Below are positions 1 through 45,982 of a stretch of DNA of 45,982 nucleotides, in pieces. The stretch comes from a virus, in IMG/VR virus record IMGVR_UViG_3300017989_000032, positions 1 through 45,982 of that record. One strand, given 5' to 3'. The translations under genes were made by a program, and so were the position numbers. The notes beneath the pieces are model-generated. The model had not been told where the DNA came from. It worked only from the letters and a program-made list of their open reading frames with translations, and did no database searches. How positions within the stretch are numbered: position 1 is the stretch's first letter; each line of letters begins with the position of its first letter.

Positions 1-123
1 CGATGGGAATTGATAATTAACCGAAAACACATAATGAAAGGGTAGGAAAATGACACGAGACGATTATGAATTATTCTGTGAAAAGGTAAATTCGGACAGT
101 ACGGCGTATGATTATGATGGGGC
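1..123. repeat. Terminal direct repeat, left copy (circular contig overlap)
   Basis: The first 123 bases recur without mismatch as the last 123 bases (45860-45982). They include the start leader and first codons of the first gene. This is what a circular assembly cut at an arbitrary point looks like. It means the genome is circular or circularly permuted, with unique length 45,859 bp. A true 123-bp terminal repeat is less likely, because the cut falls inside a gene. Confidence 0.9.
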
Positions 124-298
124 GAGGCATGGTCAACAGGTTCTTGGATTCCAGTTGTACGGGCTGTCGGCTAAACAGGTCGAGTGTTTTTGGGAACGGT
201 ATAAAAGACAGCGCACTCGTGAATACAAAACGTACGGACATACTCGCAAAAAATGGTATCGTTTTTCATGTAGTCAAGCGTGTTTGCTCAGGGCATAG
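50..298 (+). CDS. Hypothetical early protein (82 aa)
   Basis: No family is recognised. The protein is polar and mixed-charge, with no membrane segment; the C-terminal half is basic (RERYKRQRTREYKTYGHTRK-like). The start is set by the leader GAAAGGGTAGGAAAATG at 36-52, which is nearly identical before five other genes of this arm. The gene ends in GCA TAG. That stop lies in the 5' arm of a possible hairpin (295-300 with 334-339) just before the next gene's leader. An overlapping ORF at 108-332 lacks a ribosome site and was not chosen. Because the genome is circular, the upstream neighbour is the gene at 45588-45821. Confidence 0.7.
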   Translation: MTRDDYELFCEKVNSDSTAYDYDGARHGQQVLGFQLYGLSAKQVECFWERYKRQRTREYKTYGHTRKKWYRFSCSQACLLRA

Positions 299-339
299 TC
301 TTACCGTAGGATTGAATCCGGCAAAATGTTAACGACTAT
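294..339 (+). promoter_or_regulatory. Stop-codon hairpin between early genes
   Basis: ATAGTC at 295-300, which contains the TAG stop of the gene at 50-298, can pair with GACTAT at 334-339, immediately before the next leader AAGGGTAGGAAAATG. The arrangement (stop codon inside a 5' stem arm, then the leader) matches the stronger hairpin after the next gene. Only 6 bp pair, so structure is less certain here. Confidence 0.35.
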
Positions 340-353
340 TTAAGGGTAGGAAA

Positions 354-512
354 ATGAAAACGTACCCAACATACTGGCGCACCAGTAACACAAACGACTT
401 GCGCGATTCGCTCATTGACGAAATCCAGCTTGACAGACTCGTCGGTGATGCAAGTGACGCTACCGCTGATTCGGCGATTGAAGCCGTGTATGATATGTAC
501 CCAGACGCATAG
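354..512 (+). CDS. Hypothetical early microprotein (52 aa)
   Basis: A short acidic protein with no recognised family, starting MKTYPTYWRTSNTNDLRDS and ending VYDMYPDA. The start follows the shared leader AAGGGTAGGAAAATG (342-356). Its last codon plus stop, GCATAG, is the first half of the 45-nt conserved hairpin at 507-551, exactly as in the gene ending at 45510. That shared boundary suggests the two genes sit in related cassettes. The function is unknown. The coding call rests on the conserved leader and the clean in-frame stop. Confidence 0.6.
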   Translation: MKTYPTYWRTSNTNDLRDSLIDEIQLDRLVGDASDATADSAIEAVYDMYPDA

Positions 513-551
513 CCCAAACGCCCGCGCTGCGGTGTGGGTGCTTGTGCTATG
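507..551 (+). repeat. Conserved hairpin element, copy 1
   Basis: This 45-nt element recurs at 45505-45549 with one difference. CATAGC (508-513) pairs with GCTATG (546-551). Inside it, 515-523 pairs with 536-544 with one A-C mismatch. The only differing base between copies is 539 (T here, C in copy 2). It faces G520, so G-U here becomes G-C there. The TAG stop of the upstream gene lies in the 5' arm. The element could be a terminator-like or RNA-stabilising structure, or a recombination boundary. There is no U-tract after it. Confidence 0.7.
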
Positions 552-590
552 AACTATTTAGGAATCTTTAAGAGTTGAAAGGGTTGGAAA

Positions 591-890
591 ATGAGTGAGT
601 ATAAAGTAACTACGTTATCAGAGTATGACGACGATGGAAGAGAAATCACCAAACGAATTGCTATCGTTAGCAACAAAAAACTCGTGGCGTCTATCTTCCC
701 TAATCAAGGCCGTCCCGACGCGCAAATAGCTGACTTTATCTGTCGGGCATGTAATTGCCATGACGAGTTGGTGGAAACGTGCAGGCAGGCTGTACGTATG
801 ATCGAAGAGCTAACAGACTTTCCTGACGGAGACGGGGGTTGTGATTATGCAAGAGACATTAAAGCTACTATCGCCAAAGCAACGAAATAA
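591..890 (+). CDS. Hypothetical early protein (99 aa)
   Basis: No family is recognised. The N-terminal half looks beta-rich (YKVTTLSEYDDDGREITKRI). The C-terminal half is helical and has two Cys separated by one residue (FICRACNCHDE). An acidic glycine stretch (DFPDGDGGCD) precedes the last helix. The start follows the leader GAAAGGGTTGGAAAATG (577-593). A 42-nt gap separates it from the next gene, which carries the same leader, so each gene has its own translation start and is not coupled by overlap. Confidence 0.65.
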   Translation: MSEYKVTTLSEYDDDGREITKRIAIVSNKKLVASIFPNQGRPDAQIADFICRACNCHDELVETCRQAVRMIEELTDFPDGDGGCDYARDIKATIAKATK

Positions 891-931
891 GAACCGGGGG
901 AAATGAAAACGATTGTTGAAAGGGTTGGAAA

Positions 932-1120
932 ATGGACGAACACATCACAGTATCAATGCAGTCGTTAAATGATCCCGTACCCGATATGACCCGTTGGACT
1001 ATGGCCGGATTACGACGATGGTACAAACGGACGCGATCCTCTACGAATTCGACCGCCGTCATAATGGAATTGATCCGAAGAGGATACACGAAGGAACAGG
1101 CGTGGAATTTATTAGACTGA
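932..1120 (+). CDS. Hypothetical early protein (62 aa)
   Basis: A small basic, probably helical protein (WTMAGLRRWYKRTRSST...YTKEQAWNLLD). The C-terminal GYTKEQAWNLL resembles short helical-bundle ends, but no family is recognised. It begins after the leader GAAAGGGTTGGAAAATG at 918-934. A GC-rich hairpin and a T-run follow its stop before the next gene. Confidence 0.6.
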   Translation: MDEHITVSMQSLNDPVPDMTRWTMAGLRRWYKRTRSSTNSTAVIMELIRRGYTKEQAWNLLD

Positions 1121-1130
1121 GCATTTTCTA

Positions 1131-1171
1131 CCCTGCCCTCTGGCCGTTGCGCCGGGGGGCCGGGTGTTTTT
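1131..1171 (+). terminator. Possible intrinsic terminator or intergenic hairpin
   Basis: GCCCTC (1135-1140) can pair with GGGGGC (1155-1160), or CCC..GGCC with GGCCGGG (1158-1164). The fold is followed by TGTTTTT. It lies between the genes at 932-1120 and 1185-1403. Two alternative pairings and the short stem make termination efficiency uncertain. Confidence 0.35.
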
Positions 1172-1184
1172 GAAAGGAGAATGA

Positions 1185-1403
1185 ATGATGAAAGCCATAA
1201 AAGAATTTGACAGGCCCCTTAAGCCGGGAGATATTTTGACCGCTACGGCAAACTTGCGAGGAGTGGCACGGATAGATAAGGGCGATACGGCAAGGTATTT
1301 AGGCAATGGTCAAATCCGCGTCTTGACCGGGCGATCTACGGGCTGGACATTTGAAATTACACTCGGTGGCTCACCGTTACCATTTATTAAACGAGGAGAT
1401 TGA
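1185..1403 (+). CDS. Hypothetical beta-rich protein (72 aa)
   Basis: Short and strand-rich (LKPGDILTATANLRGVARIDKGDTARYLGNGQIRVL), with the look of a small SH3-like or KOW-like barrel. This is a fold impression only. The ribosome site AAGGAG at 1174-1179 fits ATG at 1185 or 1188. It differs from the shared early leader, so a different transcript architecture begins here. The next gene follows after 3 nt. Confidence 0.6.
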   Translation: MMKAIKEFDRPLKPGDILTATANLRGVARIDKGDTARYLGNGQIRVLTGRSTGWTFEITLGGSPLPFIKRGD

Positions 1404-1406
1404 ACG

Positions 1407-1682
1407 ATGAGTGATAAAAAACTAATGGAACAATGGATGACAACGCCACGCGAACGCTATTTGAACGATGCTCAATTTCGTCAACTCGTTAATGCTATGG
1501 TGGGATACATCACTAACTGTTTATATACACCAAGCGAAATGCGAGAAGCCGCAATCTTAGCATCTATCCTTTACAACGAACAACATCTACAGGTTGGTCG
1601 TGTCGTACCCGACTCTAAAACAATGGCCGCATTACAGAAGTCGTTGCAAATACAAGAACAATGGCTGGAGAATGAACGATGA
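1407..1682 (+). CDS. Hypothetical helical protein (91 aa)
   Basis: Almost entirely alpha-helical in appearance (RQLVNAMVGYITNCLYTPSEMREAAILASILY), with no recognised motif. Upstream ACGAGGAG gives a good ribosome site overlapping the end of the previous gene. Its stop overlaps the next start (1679), so these two genes are translationally coupled. Helical proteins of this size and position are common in phage early regions, but no function can be assigned. Confidence 0.65.
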   Translation: MSDKKLMEQWMTTPRERYLNDAQFRQLVNAMVGYITNCLYTPSEMREAAILASILYNEQHLQVGRVVPDSKTMAALQKSLQIQEQWLENER

Positions 1683-1933
1683 ATAAAGACACAATACAGG
1701 ACTATTGGTGTTACGGCTGTGGCCTTGTCGCTAATACTGCATTTGCGTGCCCTTTGTGCGGTAGCATCGACTACCGCACAATCACACTAAACATAGCGGA
1801 CAACCCCAAAAAAGACCTCATCCGTACATTATATGAGCATGGATCACTGTTTGTTCACCGACACGATGGCAGGCTTGAAATCCGGGATCGCAGCATTGGC
1901 CCTGTCGCGATAGAAGGAAAGAAAACGCCATGA
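1679..1933 (+). CDS. Zinc-ribbon protein (84 aa)
   Basis: The N-terminal residues YWCYGCGLVANTAFACPLCG form two CxxC knuckles, a classic rubredoxin-like zinc ribbon. They are followed by a short strand-rich tail. Such ribbons bind nucleic acid or protein partners; the target is unknown. The start overlaps the previous gene and the stop overlaps the recombinase start (ATGA at 1930), so it is part of a coupled three-gene unit ending in the recombinase. Confidence 0.65.
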   Translation: MNKDTIQDYWCYGCGLVANTAFACPLCGSIDYRTITLNIADNPKKDLIRTLYEHGSLFVHRHDGRLEIRDRSIGPVAIEGKKTP

Positions 1934-2589
1934 AAGTGCAAGCCTACAGCTATGATCGAGTAAGTTCTAAAGGCCAAATCCCCGGACATGGTTTTCAGAG
2001 ACAGGACGATAAAATTCAGACATGGGCAGATCGCAATGGTTATGAGATTGTGGACTCGTTTCGGGATGCGTGGACAGGCACGGACGAAAATCGCCCAGAT
2101 TTTATGAAAATGCTGTCGAAGCTTATAGCAAACGGCGTTAAAACCGTGCTCGTCGAGAGTCAATCGCGATTCGCGAGAGACCTTGAAGTACAAATAAATC
2201 TTATGGCCCTACTGGTAAGCCATGATATTACCCTGATTTTCTGTGATACTGGCATGGAAATTACACGGAATACGATCCAGAATCCCATTATCAAGGCCGT
2301 GGTCAATATCCTTGGCGCGGTGTACGAACTGCACAAGGACATCATTGTAGATCGCATGAGGTGTGCTCGGGAAGCCAAGAAAGCCGCTACAGGCCGATGT
2401 GAGGGAGATAAGCCCTATGGGACCAAACCGGGGGAGAAAGCCGTTGTATCACGCATACAGGCCCTCAGACGGGCAGGTAAGAACTACTCTGCGATAGCCC
2501 GGATACTTAATGAGGATGGGGTCAAGTCTCGGTATGGTGGACGGTGGTATTGCGGGACGGTTCGGAACGTCGTTCGACGTGTTTCCTAA
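1930..2589 (+). CDS. Short serine recombinase (resolvase/invertase family)
   Basis: The N-terminal resolvase domain (about residues 4-150) has the motif YDRVSSKGQ, putting the catalytic serine at Ser12. SRFARD at 79-84 matches the family's DRxxRD, with both arginines (80, 83) kept but the leading Asp replaced by Ser. The C-terminal part (about 172-219) resembles the helix-turn-helix segment of recombinase-type enzymes (AIARILNEDGV..RYGGRWYCGTVRNVV). At 219 aa it is far shorter than large serine integrases and lacks their zinc ribbon and coiled coil. It may invert or resolve DNA, or integrate the phage. It is the last gene of the rightward arm and overlaps the leftward arm's last gene by 68 bp. 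Confidence 0.88.
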   Translation: MKVQAYSYDRVSSKGQIPGHGFQRQDDKIQTWADRNGYEIVDSFRDAWTGTDENRPDFMKMLSKLIANGVKTVLVESQSRFARDLEVQINLMALLVSHDITLIFCDTGMEITRNTIQNPIIKAVVNILGAVYELHKDIIVDRMRCAREAKKAATGRCEGDKPYGTKPGEKAVVSRIQALRRAGKNYSAIARILNEDGVKSRYGGRWYCGTVRNVVRRVS

Positions 2590-2791
2590 CCGCCGCCAAG
2601 TCGTGCGTAAGTTTATCCTCCCGCGTCCTCGATCCTATCGCGGTTTCCAATTTTTTCAAAAACCCTTCCGGATCCTTCTTCCACGCCTCGCAGACTTTGG
2701 GATAGGTGGGATAAACATCATGCAGATAGTACATGATCTCGATGATAGACAAGCCTGTGCGGCGGCTCCACTCTGTATTTATGTACGGCAT
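2522..2791 (-). CDS. Hypothetical protein, last gene of the leftward arm (89 aa)
   Basis: Basic and helical, beginning MPYINTEWSRRTGLSIIEIM. It contains a stretch reading like a short helical DNA-associated or packaging-type protein (YPTYPKVCEAWKKDPEGFLKKL), but no family is recognised. It overlaps the preceding zinc-ribbon gene by 13 nt. Its 3' end lies inside the convergent recombinase gene. No clear terminator separates the two converging arms. Confidence 0.6.
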   Translation of the reverse strand: MPYINTEWSRRTGLSIIEIMYYLHDVYPTYPKVCEAWKKDPEGFLKKLETAIGSRTREDKLTHDLAAVRKHVERRSEPSRNTTVHHTET

Positions 2792-2985
2792 GATTTCTCT
2801 TTGTTGGCTATTCCAAAATTATAACTCCCGCATTTCGCGCATCTGATATCTTGACTGCCGCACTCCGTACATTCCAGGGCTTGCGGGTATTTTTCAACCT
2901 GTTCCTTGCGGAAGTCCTTCATGTGCTGTTCTTCTTTTGCTTTCCGCTTGGCTGCGGCGGCGGCTTTTTGTTCGGAGCTATACAT
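2779..2985 (-). CDS. Zinc-ribbon protein with charged helical N-terminus (68 aa)
   Basis: An Ala/Lys/Glu-rich helix (EQKAAAAAKRKAKEEQHMKDF) is followed by ECTECGSQDIRCAKCGSYNF, a four-cysteine ribbon. The start at 2985 was preferred because GGAGG lies 9 nt upstream. An upstream alternative at 3042 has no site and would overlap the previous gene fully. A nucleic-acid or protein adaptor role is possible; nothing more can be read. Confidence 0.65.
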   Translation of the reverse strand: MYSSEQKAAAAAKRKAKEEQHMKDFRKEQVEKYPQALECTECGSQDIRCAKCGSYNFGIANKEKSCRT

Positions 2986-3124
2986 ATTTGTCTGCCTCCA
3001 ACGCCCAATGGGCTTTTTCAGAACTGCCCTCGGCAATGGCATATTGCACCAAGCACTTGACGGCCTTCTCCAACTGCTTGATTTGCTTTTGTTGGTCTTT
3101 GACTTGTTGTTGTAGTTTTCTCAT
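2978..3124 (-). CDS. Coiled-coil microprotein (48 aa)
   Basis: The sequence MRKLQQQVKDQQKQIKQLEK shows an uninterrupted heptad pattern over the first half, then a short helical tail. Its ATG overlaps the methyltransferase stop (ATGA) and its end overlaps the next start, the tight coupling seen throughout this arm. No family is recognised. Confidence 0.55.
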   Translation of the reverse strand: MRKLQQQVKDQQKQIKQLEKAVKCLVQYAIAEGSSEKAHWALEADKYV

Positions 3125-4443
3125 GCAAATAGTCCCTTCTGGCCGTTGCGGGCCTCTGCGACAGGTACGTTTAACTCGACCGCCTGCGTCCGCTCCCTGG
3201 CCATCTCAGCGTATTCTGGATTTAGCTCAATGCCGATGTAATCCCGCTGGTTCTGCGCGCAGACGACGCCTACCGTACCCGACCCCATGTACGGGTCCAG
3301 AACGATGCACGGTAACGTTTCGGCGCGGCCGCATTGGCAGGTGGGCCGCCAGCCGGTTGTTGTAGATGTAGGCGGTTCAACCATTGTGCCTGAGCTGCGA
3401 GTTTGCCCCTTGCTATGAGTGCGGCTACTACGCTTTATTACCATTGATGTTCTCTCCACCACCCGGTCCCACGGACTCCCGCACTCCGGGCACCGGCCCT
3501 TTTTACTGGTCCCGGCTAAAATGCACGGCTCGATCAGCTTCGGCGGGAAGGTGGCGAAATGGGCCTCACTAAATGCCTTCGTGGTGACCGTCCAGACGCT
3601 ACGCTTGTTACGAGTAGTATATTGTTGGTTTCCTTCACGGATTTCATTCAATTCGCCCGTTGGATATCGTTGGTGTATCTTACGAGACCGTCCCTTTCGA
3701 TCATCATCTGGATATACTGACGGTTCCTTGATCGCCTCCTGGTCGTAAAAATAGCGGGGCCTCTTCGTCAAAAGGAAGATGTATTCATGCGCCTTCGTGC
3801 ATCGGTCCGTGCATGATTCCGGCATGGGATTCGGTTTATGCCAGATGATGTCCTGCCGAAGATACCAGCCGTCCGCCTGGAGGGCCAGCGCCACGCGCCA
3901 GGGGATACCGCACAGGTCTTTCATTTTCAAGCCTGCCGGACAATGCTTCCCACGTTTTGCTATTGTTGAGTGTGTATCAAGAGTATTATCACCAAAACCT
4001 CCACCAACATGGTCGTTTCTATTAGTTGCATAACTATCCCCCAGATTGAGCCAAAGTGTCGCGTCGTCACGGAGCACGCGGCGGACCTCACGGAAGATGT
4101 CAACGGTATGCTGTATATATAATTCCGGCGTCGGCTCCAGCCCGTAAGCACCGATCCACGTCTTCTTATCGCGGCTGAATACACCGCCCCTGTCCGCCGC
4201 CCGCCAGAGCAACCGGAACTTCCATCGGTCCTTGTGTTTGCGCGACGGCGTGAAATCGTCCCATGTTCCCCATACCGTCTGCATAGTCCAGTGGCCATAG
4301 GACCGAAGCCCCCAGTACGGTGGACTGGTTACACAGCACTGCACGCACCCGACCGGTATGCCCTTCATCAGATCCATACAATCACCACAGACGATAACTC
4401 CGTCCGACTTACCCTGGATGACCTGCTCGATGTCGGGGTTCAA
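3121..4443 (-). CDS. Orphan beta-class DNA methyltransferase (N4-cytosine or N6-adenine)
   Basis: Motif IV is TSPPYW at residues 39-44. Motif I is LDPYMGSGT near residue 382, followed by DYIGIELNPEY. The order IV then I defines the beta class. SPPY (not DPPY) favours N4-cytosine methylation. A cysteine-rich insert before motif I (CPECG, then CQC and further Cys) looks like a zinc knuckle. The start is TTG, overlapping the Rz1-like stop (TTGA), with GGGGGA just upstream. No restriction endonuclease is nearby, so the enzyme probably modifies phage DNA against host restriction or regulates phage genes. Confidence 0.9.
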   Translation of the reverse strand: MNPDIEQVIQGKSDGVIVCGDCMDLMKGIPVGCVQCCVTSPPYWGLRSYGHWTMQTVWGTWDDFTPSRKHKDRWKFRLLWRAADRGGVFSRDKKTWIGAYGLEPTPELYIQHTVDIFREVRRVLRDDATLWLNLGDSYATNRNDHVGGGFGDNTLDTHSTIAKRGKHCPAGLKMKDLCGIPWRVALALQADGWYLRQDIIWHKPNPMPESCTDRCTKAHEYIFLLTKRPRYFYDQEAIKEPSVYPDDDRKGRSRKIHQRYPTGELNEIREGNQQYTTRNKRSVWTVTTKAFSEAHFATFPPKLIEPCILAGTSKKGRCPECGSPWDRVVERTSMVIKRSSRTHSKGQTRSSGTMVEPPTSTTTGWRPTCQCGRAETLPCIVLDPYMGSGTVGVVCAQNQRDYIGIELNPEYAEMARERTQAVELNVPVAEARNGQKGLFA

Positions 4444-4697
4444 GGCATCCCCCCCGCTTTGATCTCGCAGTCCAAATAATAGTCCCAGGTCCGCCAGTCG
4501 AGAAACACGCCGTCACAAGGAACCTCGAAGATCTGACCGGCGTCAAGAATGATCGGCGTAGTGGGTTCGGATGGCGTCACGGTTAGCTCGGAGTTGTTCG
4601 CACACCCCGCGATACAAAACATAATCGTGAATATCATGGCTCTTACGATGTTTGTTTTTCGCCGCCTTGGCCTTGATTCTGAGTTGTGTCCGTTCAT
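4440..4697 (-). CDS. Outer-membrane spanin-like lipoprotein (Rz1-like)
   Basis: A basic N-region (RPRRRKTNIVRA) leads into the hydrophobic MIFTIMFCIAGC, a lipobox with the lipidated Cys about residue 32, followed by a Pro/Thr-containing linker. The first half is encoded within the preceding Rz-like gene in another frame, the embedded arrangement typical of Rz/Rz1. The start may be 4697 or the inner Met at 4637. It is longer at its C-terminus than classic Rz1. It would sit in the outer membrane and fuse it with the inner membrane at lysis together with the Rz-like partner. Confidence 0.65.
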   Translation of the reverse strand: MNGHNSESRPRRRKTNIVRAMIFTIMFCIAGCANNSELTVTPSEPTTPIILDAGQIFEVPCDGVFLDWRTWDYYLDCEIKAGGMP

Positions 4698-4836
4698 CTT
4701 TCAATTCCTGTAATTTCTTTTTCCGTGCCTGTTTTTGCTTGTGTTCATCCAACTTGATTTTATCATCGACCGTCCGTTTCGGGCCGGTGAATAATCGAAG
4801 GATGAATTGTATGATGACGAGTATGAATGTTTTCAT
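4543..4836 (-). CDS. Inner-membrane spanin-like protein (Rz-like)
   Basis: A short N-terminal membrane segment (TFILVIIQFILRLFTG, residues 3-18) is followed by a long charged helix rich in Lys/Glu/Arg (about 22-65). This is the topology of an i-spanin with a periplasmic coiled coil. The partner lipoprotein gene lies embedded and extends past its end. The ATG overlaps the stop of the YopX-like gene (ATGA). The family is assigned from topology and the overlapping partner, not from detailed sequence similarity. Confidence 0.65.
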   Translation of the reverse strand: MKTFILVIIQFILRLFTGPKRTVDDKIKLDEHKQKQARKKKLQELKDERTQLRIKAKAAKNKHRKSHDIHDYVLYRGVCEQLRANRDAIRTHYADHS

Positions 4837-5231
4837 TGTGTCTCCTTTAGTAGCTCCGGGCTCGAGTGGATGTTGCCGATGATCTCGATTTTTGACATAT
4901 CAATATTGGGAGCGAAAAATCCGGCAAACGCATAACAACAGCATGATTGATTCCACTCTACTACACCTGTATAGTAGCCTTCGCCGTGCTTGAGAAATGC
5001 CCCATTCTGTAAATGTGCCCATACCCGAACTATATCCCCCTCGTAGATTTCCTTCCCGTTCTTGTCGGTAAGGCCGATGAATTGCTCAAGAATCACATCT
5101 GGATGAAAAGGCAGAAATAAGCCGTCCATATCAGACTTATTTATTTCTGCGCTTAAGGCTAATGGAGTTACCTCTTTGCAATCTACCATTGCTTTGCTTT
5201 TTATATTCCATCCTCTATATTTAGGTGTCAT
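4833..5231 (-). CDS. YopX-family protein
   Basis: The segment QFIGLTDKNGKEIYEGDIVRV (about residues 50-70) is the YopX signature found in many phage early genes. It is flanked by strands consistent with that small beta fold and ends with IEIIGNIHSSPELL, also typical. The family's biochemical role is unknown. Its length (132 aa) is normal. The ribosome site GGAGAAATT precedes the ATG, and the stop overlaps the Rz-like start. Confidence 0.85.
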   Translation of the reverse strand: MTPKYRGWNIKSKAMVDCKEVTPLALSAEINKSDMDGLFLPFHPDVILEQFIGLTDKNGKEIYEGDIVRVWAHLQNGAFLKHGEGYYTGVVEWNQSCCCYAFAGFFAPNIDMSKIEIIGNIHSSPELLKETQ

Positions 5232-5258
5232 AATTTCTCCTTTTCCCCGACGAATAGA

Positions 5259-5414
5259 TCATCTCTGCACATCTTCGTACAACTCCTGCACGTATTCTCT
5301 TGGTGAGAGACCGTCTAAATAGGCCCATCGATGGTCCACGTCACCAAGCAACCACCTTAACTTGTGACGTTTAGCAATGAGCTTGACGCGCCATAACCAG
5401 ATTTGATATCTCAT
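5259..5414 (-). CDS. Hypothetical basic microprotein (51 aa)
   Basis: The ORF begins MRYQIWLWRVKLIAKRHKLR and ends YVQELYEDVQR. It is basic at the N-terminus and helical throughout. It fills the gap between the YopX-like gene and the next gene upstream, with only a weak ribosome site (AAGAGAA, 11 nt upstream). No family is recognised, and coding status is moderately supported by position and strand. Confidence 0.45.
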   Translation of the reverse strand: MRYQIWLWRVKLIAKRHKLRWLLGDVDHRWAYLDGLSPREYVQELYEDVQR

Positions 5415-5435
5415 AATTGATATTCTCTTGGTTTT

Positions 5436-5834
5436 CTAATTTTCTTCATCTTCGCTCCAATCTGGGCGGTGCCGCTTAACCCAATCCTTCACATTGACCG
5501 TTCCCGTGCAAACGACTTCGCAGGCCCAGGGCGTGTATTCCCGATGCACAACCTCAGCGAACGCCGTCGCTGCCTCTCGTATCTCAGTGGTGATACTATC
5601 CTTTACGTCTGCCTCCGGATCGAGCAAGTCCTCAAACATAAACTCAAAGACGTGCTCTAATACAGACTGAGCGATAACATCTGCCGCCGGTAACTCCATC
5701 GGCGCGAATCCCCGGACCTCCAGCGTCTCAGGTATGTCGCCGCCATCGGATAGATAGTCCTCTATCGCATCGTCCATGCCTGTGTGAGTCAAGCGTTCGT
5801 CGCCTCGGCAGTCCCAGAACTTAGCTTTTGCCAC
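5436..5834 (-). CDS. Hypothetical acidic protein (132 aa)
   Basis: A strongly acidic protein (DDAIEDYLSDGGDIPETLE) with a Trp/Cys-containing C-terminus (YTPWACEVVCTGTVNVKDWVKRHRPDW). The start is GTG at 5834 with AAGGGG about 5 nt upstream. N-termini reading WDxRGDERLTH are seen in small phage proteins of unknown role, to the best of recall. The next gene downstream is 22 nt away. There is no membrane or signal sequence. Confidence 0.65.
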   Translation of the reverse strand: MAKAKFWDCRGDERLTHTGMDDAIEDYLSDGGDIPETLEVRGFAPMELPAADVIAQSVLEHVFEFMFEDLLDPEADVKDSITTEIREAATAFAEVVHREYTPWACEVVCTGTVNVKDWVKRHRPDWSEDEEN

Positions 5835-5845
5835 TTTTGCCCCTT

Positions 5846-6340
5846 CTAAAACTTGATTCTTGCTCCAATCGTTACGGTTTCGTCCGATGCGTCACCAGTT
5901 ACATATTCAACCGCGAACGCGACTGTATAATCCGGGTCGTCGGCTACTCCGAACAGCGTGCCGACAATGACGTTCCCTCTTGCCCGCTCTTCACCCTTTT
6001 GCGATATGAGTATCTCGCCCCCGGCGTAAGGTCTGCCCACAAGTCGATGAAGCAGTTCCTCCCACGGATTGTCCGGGGCGGGGTCTTCGATGCCCAATAT
6101 CTCATTGATGTGGTAAATCAGGTATCCGCCAAATAAATCCGGTTCGGGTCCGAATTCAGGATTGCCGGTCAAATACTTGGCCGTTGCTCCAAATTCAAAG
6201 CGTTGTTTGGTTTCGTAACCGACGCGGACATTGAGCAGGCTGTCGGCATTATCAGCCGTCAGTCCCCACAATGTAATTCCATCATCGGCGAATGTTACGC
6301 CTGCCAAAAGCAGACACAGTAGTAATGGTGTCGTTTTCAT
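5846..6340 (-). CDS. Phage-encoded outer-membrane beta-barrel-like protein with signal peptide
   Basis: Starting at 6340 (AAGGAG 7 nt upstream), the protein begins MKTTPLLLCLLLAGVTFADD, a Sec signal peptide with a probable cut after VTFA. The mature part (about 146 aa) alternates hydrophobic and polar residues in strand-like runs (VRVGYETKQRFEFGATAKYL; YTVAFAVEYVTG). It ends in the aromatic VTIGARIKF, the C-terminal Phe expected of Bam-inserted barrels. Phage barrels such as Lom act at the lysogen surface or in superinfection exclusion; this one could do either. An intrinsic terminator lies directly upstream, so it may have separate control. Confidence 0.65.
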   Translation of the reverse strand: MKTTPLLLCLLLAGVTFADDGITLWGLTADNADSLLNVRVGYETKQRFEFGATAKYLTGNPEFGPEPDLFGGYLIYHINEILGIEDPAPDNPWEELLHRLVGRPYAGGEILISQKGEERARGNVIVGTLFGVADDPDYTVAFAVEYVTGDASDETVTIGARIKF

Positions 6341-6367
6341 GGTTGGTCTCCTTAACCTAAAGTTCGC

Positions 6368-6429
6368 AAAAAAAGAACGGCGGTACGAAGAATTTGGCAT
6401 TGTCGGTTTATGAGAGCGGACCGCCGTTC
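6368..6429 (-). terminator. Rho-independent terminator upstream of the barrel-like gene
   Basis: GAACGGCGGT at 6375-6384 and ACCGCCGTTC at 6420-6429 form a perfect 10-bp inverted repeat with a 35-nt loop. Read leftward the stem is followed by seven U (A-run at 6368-6374). It lies after the HNH gene stop and 28 nt before the barrel gene start, so it should stop or attenuate transcription entering the barrel gene. Confidence 0.75.
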
Positions 6430-6451
6430 CATTGGACGTCTAATGCATCGC

Positions 6452-6847
6452 TCAGCCCTCCTTTCGTAATACAGTTAGTTTGTTTGTATAGTTCTCGATC
6501 AAATCGAGCATTTCTTGTGTACTGATCTTGACCGGTTTGCCACCTGTGTATTTCACAAGATAGGGCATTCGTGCTGGAAAGGTCTCATCAAACCAAGGCT
6601 TGCTTTCGATAGGGTTGTTGTGCCACCATTGATGATGATGATGACAGAGTAAGATGATGTTGTTCAGGTCGAACCGACGCCACGATGCCCCGCAACCCTT
6701 CGCAATAATGTGGTGCGGATGGCTGTTAGACCCCTCGATGCACTTGTGGCATTTCGCGCATCTGTTGTTATACATTAAGCGTATAATCTCTCGACAGAGC
6801 GTGTCTAATTTCTTGGTTAGAGACTTCCGTGTAGGTTTCTTAGCCAT
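6452..6847 (-). CDS. HNH endonuclease
   Basis: CAKC and a later HxH..H set form a zinc-bound HNH fold: CHKCIEGSNSHPHHIIAKG supplies the first His pair, then FDLNNIILLCHHHHQWWH the Asn and final His. Length (131 aa) fits small phage HNH nucleases. Such enzymes lie near recombination genes or terminase and may process DNA junctions or nick host DNA. AAGGAACGTA precedes the ATG, which overlaps the end of the zinc-finger microprotein. A basic N-terminus (KKPTRKSLTKKLD) may bind DNA. Confidence 0.85.
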   Translation of the reverse strand: MAKKPTRKSLTKKLDTLCREIIRLMYNNRCAKCHKCIEGSNSHPHHIIAKGCGASWRRFDLNNIILLCHHHHQWWHNNPIESKPWFDETFPARMPYLVKYTGGKPVKISTQEMLDLIENYTNKLTVLRKEG

Positions 6848-6989
6848 TACGTTCCTTCTTTAAATATTTTAGCCAGCAATCTACACACAACTTTCCTACG
6901 AAGATTCGGTTTGTCCTTTTGCACATCGGGCATATCCAATTCTTGCTGTGTCGCTTCGCTTCTCGTTTCCATATGAGTTTATCTTTCAT
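6840..6989 (-). CDS. Zinc-finger microprotein (49 aa)
   Basis: MKDKLIWKREAKRHSKNW leads into ICPMCKRTNRIFVGKLCVDC, a four-cysteine ribbon in a very basic protein. It overlaps the HNH gene start by 8 nt, so the two may be co-translated and could act together. No family name can be given. Confidence 0.55.
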   Translation of the reverse strand: MKDKLIWKREAKRHSKNWICPMCKRTNRIFVGKLCVDCWLKYLKKERNG

Positions 6990-7043
6990 AAAACGCCCCG
7001 GCTGGGTTTATTAAAATAAGGAGCCATTAGTTTGTAGTGATAT

Positions 7044-7427
7044 CTACGCCTCCTTTCGCTTTGTAGCCGGGGCGTTGAGTTTGCGTAAATTTATGGTGCG
7101 TTGCATATTGGTATCGACTTTTTTGAGGGCTTCGGGGTGGCCGACGTCTTTGGTAAGCTCATCGGGAAGAGCGGGTACGTATGTCGGAGAAACCTCTAAG
7201 TCCTCCCATCCCTCTTGATTGATCCATGTTACGAGATCGCGGGGACAATCACCTTCGTTGATAACCTGTTGCTTAATAGTAGAGAGAATAAATGTCTGTG
7301 TTTTTGCATCCAGTAACTGCCACTTCACCCACGCCTGCGGTTTTTTTCGCTTAACCCGTATGCCGTTTTTTATGCGGGGACGCCACATCTTCCATAAGTA
7401 TCGAAACTCTTTGCTGTAATGTTTCAT
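7044..7427 (-). CDS. Primosome/replication-initiation type protein
   Basis: The first 75 residues match the C-terminal module of many phage replication proteins (DnaT/DnaD-like): an aromatic start (FRYLWKMW), a basic loop, a KAW..W helix, then PRDLVTWINQEGWEDL, the WLNxERWED-type signature. The tail is basic and disordered. It probably helps load the host helicase or binds single-stranded DNA at the origin. The usual N-terminal winged helix is absent; the separate helix-turn-helix protein at 41321-41860 might supply it, which is speculative. Confidence 0.6.
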   Translation of the reverse strand: MKHYSKEFRYLWKMWRPRIKNGIRVKRKKPQAWVKWQLLDAKTQTFILSTIKQQVINEGDCPRDLVTWINQEGWEDLEVSPTYVPALPDELTKDVGHPEALKKVDTNMQRTINLRKLNAPATKRKEA

Positions 7428-7708
7428 GGCGTGTTACGAACTCCCTCTATAATGGCCCGGTCTTCTTCACCGACGACATCGATAAGACGTTCAAGCTCCG
7501 CTCTTAGCATTTTGTTTTCCTCGGCGAGCTTGACACAAGTATAATTCGCTAATCCCCGACCGAAGCTCACGCCTTTGCGGCGGCATACCTCAATGTTCTC
7601 TTTTGCCGCTTTTTCGACCTGCTGACATCGGCGATTCAGGCGGCGGTTGGTCTCGCGGAGTTGTCGGATTTCTTTGGCTTGTCTCATTATTTGCTCAGTG
7701 TCAGTCAT
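7424..7708 (-). CDS. Coiled-coil protein (94 aa)
   Basis: Two heptad-rich stretches (QAKEIRQLRETNRRLNRRCQQVEK and LAEENKMLRAELERLIDVV) surround a central linker. GGAGAGAACC precedes the ATG, which overlaps the previous stop (7705), and its own stop overlaps the primosome-like gene start. It is probably an oligomeric accessory protein in the replication cluster; no family is recognised. Confidence 0.6.
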   Translation of the reverse strand: MTDTEQIMRQAKEIRQLRETNRRLNRRCQQVEKAAKENIEVCRRKGVSFGRGLANYTCVKLAEENKMLRAELERLIDVVGEEDRAIIEGVRNTP

Positions 7709-7914
7709 GGTTCTCTCCGTTGGAGTTCCTTCGGCATGGGAATAAGAAACTCACCCTGAACAGCCGATTCTAAAATCTCGTGACATCCTAAAACCGCCGC
7801 GTAGAATTCCGGCTTCGCCGAATCGCATGTCCCATTGTATATGTTGTACAGTTCGTTAGAGACATGATCCATAACGTGCTTCAACATGGCATTTTCGCGT
7901 TGTAAATCAGCCAT
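7705..7914 (-). CDS. Hypothetical helical protein (69 aa)
   Basis: Helical throughout (LQRENAMLKHVMDHVSNELYNIY), beginning with a leucine-heptad segment and ending in a basic tail. Start and stop both overlap neighbouring genes by a few bases, so it is translated as part of the chain. No motif or family is recognised. Confidence 0.55.
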   Translation of the reverse strand: MADLQRENAMLKHVMDHVSNELYNIYNGTCDSAKPEFYAAVLGCHEILESAVQGEFLIPMPKELQRREP

Positions 7915-8080
7915 CGTTCACCTTTATCTTCTTAAATCGCTTCCCCCCGCAATGAGGGCAGCGTTGTGGTCTTTCACTACATCGCCACTCACACGGACAG
8001 CCCTTCGTCTGGCATTGCCACGCGGTGTCAGTGACTGCCGTGTAACGGTCTTTCGGGAATTGGAAGTTTTGAAAGCTCAT
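7907..8080 (-). CDS. Zinc-ribbon microprotein (57 aa)
   Basis: WQCQTKGCPCEWRCSERPQRCPHCGG carries six cysteines around a ribbon, followed by a basic end (KRFKKIKV). The start at 8080 overlaps the previous stop as ATGA; the longer upstream option at 8146 would lie inside the previous gene. Binding to nucleic acid is plausible from charge and fold; no family is assigned. Confidence 0.6.
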   Translation of the reverse strand: MSFQNFQFPKDRYTAVTDTAWQCQTKGCPCEWRCSERPQRCPHCGGKRFKKIKVNDG

Positions 8081-8505
8081 TCTTCCTTGTCTCTCCAGTT
8101 CGGATCGGGTTCGGGGATGTCCGCACCCAATTGTGTCCAGGCCCACTCTTTAACGTTTTGGAAAAACTGCACCATTTCATCAATCGTCATTTTGCTGACC
8201 CGCTTCACTTCGCCGTGCGGCCCGACCCCGCCGCACGACATCGACAATATCTCGTGGATCATCTGCTGGTTGGGGACCACTCCGCATATCGTCCAGCCAT
8301 GCTCGATCATCTTTTCCCGAATCCTCGCCACCGCCAGCCCGAAATACGCCCCCAACTGCTTCTGTGTCTTTTGAGGACCGACGCGCGATATACGGACCCT
8401 GAGAAATTTTCCTTCGCACTTGTTCAATAAACGCATATATAGCTCGTCGGCGTTCGGGGGATATATTAAGCGTCCGTTTTTGACTTGACCGTACAGTTCC
8501 AGCAT
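8077..8505 (-). CDS. NinB-like recombination accessory protein
   Basis: The layout resembles NinB/YbcN-type proteins: an N-terminal strand pair (YGQVKNGRLIYPP), a basic segment (FLRVRISRVGPQKTQKQLGAYFGL) and a C-terminal helix with acidic tail (MTIDEMVQFFQNVKEWAWTQLGADIP). In lambda-like phages these proteins bind single-stranded DNA and assist annealing recombination. The nearby nuclease, SSB-like and HNH genes suit that role. Similarity is by pattern only, so another phage family remains possible. Confidence 0.5.
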   Translation of the reverse strand: MLELYGQVKNGRLIYPPNADELYMRLLNKCEGKFLRVRISRVGPQKTQKQLGAYFGLAVARIREKMIEHGWTICGVVPNQQMIHEILSMSCGGVGPHGEVKRVSKMTIDEMVQFFQNVKEWAWTQLGADIPEPDPNWRDKEE

Positions 8506-8519
8506 TTTCGTTTCCTATG

Positions 8520-8981
8520 TCATCTACGGTTGGCATGGATTTTCTTATGACACATAGGGCACACCCAAATCACTTCAAGAGGTTTATAATAATCATCATG
8601 GTGTCCATGTATTTTTCCTGATGATCCACATAAACTGCACTTATTAGGCTTTACAATCTTTTTGTCACGCACGGCATTATTAAGGATAGTCACTGAAGCA
8701 TATTTTAATGGATGATGCAAACGATAGTTTTTAGCACCATTGCGGATAGCTAATTTACCTTCTGCTGTCTTTCGGTATTTCTTTCGGGCTAATACTCGGT
8801 GAGGAAGCATTCCGCGTTCACGATCATATGCACGTACTCGATCAATATTTTTCTCTCGATGTTCTCGAACATCTTTTTTTGTACAGTCAATACACTTACC
8901 TAGGTGCCCGTCTGCCATTTTATTGTGTTTGTAAAACTGATTTAAAGGCTTCATTTCATTACACTTAAAACACTTTTTCAT
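8520..8981 (-). CDS. HNH homing-type endonuclease
   Basis: An N-terminal zinc knuckle (MKKCFKCNEMKPLNQFYKH..KCIDC) typical of phage HNH homing enzymes is followed by a very basic linker. The HNH core comes last: CSLCGSSGKIHGHHDDYYKPLEV, then CPMCHKKIH. The start at 8981 has GAAAGGA upstream. The gene is visibly more A+T-rich than its flanks and sits between unrelated genes, as expected for a recently arrived free-standing homing endonuclease. It could promote its own spread between related phages. Confidence 0.82.
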   Translation of the reverse strand: MKKCFKCNEMKPLNQFYKHNKMADGHLGKCIDCTKKDVREHREKNIDRVRAYDRERGMLPHRVLARKKYRKTAEGKLAIRNGAKNYRLHHPLKYASVTILNNAVRDKKIVKPNKCSLCGSSGKIHGHHDDYYKPLEVIWVCPMCHKKIHANRR

Positions 8982-9045
8982 AGCTATTCCTTTCAAATAG
9001 CTATGATTATAACTTTTTTAGAATGGGTGTCAATAAAAATCCATT

Positions 9046-9426
9046 CTAAAAGGGTATATCTGAGCTATCAACAGGCGGCGTAGGCTCCGGTTCTTGATAG
9101 CCTTCTTTTGGTTTGCGCACCCGAATCCCACCCTTGCGTTGTCCGGCAAACATGATGTTCTCGTCGCGGTACAGCACAATGCTTTTGCCTATCCAATCGT
9201 CAAAGTCCGGAGAACCTACGATCTCTGCAATAATCAGGCCGTTGGTCTTATTGAGGGTCATGGGCTTGTCGAGTTGATTAAAATGCAGACAATATTTGTA
9301 GTCCGGCTCCGCACCCTCTTTGGCGACATTCTGCTTGTCCCATTTGGTAATGGTAACGAAAATGGGCGGGTCCACATCTCTCTGGGTAATAAAGTTGCTT
9401 TGACTAAGATCATCTACTGATGGCAT
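9046..9426 (-). CDS. SSB-like single-stranded-DNA-associated protein
   Basis: A strand-rich body (PPIFVTITKWDKQNVAKEG; WIGKSIVLYRDENIMFAGQRKGGIRVRKP) is followed by a Pro-rich linker and the acidic tip DSSDIPF. That ending copies the DDDIPF protein-docking tip of bacterial SSB. It sits directly after the PD-(D/E)XK nuclease gene, a usual partner in phage recombination cassettes. Whether the body is a true OB fold cannot be settled by eye. AAGGACATAAC precedes the ATG. Confidence 0.6.
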   Translation of the reverse strand: MPSVDDLSQSNFITQRDVDPPIFVTITKWDKQNVAKEGAEPDYKYCLHFNQLDKPMTLNKTNGLIIAEIVGSPDFDDWIGKSIVLYRDENIMFAGQRKGGIRVRKPKEGYQEPEPTPPVDSSDIPF

Positions 9427-9438
9427 GTTATGTCCTTT

Positions 9439-10260
9439 CTATATTCCAAACCTTTTTCTGAATTTTGTTCTGGCTTTCACGAACTCTTTAAATTCGTGAC
9501 TGATGGTCTCGCAGATCACCGGCTTCTTATACCCGCACTTATTATCCGTGGGACCAATAGGCAAAATGACAAGCTGCTCAACTCCTTCGAGACACGCCGC
9601 GTAGGCGGCTAATTGCCGCATATCGTATGTGTTCCTCTTAAAATCCATTACGGACAGCTTGCCATCGTAATAGCCTATGAGGTCCAAGGTTCCCGCGTAG
9701 TTATGTTCATCGTTATAGACCGTCATCTGGAACTTCTCGGCCTCGATCTTGTCCCGGAATTTCGCCATGAACTTCTTATGAGACCCTTCCTCCCATCCAA
9801 ACCCCTTCGATCCGCGTTCGAGAATGACAATATCTTCTTTCAGCGACGGAACCGTTCGGGGATCAATCCACTCCCCGGTCTCGATAAAGTGCTGACACAG
9901 GGCTTCAAGGATATTGCCCTGACTGGCATATTGCTGTAATTCATCTTCGGTGATTCCATACCAGTTCTTGTCATAGCCCAGAATAGAAGTCACTGAGGGA
10001 TACTTCTTGTTGTTGCGTTCGTAGAACCGGATCACCGAATACATCTTTTCTACGGCCTCGGCTTTGCTCCTATTGGCTTCTTCCATCATCATACGATGGA
10101 GATATTCTTGTAGTGCCGTGACTATCTTATCCGGGTTCTCCCCGCCGATAGGCTGGGCCGTAATGGAAAAGCTCGGACGCAGGTTCTCATAGGCCCCAAC
10201 GGGAATAACACCTGACAGGCCCACGGTGATTTCGGTGACTTTCATTTTTGGTTTTGTCAT
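9439..10260 (-). CDS. PD-(D/E)XK exonuclease (RecB/Cas4-like)
   Basis: Counting from ATG at 10260 (273 aa), the catalytic core is GTLDLIG (Asp193), VMDFK (Asp206, Lys208), then QLAAYAACLEG (Gln216, Tyr220). This is the D...DxK...QxxxY order of the RecB/Cas4 nuclease group. An upstream helical part (residues 105-132) includes the QGNILEALCQHF segment where a conserved His would lie. It probably resects phage DNA ends for recombination with the SSB-like and NinB-like proteins. ATG 10260 overlaps the previous stop; a GTG at 10269 is possible. Confidence 0.75.
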   Translation of the reverse strand: MTKPKMKVTEITVGLSGVIPVGAYENLRPSFSITAQPIGGENPDKIVTALQEYLHRMMMEEANRSKAEAVEKMYSVIRFYERNNKKYPSVTSILGYDKNWYGITEDELQQYASQGNILEALCQHFIETGEWIDPRTVPSLKEDIVILERGSKGFGWEEGSHKKFMAKFRDKIEAEKFQMTVYNDEHNYAGTLDLIGYYDGKLSVMDFKRNTYDMRQLAAYAACLEGVEQLVILPIGPTDNKCGYKKPVICETISHEFKEFVKARTKFRKRFGI

Positions 10261-10394
10261 TCTTCGCACCTATGATTCGGTAAACATTTCGTACACATGG
10301 TTTTTTCGCACGCATCGCACATAACCAGATCGTCGGGGTACACGGCATCGCCGCATACCGGGCAGTTCTCGGATGGGCCGAAACGGTTACTCAT
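10257..10394 (-). CDS. RING/PHD-like zinc microprotein (45 aa)
   Basis: CPVCGDAVYPDDLVMCDACE followed by MCTKCLPNHRC gives seven Cys and one His spaced as in a small cross-braced finger. The start overlaps the upstream microprotein stop and the end overlaps the nuclease start, so translation is coupled on both sides. It may be an accessory subunit of the nuclease; this rests only on position. Confidence 0.55.
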   Translation of the reverse strand: MSNRFGPSENCPVCGDAVYPDDLVMCDACEKTMCTKCLPNHRCEE

Positions 10395-10491
10395 TGATGT
10401 CCTCCAGCCCTTCGCCCGGCATCCACAAGGCCACAAAGCCAGCCCATGCCGCGCAGACTACGATTACAAGATACGCTAATACTCGTCTCAT
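10387..10491 (-). CDS. Single-pass membrane microprotein (34 aa)
   Basis: MRRVLAYLVIVVCAAWAGFV has a basic start and one membrane helix, then a short acidic tail ending EGLEDINE. It overlaps genes on both sides (10488 and 10394). The ORF is small and could be spurious, but its coupling pattern is the same as its neighbours'. Confidence 0.45.
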   Translation of the reverse strand: MRRVLAYLVIVVCAAWAGFVALWMPGEGLEDINE

Positions 10492-10934
10492 TTCGGTGTC
10501 CTCGATTTGATGAATTTGACTTCGCACTTTTTGCCTTGACGGTAGGCTTGGGCGATGAATTCAATCTTTTCTTCCTCGTCATCTACGAGAAAGCAAACGA
10601 AATCCCTCTCCCCGGTGGCAGCGAATATTCGCATAACCGGCCCCGAACCATTGTGACGAGCACAATTCAAAAACTTCTGGCTTCCCTCGGTGATCGGGCA
10701 TATCTCATACTCCGGCTTCGGCTGGTAGGCTGGATTGATACGATAAACGGTGGTCGGAACAAAACCTACCGGCGAGCCTGCTGTTTCCCAACTCATGCGC
10801 ACCGAATAGAACTGTATGTAACCCGGATGCTGTTTCTCAAATTCTCGCAGAAACATTTGGTCTGTCGGTGACATATCACAAAAGAGAATGTGCTTGTCGT
10901 TATTTTGTAGTGCAAAAATCAAGACTTTATTCAC
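10488..10934 (-). CDS. Hypothetical protein, first gene of the replication/recombination arm (148 aa)
   Basis: No family is recognised. The start chosen is GTG at 10934, because AGGAGAAACC lies just upstream; an ATG at 11108 extends it by 58 residues without a site. The protein starts NKVLIFALQNNDKHILFCDM and ends with a basic tail (KKCEVKFIKSRTPK). Alternating strands and helices suggest a compact alpha/beta domain. Being first after the strong leftward promoter region, it is probably expressed early. Confidence 0.6.
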   Translation of the reverse strand: MNKVLIFALQNNDKHILFCDMSPTDQMFLREFEKQHPGYIQFYSVRMSWETAGSPVGFVPTTVYRINPAYQPKPEYEICPITEGSQKFLNCARHNGSGPVMRIFAATGERDFVCFLVDDEEEKIEFIAQAYRQGKKCEVKFIKSRTPK

Positions 10935-11145
10935 GGTTTCTCCTGTCCTGGTTGGTTGATTGTCGTACTCCGGCTCGTAGAAGGCTGGTAAGCGACCGGA
11001 ATTTAACCGATTCAGTATCGACTGATTGTTCCTTACAGTGTGCTGTTTTCCACACAAGTTACGATCTTGTATGTTGGCTTCCACGCCATTGCGCTCCCAT
11101 AAATTCATTTGTAAATACGACTACTCGTAAAGATAAAATGCTCTA

Positions 11146-11151
11146 TGTCAA
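11146..11151 (-). promoter_or_regulatory. Possible -35 element of a second leftward promoter
   Basis: TTGACA on the leftward strand lies 38 nt before the ATG option at 11108. The best -10 at 16 nt (TACGAG) is poor, so this is weaker than the promoter at 11469-11497. Confidence 0.25.
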
Positions 11152-11159
11152 CTGAGCTC

Positions 11160-11461
11160 CCTATTTACTTGTCAGAGAGTTCTATAATGGACGCCGCAGG
11201 ACCTCCTTGTCCAACGACGCGTAAAACAAGCGCGCCCAGCGGAGTTGTGCGTGAGGTATGTAAAATGCTGGGCGCTACGGAGGAGGGTGATGTCAAATAA
11301 AACACGTTCTCCGCTTGGCTCCGCCGTGCATCCGTGCAAGCGGAGACCGATACGTTCAAATCCCGACCCACTTAAATCTTTGATCGCCAAACCAGACAGG
11401 AGCAGGCCGGGAAAAACATCCGTGCGAGTGATAGTATCCATGATTTGTGATTTAGCGATCA
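11160..11461 (-). ncRNA. Hairpin-rich gene-free region: structured RNA candidate
   Basis: This stretch has no convincing gene on either strand. It does have long perfect inverted repeats: 11232-11240 with 11267-11275 (9 bp), 11308-11317 with 11337-11346 (10 bp) and 11381-11387 with 11455-11461 (7 bp). A T-loop-like string GTTCAAATC (plus strand, 11354-11362) is also present. A near-consensus leftward promoter ends just upstream, so transcription would begin near 11462 and run through the hairpins toward 10934. Size and phage context recall large phage RNAs such as ROOL or GOLLD, but no match can be claimed. It could instead be a long leader or an origin. Confidence 0.4.
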
Positions 11462-11468
11462 TGTGTGT

Positions 11469-11497
11469 ATTTAAAAGTAGTTGCGCATATCTGTCAA
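11469..11497 (-). promoter_or_regulatory. Leftward sigma70-type promoter
   Basis: TTGACA (plus-strand 11492-11497), a 17-nt spacer and TTAAAT (11469-11474) give a perfect -35 and a 4/6 -10 in an A+T-rich stretch. Start of transcription is expected near 11462. It would drive the hairpin region and the arm from 10934 to 2522. Confidence 0.6.
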
Positions 11498-11675
11498 CAA
11501 CAAAATTTGCACTTTGCACACAATGACGAATTCTATGTATCTACTAAATTGTTACTACACCAATAGTTATAGAAACGTCTTACCCGATATGACTTTTTTC
11601 ACATCACCTGGAATTTTCTCAAGGGCCTGATGGATTGTGCCGATTTGTAAATAAAAACCAAACGAAAGGAAAATC
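11498..11675. other. A+T-rich intergenic spacer
   Basis: Between the leftward promoter and the zinc-ribbon gene at 11676. It holds a T-run at 11589-11594 with only a weak preceding stem, and no clear rightward promoter was found. The 93-aa and 115-aa ORFs that cross 11172-11526 have no ribosome site or protein-like composition and are not called. Confidence 0.5.
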
Positions 11676-11864
11676 ATGGGAATCAATCAAGCGAAAATCG
11701 ACTGTAAGAAATGCGGGTGTATGTTGGAGATGCCCCATTGGGAGAAGTTTGACTGTAAGTTCTTTACCCAATGGGCGGCGAAATGTCAGAATCCCGAGTG
11801 CGGATTCGTCAGAACAGTTACATTAAGAAAAGATTTGAGAGGAAAAAGCAATGAAAGAGAATGA
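11676..11864 (+). CDS. Zinc-ribbon protein (62 aa)
   Basis: CKKCGCMLEMPHW and CQNPECGF supply a four-cysteine ribbon with a basic tail (TLRKDLRGKSNERE). GAAAGGAAAATC precedes the ATG. The gene starts a rightward trio with two small lipoproteins; its end overlaps the next start by 14 nt. Its role is unknown. Confidence 0.65.
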   Translation: MGINQAKIDCKKCGCMLEMPHWEKFDCKFFTQWAAKCQNPECGFVRTVTLRKDLRGKSNERE

Positions 11865-12024
11865 CAAAGATTTGTGGGTGCTGATTATGGCGTTTATTGC
11901 TCTGATTATGACGATGGTGGTGATGTCGGGCTGTCATACGGTCCACGGCATCGGAACCGACCTTCGAGGCGTGAGCCAAAGATTTGTGGAATACGACACA
12001 CCTAAACCGAGGTATGCAGAATGA
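11851..12024 (+). CDS. Entericidin-like small lipoprotein (57 aa)
   Basis: A hydrophobic helix (WVLIMAFIALIMTMVVMSGC) ends in a lipobox, MSGC, with the lipidated Cys at residue 28. The mature start CHTVHGIGTDLRGVSQ resembles entericidin lipoproteins (CNTVxGxGxD). Entericidin-type proteins are tiny membrane lipoproteins linked to stress and lysis. In a phage this could affect the envelope of infected cells or lysogens. GAGAGGAAAAAGCA precedes the ATG. The stop overlaps the next lipoprotein start (ATGA). Confidence 0.6.
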   Translation: MKENDKDLWVLIMAFIALIMTMVVMSGCHTVHGIGTDLRGVSQRFVEYDTPKPRYAE

Positions 12025-12269
12025 GACTCCTGATCCCCTTACTCCTTCTTCTATCACTGCTCGGATGCGATAAGGCCCCAGGGACGGGGCTTTCCCCTGA
12101 AAATCACACTTGGCGCGCAAAATCCACAGAAAATCCACAGAAAATCACACTTGGCGCACACACGGGCAAAATTGCGGCAATTATTCCCCGCTATCCACCA
12201 CTAAACAGACCTTATCCACCATTACAAATGAACCATTTTGCGCGCCTCAACAAAAAGGTCGAATCGTGA
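12021..12269 (+). CDS. Small lipoprotein overlapping repeat cluster (82 aa)
   Basis: MRLLIPLLLLLSLLGCDKAP is a lipoprotein signal with lipobox SLLGC (Cys16). The remainder is Pro/Thr/Lys-rich, of low complexity, and coincides with direct repeats that look like an origin. The distal part may therefore be shaped by DNA constraints, not protein function. The last 23 nt overlap a leftward gene end. A role paired with the entericidin-like protein is possible, since the two starts are coupled. Confidence 0.5.
   Translation: MRLLIPLLLLLSLLGCDKAPGTGLSPENHTWRAKSTENPQKITLGAHTGKIAAIIPRYPPLNRPYPPLQMNHFARLNKKVES
12099..12220 (+). repeat. Iteron and DnaA-box-like cluster (candidate replication origin)
   Basis: GAAAATCACACTTGGCGC occurs at 12099-12116 and again at 12140-12157. 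Between them AAAATCCACAG is repeated in tandem at 12119-12129 and 12130-12140. Boxes resembling TTATCCACA follow on the same strand: CTATCCACC (12191-12199) and TTATCCACC (12212-12220, 8/9). Clustered iterons plus DnaA-like boxes next to a transcription switch are typical of origins. They lie inside a predicted lipoprotein gene, which is the main reservation. Confidence 0.45.
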
Positions 12270-12405
12270 GTAGGAATTCCTCTAATTGGGGGTGATAGGC
12301 CAAAAGGTCAGGAATGCCGAAATACAAAGGGGATTCACGATGTACGATCCAGCCACGATGTTTCAGCCATTGCGTCGCTGGTTGTTCGAGGTCTGCTTCT
12401 TTCAT
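12247..12405 (-). CDS. VRR-NUC-like nuclease fragment (52 aa), probably truncated
   Basis: MKEADLEQPATQWLKHRGWI followed by FGIPDLLAYHP matches the first half of VRR-NUC/PD-(D/E)XK nucleases (helix, strand, GxPDLL with Asp33). The ExK part that should follow is replaced by LLTIRPFC and a stop. Another frame just downstream reads DLFVEARKM, so a frameshift may have split the gene. Either it is a remnant or a catalytically dead binding domain. Translation would start exactly at the predicted transcription start (ATG 6 nt after the -10), with no ribosome site. Confidence 0.5.
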   Translation of the reverse strand: MKEADLEQPATQWLKHRGWIVHRESPLYFGIPDLLAYHPQLEEFLLTIRPFC

Positions 12406-12411
12406 ACAGGT

Positions 12412-12440
12412 ATTCTACACCACACCACCAGACCTGTCAA
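12412..12440 (-). promoter_or_regulatory. Leftward promoter of a symmetric divergent pair
   Basis: TTGACA (12435-12440), 17-nt spacer, TAGAAT (12412-12417). The ATG of the leftward gene lies 6 nt past the -10, so the mRNA should be leaderless. Confidence 0.65.
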
Positions 12441-12448
12441 GTATAACA

Positions 12449-12477
12449 TTGACTGAGGCCGAATGAATGTATAGAAT
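12449..12477 (+). promoter_or_regulatory. Rightward promoter of a symmetric divergent pair
   Basis: TTGACT (12449-12454), 17-nt spacer, TAGAAT (12472-12477); the two -35 boxes are separated by 8 bp. ATG 12484 lies 6 nt past the -10, again leaderless. TAGAATAC here and GTATTCTA at 12410-12417 form an 8-bp inverted repeat around both promoters. Confidence 0.65.
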
Positions 12478-12483
12478 ACTGTT

Positions 12484-12693
12484 ATGAGTACGATATTCTT
12501 ATGTGGCAACTTTGGCTGTGACATTATCACAATAGATGATGATGCCTTCCGACGCGCAAATAAAGCACGGCAGACCTGGGCTAATCAAATGCGGCTTCGC
12601 ACAGGCAAGTATCCATCGTTAGAATCACAGGGTGAATATTTCGATAGTGCTTACGCTCGGTTCACCTCTATTGCCACCGCATCCATTGACTAA
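12484..12693 (+). CDS. Hypothetical protein from a leaderless mRNA (69 aa)
   Basis: No family is recognised. It starts MSTIFLCGNFGCDIITIDDD and continues as a helix with an Arg/Lys/Gln-rich face (AFRRANKARQTWANQMRL). The gene begins exactly at the expected start of transcription of the divergent promoter. It converges on the leftward holin-like gene, leaving 12 nt between the stops. A product so tightly paired with its divergent neighbour could be a regulator, but there is no visible helix-turn-helix. Confidence 0.5.
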   Translation: MSTIFLCGNFGCDIITIDDDAFRRANKARQTWANQMRLRTGKYPSLESQGEYFDSAYARFTSIATASID

Positions 12694-12705
12694 CTTCATC
12701 GCATC

Positions 12706-13011
12706 TTATCGGTTGTTGCTTGTCCTTAAATATTCCAACACTTGTGTATTTTGCGCATTGATTTGTTGAAGTTGTTCCTTGATATATTCAATATCTTTCT
12801 CCCGGCCGGCATCCACTTTTTCACAATACGTGAGACGGTCGGTATTGCTTGCGATTTGAACAATGTTTTTCTCGATGTTCTTCTCGTTCGTCTCGACCTT
12901 GGCCAGCTTGCCACCCGCCGCCATAATCACGCCTGCAACCGTTAGACAGACCGCAACAATCGCCACGGCTGACGTAATAATCCACCGCCCGTTTCCGTTT
13001 AGTTTAGACAT
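12706..13011 (-). CDS. Membrane-anchored coiled-coil protein (holin/XhlA-like topology)
   Basis: The start at 13011 has AAAGGAAACACT upstream. Residues 10-32 (IITSAVAIVAVCLTVAGVIM) form one membrane helix. The rest is a charged heptad-rich helix (KVETNEKNIEKNIVQIA...IKEQLQQINAQ). Small proteins of this topology at the end of a tail operon often act in lysis as holins or holin partners. It is the last gene of the structural transcript. Confidence 0.55.
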   Translation of the reverse strand: MSKLNGNGRWIITSAVAIVAVCLTVAGVIMAAGGKLAKVETNEKNIEKNIVQIASNTDRLTYCEKVDAGREKDIEYIKEQLQQINAQNTQVLEYLRTSNNR

Positions 13012-13050
13012 AGTGTTTCCTTTATTAAACGACATTTTCCGATACGTCTA

Positions 13051-13914
13051 TCATCTCACTTTCCTATCGTCACACATCATGAAGCTCCCCAATAGCAGTA
13101 GGATTACCACTAAAGGCAAGCAACTCGTCATTATCATTATGATCTGTCCGCCGTCGGCCGGGGCCTCGGCACTACTAACAACGAGTGGCTCCTGAACGAA
13201 TATCTGGTTCTGGTCGCTATACAGTTGCTGGATTTCGGAGGCGGTCAACGCCCTATCATATATCATTACATCGTCGATTTGGCCGTGGAAATGTCTATCG
13301 GATACAGCTAATGTTCTTGCCCCAATATATGTTGCTTGAACATTGATATCACTTGGGTTTCCACTTGCATCATTTACTTCCTTATTTCCATCAAAATAAA
13401 ATACGATATTACTACCATTCCATGTATATATATAATGATGCCAAATGCCATCTGATATAGTTAAACTATCAAACCTCTCATAGTAAGCATTAGTTGTAGT
13501 AAGATAAACCTGATTGCCACCATTTATTTCTATGCTAATTCGGTCACTTCCATTCCAACCACATAAAATCTCTAAATTCCCGCTCGAAGTAGTTTTAGCC
13601 CAAGCTGATGCTGTAAAACTTGACGAGGGTTTATAACTTGTAGTAACTAAATCCCCATTCCCGTCAAAGTCCAGGCACGGCCCGGTTCTGCCTGGTACGG
13701 CGTGGCAATCCGCCACCAGCGTCCCGTGATTGCCGTTACCGCTCAGGTCATAAACGGTCCCTAACTTGCCTGGGCTTTCGTCCATCGGCCAAAAACCGAC
13801 GAGACCCTTCGTTAAGGAGTTGGACCAATCGATCTGCGTGCCGAGCGGCGGCGACATCATCGTTGACTGGGCAAGCACAACGGACGCAATGAATATAAAC
13901 AGTAATCGTTTCAT
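13051..13914 (-). CDS. LamG-type lectin with signal peptide and C-terminal membrane helix
   Basis: The N-terminus MKRLLFIFIASVVLAQS is a signal peptide. Residues about 35-225 form a concanavalin/LamG jelly roll with the familiar strings GLVGFWPMDE, DLSGNGNHGTL, LDFDGNGD, WHHYIYTWNG and GQIDDVMIYDRALTASEI. The end (IIMIMTSCLPLVVILLLLGS then CDDRKVR) is a membrane helix with a short basic tail, the plan of a type I membrane protein. It could bind glycans as an adhesin of the virion, or be displayed on the infected cell. The gene lies in the fibre cluster. Confidence 0.75.
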   Translation of the reverse strand: MKRLLFIFIASVVLAQSTMMSPPLGTQIDWSNSLTKGLVGFWPMDESPGKLGTVYDLSGNGNHGTLVADCHAVPGRTGPCLDFDGNGDLVTTSYKPSSSFTASAWAKTTSSGNLEILCGWNGSDRISIEINGGNQVYLTTTNAYYERFDSLTISDGIWHHYIYTWNGSNIVFYFDGNKEVNDASGNPSDINVQATYIGARTLAVSDRHFHGQIDDVMIYDRALTASEIQQLYSDQNQIFVQEPLVVSSAEAPADGGQIIMIMTSCLPLVVILLLLGSFMMCDDRKVR

Positions 13915-13916
13915 GT

Positions 13917-14609
13917 TTACCCCGGAGAAGCTGTCACTTTAGATATACGAGTGGTAAAAGCAACATCACAATCGGCATCCGTGTTATTGACCAATGTGCG
14001 CACGTAGGCAACGCCGAACGGAATACGAACAACCCATTCATCGCAGCGGTCATACACATTGCTGTCCACGGCGTGCTCTCTCAATGTGTCCTGGCACAAC
14101 GTAACCACGTTCGCATTGTCACTTTTTGTCCGCACGGATTCGGAATTACCAATCGTGCCATCTTTGATAAACCACTTTCTGCCCACGACATCAAAATCGC
14201 CGGTAGATGAATCATCTAATGTGACCGTAGAGTCGCCCGCCGATGTTGGGTCTTCGGCGGTTTGCGTCGTAGCACACGTTTCGCCCGTACCCGTGAACGA
14301 AGTGAGTTGCATCCAGTTATCGTCGCCATAGGACACTTCCACAATCACCGTAACGCCGTCCTGAGCCACAGCCTCAATGTGTGCCACTTCTATATAGAGT
14401 ATTGTGCTGTAACTGTCGGATATGCTATCCGCCGTGCCTTCGGCCATTGTACCGGCTGTGACAGCTTGCCACGCATCAATCTCATCGATCGACGTCGTCA
14501 TAGTAGGCGCATCCGCATAAGTTATTGCCACAAACCACAACACAACACACAGCGATAGCAACAACGTCACACCGGTCAATATAGCTATTTTCCCGTTACG
14601 CGATTTCAT
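13917..14609 (-). CDS. Signal-peptide-bearing tail-region protein (230 aa)
   Basis: A basic start (MKSRNGK) and a long hydrophobic stretch ending VAITYA|DAP give a signal peptide or anchor. The remainder is strand-rich, Thr/Ser/Asp-rich and has several Cys (ETCATTQ, LCQD, RCDEW), as exported fibre or decoration proteins often do. It sits between two tail-region genes and its start overlaps the previous stop. No family is recognised. Confidence 0.6.
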   Translation of the reverse strand: MKSRNGKIAILTGVTLLLSLCVVLWFVAITYADAPTMTTSIDEIDAWQAVTAGTMAEGTADSISDSYSTILYIEVAHIEAVAQDGVTVIVEVSYGDDNWMQLTSFTGTGETCATTQTAEDPTSAGDSTVTLDDSSTGDFDVVGRKWFIKDGTIGNSESVRTKSDNANVVTLCQDTLREHAVDSNVYDRCDEWVVRIPFGVAYVRTLVNNTDADCDVAFTTRISKVTASPG

Positions 14610-14887
14610 AATTCAACTCCTTCTGTAATAGCAGTTTCAAACGCATCCATCTTAGCGTGATTATATGCTGTTTTCTCAAATTTGTAATCAGCAATCCAAC
14701 TATTGATTTCCTGGCATATTTCAGTTGCTTTTATTTCAGGATCGCCGGTTTTCTCCGTATTCGTTGTGAACGTCCTGCGAAGCACTTCTACACTGTCTTC
14801 TTTCAGAACAACCAGAACGCCGATCTCTATCTGCCCTGCGGTTTCCAGTGTCGGCCATATCTTTGTTACCTCTGCTGTCAATGCCAT
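14606..14887 (-). CDS. Hypothetical tail-region protein (93 aa)
   Basis: A small acidic protein with a strand pair (IGVLVVLKEDSVEVLRRTF) followed by two helices. AAGGAGTAAAGCA precedes the ATG. It lies between a fibre gene and the 230-aa signal-peptide protein and overlaps the latter. It may be a chaperone or small structural part; this is position-based only. Confidence 0.6.
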   Translation of the reverse strand: MALTAEVTKIWPTLETAGQIEIGVLVVLKEDSVEVLRRTFTTNTEKTGDPEIKATEICQEINSWIADYKFEKTAYNHAKMDAFETAITEGVEL

Positions 14888-14898
14888 TGCTTTACTCC

Positions 14899-17124
14899 TT
14901 ATGCTGCCGGTTCATAATATTCGATTTTGATCCCAATCCAGCCTACGTCGGTTGTCGGTAGGTCGATCTGTATCATCTGGCCTGCGGCAATCGTGGCATA
15001 GGTAATGGTGCTTTCTGTTACCTCGCCCGATCCGTCCGCTCCGTAAGCCACTTCGTCAATCGTCGGGTTTGCTCCGTTGATGGTATCGAAGTCGTCCCAA
15101 TTCTCCACATTGATCGTATAGGCCGTGTCCTCAGATACAGTTAATGTGATAGATGTAATCACAATCCCGTGCGGGAATTCCGTAGCGTCTATTCGCTTAA
15201 AAAGCCAATGGTCTATCTCAGACTGCAATGAGTCCGGCATAGCATACACGCCGTCAAACGACCGAATAAACTTAGCCACAACCACATCCGTCGATGCCGC
15301 CAATTCCGCGTGGGCCGATCCCCATTGCACGACAATGGTTCCGTCGGCAAAGTCCACTTCGATACCACCATCAACACCCGGTACCGCTGGACTTGCTTGA
15401 GGCAACTCAACGTCGCCACCGCCAAAATCCCACGCCCCTGTAAAAGCAAAATTGCCATCGTCGTCAATGTCGGCGTCGATGATACTATCGTTCGCTAATG
15501 CGCCTTGAGAGATAGCCCCTGCTACATCATCCGGTGCAATAGTAATTGTCACATCAGCATCGGCCCCGACAAGTACATCATCGGCTCCGCCACTCAATCC
15601 CGTCCCGGATACAGCGATGTCTTTCAGAATCGTCAACGCTCCTGCATCCACCGAACCTCCAGCACCCACGGTCAGTGTGTCCGAGATACGAGCATCGGCA
15701 ATTTCACCTGCATCGAAAAAGTCCGTTGCCGAATCACCTGTTGCCGCATCAACCCCCGTAAGGCTTGCGCCGCCACCCGAAAACTCTGCTGCCGTTACCG
15801 TGCCAGTGGACGGATTATAAGTAAACCCACTATCGCTTTCCAAGCCCACATTGCCCGGACCGCTCGCGTCCTCTACAAAGGGTATCTCATTCTCCTCGCT
15901 TTGGTCTTCGTTATCGGTGACGGTTACGTGTGTAGCCGCATCCGCTGTTCCCGTACACGAACCAGATGAGCCACTCACGTCGCCCGTCACATTGCCCGTT
16001 AAGGCCCCGGCAAAGCCCGTAGCCGTGATAACTCCCGTCGAGGGTGTATAATAGGCCGTCCCGTCAGTTTCAAGGCCCAAATCGCCCCCATCAGGGTCAG
16101 CGCCCGCCACAAATACCAACGGATTGTTCTCGGCAGTATCCTCATTGTCGGTGATGGTAACGGTCGTCGCCACTGTAGCGGAGTCGGCATTTCCGGTCAC
16201 TGCTCCCGTTAAATCTCCCGCAAAAGCCGCTGCCGTCAACGTACCCGTCGATGGATTATAGGTGAATCCGCTGTCAGATTCCAAGCCTACATTGCCAGGT
16301 CCGCTTGCATCTTCAATAAAGGGAACCTCATTCTCCTCGCTTTGGTCCTCATTATCGGTGACGGTTACATGAGTTGCAGCATTCGCCGTGCCTCCCAATA
16401 TCGTGGACGCCAAATCCGAATAGGCGATCTTGTCCGCCGTGCCCCCGGTGTCGTCGTAGAAGATAAACGTGTCAGCAGCGGCCAACGTGTCAGCACCCAG
16501 CCCGTTAATATAATCCCCTTTGATGGATACGGTCAGATCATAAGGATCGGCATCCGTCCCGTCAGAGGTATCGGTCCAGTTCAGATCAATCCCGACTCCT
16601 TCTACGAATTTCCACTCCTTAGCATTATTAATAGTTACTTCCGTTCCATCGCCGTCTTCGACGTAAAACAACGCCATACCACCGGGAAGGTCGTCGTAGT
16701 CCACTTTTTTAAGCCCTACCCCCGTCTCCATCACAAGGAGCTTATCGCCGCTCTCAAAGGCTCCTGCGTCGTCCTGGCCGGTAATCAGTTCGGCTCCGGC
16801 ATTGAAGGTAATGACATCCGGCCCACCGTCGCCGCCGTCGGTCAATGTGGGATCAATATTACCCCCGTCCGTAAAGTTGGCGGTCGTATCGACGTCCACT
16901 CCGCCCACTTGAACATCGTCGTCGGTTGTACCGCCTCCGGCCCCGGCCTCAAGACTCACACCGTCACCATAAAACACGCCGTCGACCTGGTAAATCTTAC
17001 CTGTCGTTGTACCGGGAGCCGAACCTAAGTTTCGGAATATTAGCTCCTGGACGCCTGTGTAAGAACCAGCACCGAGGACAAAGAGACAGGCTATCGCTAT
17101 AATAATAATGAATGTCTTTTTCAT
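14899..17124 (-). CDS. Long repetitive tail fibre with signal peptide (741 aa)
   Basis: The start at 17124 follows AAAGGGG and gives MKKTFIIIIAIACLFVLGAG, a clear signal peptide; longer in-frame starts lie inside the previous gene. The body is Gly/Thr/Asp-rich and has imperfect repeats with units such as HVTVTDNEDQSEENE, FTYNPSTGTLTA and GALTGNVTGD, as in trimeric phage fibres. A C-terminal beta domain (TINVENWDDFDTINGANPT... WIGIKIEYYEPAA) is probably the receptor-binding tip. That a tail fibre carries an export signal is unusual. Confidence 0.75.
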   Translation of the reverse strand: MKKTFIIIIAIACLFVLGAGSYTGVQELIFRNLGSAPGTTTGKIYQVDGVFYGDGVSLEAGAGGGTTDDDVQVGGVDVDTTANFTDGGNIDPTLTDGGDGGPDVITFNAGAELITGQDDAGAFESGDKLLVMETGVGLKKVDYDDLPGGMALFYVEDGDGTEVTINNAKEWKFVEGVGIDLNWTDTSDGTDADPYDLTVSIKGDYINGLGADTLAAADTFIFYDDTGGTADKIAYSDLASTILGGTANAATHVTVTDNEDQSEENEVPFIEDASGPGNVGLESDSGFTYNPSTGTLTAAAFAGDLTGAVTGNADSATVATTVTITDNEDTAENNPLVFVAGADPDGGDLGLETDGTAYYTPSTGVITATGFAGALTGNVTGDVSGSSGSCTGTADAATHVTVTDNEDQSEENEIPFVEDASGPGNVGLESDSGFTYNPSTGTVTAAEFSGGGASLTGVDAATGDSATDFFDAGEIADARISDTLTVGAGGSVDAGALTILKDIAVSGTGLSGGADDVLVGADADVTITIAPDDVAGAISQGALANDSIIDADIDDDGNFAFTGAWDFGGGDVELPQASPAVPGVDGGIEVDFADGTIVVQWGSAHAELAASTDVVVAKFIRSFDGVYAMPDSLQSEIDHWLFKRIDATEFPHGIVITSITLTVSEDTAYTINVENWDDFDTINGANPTIDEVAYGADGSGEVTESTITYATIAAGQMIQIDLPTTDVGWIGIKIEYYEPAA

Positions 17125-17125
17125 A

Positions 17126-19537
17126 TTACAACCCCTTTTGTGCTCGTACTGCCGCATAGTCATCATACAAAACATAGATAGACCACTGACCGGCGCTCAG
17201 TGTGTCCCAATTAGCTGTCGGTGTAAAGTTTACCCAGATATGTTGGGCAGCCGCCGCCGGAGCGACGAGCGGCCACGTCCCTGCCGCCGGTACAGAAATG
17301 TCGTTGTCCGAATCCACGTCTGCCGTCGTCAGTAAATTATCGTCTCCCGTCGTCGTTCCTACATCAATTGACATGACCGCCGAACCACTCCCCGCAACGG
17401 TCTCATCACATTGAAGCGTTACAGACAAAATAGAACACCCGGCGGGAATCAATTCGCCACAGTCAATCGGCTGCTCGGTTGCGTTGTTCTGAGTATTGTC
17501 ACATTTGAAATCCGTCGAACCGCCTGCATCAAAGTCAATCGTCTTAATGACAGATCGCATTGGGTACATAACGTCCGTAGAGGTCTTGTCAACGATCATG
17601 TCCTCCACTTGGATATCGTAATCCACGATCAGATTCTCGACCTGGGCCGTGCCGTCCACGTCGAGGGTGGTGTTGGGATCGGAGGTGTTTATACCAAGAC
17701 CTCCAGTCCACAACTTTGATTCGGTGTCCGAAATAATGGTGTTATCTTCGTTGAAATAATCAACGATTTCCCCGATTTCATGGCTGGTACTGGTGTTGCC
17801 TATGACTTGGTTGTACTCGCTGTATTCGCTGTTATAGCCCCATCGCTCAATAAGGATGCCATAGTGTTGTCGGGCTGGATAGCGAATCTTGTCCACATAG
17901 AACACCTTATCGGCACCAACGTCGTTCTGAACCTTAAAACCAACGGCCTTAACCGAAGACCATCCCGCGTCACTGTCGATGTAAATGTTCACCATTTCCC
18001 AGCGACTCGCGTTGACCAAAATTTCAACTGAAGCAATCTCCGTTGTCGCAGTGTCGTCAGAATAGAAGGCGAATTCCAATTCGTCGTAGGTATCGCTATC
18101 GGCATACAGCCAGAAACTCACCGATGACACCGAGGACAAATCCCTATCCGTACAGTCGATATAGCAACACTGGCCTGTGGTAAAGGCGTCGGCAATCGTC
18201 GTCTTGACGGAGTTTGAGCCTTCCCGAACAACGCTTGCGTCAGTCGCACAAGTCACATTGGCCGCTGATGTCCAGTTTGTTTCGGCGTCGTGAATCGTGG
18301 TTGTTGATGAACTACTGGCCCGGCATACATTGGAACTGATTACGTTGTAGTCGTTGTCGCCCCCCGTAGAGATTCCTGCCACTCCTGTAGTGCCAACTGT
18401 GCCATAGCTGGTTGTATAACCGAAGGGGATACAGTTGTCATACAGGGTGTTGCTTGTAATGGTATTGTACTTAGCCCCCTTATAGATATTGATGCCGTTG
18501 GCACCATTGTTACGAATTACATTGCCCGTCACCGAACAGCGATAACAAGCTTCTATCCGAACGCCGCTATTGCCGTTGTGGTAGATGTTGTTGTTCGAGA
18601 CCACGATTTCGGTAGCATCATCGTCAATGTGAACACCCTCAGTATCATTATTGAAGACGTCGTTACCTGTGAACAAACACTGATTGGCCGAAGAATCGAA
18701 CCGGCAGGCTGCGCACAAGTTCTCGTACATGACACAGTTGCTTATCATCACCTGTGAACTGCTGCCGTCAACCATTATCCCAAAGTAGCTTTCTTCGATC
18801 CAACAGTCTTCAACCTGGATTCGGATACTGTCGTCAATCAAGATGCCCGCAGGTGTCCCCGTTCCAGTATCCGCCCCCTCCAGCCTTAAACCTTTGATGG
18901 ATAAGTTGGCTATACTACTACAGGTAATCAGGTCCATACTGGCTGTCGCCGTGATAATCTTCGAGCCATAGCCCTCACCCTGTAAGCTCTTGTTGGATGC
19001 CAACGTTAGTGTAGTCGAGATAAGATAGTTGCCCGGCGGGAAGTAGATTACGTCTCCTGCGCTAGCCGCGTCAATCGCTGCTTGAATCGCCGCCGTACTA
19101 TCAGCTACACCTGTGGGGTCCGCTCCGTAAGTAGAATGGCACACATTAACCACCGGCCCGGATTGAGTGTAGAAATTCTCGGCTTCACCATTGCCGTCGA
19201 TATCTACCAATGTATTGGGGTCGTTGGTTCCAAAACCCGTGTAGCCAGTCGATCCTTCGACAAACAACCAGCTATCACCAACGATAAAGTCAATATCACC
19301 GTTGTCGCCAATCTTGAAGATGTCCTGCGTTCCGTCCTCGGTGATTTTAATAAACTCCTCACCCCCTGCTTGTAAGGTAAACGCATCTGCCGCATTGAAG
19401 CCAAGATACGTATCAGAATCATTACGCCCGTACAGTAGTTTGACTAAATAGTTATCCGAATGCCTTGCGGGCCTCCACGACCCAAAGACCGGAACCGATA
19501 TACATAGCATGGTGATTATAAATAGTAACTTTTTCAT
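17126..19537 (-). CDS. Tailspike with pectate-lyase-type beta helix and signal peptide (803 aa)
   Basis: The start at 19537 (AAAGGA upstream) gives MKKLLFIITMLCISVPVFGS, a signal peptide. After a head domain, HSTYGADPTGVADSTAAIQA (about residue 135) opens the pectate-lyase-superfamily fold common in phage spikes. Many parallel beta-helix coils rich in Asn/Ser follow (VSNNNIYHNGNSGVRI, VIRNNGANGINI). A jelly-roll-like domain and a C-terminal domain end the protein. It probably degrades or binds a host surface polysaccharide. Catalytic residues are not assignable by eye. Confidence 0.8.
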   Translation of the reverse strand: MKKLLFIITMLCISVPVFGSWRPARHSDNYLVKLLYGRNDSDTYLGFNAADAFTLQAGGEEFIKITEDGTQDIFKIGDNGDIDFIVGDSWLFVEGSTGYTGFGTNDPNTLVDIDGNGEAENFYTQSGPVVNVCHSTYGADPTGVADSTAAIQAAIDAASAGDVIYFPPGNYLISTTLTLASNKSLQGEGYGSKIITATASMDLITCSSIANLSIKGLRLEGADTGTGTPAGILIDDSIRIQVEDCWIEESYFGIMVDGSSSQVMISNCVMYENLCAACRFDSSANQCLFTGNDVFNNDTEGVHIDDDATEIVVSNNNIYHNGNSGVRIEACYRCSVTGNVIRNNGANGINIYKGAKYNTITSNTLYDNCIPFGYTTSYGTVGTTGVAGISTGGDNDYNVISSNVCRASSSSTTTIHDAETNWTSAANVTCATDASVVREGSNSVKTTIADAFTTGQCCYIDCTDRDLSSVSSVSFWLYADSDTYDELEFAFYSDDTATTEIASVEILVNASRWEMVNIYIDSDAGWSSVKAVGFKVQNDVGADKVFYVDKIRYPARQHYGILIERWGYNSEYSEYNQVIGNTSTSHEIGEIVDYFNEDNTIISDTESKLWTGGLGINTSDPNTTLDVDGTAQVENLIVDYDIQVEDMIVDKTSTDVMYPMRSVIKTIDFDAGGSTDFKCDNTQNNATEQPIDCGELIPAGCSILSVTLQCDETVAGSGSAVMSIDVGTTTGDDNLLTTADVDSDNDISVPAAGTWPLVAPAAAAQHIWVNFTPTANWDTLSAGQWSIYVLYDDYAAVRAQKGL

Positions 19538-19553
19538 TTTGAGTAATCCTTTC

Positions 19554-22500
19554 TTAAGGTGCTTTCGGTGCCTTCGGCAAACCCGGAATATTTGACGGTT
19601 CATCATGTTTTAATACCCGCACAACAGGGTCAGTTGTAAACTGCATAATACCACTGGATGGATAACCTTTGAAACGAGCGATAGCATCATAGAGTTCCGT
19701 CGTTGCTTCGATTAGATTGGCCTTGAACTCGTCATCGTTGCCATTTTCTTCCCACGCTCTATAAGCCGCTGCGTAGTGCCTTTTCGCATCCACAAGTAAG
19801 GCCGGCGGCGCGAATAAGATGGCGTCGGGATCAAGCTCATTCCATGTTTGACGGCCCATGATTCCGCGAATCGTACCAATTACGACAGACCCCATCGGCA
19901 AATGCCCAAACATATCCGTAATCAGGGCTTCGCCCAGTTTTTCGGTTGTAACTAATTCCTCCGGTGGCTCTCGCTTGAGTAATGCGGCCGCGCCTATTGT
20001 CGTGCCATAGTAAAATGCAGTTTTGATCCCGCGAACTAAAACCGTAGATGTAAGGGTAGCACCGAATGTATTTGCCGCCCCGACCCACGCCTTTTTGTTT
20101 TTAGGAGCCTTAAGTACACGATCCCCCGCAACAAGATTCTGATTCACCATTGCCTCTCTTGCCGAACGGAACATAAGCATGGATTTCCACGCCACGTTGC
20201 GAGTCGAGGATAAGACTGAACGTTCATCCACATCCCACATCGGCTGAGTTTTCCTTACCACGTCTTCCGTTCGGCGAGCCACTTCTTTCCAATAAGCATC
20301 CGACCCCTTCTTGAGTTGTGTCGTATCTGAAACCCATCGCTGAACGGATTGGTCAATTTGCTGGATAGCCCATCGGTCGGTTTTACGTAATCCTTCCAAA
20401 GATGGGTCGGCAACCTTACGGAATATCAATCCCTCAACTGCATGAGCCGCCCCGACATCACCTACCACAAGGTTGGTCCGTCCGCCTTCATGCCGCATAC
20501 GCAACATGGGAGAATACTGATCCATTCGTTCCGACTGCGCCTTCCCGCTTTGTGTTGCGCCGCCCGGAACAGCGTACTTGTTTGGAATGATTGTAAACGC
20601 CATCGGAATGGACATGGGCTGTATCAACATAGTGCTCGGGCGGTATCCCAAAATAGACTTAGCCGATGCCGATAAGAGACGTTGTCCGAAAATGTCAATA
20701 CTCATCTGATCCGAGCCAATGCCCTGAGAACGTCGGAATATCTTCATCAGTGCGTCCATCTCAGCTTCGCGTCCCGCGTCAACCATTGCATCCTGCCACG
20801 CCTCATTATTCAGCAATGTCCGTGCGTTCTTCATCGGAATCGCTAAACCGTGGTAGCTGGATGAGTTCTGGATCTGAGTCAATAATTGATCCCAAAACGG
20901 TCTAATTCGCAGTGTAGCCGTTCCCCCTGTAAAGGGTTGGAATGCACCTATGTCCTCTATCGCCGCCCCTTCAATTGTATTGACCTGTCCCCTCATCCGA
21001 CGAGACAACTTTCTTGTGAGTCCCCAATAAAAAGGATCGCGGGCCATATCAAAACCCAACAGGACATCGGACGTCTCATTAATAGCAGGCATAAGAACCT
21101 GCTCGTTAAGATTCGGTATGAAATCCATGAAGGCAATTTCCTTGTCCGTCAAATTCTCCATTGCCGTCTGAATTTCGCTTACCGTAGGCGTATTGACCTT
21201 ACGACGCCCCATGAACAGACCTTTAGTCTTTACAATTTGACCCTTGTTTCGGTTAGACCGAAGATTCATTCCCAACGACATAATCTCTGCTGTCGTGACC
21301 TTGTACTTCTTGCCGCCCAATGTAACTGTATGCTCCTGGTCGATGCGTTCGTAATCGGCGTCACTCCATTTTAGGCGGTCTAACTCATTTCGCACCATGT
21401 CCAGGGCTTTGAATTGTGTCGCCAACGCCTTGTTCTTACCTGCGTGTCTTTCTTCGTCCAACAAACGCCGCATGACGCTATCGCCTTGATCTGTAGAGGC
21501 TTCGACCAACGCATAGATTTTCATAGAGTCCGTTGTGAAGAACCGGCCCGCGTATTGGGCCATACTGGTTTCACGTTTTCGGCCACTTACTTCTGGATCG
21601 GCCTTGAGAGCTTTTCGCGTCGGGGTTAGCTCGCTCGATGCCTTCTGAACAGGCTTAACCACATCCTCGTATTGTCGATTGCGATAGAACTTGTTCTGAG
21701 CTTCGTTCTGCTTTACCGCATACTGAATAGTGTCGGCTATGGTTTGTATATCTTCGGCGGTCATATCAGCAAGCGGCTTTTTCTTCAGACGGCGTAATTG
21801 ATTCGCTATCTTTTCCCCAACAACAGCTTCTATGCCTTCGACTTCCTCTTCCGACGCAGACCCAATTCCCTGTTGCAAGTCAAATCCGACATCAATTAAG
21901 TCCTGTTGAATACCTTCTAACTCGGCTCGCTTGCTTTTGGATAATGCCGTTAAATCCACACCCTCTAATGCGGCAGTAATCGTATCAATCGCCGGTTGGC
22001 GAACCGCCATTGCCTTACCATGTTTAGGGATACTTTTTATAGCTTGTCGTACATTATTCACAGCCCTCTTCTTGAGAGCTTTATCTACTACGCTTTCAAC
22101 AGATGCCATCGCGACGATCCGTTCACCCTCCGTTCGCGCCCGTGATACCGCATTTAGCAACTGGTTTCTCTGCCCATCAGTGACATCCAAGCCTTTGAGC
22201 TTCATCTTGGCTAATGCGGCAAGGTTCTTGTGGTGTTTGACAGTATCTTTAGCCCCGGCGACAAAAGCATGTTGGGCTTCTTTCGTTCTACCCTCCATTA
22301 CTTTCTTAAATAAAGCATACGTGGTGATGGATATCTTATCCGTGGGATGAACGGACTGCATGACGACTTCCTTGGTGGGTACGTCATATATCTCATTCAT
22401 CGCTTTAGCCAACTCCGGCGGCATCCGTTTAGCCATTTCCGCTATTGTTTTGGGCCGGGGCTTCTTCGCTTGCCTGAACGTCATTTGCGCCGGTTTGACT

Positions 22501-24716
22501 TCGTAACCAAGAGCGTCTTGTAATGCCTTGATATCACCAACAGTCGCTTGAATTTTCGCCAGTTCATTGGGCGTCATTTCGAGAGTGTCGCCCGCCTCGA
22601 CCTTCTGAACCAACTTATCCAATTGATTAACAGATTGATTGAGCAGATCTCCGGCCTCGGCCCGCGTCACTTCGATGTCGTATCGCTTTATAAGTCTTCC
22701 TAATTCGTCTTTCGTGCGAACGTCTTCCGGTTTTTTGCCCAATGAATCGGCGATTCGTTTCGCAAGTCCCTGTGTTAGATTCCCTCCGTATAAGGGTACT
22801 GTAAGTTTCTCAGAGGCCACGCCACCCGCCTGGGCCATGTTCGGCGTAGTTTTACCCTTCCCCCCTTCAGCCTGGGCCGGTTGGCCTTCTATAGGTTTGG
22901 TTTCAGGCTTACCTGTATCCTCATACCCTAACGCTAAGCCCAATTCCCTGGCATTGCTCGCTTCAAGCACTGCGTTCAAAGCCTCTTGAGATTCCGCCAC
23001 AATAAACTCACCCTCTTTTTCACCAAACACAAGAAGATTCTCTTTGGCATATTGTTCAAGTTCTTCTTTTGACAAACCCTGATCCGTAGTTATGTAAGCG
23101 GGTTTTTTGCCTTTTTCAACTTGTTCGAGTTCCCATCGTTCTCCGGCCTCATAACCTTGCTGAGAAGCAATCGCCTGTTTCTGTTTTATGAATTGATTAT
23201 GTGTGCCTGCTATGGACTCAATGGGTGTCGGCGCTATATCCTTATTGATATTATCTTCAATCGTCTTTGCTTGTTTCTCAGCTTCTTTTGCAAACTCTTG
23301 TTCCTCTGTAAGATCCAACACCTCCAGTTCCCGCATCCCGCGCGCAATTCTCGCCCGCACCATTTCACGGACCATGCGCGGCTGTTTTTTATATCGTTTC
23401 TGGATGTCCGTTATATCCTTGTTCGCTCTATCGATAATATCGTGTTCTGTTTTCTGTTTTGTATATTGAGCTTGATTTTGAACAACACCCACCCCGGCCG
23501 GGCCGGCCGATAACACTCCACCAATCCACATAGCTTCCGGTATAGACTTCACGCCGTCTTCATGTGCTTGTTTTGCCGCTTCACCAACAGACACCCCTTT
23601 GGTCGTCAACGTTCCGAACTTATTCAAAAACGTCTGCGTGTATTGCGTGACACCTTCTTGCCCCGAATTTAGCGCAATAAGTCCCAGTGCTTCACGAATC
23701 GGAATACCTTCCGTCAAGCCACGAATAAACTTTGGAAAGACAAGTAACTCTCCACCAATCTCTGCCGCCATATTCAAATCACCAAAGAACATGGCCTTTC
23801 TCATGGAACCGCCAGCCTCCAATTCTTCGGCAAATTCCTGCCCCCCGGTGATGCCGCCCAGCAAACCCAGGCTCACGGCGCTATCACCGGTCAGTATCCC
23901 CAGACCAATCGCCGTACCGTACTGAGGTAGGTTTTGATTTACTCCCCGCATTGCCCTCGCAATCGGAGACTGTTGAATATCAATTTTGTCCTGTTTGGCT
24001 CGCTTGGTAGAGGCTTCGGCATTTAACACTCTTGCAACAACGTCAAACGATCTCAACCCTACAGATAAGGCTTCCCCGCTAACGGGCACATAAGACGGCC
24101 TCAATAATTTAGTCAACGGATCGTGTTTGCGACGTTCATATAATTTCCACTTCTCCGGATCAACTTCGACCGGCTCAAATATTCGTTTTATATTATCATC
24201 TGTAATTTCTTTAGGAGTTAGTATTTTGGGTACAATCTTGTCGGGTAAACAATTGATACCAAGCGCCCATCTCATACCCTCGCGCTTGAACGCATTGGCT
24301 AAACCCGCCCCCCCGGTAAGAACGCCGATATGAAGATTGGTTGGAGTTTCATCAATTGTGCGGCCCACGTCATTAACAAAACCTCCATACGGTTCAATAG
24401 GCTTCCATTCATCCTCAGTTGATTTTTTTAGCAACGGATACAAACTGTCTGCCAACACAAAGTCAATCCCAAGTTTTTGAGATATCTGATATGATTCTTC
24501 AAACCGATTGGCGTCACGCCCGAAATCAGGATACACAGTGGTTCGTGGATAGAGTAACTCGTCCGATAGTAACTCCGGGACATGCTCCGGACCAGGGTTC
24601 GGATCGACAACCTGCTCATTCAGCAACCCTTCGGGCGGTGGAGAGACATCGTCAAACACCGAAACACGTTCGGTAGGGGCCTCTACCTCTTCAAATACGG
24701 ATACTCTTTCACTCAT
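19554..24716 (-). CDS. Giant internal virion / ejection protein (1720 aa)
   Basis: The position after two smaller internal virion genes and before the spike, with length 1720 aa, fits the large T7 gp16-like ejection protein. The N-terminus has a duplicated motif, ERVSVFEEVEAPTERVSVFDD. Long helical, Gln/Lys/Glu-rich regions fill the middle (about 400-1150). A conserved-looking C-terminal half includes DPFYWGLTRKLSRRM. No lytic transglycosylase motif (E...GLMQ) was seen, unlike T7 gp16. It should be packaged in the head and ejected with DNA. Confidence 0.75.
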   Translation of the reverse strand: MSERVSVFEEVEAPTERVSVFDDVSPPPEGLLNEQVVDPNPGPEHVPELLSDELLYPRTTVYPDFGRDANRFEESYQISQKLGIDFVLADSLYPLLKKSTEDEWKPIEPYGGFVNDVGRTIDETPTNLHIGVLTGGAGLANAFKREGMRWALGINCLPDKIVPKILTPKEITDDNIKRIFEPVEVDPEKWKLYERRKHDPLTKLLRPSYVPVSGEALSVGLRSFDVVARVLNAEASTKRAKQDKIDIQQSPIARAMRGVNQNLPQYGTAIGLGILTGDSAVSLGLLGGITGGQEFAEELEAGGSMRKAMFFGDLNMAAEIGGELLVFPKFIRGLTEGIPIREALGLIALNSGQEGVTQYTQTFLNKFGTLTTKGVSVGEAAKQAHEDGVKSIPEAMWIGGVLSAGPAGVGVVQNQAQYTKQKTEHDIIDRANKDITDIQKRYKKQPRMVREMVRARIARGMRELEVLDLTEEQEFAKEAEKQAKTIEDNINKDIAPTPIESIAGTHNQFIKQKQAIASQQGYEAGERWELEQVEKGKKPAYITTDQGLSKEELEQYAKENLLVFGEKEGEFIVAESQEALNAVLEASNARELGLALGYEDTGKPETKPIEGQPAQAEGGKGKTTPNMAQAGGVASEKLTVPLYGGNLTQGLAKRIADSLGKKPEDVRTKDELGRLIKRYDIEVTRAEAGDLLNQSVNQLDKLVQKVEAGDTLEMTPNELAKIQATVGDIKALQDALGYEVKPAQMTFRQAKKPRPKTIAEMAKRMPPELAKAMNEIYDVPTKEVVMQSVHPTDKISITTYALFKKVMEGRTKEAQHAFVAGAKDTVKHHKNLAALAKMKLKGLDVTDGQRNQLLNAVSRARTEGERIVAMASVESVVDKALKKRAVNNVRQAIKSIPKHGKAMAVRQPAIDTITAALEGVDLTALSKSKRAELEGIQQDLIDVGFDLQQGIGSASEEEVEGIEAVVGEKIANQLRRLKKKPLADMTAEDIQTIADTIQYAVKQNEAQNKFYRNRQYEDVVKPVQKASSELTPTRKALKADPEVSGRKRETSMAQYAGRFFTTDSMKIYALVEASTDQGDSVMRRLLDEERHAGKNKALATQFKALDMVRNELDRLKWSDADYERIDQEHTVTLGGKKYKVTTAEIMSLGMNLRSNRNKGQIVKTKGLFMGRRKVNTPTVSEIQTAMENLTDKEIAFMDFIPNLNEQVLMPAINETSDVLLGFDMARDPFYWGLTRKLSRRMRGQVNTIEGAAIEDIGAFQPFTGGTATLRIRPFWDQLLTQIQNSSSYHGLAIPMKNARTLLNNEAWQDAMVDAGREAEMDALMKIFRRSQGIGSDQMSIDIFGQRLLSASAKSILGYRPSTMLIQPMSIPMAFTIIPNKYAVPGGATQSGKAQSERMDQYSPMLRMRHEGGRTNLVVGDVGAAHAVEGLIFRKVADPSLEGLRKTDRWAIQQIDQSVQRWVSDTTQLKKGSDAYWKEVARRTEDVVRKTQPMWDVDERSVLSSTRNVAWKSMLMFRSAREAMVNQNLVAGDRVLKAPKNKKAWVGAANTFGATLTSTVLVRGIKTAFYYGTTIGAAALLKREPPEELVTTEKLGEALITDMFGHLPMGSVVIGTIRGIMGRQTWNELDPDAILFAPPALLVDAKRHYAAAYRAWEENGNDDEFKANLIEATTELYDAIARFKGYPSSGIMQFTTDPVVRVLKHDEPSNIPGLPKAPKAP

Positions 24717-26446
24717 CGTTTATATACCGTAACCGGCTTGATCTTATCGGATTCCCCATTACCCACATATTTCATCAACCATCCGTTCTTGACGTATTCA
24801 TCGCCTATCTTCAAAACCTGACCGCCCTGCAATTTAATCCCGACCTCTTTCCCATTTACATCGTATTCATATTCGTTAATAAAAGACGGATTGCGTACCG
24901 GACCTTTGCGTACAGGTCTCTGGGCGTCCTTTAACTCAACCATCATCTCGTCTATTTCCGCAATATCCATTCCGCCTTCCGCCAATGCAATTTTCTGATC
25001 CCGCAAATCAATATGGTCAGCCAGAATACTATTGAGTTGCTTGCGAAGTTCCACCGGCGTCATCGCCCGACCCTTCTCGGTAGCGGCGAAGGCGTTCATC
25101 GCCGCCGTACAATCCACGGACAGAGTCTTTTCCATGTCCTGTATCTCTTCCTCTCGCGTTCGCGTCGTAGCCCATTTTAAGTAATCTTGCTCGTACTCCT
25201 TACCCTTCATGGTCAACCCACGCGTGCGCCTGCTTTCCAACCATTGAAGAATAGCCACGTCTTTGTTCGGCAATGAACGCACGAGATTATTCGCGTCACG
25301 ATGAGAAAGGTTCAGTTGCGTTTGCTGGTGCTTGGTAAATTCTGCATGGGCCGTGGTAAGTAACGACGCCTTGTCCTCATCCTTTAATTTATCCGAACCC
25401 CGAACCTCGATTTCAAAATCACGCATAGCTATTTTATCGTTCGGATCAAGAATAACAGCGCGGTCACTCAGTTGTCCTGCGTACATTGAGTCCGTTACGG
25501 CCTCATCACCGTCTCGAATGGCTTTTATTCGCTTCGTCACCATATCATGTAAACGGGACTGATCTCCGGGGTCCAATTCATCACGAGCCAGAACCTCCCT
25601 TTGAAGACCTGATAATTCCTCTGTCGGCAGGGAATACAATCGGTCGAGAAAGTCTCGCTCGTAGTCCGCTTTAGCATCCTTTTCCTGAATGTCCTTCAAT
25701 ACAAAGTAATTCTTTATCCGCGACGTGAATTCCCCCCAGTTGTTAATCTCACTATTGGGAATCAACGCCGCCGCTTGTAACGCCTCTTCTAAAGTGAAAT
25801 CGTTGTTTATAGTCAAGTGATTGAACCACTCATCCTCTTTAGCTTGTTGCGCCGCCGCTACAGCCTTTTCCTGAAATTGCGCACGTATCCGGTCAAATTT
25901 CATCAGGTACGTCTTGCGGTCGCGCTCGGTCAACCAGGGGATATTCTGTAACAGTTCTTCGTATTCGTCCCTGTCGTTGTGCATCGCCATATTGAGAGCG
26001 GATTCACCGAGGCTGTCCAATGTGATTTTCTTGTTCTTTGCAATTGCCGCCCTGGCAATACTGGCCGAATTCGCCTGATCCCATACGGTCAGCTTATTGC
26101 CCAGTAACTCACGGGCTTCCCGCGACATCGTCGCGCCCAGCGTTTTGTTTGCCGCCGTGGATCGCGCCCTCGCTTTTTCATCGTAGCCGAAATTCTTTAC
26201 GAAATCATAATCCTTCGGGTCTTTATTCTCAAGAGACTGAATGTATTCATCCACAGAATTATTGTATCTCGCCGAACCCTCCGCCAATTCCCTCGCGAGA
26301 TTGGTTTGGTGAATCTGATGACCCAATTTCATAAGGGTGTCGCCCATCGCCTGCGTATCCACGGCGGCCATTCTAACCATGTCCGGTGAAGCCAGCGCGG
26401 AAACCTCACTGGGAACAGGTGAACGAGATGTATAGTGCTTAGTCAT
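24713..26446 (-). CDS. Internal virion protein (gp15-like, 577 aa)
   Basis: Nearly all alpha-helical and highly charged. It begins TSRSPVPSEVSALASPDMVR, a common podovirus internal-protein opening, and is rich in KxxE helices. A C-terminal strand-rich segment (NEYEYDVNGKEVGIKLQGGQ, EYVKNGWLMKYVGNGE) may contact the tail. In T7-like phages the corresponding protein forms the ejectosome channel with gp14 and gp16. Its ends overlap both neighbours by 1-4 nt. Confidence 0.75.
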   Translation of the reverse strand: MTKHYTSRSPVPSEVSALASPDMVRMAAVDTQAMGDTLMKLGHQIHQTNLARELAEGSARYNNSVDEYIQSLENKDPKDYDFVKNFGYDEKARARSTAANKTLGATMSREARELLGNKLTVWDQANSASIARAAIAKNKKITLDSLGESALNMAMHNDRDEYEELLQNIPWLTERDRKTYLMKFDRIRAQFQEKAVAAAQQAKEDEWFNHLTINNDFTLEEALQAAALIPNSEINNWGEFTSRIKNYFVLKDIQEKDAKADYERDFLDRLYSLPTEELSGLQREVLARDELDPGDQSRLHDMVTKRIKAIRDGDEAVTDSMYAGQLSDRAVILDPNDKIAMRDFEIEVRGSDKLKDEDKASLLTTAHAEFTKHQQTQLNLSHRDANNLVRSLPNKDVAILQWLESRRTRGLTMKGKEYEQDYLKWATTRTREEEIQDMEKTLSVDCTAAMNAFAATEKGRAMTPVELRKQLNSILADHIDLRDQKIALAEGGMDIAEIDEMMVELKDAQRPVRKGPVRNPSFINEYEYDVNGKEVGIKLQGGQVLKIGDEYVKNGWLMKYVGNGESDKIKPVTVYKR

Positions 26447-27084
26447 TACATTATTATGGACCGCGAAGCGCCGCCCGTTGGCCCTCCGCCCATTGTGCCT
26501 CCGTATTTTCCGGCTCCCGTGGCGGCATCAGACGCCCCGCCGCCCGCAGGCATAGCTTGACTCGCAAGAAACGAACCGCTCAATATCGTTCCCGCCGCTT
26601 TTAGATACGCTGACGTTCGTAATGATTTTCCGTATTGGTACGCCCACTTCCCCTTCACCCTTTCTATTCCGGCCTGACCTTTTAATCGCTCGCTTTCATA
26701 CAAACCCCTTTTCAATGTAAGCGAACGGTCCATCGCAAACTGATAGGCCGTATCCGCCAAAACATCGAGGCTCGATCCCTCCGTTCCAACAATACCCCCT
26801 GCACCGGCGGCGGCGATCTTCTCTCCCATCGCTAAATCCTGTTCCCGCCGGATACGCTCTTCCTCCATCGCGGCGGCCTCTCTCCGGCTGTCGGCTTCAC
26901 GCGATAAAGCAAGCATGTTGTATTCGTGAATACCCTGCTTGAGCTTGCCTTCGGCGTAAGCCATTCGGCCTTCGGTGATCTGCCCGTAAGCCTGTAATCC
27001 AGTCCCCGCAGCTATTAACAGTGCCGTTGCCACAAATACACCCCATAGGAATCGTCTTGGTATTGATAGATAAATCCCAACCAT
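26446..27084 (-). CDS. Internal virion protein (gp14-like, 212 aa)
   Basis: An N-terminal hydrophobic helix (FLWGVFVATALLIAAGTGLQ) is followed by a long helix whose sequence EYNMLALSREADSRREAAAM, EERIRREQD and the glycine-rich GIVGTEGSSLDVLADTAYQF is characteristic of podovirus gp14-like proteins. The tail is Gly/Ala-rich. These proteins insert into the host outer membrane during ejection, consistent with the hydrophobic segment. Confidence 0.8.
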   Translation of the reverse strand: MVGIYLSIPRRFLWGVFVATALLIAAGTGLQAYGQITEGRMAYAEGKLKQGIHEYNMLALSREADSRREAAAMEEERIRREQDLAMGEKIAAAGAGGIVGTEGSSLDVLADTAYQFAMDRSLTLKRGLYESERLKGQAGIERVKGKWAYQYGKSLRTSAYLKAAGTILSGSFLASQAMPAGGGASDAATGAGKYGGTMGGGPTGGASRSIIM

Positions 27085-27410
27085 TTAATCAGTCGTTCTC
27101 CTTTGGTAAAACCGGTTCTTACCCTACACCATATTTGCATCGTATCGAAACAGCCCAACAATATCTTCAAACCCGACAAGGCCGCTTCCACTATCTCCCT
27201 CGGACTGCATGATCTCGAAGCCCTAAGCCATGCCTCGCCATTGTCGTCGTCGTACACAATGACCCCGCCGCACATCACGGGACGGCCCCGATCTTCTAAC
27301 GTAACAGACAATCCTCTCTCGGCACACTTGACGCCGTCTATTCCCGGCGTTCCAACCCCTTCCACGGGGTCGTTTATCGCGTACCAATCGCTCGTCTTGA
27401 ATTGTCTCAT
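27015..27410 (-). CDS. GNAT-like / gp13-type internal protein (131 aa)
   Basis: The start at 27410 (MRQFKTSDWYAIN) overlaps the previous stop as ATGA; longer starts at 27419 and 27488 lie inside that gene. The order is strand (GGVIVYDDDNGEAWL), helix (SPREIVEAALSGLKILLG), strand, then FTKGERLIKWLGFIYQYQDD. It resembles the acetyltransferase-like phage proteins placed between the nozzle and gp14. Catalytic activity is doubtful in this family; a structural or assembly role is likely. Confidence 0.65.
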   Translation of the reverse strand: MRQFKTSDWYAINDPVEGVGTPGIDGVKCAERGLSVTLEDRGRPVMCGGVIVYDDDNGEAWLRASRSCSPREIVEAALSGLKILLGCFDTMQIWCRVRTGFTKGERLIKWLGFIYQYQDDSYGVYLWQRHC

Positions 27411-28072
27411 GGTTCCCATACATCCACTTCGATAATCGTACAAACCCCTGTAAACGGATACGGGCCGGACGATTTCACGACCGTACACCCGTTCTCGTCA
27501 AACCCGCCGGTCGTCAATATACTCTTGTCGCTTGTCGCTTCGGCAGAGAAATCGGCATGAAGATTCGTTAAATACTCTGTACCCCCGTATTCCTGACCGG
27601 CCTTCCCCCCAACGCTGTTGATATACCGTACAGTCGTTTCGCTGATCTTCTTTATCCTGGATTGCAGGGTGTCGGTCCCCGGCACACCAAATCGCATTGT
27701 TTTTACTTTCCATCCATACAATTTTCCTACTTGGTAGGTATAAACATCTTCAAGTAATGTCACTGTACCGCTGGATACCGTGTACAGCCCTTTGTTCTCG
27801 CCGCCGGACGTCACGTAAACAATTTCGCCCTCCAAATGGCCCAGCCCCGTGATTGATGTCGTTCCCCCGGAGGCATCCACTTCTCTTACGTAACCCGATG
27901 CCACCGTTGAATCCATCTGCAAATTGTCGCCCGCCGCCCCGTCCGTCAGTTTAAACGAATGGGTCTGCGGGTCGTCCACGTAATACACACCATCCAGCCA
28001 CGACACCCACAACGACGTATCGTCGGCATACCCATGATTTCTAAGATGGACAATCAAATCAGGCAACTTCAT
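27407..28072 (-). CDS. Split tail tube B (nozzle), C-terminal part (221 aa)
   Basis: The strings SITGLGHLEGEIVYV, then TVSSGTVTL, a KTMRFG stretch, KKISETTVRYINSVGG and FTGVCTIIEVDVWEP follow the order found in the last third of podovirus nozzle-like proteins (GLxHLEGExVxV, SGxxTL, KxLxL, RIxxVxxRxxNS, PxxVxxIxPEVEV). In most relatives this is fused to the N-terminal propeller. Here it is a separate ORF, 546 nt beyond the N-terminal part, with another gene between. It would assemble at the tail tip. Confidence 0.7.
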   Translation of the reverse strand: MKLPDLIVHLRNHGYADDTSLWVSWLDGVYYVDDPQTHSFKLTDGAAGDNLQMDSTVASGYVREVDASGGTTSITGLGHLEGEIVYVTSGGENKGLYTVSSGTVTLLEDVYTYQVGKLYGWKVKTMRFGVPGTDTLQSRIKKISETTVRYINSVGGKAGQEYGGTEYLTNLHADFSAEATSDKSILTTGGFDENGCTVVKSSGPYPFTGVCTIIEVDVWEP

Positions 28073-28619
28073 ACTCCGTAATAGTTATACTTGACGCACA
28101 TACGCCGCCGAATATCCGGCTACCGCTCTGGCCGTTGAGCGTCAATGTCCCCGCTAAATCCAAACCCGCTCTCGCTTTGAACGTCGTTGACGACGTCGTA
28201 CCCGACGTCATGTAATGAGTTAGTCGATACGTATAAGCAGCATTCGCATTCGCAACATATATGGTCGCCGCCTTCAACGCATTGGCTGTTGTGTCCTGGA
28301 ACAATGCCACCGTTAACCGGCGAATAGTTGAACTGGACGCGGCCGTGATTTCCACCTCTATCTTTAGTACGTTCGTGGCAGATGTTGGAGTGATCGCCAA
28401 CGTCATATACTCATCCCCTTCCGTTTTCTGGGGAATGGTATCATCCACAGGGATGAGCGTTGTTCCGGTACTAACCGCCCCGGTTTGTGTGTTAACGATC
28501 TGTACGGAACCGCCGTCGATCTTATGCGTGCCGTCCGAGTTGTGCTCGACATCGAGGTAGGCATTAAGTTCCGTCCCCCATGTCCCGTCACTTCCACCCG
28601 GTGTAGGTTGTGCTGCCAT
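28059..28619 (-). CDS. Fibre-knob-like structural protein inserted within the nozzle region (186 aa)
   Basis: The N-terminus PTPGGSDGTWGTELNAYLDV followed by SDGTHK is typical of short phage fibre or baseplate-adapter proteins. The C-terminal 120 residues (EYMTLAITPTSATNVLKIEV; TVALFQDTTANALKAATIYV) read as a jelly-roll receptor-binding knob. The ATG overlaps the stop of the N-terminal nozzle gene (TAATG). A receptor-binding or decoration role is likely. Its position between two nozzle parts is odd. Confidence 0.65.
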   Translation of the reverse strand: MAAQPTPGGSDGTWGTELNAYLDVEHNSDGTHKIDGGSVQIVNTQTGAVSTGTTLIPVDDTIPQKTEGDEYMTLAITPTSATNVLKIEVEITAASSSTIRRLTVALFQDTTANALKAATIYVANANAAYTYRLTHYMTSGTTSSTTFKARAGLDLAGTLTLNGQSGSRIFGGVCASSITITEYEVA

Positions 28620-30790
28620 TATAAAGCGCCTCCATAAGGCCCGGACCCGTAAAGACCTTCATCATATCTCACGGTATCCGACGCGCAATTAATATCTTGA
28701 GAATCGTATGTCCCCGCCTCAATCTTAGCCGAATCCATCATCATCGCCTCATCCAACTGGTCGATGTATCGTTTCGCACATTTCTCCACGTAATACACCG
28801 ACGTACTATCAATCGTCCGATTCACTTCAACCCAAACGCTATCCTCTTCACTTCCCCGAACCACCGCTACGCTAACATACGGGTCCGTTGGCTCGTCCAA
28901 CTCGGACCCGGTCACGACCCTGCACCATCCCTGGATATCTTCTTCGGGATTGTATAAGAACACGCACATCGTCCCGTCGGCGCGCACCACCCACAGCATG
29001 GGATCGGGCGTTCTCTGGACGGCCATATCCACGGGATCGAGCTTGAATAAATGATCGGCCAGGATGGTTGTGTCCACACTCTTAAACCGATCTCCATACT
29101 CATTGAGCCGCATCATCAATATTCGACGGCCCTGCCGTTGGGCATAAAAGACCGCGTCCCTTAAAATAACGGGCTGCAAATGCTTACTGCCGTTACTCGA
29201 TTGCACCGTGGCTATCCTGTCCGACGGCGTCATAGGGTCGCGCAAGTCCACAGCGCTAATCACGTATTCCTTATTGGCCGTGCCCGCAATAAGACCGGTA
29301 TGCGATTTCAGCCACTCGATTTCAGATACGTCGTCGTCGTTTATACTAACCGTCACCGGGTCGTCGTCGGCCACGCCGCCCGGTGTGTAATCATCGTACA
29401 CCCCCACTTTCGTTCCCCACGCCGTTTGCGGGCTATATGTTGTCCCTCCATGCCATACCCGATCCTGATGAAAAGTCACCGCCCTCGGAAACCCCCTGTA
29501 CGTACTCCACGCCCCCTCTGCCCACATATACGTTGTCACAGCATTGTCAGATGCGTTATCACTCAAAACAGGATCAAGCACTGTCACGGCAACAACCGTT
29601 GTGCTAACGTAAGTGTCCACTTCCACCACGCCGTAATTGATCTGGTCTCTCGCCGTCAACGTCGCCGTAGCATTCTGAGTTTCTATCCTGATTCTGTAAT
29701 AGGCCCCGTCCTCTTCTTCGCTCGAATAGTCCGTGGCAACGTAATACGTATAGACGTCCTGGTACACGCTATCGCCCGTATGCCGTTGGAGAATAATCTT
29801 GGCCCCAGCGGTAACTGTTGTCACCGCCACACTGAAGGCCCCCTTGATATAGACGTCAGAACTATTAGTGTCCGCCCCGGCGCGAGTCACCGTCGTTGAA
29901 CTGTCCGTGCGCGTGTGTTTCAACAACCATCGCGCCCCGACATGAGACGACATAAACGGCGCATTTCCCGACCCGGACGCCGTTAGCGTTCCCGTCGCGC
30001 CCGCCGGGAAATAATAGCCGCTCCTCGCGGTTCCACCTGTTCGGGCAAAACCCATTAACTTAGCCGTCGTCGTGTTCTCAGACAAAAACGGCCCGCCGTC
30101 AAACGTAATCTCGGCAATCGTCCAACTGTTATCAGCGGCCCGTGTCAGAACCCTCGGCCAAAAATCTTCGTGGTCAATACGAAACACGTCGCCCGACCGG
30201 GCAATGCTTAACTCAAACACTTCATCGGCGTCGTAAGGCGTGGTGATTTCGTAAATCGCCGCCACTGTACCAGCGGACACATAGGCAGTAAAATCGCTAC
30301 TGTCCGTATCGTCTATTGTGAACGTCGTCGGGGCCGTTACCGTGATCGTCCACTCGGTATTCAGACCAATGTAATTGAGTTCCGTTGTCCCAACGATGCC
30401 CGTAAACCTCACAATATCGCCCGTCGAAAAACCATGCGCCGCCGCCGTCGTTACCGCTACCACACTCGATCCGGTCAGTGTAATGGCCGACACGGATGCA
30501 CTGTCCGTCATAACGCGGTCGTCATCTTTATAGAATCGCATATAGAGATTCCCGGCCTCAATAATCATCGTATCGTCGGCGGAAAACTCGAACTCAAACA
30601 ATTTAGACTTGCCTTTGGCCTTGGCGATAAATTCAGATCCCGGACGGGCCTCAAAGCCGCCGCTCGGCAACGGGAATACATTAGACATTGTCCGGCACCC
30701 GTTGAAATACTTCGCCAGGTCTTCCCTACCGTCGAGAAGCGGAGACAACTCGCCTGCGTTAAACGAATTCTTGATAACCTTAGAAGCCAC
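28619..30790 (-). CDS. Tail tube B (nozzle), N-terminal part (723 aa)
   Basis: IKNSFNAGELSPLLDGREDL and the following RPGSEFIAKA are the signature start of podovirus tail-tube-B-like proteins. Next come a strand-rich beta-propeller (EIWITTPYDADEVFELSIAR-like repeats) and the late motif FPRAVTFHQDRVWHGG. The protein ends near DEAMMMDSA, the point where relatives run on into the C-terminal domain. The start is GTG with AGGTGG upstream. It forms the lower tail tube and DNA exit. Confidence 0.85.
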   Translation of the reverse strand: MASKVIKNSFNAGELSPLLDGREDLAKYFNGCRTMSNVFPLPSGGFEARPGSEFIAKAKGKSKLFEFEFSADDTMIIEAGNLYMRFYKDDDRVMTDSASVSAITLTGSSVVAVTTAAAHGFSTGDIVRFTGIVGTTELNYIGLNTEWTITVTAPTTFTIDDTDSSDFTAYVSAGTVAAIYEITTPYDADEVFELSIARSGDVFRIDHEDFWPRVLTRAADNSWTIAEITFDGGPFLSENTTTAKLMGFARTGGTARSGYYFPAGATGTLTASGSGNAPFMSSHVGARWLLKHTRTDSSTTVTRAGADTNSSDVYIKGAFSVAVTTVTAGAKIILQRHTGDSVYQDVYTYYVATDYSSEEEDGAYYRIRIETQNATATLTARDQINYGVVEVDTYVSTTVVAVTVLDPVLSDNASDNAVTTYMWAEGAWSTYRGFPRAVTFHQDRVWHGGTTYSPQTAWGTKVGVYDDYTPGGVADDDPVTVSINDDDVSEIEWLKSHTGLIAGTANKEYVISAVDLRDPMTPSDRIATVQSSNGSKHLQPVILRDAVFYAQRQGRRILMMRLNEYGDRFKSVDTTILADHLFKLDPVDMAVQRTPDPMLWVVRADGTMCVFLYNPEEDIQGWCRVVTGSELDEPTDPYVSVAVVRGSEEDSVWVEVNRTIDSTSVYYVEKCAKRYIDQLDEAMMMDSAKIEAGTYDSQDINCASDTVRYDEGLYGSGPYGGAL

Positions 30791-31304
30791 TATAGGCCAC
30801 CTGAATAGATTCGCTGCTCAATCCCGTGTACTGACAGAAAAAATAACTGTATCCGCAGGTATCCAATACGATTCTGGCCTGTCGATCATTCCCGGAATAG
30901 TCGATCAACAGGATCGGCAATATCCAGGTATCCGTTGCGCTGGCAATCGTGTCCACATAATAGCGCGATCCCGTAGATACCTGTTTCCCCGCCGTCAACG
31001 TCGCCGTCCACGCCAGGGCAATATCGCCCGACCGCCTCGCAGCATACAAATACACGACGCAACTCTGAGCGTCCGCCCCCATCGTCCACGATACCTCGAT
31101 CCCGTTCTGGTTAGGACTCGGCCGATAAACCCTCGTGGACGGAATGTCGCTGAACGTCATTGTCTCCGGGTCGGCGGACACCAGTGTATCGTCCGTACTG
31201 ACACTGGAATACTCACTGGTCCATCCGTACCTGTAAGTTTGCAGGGCCGCGCCGATTGAAAGCAGACACAGCATCGCCACTATTAAAATCGGTTTCTTCT
31301 TCAT
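30780..31304 (-). CDS. Signal-peptide-bearing structural-region protein (174 aa)
   Basis: MKKKPILIVAMLCLLSIGAALQ is a signal peptide inserted between the two tail tube genes, an unexpected place for an exported protein. The mature part is strand-rich (VSWTMGADAQSCVVYLYAAR; ATLTAGKQVSTGSRYYVDTI), resembling a small decoration or adhesin domain, with four Cys. It overlaps the nozzle start by 11 nt, so the two are co-translated. Family unknown. Confidence 0.65.
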   Translation of the reverse strand: MKKKPILIVAMLCLLSIGAALQTYRYGWTSEYSSVSTDDTLVSADPETMTFSDIPSTRVYRPSPNQNGIEVSWTMGADAQSCVVYLYAARRSGDIALAWTATLTAGKQVSTGSRYYVDTIASATDTWILPILLIDYSGNDRQARIVLDTCGYSYFFCQYTGLSSESIQVAYSGF

Positions 31305-31305
31305 G

Positions 31306-32034
31306 TTAACTCCTACTATGCAACCATTCGCTCAGGAAATAAGGCTTTAACGTACCCTGTTGGGAATCTATACTCTTCCCCGTTGGAAGAACAAGTTTGG
31401 TAAACTCGTCAATCAGCGCAGTCTTTGTTTTTGACTTCGGATCATTTAAAATCCCCGGTGCCACCTTAATGGCGAGAATGTACGAAACGACTTTCTTCAA
31501 CATCGGACCCCATGACGCGATAGTTTCCAGATCATACACATACTCGATTTGGATAATGTTGTAATCGTCGCCCTGACTCGTCACATAAGACGTATCCGTT
31601 GCCCATGCACTACTGGTAAAATCGCTGTCCACAAGATAGGTTACGTCATCGTAAGACAGATATTGACCGGCCAGATAATCAATGCTATTGGCGTCGTATT
31701 CAGCGGGCGACACGTAATGATCGGTCACAATTTTCGTACCCTCAATCTCCCACCCGGTCTCCTCGGAATTGATCGTCCACACCCGCAGGCAATCCGTCGG
31801 TTGCGTATATTGATAGGCATAACCGAACAACGGGGCCGATGTGTCCTGCATGAGAATCGTCCGCGTCTTGGCCTCGTTCCACGGATGAAGAACCATCGCC
31901 TCTTTTCTCGCGTCCTCGTAATGACGGGCGCATATCACGTACTGCTTCTCAGTTGTTAAGCCTTCCGTAACCGCGTGTTCGCTAATCAAATTGAGCGCGA
32001 GGTTATAAACCTTTTCCTGATCCGTCAGCGCCAT
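31306..32034 (-). CDS. Tail tubular protein A (head-tail adaptor)
   Basis: The opening VYNLALNLISEHAVTEGLTT and RHYEDARKEAMVLHPWNEAK is diagnostic of the gp11-like tail tubular protein A family. Mid-region WTINSEETGWEIEGTKIV and a C-terminal helix that ends in a conserved Lys/Ser-rich stretch complete it. Length (242 aa) is slightly above the T7 protein. It links connector to nozzle and forms the upper tail tube. Confidence 0.85.
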   Translation of the reverse strand: MALTDQEKVYNLALNLISEHAVTEGLTTEKQYVICARHYEDARKEAMVLHPWNEAKTRTILMQDTSAPLFGYAYQYTQPTDCLRVWTINSEETGWEIEGTKIVTDHYVSPAEYDANSIDYLAGQYLSYDDVTYLVDSDFTSSAWATDTSYVTSQGDDYNIIQIEYVYDLETIASWGPMLKKVVSYILAIKVAPGILNDPKSKTKTALIDEFTKLVLPTGKSIDSQQGTLKPYFLSEWLHSRS

Positions 32035-32049
32035 TGTCTAACCTCATAA

Positions 32050-32081
32050 GAAGGAAAGGGGTTTTTACGCCCCCTCCCTTC
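32050..32081 (-). terminator. Strong hairpin after the capsid genes
   Basis: GAAGGAAAGGGG (32050-32061) pairs with CCCCTCCCTTC (32071-32081) in the 59-bp gap between the decoration gene and tail tube A. There is no U-run on the leftward strand after the stem. It may be a partial terminator or an RNase processing and stability element that keeps capsid mRNA abundant. Confidence 0.5.
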
Positions 32082-32093
32082 CCGAACAGATTA

Positions 32094-32537
32094 TCATTTG
32101 TCCATGACGTACAGCGTCGTCAGCGTCATTACAACGTCCTCGACGATAATGCCCGTCGCGAACTGAATAGACACAACGGAATCGGCCGTCAAAGGCGTTT
32201 GGCTGAACGTATCGAGCGCGACAATGCTCAATGCGACCGGACCCGCCGACAGGTCGGTAATCGCGCCGGACGCCGTCGCCGACGTACCGCCCACTTCAAT
32301 CGTTCCCGTCGTGGCGTTATCGTTGTCGTCACACGAGAACAAAAAGCCGATGACGCGAGCATTCTTCGGTACGACGCCCATATTAAGCTCGGCCGTAGCC
32401 GCCAGGGTATCAGACGTCACGGTATATTTGTCGAACACCGACAGTACGGGCCGGTTCCATTGAGTCGCCAGGGAGTACATCCCCGTCGCCGCGTATTTCG
32501 TGTGTTCAACACCGTTTGCAGTCGTTAAAGCTGGCAT
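32094..32537 (-). CDS. Head decoration-type protein (147 aa)
   Basis: Strand-rich, small-residue protein immediately downstream of the capsid gene. Strings such as AELNMGVVPKNARVIGFLFS and TGTIEVGGTSATASGAITDL recur in podovirus proteins placed between capsid and tail tube A. It probably decorates or cements the capsid, or coats the head-tail interface. AGGAGGTATC precedes the ATG. Confidence 0.65.
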   Translation of the reverse strand: MPALTTANGVEHTKYAATGMYSLATQWNRPVLSVFDKYTVTSDTLAATAELNMGVVPKNARVIGFLFSCDDNDNATTGTIEVGGTSATASGAITDLSAGPVALSIVALDTFSQTPLTADSVVSIQFATGIIVEDVVMTLTTLYVMDK

Positions 32538-32552
32538 TCGATACCTCCTTTC

Positions 32553-33506
32553 TTAGCTTGCAATCGAAGCACATTCGATTTTGATAACAAGATCTTCATG
32601 ACGGCGTATGGCGTTACAGCCGAAATCGGCCTTGATTTGCCATACATCGCCCACGTAGTCCGGCATCCGGTCCACAGCGAACGTCGGGGCCAGGTGCGGT
32701 GCGAACGATATTGCCCCTTCCACCCACGCCCAGCATTCATAAACGTTCGTATCAGAGTCAATATCGTTACTCGACCCCAATGTAATGCCGTTGGTCACAA
32801 TGAACTCTACGCCCATCAACGACCTGATCCGTCTCTCCATCAGGGCCTTGATATCCGACGTGTCCGTGCCCTGTAACTCGGCCTCTCGTCTTAAATCGGA
32901 GAGTTGGCGGTAGTTACAGGCGAGATACAACTTCGTCCCATCGGGTACGTCATATGACGCGAATTTCTCCTGCATCAAAACGATCTTATCTGACGTCAGG
33001 CCGGTGCTCGTACCACCGGCATCGCCTTCGAGGTCGGAGTCGTGGGGAATCGTTCGACCGGTGGCGTTGTCGATGGTCGTGTTAGTGAAGCTGTACGACG
33101 TGTCGCCGGGATTCTTTCCACCCGTTACCGTGGCGTCGAACGACTCGATAACCACGTCGCGCTTTTTCCGCTCTGTCCAATAGAGCATGTTCCGCATAAA
33201 CGCGCCGCTGGGATCGGTATGGAGACCGATGTTGTCCTGCTTATCCACTAAAATGGGATCGGGATAAAACCATCGCGGATACAGCCATCTCCTGCGGAAC
33301 GTATTGTCGCCGTGCGTGTGCTTGGCGAACCTCGTAGTCTTCTCTTTGCCTGCCGATACCCCGATGTCATCGAACGACAGGTACTCACCCGTTAAAGGAA
33401 CGGTCTCAACCGCCCCGGCAAACGGGTTGCGCTTCTCCTGCGGGACGTCTGCGTAGCCCGCCGTGTACGCATTGATAAACATATCAATGTAATTAGGATC
33501 AGCCAT
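32553..33506 (-). CDS. Major capsid protein (317 aa)
   Basis: It follows the scaffold gene and has the HK97-type podovirus capsid layout. The N-arm is NYIDMFINAYTAGYADVPQE. An E-loop region is rich in charged residues (KEKTTRFAKHTHGDNTFRRR; RWFYPDPILVDKQDN). A long helix (SDLRREAELQGTDTSDIKAL) and a C-terminal strand domain ending VIKIECASIAS complete it. AAGGAGATAGCGCA precedes the ATG. A 120-bp spacer with a short hairpin precedes the gene. Confidence 0.82.
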   Translation of the reverse strand: MADPNYIDMFINAYTAGYADVPQEKRNPFAGAVETVPLTGEYLSFDDIGVSAGKEKTTRFAKHTHGDNTFRRRWLYPRWFYPDPILVDKQDNIGLHTDPSGAFMRNMLYWTERKKRDVVIESFDATVTGGKNPGDTSYSFTNTTIDNATGRTIPHDSDLEGDAGGTSTGLTSDKIVLMQEKFASYDVPDGTKLYLACNYRQLSDLRREAELQGTDTSDIKALMERRIRSLMGVEFIVTNGITLGSSNDIDSDTNVYECWAWVEGAISFAPHLAPTFAVDRMPDYVGDVWQIKADFGCNAIRRHEDLVIKIECASIAS

Positions 33507-33626
33507 TGCGCTATCTCCTTAACAAAAGTTGTTTTACGCGCTTTGGTTGTCCTTGCGGGCCGCTGCTAAATTTAACGTCTTATCGACGGACGGTTTACCG
33601 CCATCTACGGGCCATGAGGTTATCCG
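33507..33626 (-). other. Spacer between scaffold and capsid genes
   Basis: 120 bp without a gene. On the leftward strand it carries a short stem (GGTAAACC) and the strong capsid ribosome site AAGGAG. No convincing promoter boxes were seen. It may hold a processing site for the capsid mRNA. Confidence 0.4.
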
Positions 33627-34409
33627 TTACGTTGTATGCAATTTGACAAATTCCTCCATAATCGCCTTATGGTTCGGATTCATCGGCTCCAAAAACGCCT
33701 TGTCTTTCATAATCTCCGCAATCCTCTGTTTCTTGTCCGCCGGGCTAATAGTCTCCAGTTTAGGTAAGGCGCCTTCTGTAATACGCTCACTTAACCCGAT
33801 GAAGGCATCGACCATCTCGACGTCATCCGTCAAGCCCCGCCTCTCCAATAAGGCGAACACGCCCAGCTTCTCAGCGACGTCCTTGCCTTTGAGGATGAGC
33901 TTCTGTAACTCGGCGTCCGTTTTGATCCCGCGAGAACTCTTAATCGCGTCAACAGTCTCGCGCTTCGCCTTGTCAGCAGCCTCCGCCGCTTCCCGGTCGA
34001 GTTTTTCCTGGGCATCAACGATCGCTTTTGAAGCGTCCAATTGAAACTGAACGGCCTCATTCAAATGCTTATTGCTCCAGCCTCGCTTGTGAGCGTACTC
34101 TTTCAAGTTCTCGATCAAGCCGTCATCCAGCTTTAGCCCGTTGTCGTTGACGTCGAGTTTGTATCCTTTAGAGGACTTCGGCCTTCCGGTTTTGGTGTAA
34201 TATTCCTCCCAGCCTATGGCGTCGTCTTCCCGATCAGGAATCGTCACAAGTCGCTCAGGCGGTACGCCCTTAAACGCCTCCAACTCGCTATACGCCTTCG
34301 CCAAATCACCGACACCCTTCCATCCCTTGTTATTCACAAGGTCCGCCATGCCTTCCGGGGCCGTCGCCAAATCACCGAACGACCCGTCGGGATTCATAAA
34401 TCCGTCCAT
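33627..34409 (-). CDS. Capsid assembly scaffold protein (260 aa)
   Basis: Located immediately before the capsid gene. An N-terminal segment with WKGVGDLAKAYSELEAFKGV and PPERLVTIPD is typical of podovirus scaffolds. The middle is Lys/Glu-rich helix (AIVDAQEKLDREAAEAADKAK). The C-terminal region PMNPNHKAIMEEFVKLH would bind capsid subunits. AAAAGGAACTAAA precedes the ATG. It shapes the procapsid and leaves before or during packaging. Confidence 0.78.
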   Translation of the reverse strand: MDGFMNPDGSFGDLATAPEGMADLVNNKGWKGVGDLAKAYSELEAFKGVPPERLVTIPDREDDAIGWEEYYTKTGRPKSSKGYKLDVNDNGLKLDDGLIENLKEYAHKRGWSNKHLNEAVQFQLDASKAIVDAQEKLDREAAEAADKAKRETVDAIKSSRGIKTDAELQKLILKGKDVAEKLGVFALLERRGLTDDVEMVDAFIGLSERITEGALPKLETISPADKKQRIAEIMKDKAFLEPMNPNHKAIMEEFVKLHTT

Positions 34410-34410
34410 T

Positions 34411-34617
34411 TTAGTTCCTTTTTAATCTGTTCAATATATGTAGATACACTTTACGCTTACCCAATTTTATCAATGTCGAGTTGATATTCGGATCGTCTTC
34501 CTGAACGCAAGGGTGGTCGTAACCACAATACTTCCTCAAGTCTTCGATACACTTCTTACCGTGAGAATTCTGACTGATAATATTCCAGTCGTCTTTTATG
34601 TTGTCTGCTTCACTCAT
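34411..34617 (-). CDS. Bbp19-like small head protein (68 aa)
   Basis: DWNIISQNSHGKKCIEDLRK followed by CGYDHPCVQEDDPNINSTLI and a basic tail resembles the Bbp19-like small proteins encoded between portal and scaffold in many podoviruses. Their role in head assembly is not defined. Its start overlaps the portal stop (ATGA). Confidence 0.6.
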   Translation of the reverse strand: MSEADNIKDDWNIISQNSHGKKCIEDLRKYCGYDHPCVQEDDPNINSTLIKLGKRKVYLHILNRLKRN

Positions 34618-36203
34618 AAAACTGCCGCCAAACTGTCGGGCTCAATGGTCTGATTCACATTTTTGTAGGCTTTCGACCCGGTTTCGGCTAATTGTGTTGC
34701 CAGGGCCATATCCTGCTTGTCCTGCTCGGCTTGCCGTCGCTCATCCCGCACATCAGGGTCCACCAGAACGTCGGGCGGAACACCGGCATTCAACGCCGTC
34801 GTTCTAAACGAATCGTCTAAGTCGATATTGTCGAAAACCGGGTATTGCTCGGAATACGGTTGCCACTTTGCCAATACAGCCTCTATCGCGTTGGACTGCA
34901 TATTACTCATCGCCAGGGCTAAACGGCCCTGGTAAACGATATCCATATCGAAATCGAGGTCGAGATCAAGATCGAGCAGGTCCAGCGTCCTCAAAATCAG
35001 GGGGTCCAAAAGCTCCTTTTGCAACGAACTGATCGACGGGGCCAATAAGACCATTTTTTCCTCAATCCGCTCCACGACCTCCGTTGCCGTCATGTTCCTG
35101 TAATTCGCCAGGGCGTTGAATAGATCGTTGTAGAAGTCGCTACGAATCTTATTCTCCCAATGAAGAATAACGTCACTGTTCAGCGCGGTATTCACACCGG
35201 TTTTTAACGGTTCGGGAGGCTTAGAACCCGGAGAAATGACGATCTTGCCGAACGGGCCGTACACCGGCTGGCCCACGACAGATTCTTCCTCAATAATTAG
35301 CGGCGGTCCGCTCGCCATTTCGGCACCGAAGATAAAGGCTTTCGTCATGCGGTCGAGCATTTTAATGTCCGGCAGATTCTCCGTCCCCGGACTCCGGCCC
35401 ATAATCTCACCCGGAGCCTTCGTGAACCGGGCGATCTTGTACGGCATGGCGTCATAGCCCGGACTCGGAGAAACGGGTTCGACCAACTGCTTGTCCGCCA
35501 TCGAAAGGAAAAGACTCACATAAGGTTTCGACCCGACTTTAGCGTCATAATCCGTGTTAGGAAATACGCAATGCACGAATTCAAACTTCGATTTCGAGGT
35601 CTGGTCGGCCTTTAATTCCTTTTCTACGCTATCGCCGGGCGATTTGAACGCCTGCTTTGCCTGACGGGCGGTGTACGTCATCCTCCGAAAAACCGTGTCG
35701 ATCTCGCCTTTATAATTTTCCTCAAAGAACATATCGCCGATATGATAGGCGCGATAGACAATCTCGCCATTGAGCTTCTCTACGGAAATAATACCGGTCC
35801 CGAACACACAAAGACTCCGAATGGTTATGAACATCTCCCGCCGGAAATTCGACCGCCATATCGCCTGGTGAACCTGTTGACCGGCATCCGCCAATGACAG
35901 CTTTATGTTAGGGTCTTTATTCATCTTATCCAACCGGGCCATGAACTCAAACCACTGCGTTCCAATGGGCATGAGATAAGAGAATATCCCCGCCGTCATG
36001 CGTTTCGCGGCGTCCTGGGCAGTGGAATTGTAGATATTTACCGTTAAAACCCGCCCCTCAGTCTCTGACGCCACACTTCTGACGATGTCCTGCATCGGCG
36101 GCCAAACGTATTGGGCCGTTAAGGTCAGGGTGTTATCGTACACCGAACGCCTCATCTTTGCGTCCGTGTACCGTTCCACCAATTTGTCGGCTAAATTATT
36201 CAC
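34614..36203 (-). CDS. Head-tail connector (portal) protein (529 aa)
   Basis: Typical podovirus connector: YVWPPMQDIVRSVASETEGR at the N-terminus, DAAKRMTAGIFSYLMPIGTQWF, then FTKAPGEIMGRSPGTENLPD in the stem/clip. A Gln/Lys-rich helical C-terminus (RRQAEQDKQDMALATQLAET) follows the long helix. Length matches the family (about 530 aa). It forms the dodecameric portal for packaging, with terminase on one side and tail tube A on the other. Confidence 0.92.
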   Translation of the reverse strand: MNNLADKLVERYTDAKMRRSVYDNTLTLTAQYVWPPMQDIVRSVASETEGRVLTVNIYNSTAQDAAKRMTAGIFSYLMPIGTQWFEFMARLDKMNKDPNIKLSLADAGQQVHQAIWRSNFRREMFITIRSLCVFGTGIISVEKLNGEIVYRAYHIGDMFFEENYKGEIDTVFRRMTYTARQAKQAFKSPGDSVEKELKADQTSKSKFEFVHCVFPNTDYDAKVGSKPYVSLFLSMADKQLVEPVSPSPGYDAMPYKIARFTKAPGEIMGRSPGTENLPDIKMLDRMTKAFIFGAEMASGPPLIIEEESVVGQPVYGPFGKIVISPGSKPPEPLKTGVNTALNSDVILHWENKIRSDFYNDLFNALANYRNMTATEVVERIEEKMVLLAPSISSLQKELLDPLILRTLDLLDLDLDLDFDMDIVYQGRLALAMSNMQSNAIEAVLAKWQPYSEQYPVFDNIDLDDSFRTTALNAGVPPDVLVDPDVRDERRQAEQDKQDMALATQLAETGSKAYKNVNQTIEPDSLAAVL

Positions 36204-36387
36204 CTAACCGCCTCTTTAACGCATTTTGTATCCCGGCCATCATGGTCGATCTCCGGCCGGAAGTCTCCTGGAGCCTGCGACGCGCCCGTTTCTGCTCTTC
36301 CGTAGCCACATCCCTGACCTTAGACACGGGTTCGATCGTCTGCTGAGGGTGAACGTCGTATTTCGGGGTTTTGAATAAACTGCTCAT
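36196..36387 (-). CDS. Hypothetical head-module protein (63 aa)
   Basis: A small very basic protein (EEQKRARRRLQETSGRRSTM) with a short Pro-containing N-terminus. Equivalents of this size and composition precede the portal gene in several podoviruses. It overlaps the portal start by 8 nt and its ATG overlaps the previous stop (ATGA), so the chain is tightly coupled. Function unknown. Confidence 0.65.
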   Translation of the reverse strand: MSSLFKTPKYDVHPQQTIEPVSKVRDVATEEQKRARRRLQETSGRRSTMMAGIQNALKRRLGE

Positions 36388-36521
36388 TTAACCTCATCCA
36401 TTCCCCTGCACCCACACTTGGCGCATCTTGGGCTGTGCCCGAAATCCGCCTTGTTATTTGTTCCGGCCTGCACTAAACCGCAGAGGCCGCACTTCAATTG
36501 CTTTTCTTTCTTCTTACTCAT
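36384..36521 (-). CDS. Zinc-ribbon microprotein in the head module (45 aa)
   Basis: KCGLCGLVQAGTNNKADFG and PRCAKCGCRGM supply four to five cysteines for a ribbon. The ATG overlaps the co-chaperonin-like gene's stop and its stop overlaps the next start, so it is well supported despite its size. No family is recognised. Confidence 0.6.
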   Translation of the reverse strand: MSKKKEKQLKCGLCGLVQAGTNNKADFGHSPRCAKCGCRGMDEVK

Positions 36522-36804
36522 CGGGTATCAATCCTATAACGTTGTTCTGGCTCATAGCTAAATACTTCACGCCGTCCACTTCAACCTCCACCGCCCCATC
36601 TTTAACGAACAGAACGTGTGTGAACAAAACGGCGGGAACCGGCGGCGAGTTAGGGTCCGCACCATTAGCCGGTACCTGGATCAAGGGCTTAAAGCCCTGG
36701 GCCGACGTCTGAACAATGACGCCCGTCGTCTTACTGCCCTGGTCGGGCCGAACCAGGCATCGGCCCGATCTCAATACCAGGTTGTCGATTGTCGGAGTCG
36801 CCAT
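36514..36804 (-). CDS. GroES-like co-chaperonin (96 aa)
   Basis: LRSGRCLVRPDQGSKTTGVI aligns with the GroES start (LHDRVIVKRxxxxxKSAGGIV). Its end, VEVDGVKYLAMSQNNVIGLI, aligns with the GroES finish (xEEVLIMSESDILAIV). The length (96 aa) equals GroES. The mobile loop carries TSAQGFKPLIQVP in place of the usual GroES loop. Phage co-chaperonins such as T4 gp31 redirect host GroEL to fold capsid proteins, fitting this head-module position. Confidence 0.68.
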   Translation of the reverse strand: MATPTIDNLVLRSGRCLVRPDQGSKTTGVIVQTSAQGFKPLIQVPANGADPNSPPVPAVLFTHVLFVKDGAVEVEVDGVKYLAMSQNNVIGLIPDE

Positions 36805-36806
36805 TT

Positions 36807-37727
36807 TTAGACCGCCTTAATCGGAACATCTAAGGTATTGTCGCTTCCGGTAACCACGTTCCCGGCCGCCTTGGCAACGTTAATGTCGTAAGAACTCGCC
36901 AGTACTGCGGCGGAAATGATGCGATTGTCGATAATCGCAACATCGTCGCTGTCGTCGTCAATTCCTAACGTCGTGACGTTAAATACGTTCCCGCGTATCA
37001 CGCTTTGCGTGCCCGTACAGTTGGACGCAATGTAAATCCCGATCCCGGTATGAAACTGGTTGTTCTCGACCGTACAGTGGTGGAAATACTTATTCGCTCC
37101 GCCCGCACAGTAAATACCGTGAGTCAAATTCGTGGACCCCGAACCAAACGTACAACCCTTCACCGTCATGTGGCTGGCGGTCTCGGTCGAAATGCCGTGC
37201 GTCGCCTGATAGGTCGAACCGTTCATAATCTCGCAGTCTTCGATAATCGTGGACCCGACAATCCCAAAGTCCAAAACGGGAAGAACGTCCTCGCACTCAA
37301 ACCTCAAATTGTAAAGATGAAGTCCTAACGCCGTGCCCGTAATCGCCGACCCAGCGGATTCGGCGGGATGAATCTCCGTGCATTGGTCCGTACCCGGTAT
37401 GCCCAAACCGATCATTCGACAATCATAGGGCGGGGTCAGGGCCTCAGCGTACACGCCGGGCGCAATGTAAATCGTATTGATCGACTTCGGGTAGTACGAC
37501 CAGTCAATCCGAGCGTTACTGGCTGTAATCGCCGCCTGGACCGTCGCAAACGCCTGCTCCCACGAAAGACCCGTCCGGCCGTCATCGCCGTTCCACTTGT
37601 CCACGTAGTACGACCTGCCGCTATAAGGCATCAACGACGACCCGGCTGTGATTTCACCAAATGAGTTCAGAATAATCGACTGATTATCCACGGCTGTTTT
37701 TCTTAGTTTCGCTGCATACGTCGCCAT
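36807..37727 (-). CDS. Parallel beta-helix protein in the packaging module (306 aa)
   Basis: The N-terminus has YYVDKWNGDDGRTGLSWEQAF and IYIAPGVYAE, the entry to a right-handed beta helix, followed by repeated Gly/Asn/Cys coils (EDCEIMNGSTYQATHGIST; HCTVENNQFHTGIGIYIASN). No signal peptide is present. It lies between terminase and the GroES-like gene, whereas spikes usually lie at the tail end. It may be a head fibre, vertex decoration or a second spike. Confidence 0.7.
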   Translation of the reverse strand: MATYAAKLRKTAVDNQSIILNSFGEITAGSSLMPYSGRSYYVDKWNGDDGRTGLSWEQAFATVQAAITASNARIDWSYYPKSINTIYIAPGVYAEALTPPYDCRMIGLGIPGTDQCTEIHPAESAGSAITGTALGLHLYNLRFECEDVLPVLDFGIVGSTIIEDCEIMNGSTYQATHGISTETASHMTVKGCTFGSGSTNLTHGIYCAGGANKYFHHCTVENNQFHTGIGIYIASNCTGTQSVIRGNVFNVTTLGIDDDSDDVAIIDNRIISAAVLASSYDINVAKAAGNVVTGSDNTLDVPIKAV

Positions 37728-37793
37728 TGGTGGCTCCTTTCAAACTGGACCTGCCCTCGCGGACGGTCGTTATCATCCCCTTGACGGGGACTT

Positions 37794-39383
37794 TCATAAA
37801 AAATACTCCGTGTTTAATACTAATTGCTTATTGGGCCTGTTGGGCTTGCTCGAAGACGTCTTGTTGGCCGCTAATAGAAAATAGTTCATGGCGTGGTAGT
37901 AATCGTCGGGCTTGCCACCCAATTTGCCCCGCCATGTCGTTTTGGGAACCCCGGTGTCGGGATGATTCACCGTAACCTTCGCCATTCGGGTCATCTGGTC
38001 GGCAAATTCATACACCGTGGGACACTCCCTCGGTAAACTCACCATGCCATCACTCACTACGTTGTGAGTCATATCGCTGACCTCATTGCGATTGACCTTC
38101 ACAACCCCCGTCTCGCGGTTGAAGTCCGGACCCTGTAACTGCTGCTCGGAATATTGACAACGAAAAATAGCGTACTTTTCCTCCGATTGAAACCTCTTGA
38201 CACTGTGAATGTCCGGGCCTTTATCAATGACACCGAATTTGACCCGCATGTCCGCGTTAAAATCGTGCAATTTCTGGAAGTTGTCGAACTCGCCAATATG
38301 TAAAATATGGTACGACCGCAACCCCGTTCGGAAACCCGTTACAACATTCAATTTGTCGTTCACGTCCACGCCTTGGCACGTCCGAACCGAAGACGACATG
38401 CGCAAACCGTCCCGACGACAACAATTTAAGACCTCCTGAACGCTTAATTGACAATCCGACTCTATCGACGCCCGGCCTAAAATCGATCGCTCAAACTCCA
38501 CCATCTTGGCGTCCGAATCACAGTGGTTGTACCGGTACATATACTCCTCTAAGTCCGCCATCGGACTCACTAAGCCCGAAACCCAAAAAGAGCCTTCCCG
38601 CCTGTCGGGATAATCCGCAACCCAATCGCCGTCAGAAACGAATATCTCCGCACCACAATGAACGCACGACCGACGCCAACGACCACCAACCAACAAAACA
38701 GAACGCGGAAACGACTCCACTAAACACGTCCACTTGCCGCATGTTCCGCACTTGATCTGCCACTTCCGCTGATCGCCTTGATTGTAATATTCGTCAATAC
38801 CAAAACCGGGGACCATCGGCGTGCCAAAATTCGACTCAATCCGGTGACGACTGTTGTTCAAACGCTGCTTCGACATCTCCACAACGTCAGGGTCCATTAC
38901 GTCAACCTCGTCACGATATACCACGTCCCCGGAAATCGACTTCAAATTCAAACAATCCTTCGCCGCCCCCGCTCCCATGCTCTCCATCTGAGCGCCAACA
39001 AAAACGATCGAACGACCGTTGATCGTCTTTATGCTCGCCGAATCGTTCGTTACCATCCGCTTGAGAAATGCGTTGCCCTGAATGATCGGAGAAAACGCCA
39101 CCTTCGACATCTTCTCCGCCTGCTTCACCGTCGGCATCATGTAAATGATGTTCTGCTCGTACTTACCATACGCACAACCATGATAAGCATCCAAAATCTT
39201 GAACGTGGTCTCGCCAACCTGACTGCCCTTCTTGATGCTCGTGACCCGCTTGCCACAGTCCTCCTGACCGACTAAGTAAGGACGGCCACCCAAAGAAAAA
39301 CGAACACCACCCGCTAAACGAATCCCTCGCTGATCCGCCCAGGTCAAACAACTGACCGACATTGCCTGTCTTAAATATGACAC
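37794..39383 (-). CDS. Terminase large subunit (GpA-like, 529 aa)
   Basis: The ATPase has a deviant Walker A (SIKKGSQVGETTFKIL), as in GpA-type terminases, and a Walker B-like stretch (DVVYRDEVDVMD). A zinc ribbon (IKCGTCGKWTC, later RRSCVHCGAEI) precedes the nuclease half, where ACQGVDVNDKLNVVTGF supplies the first acidic residue. It packages DNA through the portal. GTG 39383 is preferred because a G7 tract lies 9 nt upstream; ATG 39362 or TTG 39401 remain possible. Confidence 0.9.
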   Translation of the reverse strand: MSYLRQAMSVSCLTWADQRGIRLAGGVRFSLGGRPYLVGQEDCGKRVTSIKKGSQVGETTFKILDAYHGCAYGKYEQNIIYMMPTVKQAEKMSKVAFSPIIQGNAFLKRMVTNDSASIKTINGRSIVFVGAQMESMGAGAAKDCLNLKSISGDVVYRDEVDVMDPDVVEMSKQRLNNSRHRIESNFGTPMVPGFGIDEYYNQGDQRKWQIKCGTCGKWTCLVESFPRSVLLVGGRWRRSCVHCGAEIFVSDGDWVADYPDRREGSFWVSGLVSPMADLEEYMYRYNHCDSDAKMVEFERSILGRASIESDCQLSVQEVLNCCRRDGLRMSSSVRTCQGVDVNDKLNVVTGFRTGLRSYHILHIGEFDNFQKLHDFNADMRVKFGVIDKGPDIHSVKRFQSEEKYAIFRCQYSEQQLQGPDFNRETGVVKVNRNEVSDMTHNVVSDGMVSLPRECPTVYEFADQMTRMAKVTVNHPDTGVPKTTWRGKLGGKPDDYYHAMNYFLLAANKTSSSKPNRPNKQLVLNTEYFL

Positions 39384-39639
39384 CAAAGTAAACCCCCCCA
39401 AGGGTTCAACCTTTTACTATTTCCTGCGTTCCATTATTTTGTATTCTCCCGTGTTTCTGGAGCCTCAGTAAGGTTGTTCATGGTCAAGATTGTGGGAAAA
39501 TAAAAAATTCTGTGAGAGGAAGGTACTAATGTCGGCGGCGGCGGCCCCCTTCCCTGCCCCCACCCCCTTCGGAATTTCGTTCTTTTGTCGTGCCTGCCGC
39601 ATTTATAACCTCGTATTGAATAGAATCTAAAGAACCGGT
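39384..39639 (-). other. Terminase intergenic region with G-quadruplex motif
   Basis: There is no convincing gene in this gap of about 240 bp. On the leftward strand it carries GGGGG-T-GGGGG-CA-GGG-AA-GGGGG (plus-strand 39545-39567), a textbook four-run G-quadruplex with loops of 1-2 nt, next to a GCC repeat. Placement between the two terminase genes suits a packaging (pac/cos) site. A 15-codon ORF near 39480 is not called. Confidence 0.5.
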
Positions 39640-40089
39640 TCAAACGGCCTTTTTGGCCCCTTTATCAGCCTTCTTCCGATTGAACTTGTGAGCGATGAGC
39701 GTAATAGCCTGCTCATCCTCTACGTTGGGCTTGTCCTTGTCCAAGTCCTCTGTGGCCTGCACGGAGCGAGGAGATAAGCCGTAACAGGCTGAAAGCACGA
39801 ATTCGGCGCCTCGACTGGTCTCTCGGTGGTTCAATCGCTCCTTATAACTGGCCCTTAATCTGGCCTTCGCGCGCTTGACGAAGGGAGTATAATCCTGCTT
39901 TTCCCCCGGTTTCTGGCTCATTTTGACATATTCGTCGAACGAGTCTGGATCGAGAAATCCGCAGAACAAGGCCATATCGTCGTCGTTGGGCCATTGACCA
40001 TCTGGATTATTGGGTTGGCATTGCTCGAAGTATCGGTCGAGTTTGCTGCCTAAAGCCTTTGCTGTTTTGTATCTACGCGGTGGCGGCAT
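39640..40089 (-). CDS. Terminase small subunit (149 aa)
   Basis: MPPPRRYKTAKALGSKLDRY, then WPNDDDMALFCGFLDPDSFD, gives a basic DNA-binding helix followed by the helix-turn-helix-like segment common to small terminases. A helical body and a basic tail (KFNRKKADKGAKKAV) complete it. ATG 40089 has GAGGA at normal spacing; an upstream start at 40185 falls inside the AT-hook gene. It would recognise the packaging site and recruit the large subunit. Confidence 0.75.
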   Translation of the reverse strand: MPPPRRYKTAKALGSKLDRYFEQCQPNNPDGQWPNDDDMALFCGFLDPDSFDEYVKMSQKPGEKQDYTPFVKRAKARLRASYKERLNHRETSRGAEFVLSACYGLSPRSVQATEDLDKDKPNVEDEQAITLIAHKFNRKKADKGAKKAV

Positions 40090-40237
40090 CTTTTTTATCC
40101 TCTTTTCTTGGCCTTCCGGGTCGCTTTTTGACCGGTTTTGTGGCGATATCTTCGAGGTTTTCGATTCTCTTGTAGATCTCTGCAAGGTGTTTTGAGAGTG
40201 TAATACAGTTGCGCAAGGCTCTTGGTTTAATCTCCAT
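40073..40237 (-). CDS. AT-hook microprotein (54 aa)
   Basis: An amphipathic N-terminal helix (ALRNCITLSKHLAEIYKRIE) leads to KPVKKRPGRPRKEDKK, which contains the AT-hook core RPGRPRK. AT hooks bind the minor groove of A+T-rich DNA. The gene overlaps the terminase small subunit start by 17 nt and the holin-like gene end by 11 nt. It could mark packaging or origin DNA; this is inferred from the motif only. Confidence 0.55.
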   Translation of the reverse strand: MEIKPRALRNCITLSKHLAEIYKRIENLEDIATKPVKKRPGRPRKEDKKDAATA

Positions 40238-40442
40238 CGCTATCCTCCGGCTTGACTATCTCTACTATCTCTCCGCTGGCAGGCGTGAGGTAATCGAGTA
40301 TCGTTTGGCTGATAATCCCTGCGACTCCTATGATACCGATACATATCATTTGCTCTCGGCTATCGCTTTGGAGTACGCAGATCATTGCTGTGATGGATAC
40401 TCCTAATTTGCGACTTGCAAGTTTATCCATAAAGTTATCCAT
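40227..40442 (-). CDS. Holin-like membrane protein (71 aa)
   Basis: A short charged start (MDNFMDKLASRK) precedes two hydrophobic segments: LGVSITAMICVL, and ICIGIIGVAGIISQTILDYL after a polar turn (QSDSREQM). It ends with an acidic tail. This two-helix hairpin with charged tail suits a small holin. Holins directly before terminase small subunits are known in several podoviruses. The ATG overlaps the previous stop (TAATG). Confidence 0.6.
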   Translation of the reverse strand: MDNFMDKLASRKLGVSITAMICVLQSDSREQMICIGIIGVAGIISQTILDYLTPASGEIVEIVKPEDSDGD

Positions 40443-40522
40443 TATCTTCCCCTGCCTGTCTTTCTCGTGGTCTTACAACCCCCTCGACCTGATCCATCGT
40501 GTTTTGGTGTGCCTTTAGCCAT
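40442..40522 (-). CDS. Conserved basic phage micropeptide (26 aa)
   Basis: MAKGTPKHDGSGRGGCKTTR resembles short MxKGTPxxDGSGRG peptides encoded in many phages, to the best of recall. Their role is unknown. The stop overlaps the holin-like start. Very small, so confidence is limited. Confidence 0.5.
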   Translation of the reverse strand: MAKGTPKHDGSGRGGCKTTRKTGRGR

Positions 40523-40524
40523 GA

Positions 40525-40716
40525 TTATCCTCTGTACTCTGTCCGACACCGGCTGATCTCATCTCTTTCTTCTGGAGTCGGATCGCCGTAGTGATTATCC
40601 GGCCCTGTCGCGATAGATAGCTCTTTTTCCTGTTGTTCCTTGTATTCACGAGCCTGTTCCGCCAAAATTTCATCTCTCTCTTCCGGCGACAGGTTCATCA
40701 ATTCCTTTGCGTTCAT
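40525..40716 (-). CDS. Hypothetical acidic helical protein (63 aa)
   Basis: A strongly acidic helix with a repeated SPEERDEI / TPEERDEI motif at both ends (residues about 9-16 and 46-53), suggesting an internal duplication. The ATG overlaps the previous stop. No family is recognised. Confidence 0.55.
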   Translation of the reverse strand: MNAKELMNLSPEERDEILAEQAREYKEQQEKELSIATGPDNHYGDPTPEERDEISRCRTEYRG

Positions 40717-40907
40717 TACGCTATCCCTTTGCTCGCTGCGTTGGTTAGATTTACGAGTGCAGACGTTAAATCCTCTTGACAGCTTGTGAGATATTGCATC
40801 TGCCCTACATCCCGATCACCATACTCACTCACAATCACCTTGCGGAGATCCTCTATTGTGTCCAGGAGCTTAGCTTTAACCGGTTCAAGTTGTTGTTTTG
40901 TTATCAT
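40716..40907 (-). CDS. Coiled-coil protein (63 aa)
   Basis: Helical and heptad-like (KQQLEPVKAKLLDTIEDLRK), with no recognised family. Both ends overlap neighbouring genes, which is the main support for it being coding. Confidence 0.55.
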   Translation of the reverse strand: MITKQQLEPVKAKLLDTIEDLRKVIVSEYGDRDVGQMQYLTSCQEDLTSALVNLTNAASKGIA

Positions 40908-41041
40908 CGGTAGAACCTTTGGATGTACTCGTTAAGCTCTCTTAACTTTTTGGCCGTCAGTTGCCTCGGCTTGTCTGGATTGCAAGCCATGACGGCTACG
41001 ACCTGTTTCTCTTTTTTGCTTTTTATACCGCTCGATCCCAT
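40904..41041 (-). CDS. Hypothetical basic microprotein (45 aa)
   Basis: A basic N-terminus (KSKKEKQVVAVMACNP) is followed by DKPRQLTAKKLRELNEYIQR, a charged helix. It overlaps the genes on both sides. No family is recognised. Confidence 0.5.
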   Translation of the reverse strand: MGSSGIKSKKEKQVVAVMACNPDKPRQLTAKKLRELNEYIQRFYR

Positions 41042-41193
41042 AAGGTTTTCGCCCGTTTTTTACGATTCCTCGCTCTCGCTGCAATTATCTCATCCCAATT
41101 CTTAGAATACTCCAGATGTGTAATCCTCATCTTGCGCTCAATATCAATATCGTTATCAGGATTGCTCAACTCTAATGCTTCTGTTGCTCGCAT
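41023..41193 (-). CDS. Hypothetical basic microprotein (56 aa)
   Basis: An acidic start (ALELSNPDNDIDIERKM) gives way to a very basic helix (ARARNRKKRAKTLWDR) that could bind nucleic acid. A weak ribosome site (GAAGAA) lies upstream; it overlaps both neighbours. No family is recognised. Confidence 0.5.
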   Translation of the reverse strand: MRATEALELSNPDNDIDIERKMRITHLEYSKNWDEIIAARARNRKKRAKTLWDRAV

Positions 41194-41324
41194 TTCTTCT
41201 TTTCTCCCTCTTTTAACAACCTCTCAGCAACTTTATCATATACCGTGCTCATATGTTCATCCCGGCTCAGTGAACGCACGCGGATATTAGATGGTGTGAG
41301 TCTATATTGATTCTTCCTGCTCAT
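41172..41324 (-). CDS. Hypothetical microprotein (50 aa)
   Basis: A polar and basic protein ending in a Lys-rich helix (KVAERLLKEGEKKKCEQQKH). The ATG overlaps the stop of the helix-turn-helix gene (ATGA), so translation is coupled to it. No family is recognised. Confidence 0.5.
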   Translation of the reverse strand: MSRKNQYRLTPSNIRVRSLSRDEHMSTVYDKVAERLLKEGEKKKCEQQKH

Positions 41325-41860
41325 GCTAACAACCCCAGTTTCTTCAACTCTTCCTGAACGCGGCCGGCGGCAATTTCTCCCTTTAACGACTTTTCCGTAT
41401 TCAAGGTTTCATCCGTCGATTTGCGAGTAGAACGTCGAAAAGATATCACTTTCCCTTTTCTCTCTTCTTCTCTCTCTTTATTAGGGGCTACTATAGTGTC
41501 CTCGGTAGGGATACTATAGTGTACCTTGCAGGGATACCATAGTGTCCTCTCTTTCAGAGAATATTTGGGCAAAAGTGAGATAATCATTACCCTTGATGTA
41601 TATGGTTTCCCATGCCGGGTAATGGTTGTTAAGCCCCGTCTTATTATTTTCTTCTCAAAGAGCGAGTGAATTAATCTTTTCACATAGCTTACTGATAACC
41701 CTATATTGGAGGCAATTGTTTCATTGCTGCCAGTCCACGGACTTGGCCAATATCGCCCGATTTCGATTAGGACTAATTTTTCAGCCGGCGTAATATCCGG
41801 GTGCTCCATGACACAATCGTATGCCATTGCATACTTTGGAGGCTTGCGCTTTGATGCCAT
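41321..41860 (-). CDS. Helix-turn-helix DNA-binding protein (replication/regulatory type, 179 aa)
   Basis: Residues about 20-80 form a winged helix: helix HPDITPAEKLVLIEIGRY, then TGSNETIASNIGLSVSYVKR as the helix-turn-helix, and a wing. This is the arrangement of phage replication-initiator N-termini (helix-turn-helix_36-like) and of some repressors. The C-terminal half is basic and disordered. It may cooperate with the primosome-like protein at 7044-7427. Its leader carries an attenuator with an anti-ribosome-site loop, so translation is probably controlled. Confidence 0.65.
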   Translation of the reverse strand: MASKRKPPKYAMAYDCVMEHPDITPAEKLVLIEIGRYWPSPWTGSNETIASNIGLSVSYVKRLIHSLFEKKIIRRGLTTITRHGKPYTSRVMIISLLPKYSLKERTLWYPCKVHYSIPTEDTIVAPNKEREEERKGKVISFRRSTRKSTDETLNTEKSLKGEIAAGRVQEELKKLGLLA

Positions 41861-41863
41861 TAT

Positions 41864-41925
41864 CTTTCTCCAAGAAAAAAGGCCGACAAGGGTAAATTTC
41901 TTGGAGGAAAGATACCCCTATCGGC
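41864..41925 (-). promoter_or_regulatory. Attenuator: intrinsic terminator whose loop is complementary to the ribosome site
   Basis: On the leftward strand GCCGATAGGGGTA (41925-41913) and TACCCTTGTCGGC (41894-41882) form a stem with 5 + 5 pairs around a small internal loop, followed by C and six U. Its loop (41911-41897) is complementary to 41877-41864, which contains the ribosome site GGAGAAAG of the gene starting at 41860. Ten consecutive pairs form a possible pseudoknot. Terminator and SD occlusion therefore overlap. Confidence 0.6.
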
Positions 41926-41972
41926 TTATAGCCTATGTCCGTAATGTATCCGTTACAATCCATTACTCTCAT

Positions 41973-42233
41973 CTATACAGCTATTTCAAGTTTGCGGTTG
42001 ATCTCTGCCTCTTCATCGGCTATCCATTGGCGAAGTCGCGCAGACGATTCCCGAATTACAACTGATTTTCCCGTTCGAGGATTATACCGATGTGCTCTTG
42101 GATTGTCTGGATCGAACGGTGCGCTATTGATTCTCAAATGAGGAAAGTTGGGTGCGAAACACGGCGTTTGTGGTCGTGCCTTTTGCAAGCAACCTTTGTT
42201 GATACCATCCATGTTGTATCGTTTATAATCCAT
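41973..42233 (-). CDS. Hypothetical protein, probably leaderless (86 aa)
   Basis: ATG 42233 lies 8 nt after a -10-like TATAGT (42242-42247), with a GTG 3 nt earlier; no ribosome site exists. The protein has a Pro/Asn-rich middle (FDPDNPRAHRYNPRTGKSVV) followed by an acidic helix (RLRQWIADEEAEINRKLEI). No family is recognised. Confidence 0.55.
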   Translation of the reverse strand: MDYKRYNMDGINKGCLQKARPQTPCFAPNFPHLRINSAPFDPDNPRAHRYNPRTGKSVVIRESSARLRQWIADEEAEINRKLEIAV

Positions 42234-42241
42234 CACTCTAT

Positions 42242-42271
42242 ACTATATACGTGCGATTTTGCCGTTGTCCA
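42242..42271 (-). promoter_or_regulatory. Leftward promoter next to a leaderless start
   Basis: TGGACA (42266-42271), 18-nt spacer, TATAGT (42242-42247; 5/6). Transcription should begin within a few bases of the ATG at 42233. Confidence 0.5.
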
Positions 42272-42324
42272 GCACAAAATTATGGTCCAGGGTAAAAATG
42301 TTCTTGACAAAATCTATATACTCA

Positions 42325-42486
42325 TCAAGTCGGTCCTCCCACAATTTTCCCTTTGTTTTCGATGCCGTCGCGTAACCAAAGTCGAACTTCCTCAATATAT
42401 TGGCGCTGATCTTCGGCAATCATTGATTTTATTATATGGCGTTTGCCTTGTTTTCCCGTTTTGGGTTTTGGTTTTGGTTTGCTCAT
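42325..42486 (-). CDS. Hypothetical basic protein (53 aa)
   Basis: A Pro/Lys-rich N-terminus (SKPKPKPKTGKQGKRHI) precedes a helix (EDQRQYIEEVRLWLRDGIEN). It was chosen over an overlapping ORF in another frame (42392-42577). No family is recognised. Confidence 0.45.
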   Translation of the reverse strand: MSKPKPKPKTGKQGKRHIIKSMIAEDQRQYIEEVRLWLRDGIENKGKIVGGPT

Positions 42487-42512
42487 TTCTGACCTCGTTT
42501 TTGGAGGGTGCT

Positions 42513-42542
42513 ATAGTACTCGTTGGCCTGAGATCGGCCAAC
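42513..42542 (-). promoter_or_regulatory. Leftward promoter overlapping a palindrome (possible operator)
   Basis: TTGGCC (42536-42541), 17-nt spacer, TACTAT (42513-42518; 5/6). GTTGGCC-TGAGATC-GGCCAAC (42522-42542) is a 7-bp inverted repeat covering the -35 and spacer, where a repressor would block transcription. Confidence 0.4.
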
Positions 42543-42608
42543 CTGGGCCATCCTGGGGCGTCGATCTTGACAAACAACTCTCTAAATTAGGACATCTACG
42601 GACAAACA

Positions 42609-42746
42609 CTACCCATCCTGCGACAAACGAGCCTTTTCAGCCTCCTCAAACGTCGCGCCGGGGTGCTCATCCAGATAGCGCCAATAAAATTCAAATAGTT
42701 GCCACGTTTCCTCAAACGATCCCGGTTTGGGTTTTACGTTCCCCAT
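42609..42746 (-). CDS. Hypothetical microprotein (45 aa)
   Basis: MGNVKPKPGSFEETWQLFEF followed by YWRYLDEHPGATFEEAEKAR: a short aromatic helix protein with no recognised family. It overlaps the end of the zinc-binding gene upstream by 13 nt. Confidence 0.5.
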   Translation of the reverse strand: MGNVKPKPGSFEETWQLFEFYWRYLDEHPGATFEEAEKARLSQDG

Positions 42747-42919
42747 TCTTCTGGCATTTTTTCGTACTCTGCGCATAATTTTACCCTTGTTTCGACCGGC
42801 AACAGCGGGACAAAATAACCTTGCCGGTAGGACTCAATGTTGTTTTTGTTTTTCGGATGTGCGCATATGAGTCGCTGCGACTCAATGTAATCCACGTATT
42901 TACACGTTCGGCACTTCAT
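42734..42919 (-). CDS. Zinc-binding protein (61 aa)
   Basis: MKCRTCKYVDYIESQRLICA with His and a later Cys (KLCAEYEK) could bind one zinc. ATG 42919 has GAGGAGCAAAA upstream and overlaps the AlpA-like stop. The longer start at 42976 would lie in the AlpA-like gene. No family is recognised. Confidence 0.6.
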   Translation of the reverse strand: MKCRTCKYVDYIESQRLICAHPKNKNNIESYRQGYFVPLLPVETRVKLCAEYEKMPEEWGT

Positions 42920-43104
42920 TTTTTGCTCCTCGGACAGCCTTTTTTGATCCATTGCTCGATGGTGGCTTGTTGCCAACGTATTGCTCCGCCGATACGCAAT
43001 GGCTTCGGGATTTTCCCGTCGATCACGTACCGGCCGACGGTCCTTGTAGTCACACCGAGCATCTGAGCAACGTCTTTAATCGTCCATAATCTCTCTGTTT
43101 CCAT
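42916..43104 (-). CDS. AlpA/excisionase-type helix-turn-helix protein (62 aa)
   Basis: ERLWTIKDVAQMLGVTTRTV followed by GRYVIDGKIPKPLRIGGAIRW is the MerR-like winged helix of AlpA/excisionase proteins, at their usual length. The C-terminal residues form the basic end of the last helix. Such proteins act as excisionases or as small transcription activators. It is the first gene leftward from the divergent promoters. AAGGAGTAAAC precedes the ATG. Confidence 0.85.
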   Translation of the reverse strand: METERLWTIKDVAQMLGVTTRTVGRYVIDGKIPKPLRIGGAIRWQQATIEQWIKKGCPRSKK

Positions 43105-43190
43105 GTTTACTCCTTATCTAACATCACAAATAGTTTAGCGTTTCCATTTTCTTTGATTTTCTTCACATCTTTTTTTATCAATTATCGGCC

Positions 43191-43218
43191 CTTATAGCTC
43201 AAAAACCGCTATTGTCAA
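43191..43218 (-). promoter_or_regulatory. Leftward early promoter
   Basis: TTGACA (43213-43218), 16-nt spacer, TATAAG (43191-43196): perfect -35 and 5/6 -10. It should drive the AlpA-like gene and possibly the long leftward transcript. A leader of about 80 nt precedes 43104. Confidence 0.65.
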
Positions 43219-43247
43219 CATTTTTCTATTATTTTCTCAAAAAAGGC

Positions 43248-43276
43248 TTGACTTTACAACAGAAATAGTCGATAAT
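43248..43276 (+). promoter_or_regulatory. Rightward early promoter
   Basis: TTGACT (43248-43253), 17-nt spacer, GATAAT (43271-43276), in an A+T-rich stretch. It lies 29 bp from the leftward promoter, forming the main divergent early control region. Confidence 0.65.
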
Positions 43277-43310
43277 ATATATAGTCAATGATGTTGATCT
43301 TTGACAAGTA

Positions 43311-43324
43311 AATAACGGGCAAGC
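43311..43324 (+). repeat. 14-bp inverted repeat, left arm
   Basis: AATAACGGGCAAGC; its perfect reverse complement lies at 43656-43669, so the pair brackets the gene at 43350-43649 (331 bp between the arms). Confidence 0.7.
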
Positions 43325-43349
43325 GAAAAGAAGGGACGGGCAAACTATT

Positions 43350-43649
43350 ATGACAATCATCGAACAAATCTTAAGCATAAAAAAAGACACGTCTATACTA
43401 TGGCAATACGGCAAAAGTAAAAAGGATGTTCTGGGAGAAATCCAAGAAGCCGTTGACGGTTTAATCGCAGCAAAAAAGTACCTGCCAGAGACATATAAAA
43501 TCAACGAAGTTGTCGGCGTTCCAGAATGGTTCCAGCTTAAAGATCGTAAAGTTGGAATGAGTTATTGTCAAATCAGCAATTACGTTAAGTACATCATCCG
43601 TACAGGACGGCTACTTAAGAGACCATACAAAATCGCTAACCATTATTAG
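43350..43649 (+). CDS. Hypothetical early protein enclosed by an inverted repeat (99 aa)
   Basis: MTIIEQILSIKKDTSILWQY begins a helical protein with a basic C-terminus (SNYVKYIIRTGRLLKRPYKI). AAGGGACGGGCAAACTATT offers a weakly placed ribosome site. This is the first gene after the rightward early promoter, a place typical of host-takeover or anti-defence genes. No family is recognised. Confidence 0.6.
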   Translation: MTIIEQILSIKKDTSILWQYGKSKKDVLGEIQEAVDGLIAAKKYLPETYKINEVVGVPEWFQLKDRKVGMSYCQISNYVKYIIRTGRLLKRPYKIANHY

Positions 43650-43655
43650 ACAATA

Positions 43656-43669
43656 GCTTGCCCGTTATT
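43656..43669 (+). repeat. 14-bp inverted repeat, right arm
   Basis: GCTTGCCCGTTATT, the perfect reverse complement of 43311-43324, located 6 nt after the stop of the enclosed gene. Confidence 0.7.
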
Positions 43670-43671
43670 GT

Positions 43672-43719
43672 AGCCTTGGCTAAAGATAGGCTGTAGTGGT
43701 GCGAATCCATGACAAGGCT
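43672..43719 (+). promoter_or_regulatory. Intergenic hairpin with 7-bp closing stem
   Basis: AGCCTTG (43672-43678) pairs perfectly with CAAGGCT (43713-43719) around 34 nt that include a T-loop-like TGCGAAT closed by TGG/CCA. It is too short to be a tRNA. Confidence 0.4.
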
Positions 43720-43756
43720 TTAGATTTGAATAGATAAGTTAAGAAAGATATTCACA

Positions 43757-43864
43757 ATGACGACTACCAAACAATCCAAAACACAATCACGGGCGCTCGA
43801 AGGTTTAAATCGATGTGGTAGTCGTCTGCCGGAGAGCGCCCATCTTTTAAGGACGACTACCATG
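43757..43864 (+). promoter_or_regulatory. Leader with competing complementarities around the start codon
   Basis: GACGACTACCA occurs at 43759-43769 and 43852-43862; its reverse complement lies at 43816-43826. The downstream copy ends on the first base of the ATG at 43862, so pairing there hides the start while pairing with the upstream copy frees it. GGGCGCTC (43791-43798) and GAGCGCCC (43834-43841) cross either pairing, giving a pseudoknot. An in-frame ATG at 43757 could encode a leader extension. Confidence 0.55.
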
Positions 43865-44134
43865 AAAGACAAACCGCACAATATGATCGAAGTCATCGAA
43901 TTTTGTAAGACCCACCATTTACCGGCTGATATTGTCGGTCGATGGGTTTGGGTAAAATTCGAGGAAAAACCATCCACTGAAACCCGCACTCTACTAAAAG
44001 ACTATGGTTTTCGATGGTCGAAACGACGTGGAGAATGGGCGCATAATTGCGGCCATCCGACAAAGCCGGGCCATTGTATCCCTCGCGAAAAATACACTGT
44101 GCAGCATATTGAAGATGAAAAGGCGGTGGCATAA
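43862..44134 (+). CDS. Hypothetical early protein (90 aa)
   Basis: ATG 43862 has AAGGA at normal spacing. The upstream in-frame start at 43757 would add 35 residues read from the structured leader. The core (VGRWVWVKFEEKPSTETRTL; YGFRWSKRRGEWAHNCG) resembles small phage and plasmid proteins in which a Trp-rich strand hairpin is followed by GF.W....W. Their function is unclear. The stop overlaps the next start (ATGA-type at 44134). Confidence 0.6.
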   Translation: MKDKPHNMIEVIEFCKTHHLPADIVGRWVWVKFEEKPSTETRTLLKDYGFRWSKRRGEWAHNCGHPTKPGHCIPREKYTVQHIEDEKAVA

Positions 44135-44361
44135 TGATACGAGCAATCACGCTACCGGCAATAAACAAAACTGTATCTTTGGCTCAATATGTCAAGGCTA
44201 TCAAAATAGCCAAAGCAAATCCCGACGTGGAGTTTAAACATGGATTGACGTGTTGGTGGCCCTGTAAAGGCTCACAAATTATGCTGCAATTCCGGGATGG
44301 TATGATGCAAAGAATCAGTGAGGCGCGGCCATATGTTACGCGCGGGATGGACGGTGAATGA
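44134..44361 (+). CDS. Hypothetical protein (75 aa)
   Basis: [20 protein letters not shown] followed by [20 protein letters not shown]. Similar small proteins with a central WWP motif are common in phage early regions, to the best of recall, but have no known role. Both ends overlap neighbours, so it is translated with the ATPase. Confidence 0.65.
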
Positions 44362-45002
44362 TGAACTTGTATGAGCAATACAGACCGAAAACCTTTGACG
44401 ATGTATTAGGCCAAGATAAGGCCGTAACGAAAATTCAAAGACTAATTGCGCGCGGCTGGGGCGGCCGCGCGTACTGGATCAGTGGGGCCAGTGGTACGGG
44501 CAAGACGACTATTGCCAAGATTATCGCCGGGATGAAAGCCGACGAGCATTTTACCCTTGAATTTGACAGCGCCGACAAAGTTGGCGTATCCGATATGGAT
44601 TACATTGACGAGTTTCTTTTGTACGGCGCATGGGGCAAGGGCGGCAAGGCTATCATTATCAATGAGGCGCATGGACTCCGCAAGCCTATCATTCGACGTT
44701 TGCTCGGAGTATTAGAGCGCCTACCGAAACACGTCGTGATTATCTTCACAACGACCAAACTCGGAGAAAAAAAGCTATTCGAGGATGAGATTGACGCTAA
44801 CCCTCTTTTATCTCGATGTGCTAAAATAGAATTGACAAATCAAGGTTTGGCCGCGCCGTTTGCCGAACGCTGCCGCGAAATTGCCCAGGTTGAAAATCTG
44901 GACGGAAAGCCTATCAAAGCCTATATCAATCTGGCTCAAAAGTGCCGAAACAACTGTCGTGAAATGCTTATGGCGATTGAATCCGGCGAAATGTTAGTAT
45001 GA
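44358..45002 (+). CDS. Clamp-loader-like AAA+ ATPase (DnaX/RFC type, 214 aa)
   Basis: [18 protein letters not shown] is the standard opening of DnaX/RFC subunits. Walker A is SGASGTGKT (42-50); Walker B-like is IIINEAH (99-105, with Asn for the usual Asp). Sensor 1 lies at VVIIFTTTK (126-134) and the SRC motif at residues 152-154. It lacks the C-terminal oligomerisation domain (usual length 350 or more). It may load or unload the host sliding clamp, or replace a host subunit for phage replication. No phage polymerase or clamp is visible. Confidence 0.78.
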
Positions 45003-45024
45003 ACCTCTAATAAAGGGTAGGAAA

Positions 45025-45510
45025 ATGAAGACGTTTAAACCAACAACCAGTCAAATTTCTATCGCCAACACTGTATTTAAGGCAATGGCGTACGAACAAT
45101 GTGTCCGGCCCATAGTGGAAGGATACCAACGTCGAATCTTGGCCGATTTACAATCGCCGCCCGCCCTGGATTATGGCGACGATTCATCGGCCCCCAAAAT
45201 CGTACTGGAACCGAAACACTCGTATTTATTGCCTGATGATGTGTTTAAGGTTTACCATGCACGATGCCAAAAAGCGAGAGACGCAGCGGGATTTAAGGTT
45301 GACCATCCCGATAAGTGCCCGCTGCTGATCGCCGAGCACCTTGTGATCCAAGCAAAACAAGCATTGATTGAAGAAATGGAACCGGTAACGGGCTTATCAT
45401 TGGATATGTTAACGCAGGCTGGGCTTGACAACTACCACCAATATATTGAGTTGACCCTAAAGTTATTGGCCCCCTTTGTTCCTCATGACGCAAAACTCAA
45501 AATAGCATAG
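45025..45510 (+). CDS. Hypothetical early protein (161 aa)
   Basis: An N-terminal helix (TSQISIANTVFKAMAYEQCV), a strand-like middle, then CPLLIAEHLVIQAKQALIEE and a final helix. No family is recognised. The leader AAAGGGTAGGAAAATG (45012-45027) sets the start. The final GCA TAG is the beginning of hairpin copy 2 at 45505-45549. Confidence 0.65.
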   Translation: MKTFKPTTSQISIANTVFKAMAYEQCVRPIVEGYQRRILADLQSPPALDYGDDSSAPKIVLEPKHSYLLPDDVFKVYHARCQKARDAAGFKVDHPDKCPLLIAEHLVIQAKQALIEEMEPVTGLSLDMLTQAGLDNYHQYIELTLKLLAPFVPHDAKLKIA

Positions 45511-45549
45511 CCCAAACGCCCGCGCTGCGGTGTGGGCGCTTGTGCTATG
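45505..45549 (+). repeat. Conserved hairpin element, copy 2
   Basis: Identical to 507-551 except base 45537 (C instead of T), which makes the facing G pair by Watson-Crick instead of wobble. As in copy 1, the stop codon of the upstream gene is part of the 5' arm and the shared start leader follows about 30 nt later. Confidence 0.7.
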
Positions 45550-45587
45550 TGAAATGTAAATCTTAATCTTAATGAAAGGGTAAGAAA

Positions 45588-45821
45588 ATGAAAAAACTGA
45601 AAGCAATCAAAATAGTGGACACCGACGAAGTTTATCTATTGACCGAAAATGGTGGTTATGTCCCATCGCTCGGTGGATTTACTACTTACGATGATGGGTG
45701 GTTTCTTCCGGACTGGACAATTGAAGATATTGAGGTGGACCATAATATTTTCGACGAACTTCCGATGATCGAATTAGAAAGCAGCGGCATAGTTGCCGAC
45801 GACGATTTTATTTACGTGTAG
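45588..45821 (+). CDS. Hypothetical early acidic protein (77 aa)
   Basis: MKKLKAIKIVDTDEVYLLTE starts a strand-rich, very acidic protein (DWTIEDIEVDHNIFDELPMI). Its composition recalls acidic DNA-mimic-like proteins, but no family is recognised. The leader GAAAGGGTAAGAAAATG (45574-45590) sets the start. A strong hairpin follows its stop. Confidence 0.6.
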   Translation: MKKLKAIKIVDTDEVYLLTENGGYVPSLGGFTTYDDGWFLPDWTIEDIEVDHNIFDELPMIELESSGIVADDDFIYV

Positions 45822-45835
45822 TAATTCCTGCCGCA

Positions 45836-45857
45836 CCGCCCAGCGAGATCTGGGCGG
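45836..45857 (+). promoter_or_regulatory. Perfect 8-bp intergenic hairpin
   Basis: CCGCCCAG-CGAGAT-CTGGGCGG lies after the stop at 45821 and before the leader of the gene at 50 (circular). There is no U-run, so it is more likely an RNA stability or boundary element than a terminator. Confidence 0.55.
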
Positions 45858-45859
45858 AC

Positions 45860-45982
45860 CGATGGGAATTGATAATTAACCGAAAACACATAATGAAAGG
45901 GTAGGAAAATGACACGAGACGATTATGAATTATTCTGTGAAAAGGTAAATTCGGACAGTACGGCGTATGATTATGATGGGGC
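45860..45982. repeat. Terminal direct repeat, right copy (circular contig overlap)
   Basis: Exact copy of bases 1-123. It contains a partial second copy (45909-45982) of the gene at 50-298, which should not be counted as a separate gene. Confidence 0.9.

Follow-up and report, generated by a model that had tools for sequence, protein, structure and literature searches.

In phage lambda, the cIII mRNA adopts alternative structures in a temperature-dependent manner (as summarised in PMC4166951, citing Altuvia et al. 1989), and the aapA type I toxin mRNAs of Helicobacter pylori pass through successive, exclusive pairings of the Shine-Dalgarno sequence during transcription (PMC6733600). In the hok and icaR mRNAs the end of the message folds back to its start, and this pairing blocks initiation (PMC3868564). 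The element described here, at positions 43757-43864 of a virus record of 45982 bases (the window, i.e. the whole stretch of DNA that was analysed), may plausibly act as an RNA switch or timer at a start site, and is a candidate from a single genome. Like cIII as summarised in PMC4166951, it would be a phage mRNA with two exclusive conformations, one of which hides the ribosome-binding site. Unlike cIII, to which no sequence relation is shown, it has no described temperature input, and the summary of cIII in that source does not mention a layout of identical copies or a pseudoknot.

Like the aapA mRNAs, it would form pairings at the Shine-Dalgarno sequence one after the other during transcription, each excluding the other; however, all aapA pairings close this sequence, whereas the first pairing here would leave it open, and aapA has an antisense RNA, whereas none was identified here and ORF2, the gene behind the element, encodes no recognisable toxin (PMC6733600). 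The hok and icaR fold-back (PMC3868564) is not homologous and resembles a 14-bp pairing around the preceding gene, ORF1 (43350-43649); it is long-range, and the element at 43757-43864 is local. A type I toxin-antitoxin mRNA of the hok or aapA kind was rejected, the ORF2 product being a polar protein of 90 amino acids with a DUF3560-like motif. In a scan of 42900-44400, no minus-strand promoter was found just 3' of the element, the nearest one starting at 44161.

The early operon and the start of ORF2

The window is a tailed-phage genome of approximately 46 kb, with the terminase, head-tail adaptor, major head and tail proteins encoded on the minus strand. Downstream of a divergent A+T-rich region, a plus-strand early operon runs from 43350 and comprises ORF1 (function unassigned), ORF2 (43862-44134, the putative controlled gene), a 75-amino acid protein with a TCWWPC motif and a clamp-loader subunit. 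The operon may continue, across a presumed join, at the window's left end, which carries a serine resolvase/invertase-like gene at 1930-2589 (PHROG 95 and 125), for which an invertible segment was not identified. A transcript from a candidate early promoter, TTGACT-17-GATAAT (43248-43276, plus strand, a consensus match only), would include the entire element, which is housed in the gap of 212 nt between ORF1 and the ATG at 43862. Intrinsic attenuation was discarded, as the promoter and terminator scan detected no terminator-like site in 42900-44400. The short motif of ORF2, LKDYGFRWS...W, resembles one in DUF3560-type and primase-like phage proteins; over 27 residues it recurs in a Desulfovibrio piger prophage (L002, L097) that has nothing else in common with this locus, and it is also weakly matched in a DUF3560 protein. 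Structures of ORF1 and ORF2 modelled from single sequences were of poor quality.

The original prediction proposed that translation from an upstream ATG at 43757 would itself open the first of two competing pairings. This in-frame ATG (43757-43759, plus strand) is indeed present, 35 codons before 43862 and without an intervening stop codon. Its anti-Shine-Dalgarno energy is -1.4 kcal/mol (rank 29 of 31), as against -5.8 kcal/mol for the ATG at 43862, which is preceded at 8 nt by the Shine-Dalgarno sequence AAGGA (43849-43853). The ATG at 43862 is likely the true start of ORF2, and the one at 43757 is probably not a real or main start. The codon score of the 35-codon leader is -0.01, between that of coding sequence (0.22, sd 0.11) and that of off-frame windows (-0.34, sd 0.25), and is thus too ambiguous to establish the leader as coding; in a low-confidence model of the long form, the pLDDT of residues 1-45 is below 50, which says little. 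The weakness of this start weakens the case for its translation opening the first pairing.

Three matching arms and their rarity

All three 11-nt copies, the 8-bp helix that crosses their pairings and the contact with the start codon are exactly as the original prediction had placed them. On the plus strand, an upstream arm u (GACGACTACCA, 43759-43769) and an identical downstream arm d (GACGACTACCA, 43852-43862) flank a shared middle arm r (TGGTAGTCGTC, 43816-43826), which is exactly complementary to both. Pairing of r with u (helix A, 43759-43769/43816-43826) and with d (helix B, 43816-43826/43852-43862) is mutually exclusive. Arm d stretches from the Shine-Dalgarno sequence to the A of the ATG at 43862, so helix B would close the start; its ends extend it by one G-U and one U-G wobble (43815-43827/43851-43863; -21.0 vs. 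-18.0 kcal/mol), and the last three Shine-Dalgarno bases fall within the extended helix. Helix C joins GGGCGCTC (43791-43798) to GAGCGCCC (43834-43841, inside the loop of helix B). As both A and B cross C, A+C and B+C would each be an H-type pseudoknot, with an A/C-rich linker without G (43770-43790) as loop 1 of the A+C form.

This three-arm layout is real and non-random, far beyond chance. In 60 simulations, a random sequence of the window's size contained on average 0.05 triples of this kind (X-x-X within 110 nt) at 8 nt, and at 9-11 nt no triple was seen; a 9-nt triple did not arise in any of 3000 dinucleotide shuffles of 43250-43900. In 975 kb of other phage DNA there are three matches of at least 10 nt, all in one place, an origin- or operator-like intergenic array in which CCCAATGGG/CCCAGTGGG recur as palindromic repeats (5485-5930 of the viral contig L063). 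A perfect 11-bp hairpin covering the start was found at none of 1167 Shine-Dalgarno-preceded starts in other phage loci, and one of 10 bp at two. The 8-bp helix C is not rare by itself, and its crossing position is suggestive only.

The element belongs to no named family. Searches of phage, plasmid, viral and genome collections yielded no homologous region, GenBank phages gave no DNA match, viral contigs no exact or arm-pattern match, and ORF1 no protein relatives, though the searched collections may omit records very near the window, so that absence there is not proof. The structural relatives, at approximately 48% terminase identity (L009, L090, L091 and L093, from portal and terminase alignments), gave no match to ORF2 or to the clamp loader, and five loci with the TCWWPC motif share this third gene and lack both ORF2 and the clamp loader. 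No Rfam covariance model matched anywhere in the window at gathering score, which discards a curated riboswitch, thermometer or leader family, and with a relaxed threshold 43250-43950 gave chance-level eukaryotic matches only. A search for tRNA and tmRNA found none. At 43672-43721, a 7-bp stem (AGCCTTG/CAAGGCT), overlapped by a competitor (CTAAAG/CTTTAG), surrounds a T-loop-like hairpin (GTGG TGCGAAT CCAT); it looks tRNA-acceptor-like, without tRNA or Rfam matches.

A related arrangement is seen at ORF1, which has two upstream copies of ACGGGCAA (43311-43324 and 43336-43349), the second directly before its ATG at 43350. An inverted copy lies just past its stop codon (43652-43669), complementary to the first upstream copy at 14 of 14 positions and to the second at 13 of 14. 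The resulting long-range 14-bp helix is predicted with a probability of 0.96-1.0, and a 14-bp inverted repeat occurs in 0.07% of shuffles. This parallel supports selection in the region; the 8-nt core of the upstream copies recurs at 21 bp, two helical turns, a spacing which also suits a DNA operator. On the minus strand, a 10-bp hairpin (41868-41877/41897-41906) lies over the Shine-Dalgarno sequence TTGGAG of a replication-initiator-like gene starting at 41860.

Predicted folds and a possible order of events

In nested folding of 43750-43880, the minimum is helix B with 13 pairs including wobbles; the constrained minima are -32.0 kcal/mol for B, -31.5 for C and -28.8 for A, so that B and C are computed to be nearly equal and A is weaker than either by approximately 3 kcal/mol. 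Which of B and C dominates flips with the exact ends of the folded stretch or the length of the transcript. Transcripts ending at 43826-43838 give A a probability of 1.0, those ending at 43842-43858 favour C, and later ones a mixture of B and C, with B at 0.75-0.92 in the transcript-length folds. In every folded stretch with the whole element the probability of A is 0.00-0.05, and hence any role of A would be limited to a transient or pseudoknotted state. The nested model cannot represent A+C or B+C; a rough Dirks-Pierce-style sum from duplex energies, with penalty values from the literature, gives approximately -32.6 for B+C and -28.1 for A+C.

The stretch 43750-43880 is more stable than its shuffles (z -2.32), while the wider stretch 43670-43900 is no better than its own (z -0.68). 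The ORF2 start is not unusually closed, as opening it costs 6.4 kcal/mol, rank 11 among 36 starts of this phage, and when B is missing from the fold, bases near the ATG are still paired by a small hairpin, so that the 'open' state is not clearly open. The proposed two-state pseudoknot switch is partly supported: the RNA can form either of two helices that exclude each other, one of which covers the Shine-Dalgarno sequence and start as in a two-state translational switch, both are crossed by a third helix, and B and C are near-equal in energy; however, A is hardly populated and the closure of the start is ordinary. In these models the energetics allow the switch and do not demand it.

If the RNA folds in the cell as I infer, with A populated and translation responsive, arm r would first pair with u during transcription, since u is the only partner yet made. 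Helix C would form next, coexisting with A as a pseudoknot, and this A+C state would leave the Shine-Dalgarno sequence and ATG briefly free. Once made, d would compete for r, and B+C would be the more stable end state, covering the last Shine-Dalgarno bases and the A of the ATG, upon which translation would drop. The element would then be a timer, or a switch if a factor, the ribosome or temperature favours A or B. Tentatively, with chances somewhat short of even, I read 43757-43864 as a cis-acting RNA element that times the translation of ORF2 from the leader between two cistrons of an early phage operon. The full version of this reading is decidedly unlikely to be right in every part: a ligand-free co-transcriptional timer, in which identical copies compete for one arm within alternating H-type pseudoknots sharing a helix and give ORF2 a brief translation window, the same design of two copies and one complement also serving the preceding gene.

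The small share of A at equilibrium, and B as the predicted end state, would also be expected if B alone mattered as a start-closing hairpin, by constitutive damping or as an entry site for RNase III, with u being incidental. Such a hairpin does not need u, yet u matches d exactly over 11 nt, and C either competes with B or is knotted with it; I consider this explanation unlikely.

Other possible explanations of the repeats

Alternatively, the three copies may be protein-binding sites in the DNA, an operator or a replication iteron near the divergent early promoter region; the RNA pairing would then be a by-product. A helix-turn-helix gene lies close to the element, the sole comparable triple in the surveyed phage DNA is the intergenic repeat array, and the cores before ORF1 are two helical turns apart. 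However, the copies are only three, are not palindromic and are spaced at 57 and 36 bp, the window has no further exact copy (one with a single mismatch lies 1.6 kb away), and they lie approximately 500 bp inside the region presumed to be transcribed, precisely at a start codon; I regard a DNA-level role as improbable.

Template switching makes inverted copies of this type, and the arms could be the non-functional trace of a local duplication or template switch at the ORF2 start that left a direct and an inverted copy. In line with such an origin, u and d are part of a weak 30-nt repeat of 73% identity and both encode Thr-Thr-Thr with identical codons. Three perfect arms imply that such an event was very recent, or that selection has acted, and a duplication leaves helix C and the placement on the Shine-Dalgarno sequence and start unaccounted for; its probability appears low. 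Inversion of the DNA by the resolvase-like gene (1930-2589) was discarded, since a serine invertase site would seem to need arms longer than 11-14 bp.

If the timing element is real, an uncultured phage would have a compact translational timer, apparently without a ligand, that combines two identical arms with one shared pseudoknot helix, and it would add to the few worked examples such as lambda cIII, aapA and hok. At this stage, its main value is as a well-defined construct for testing.
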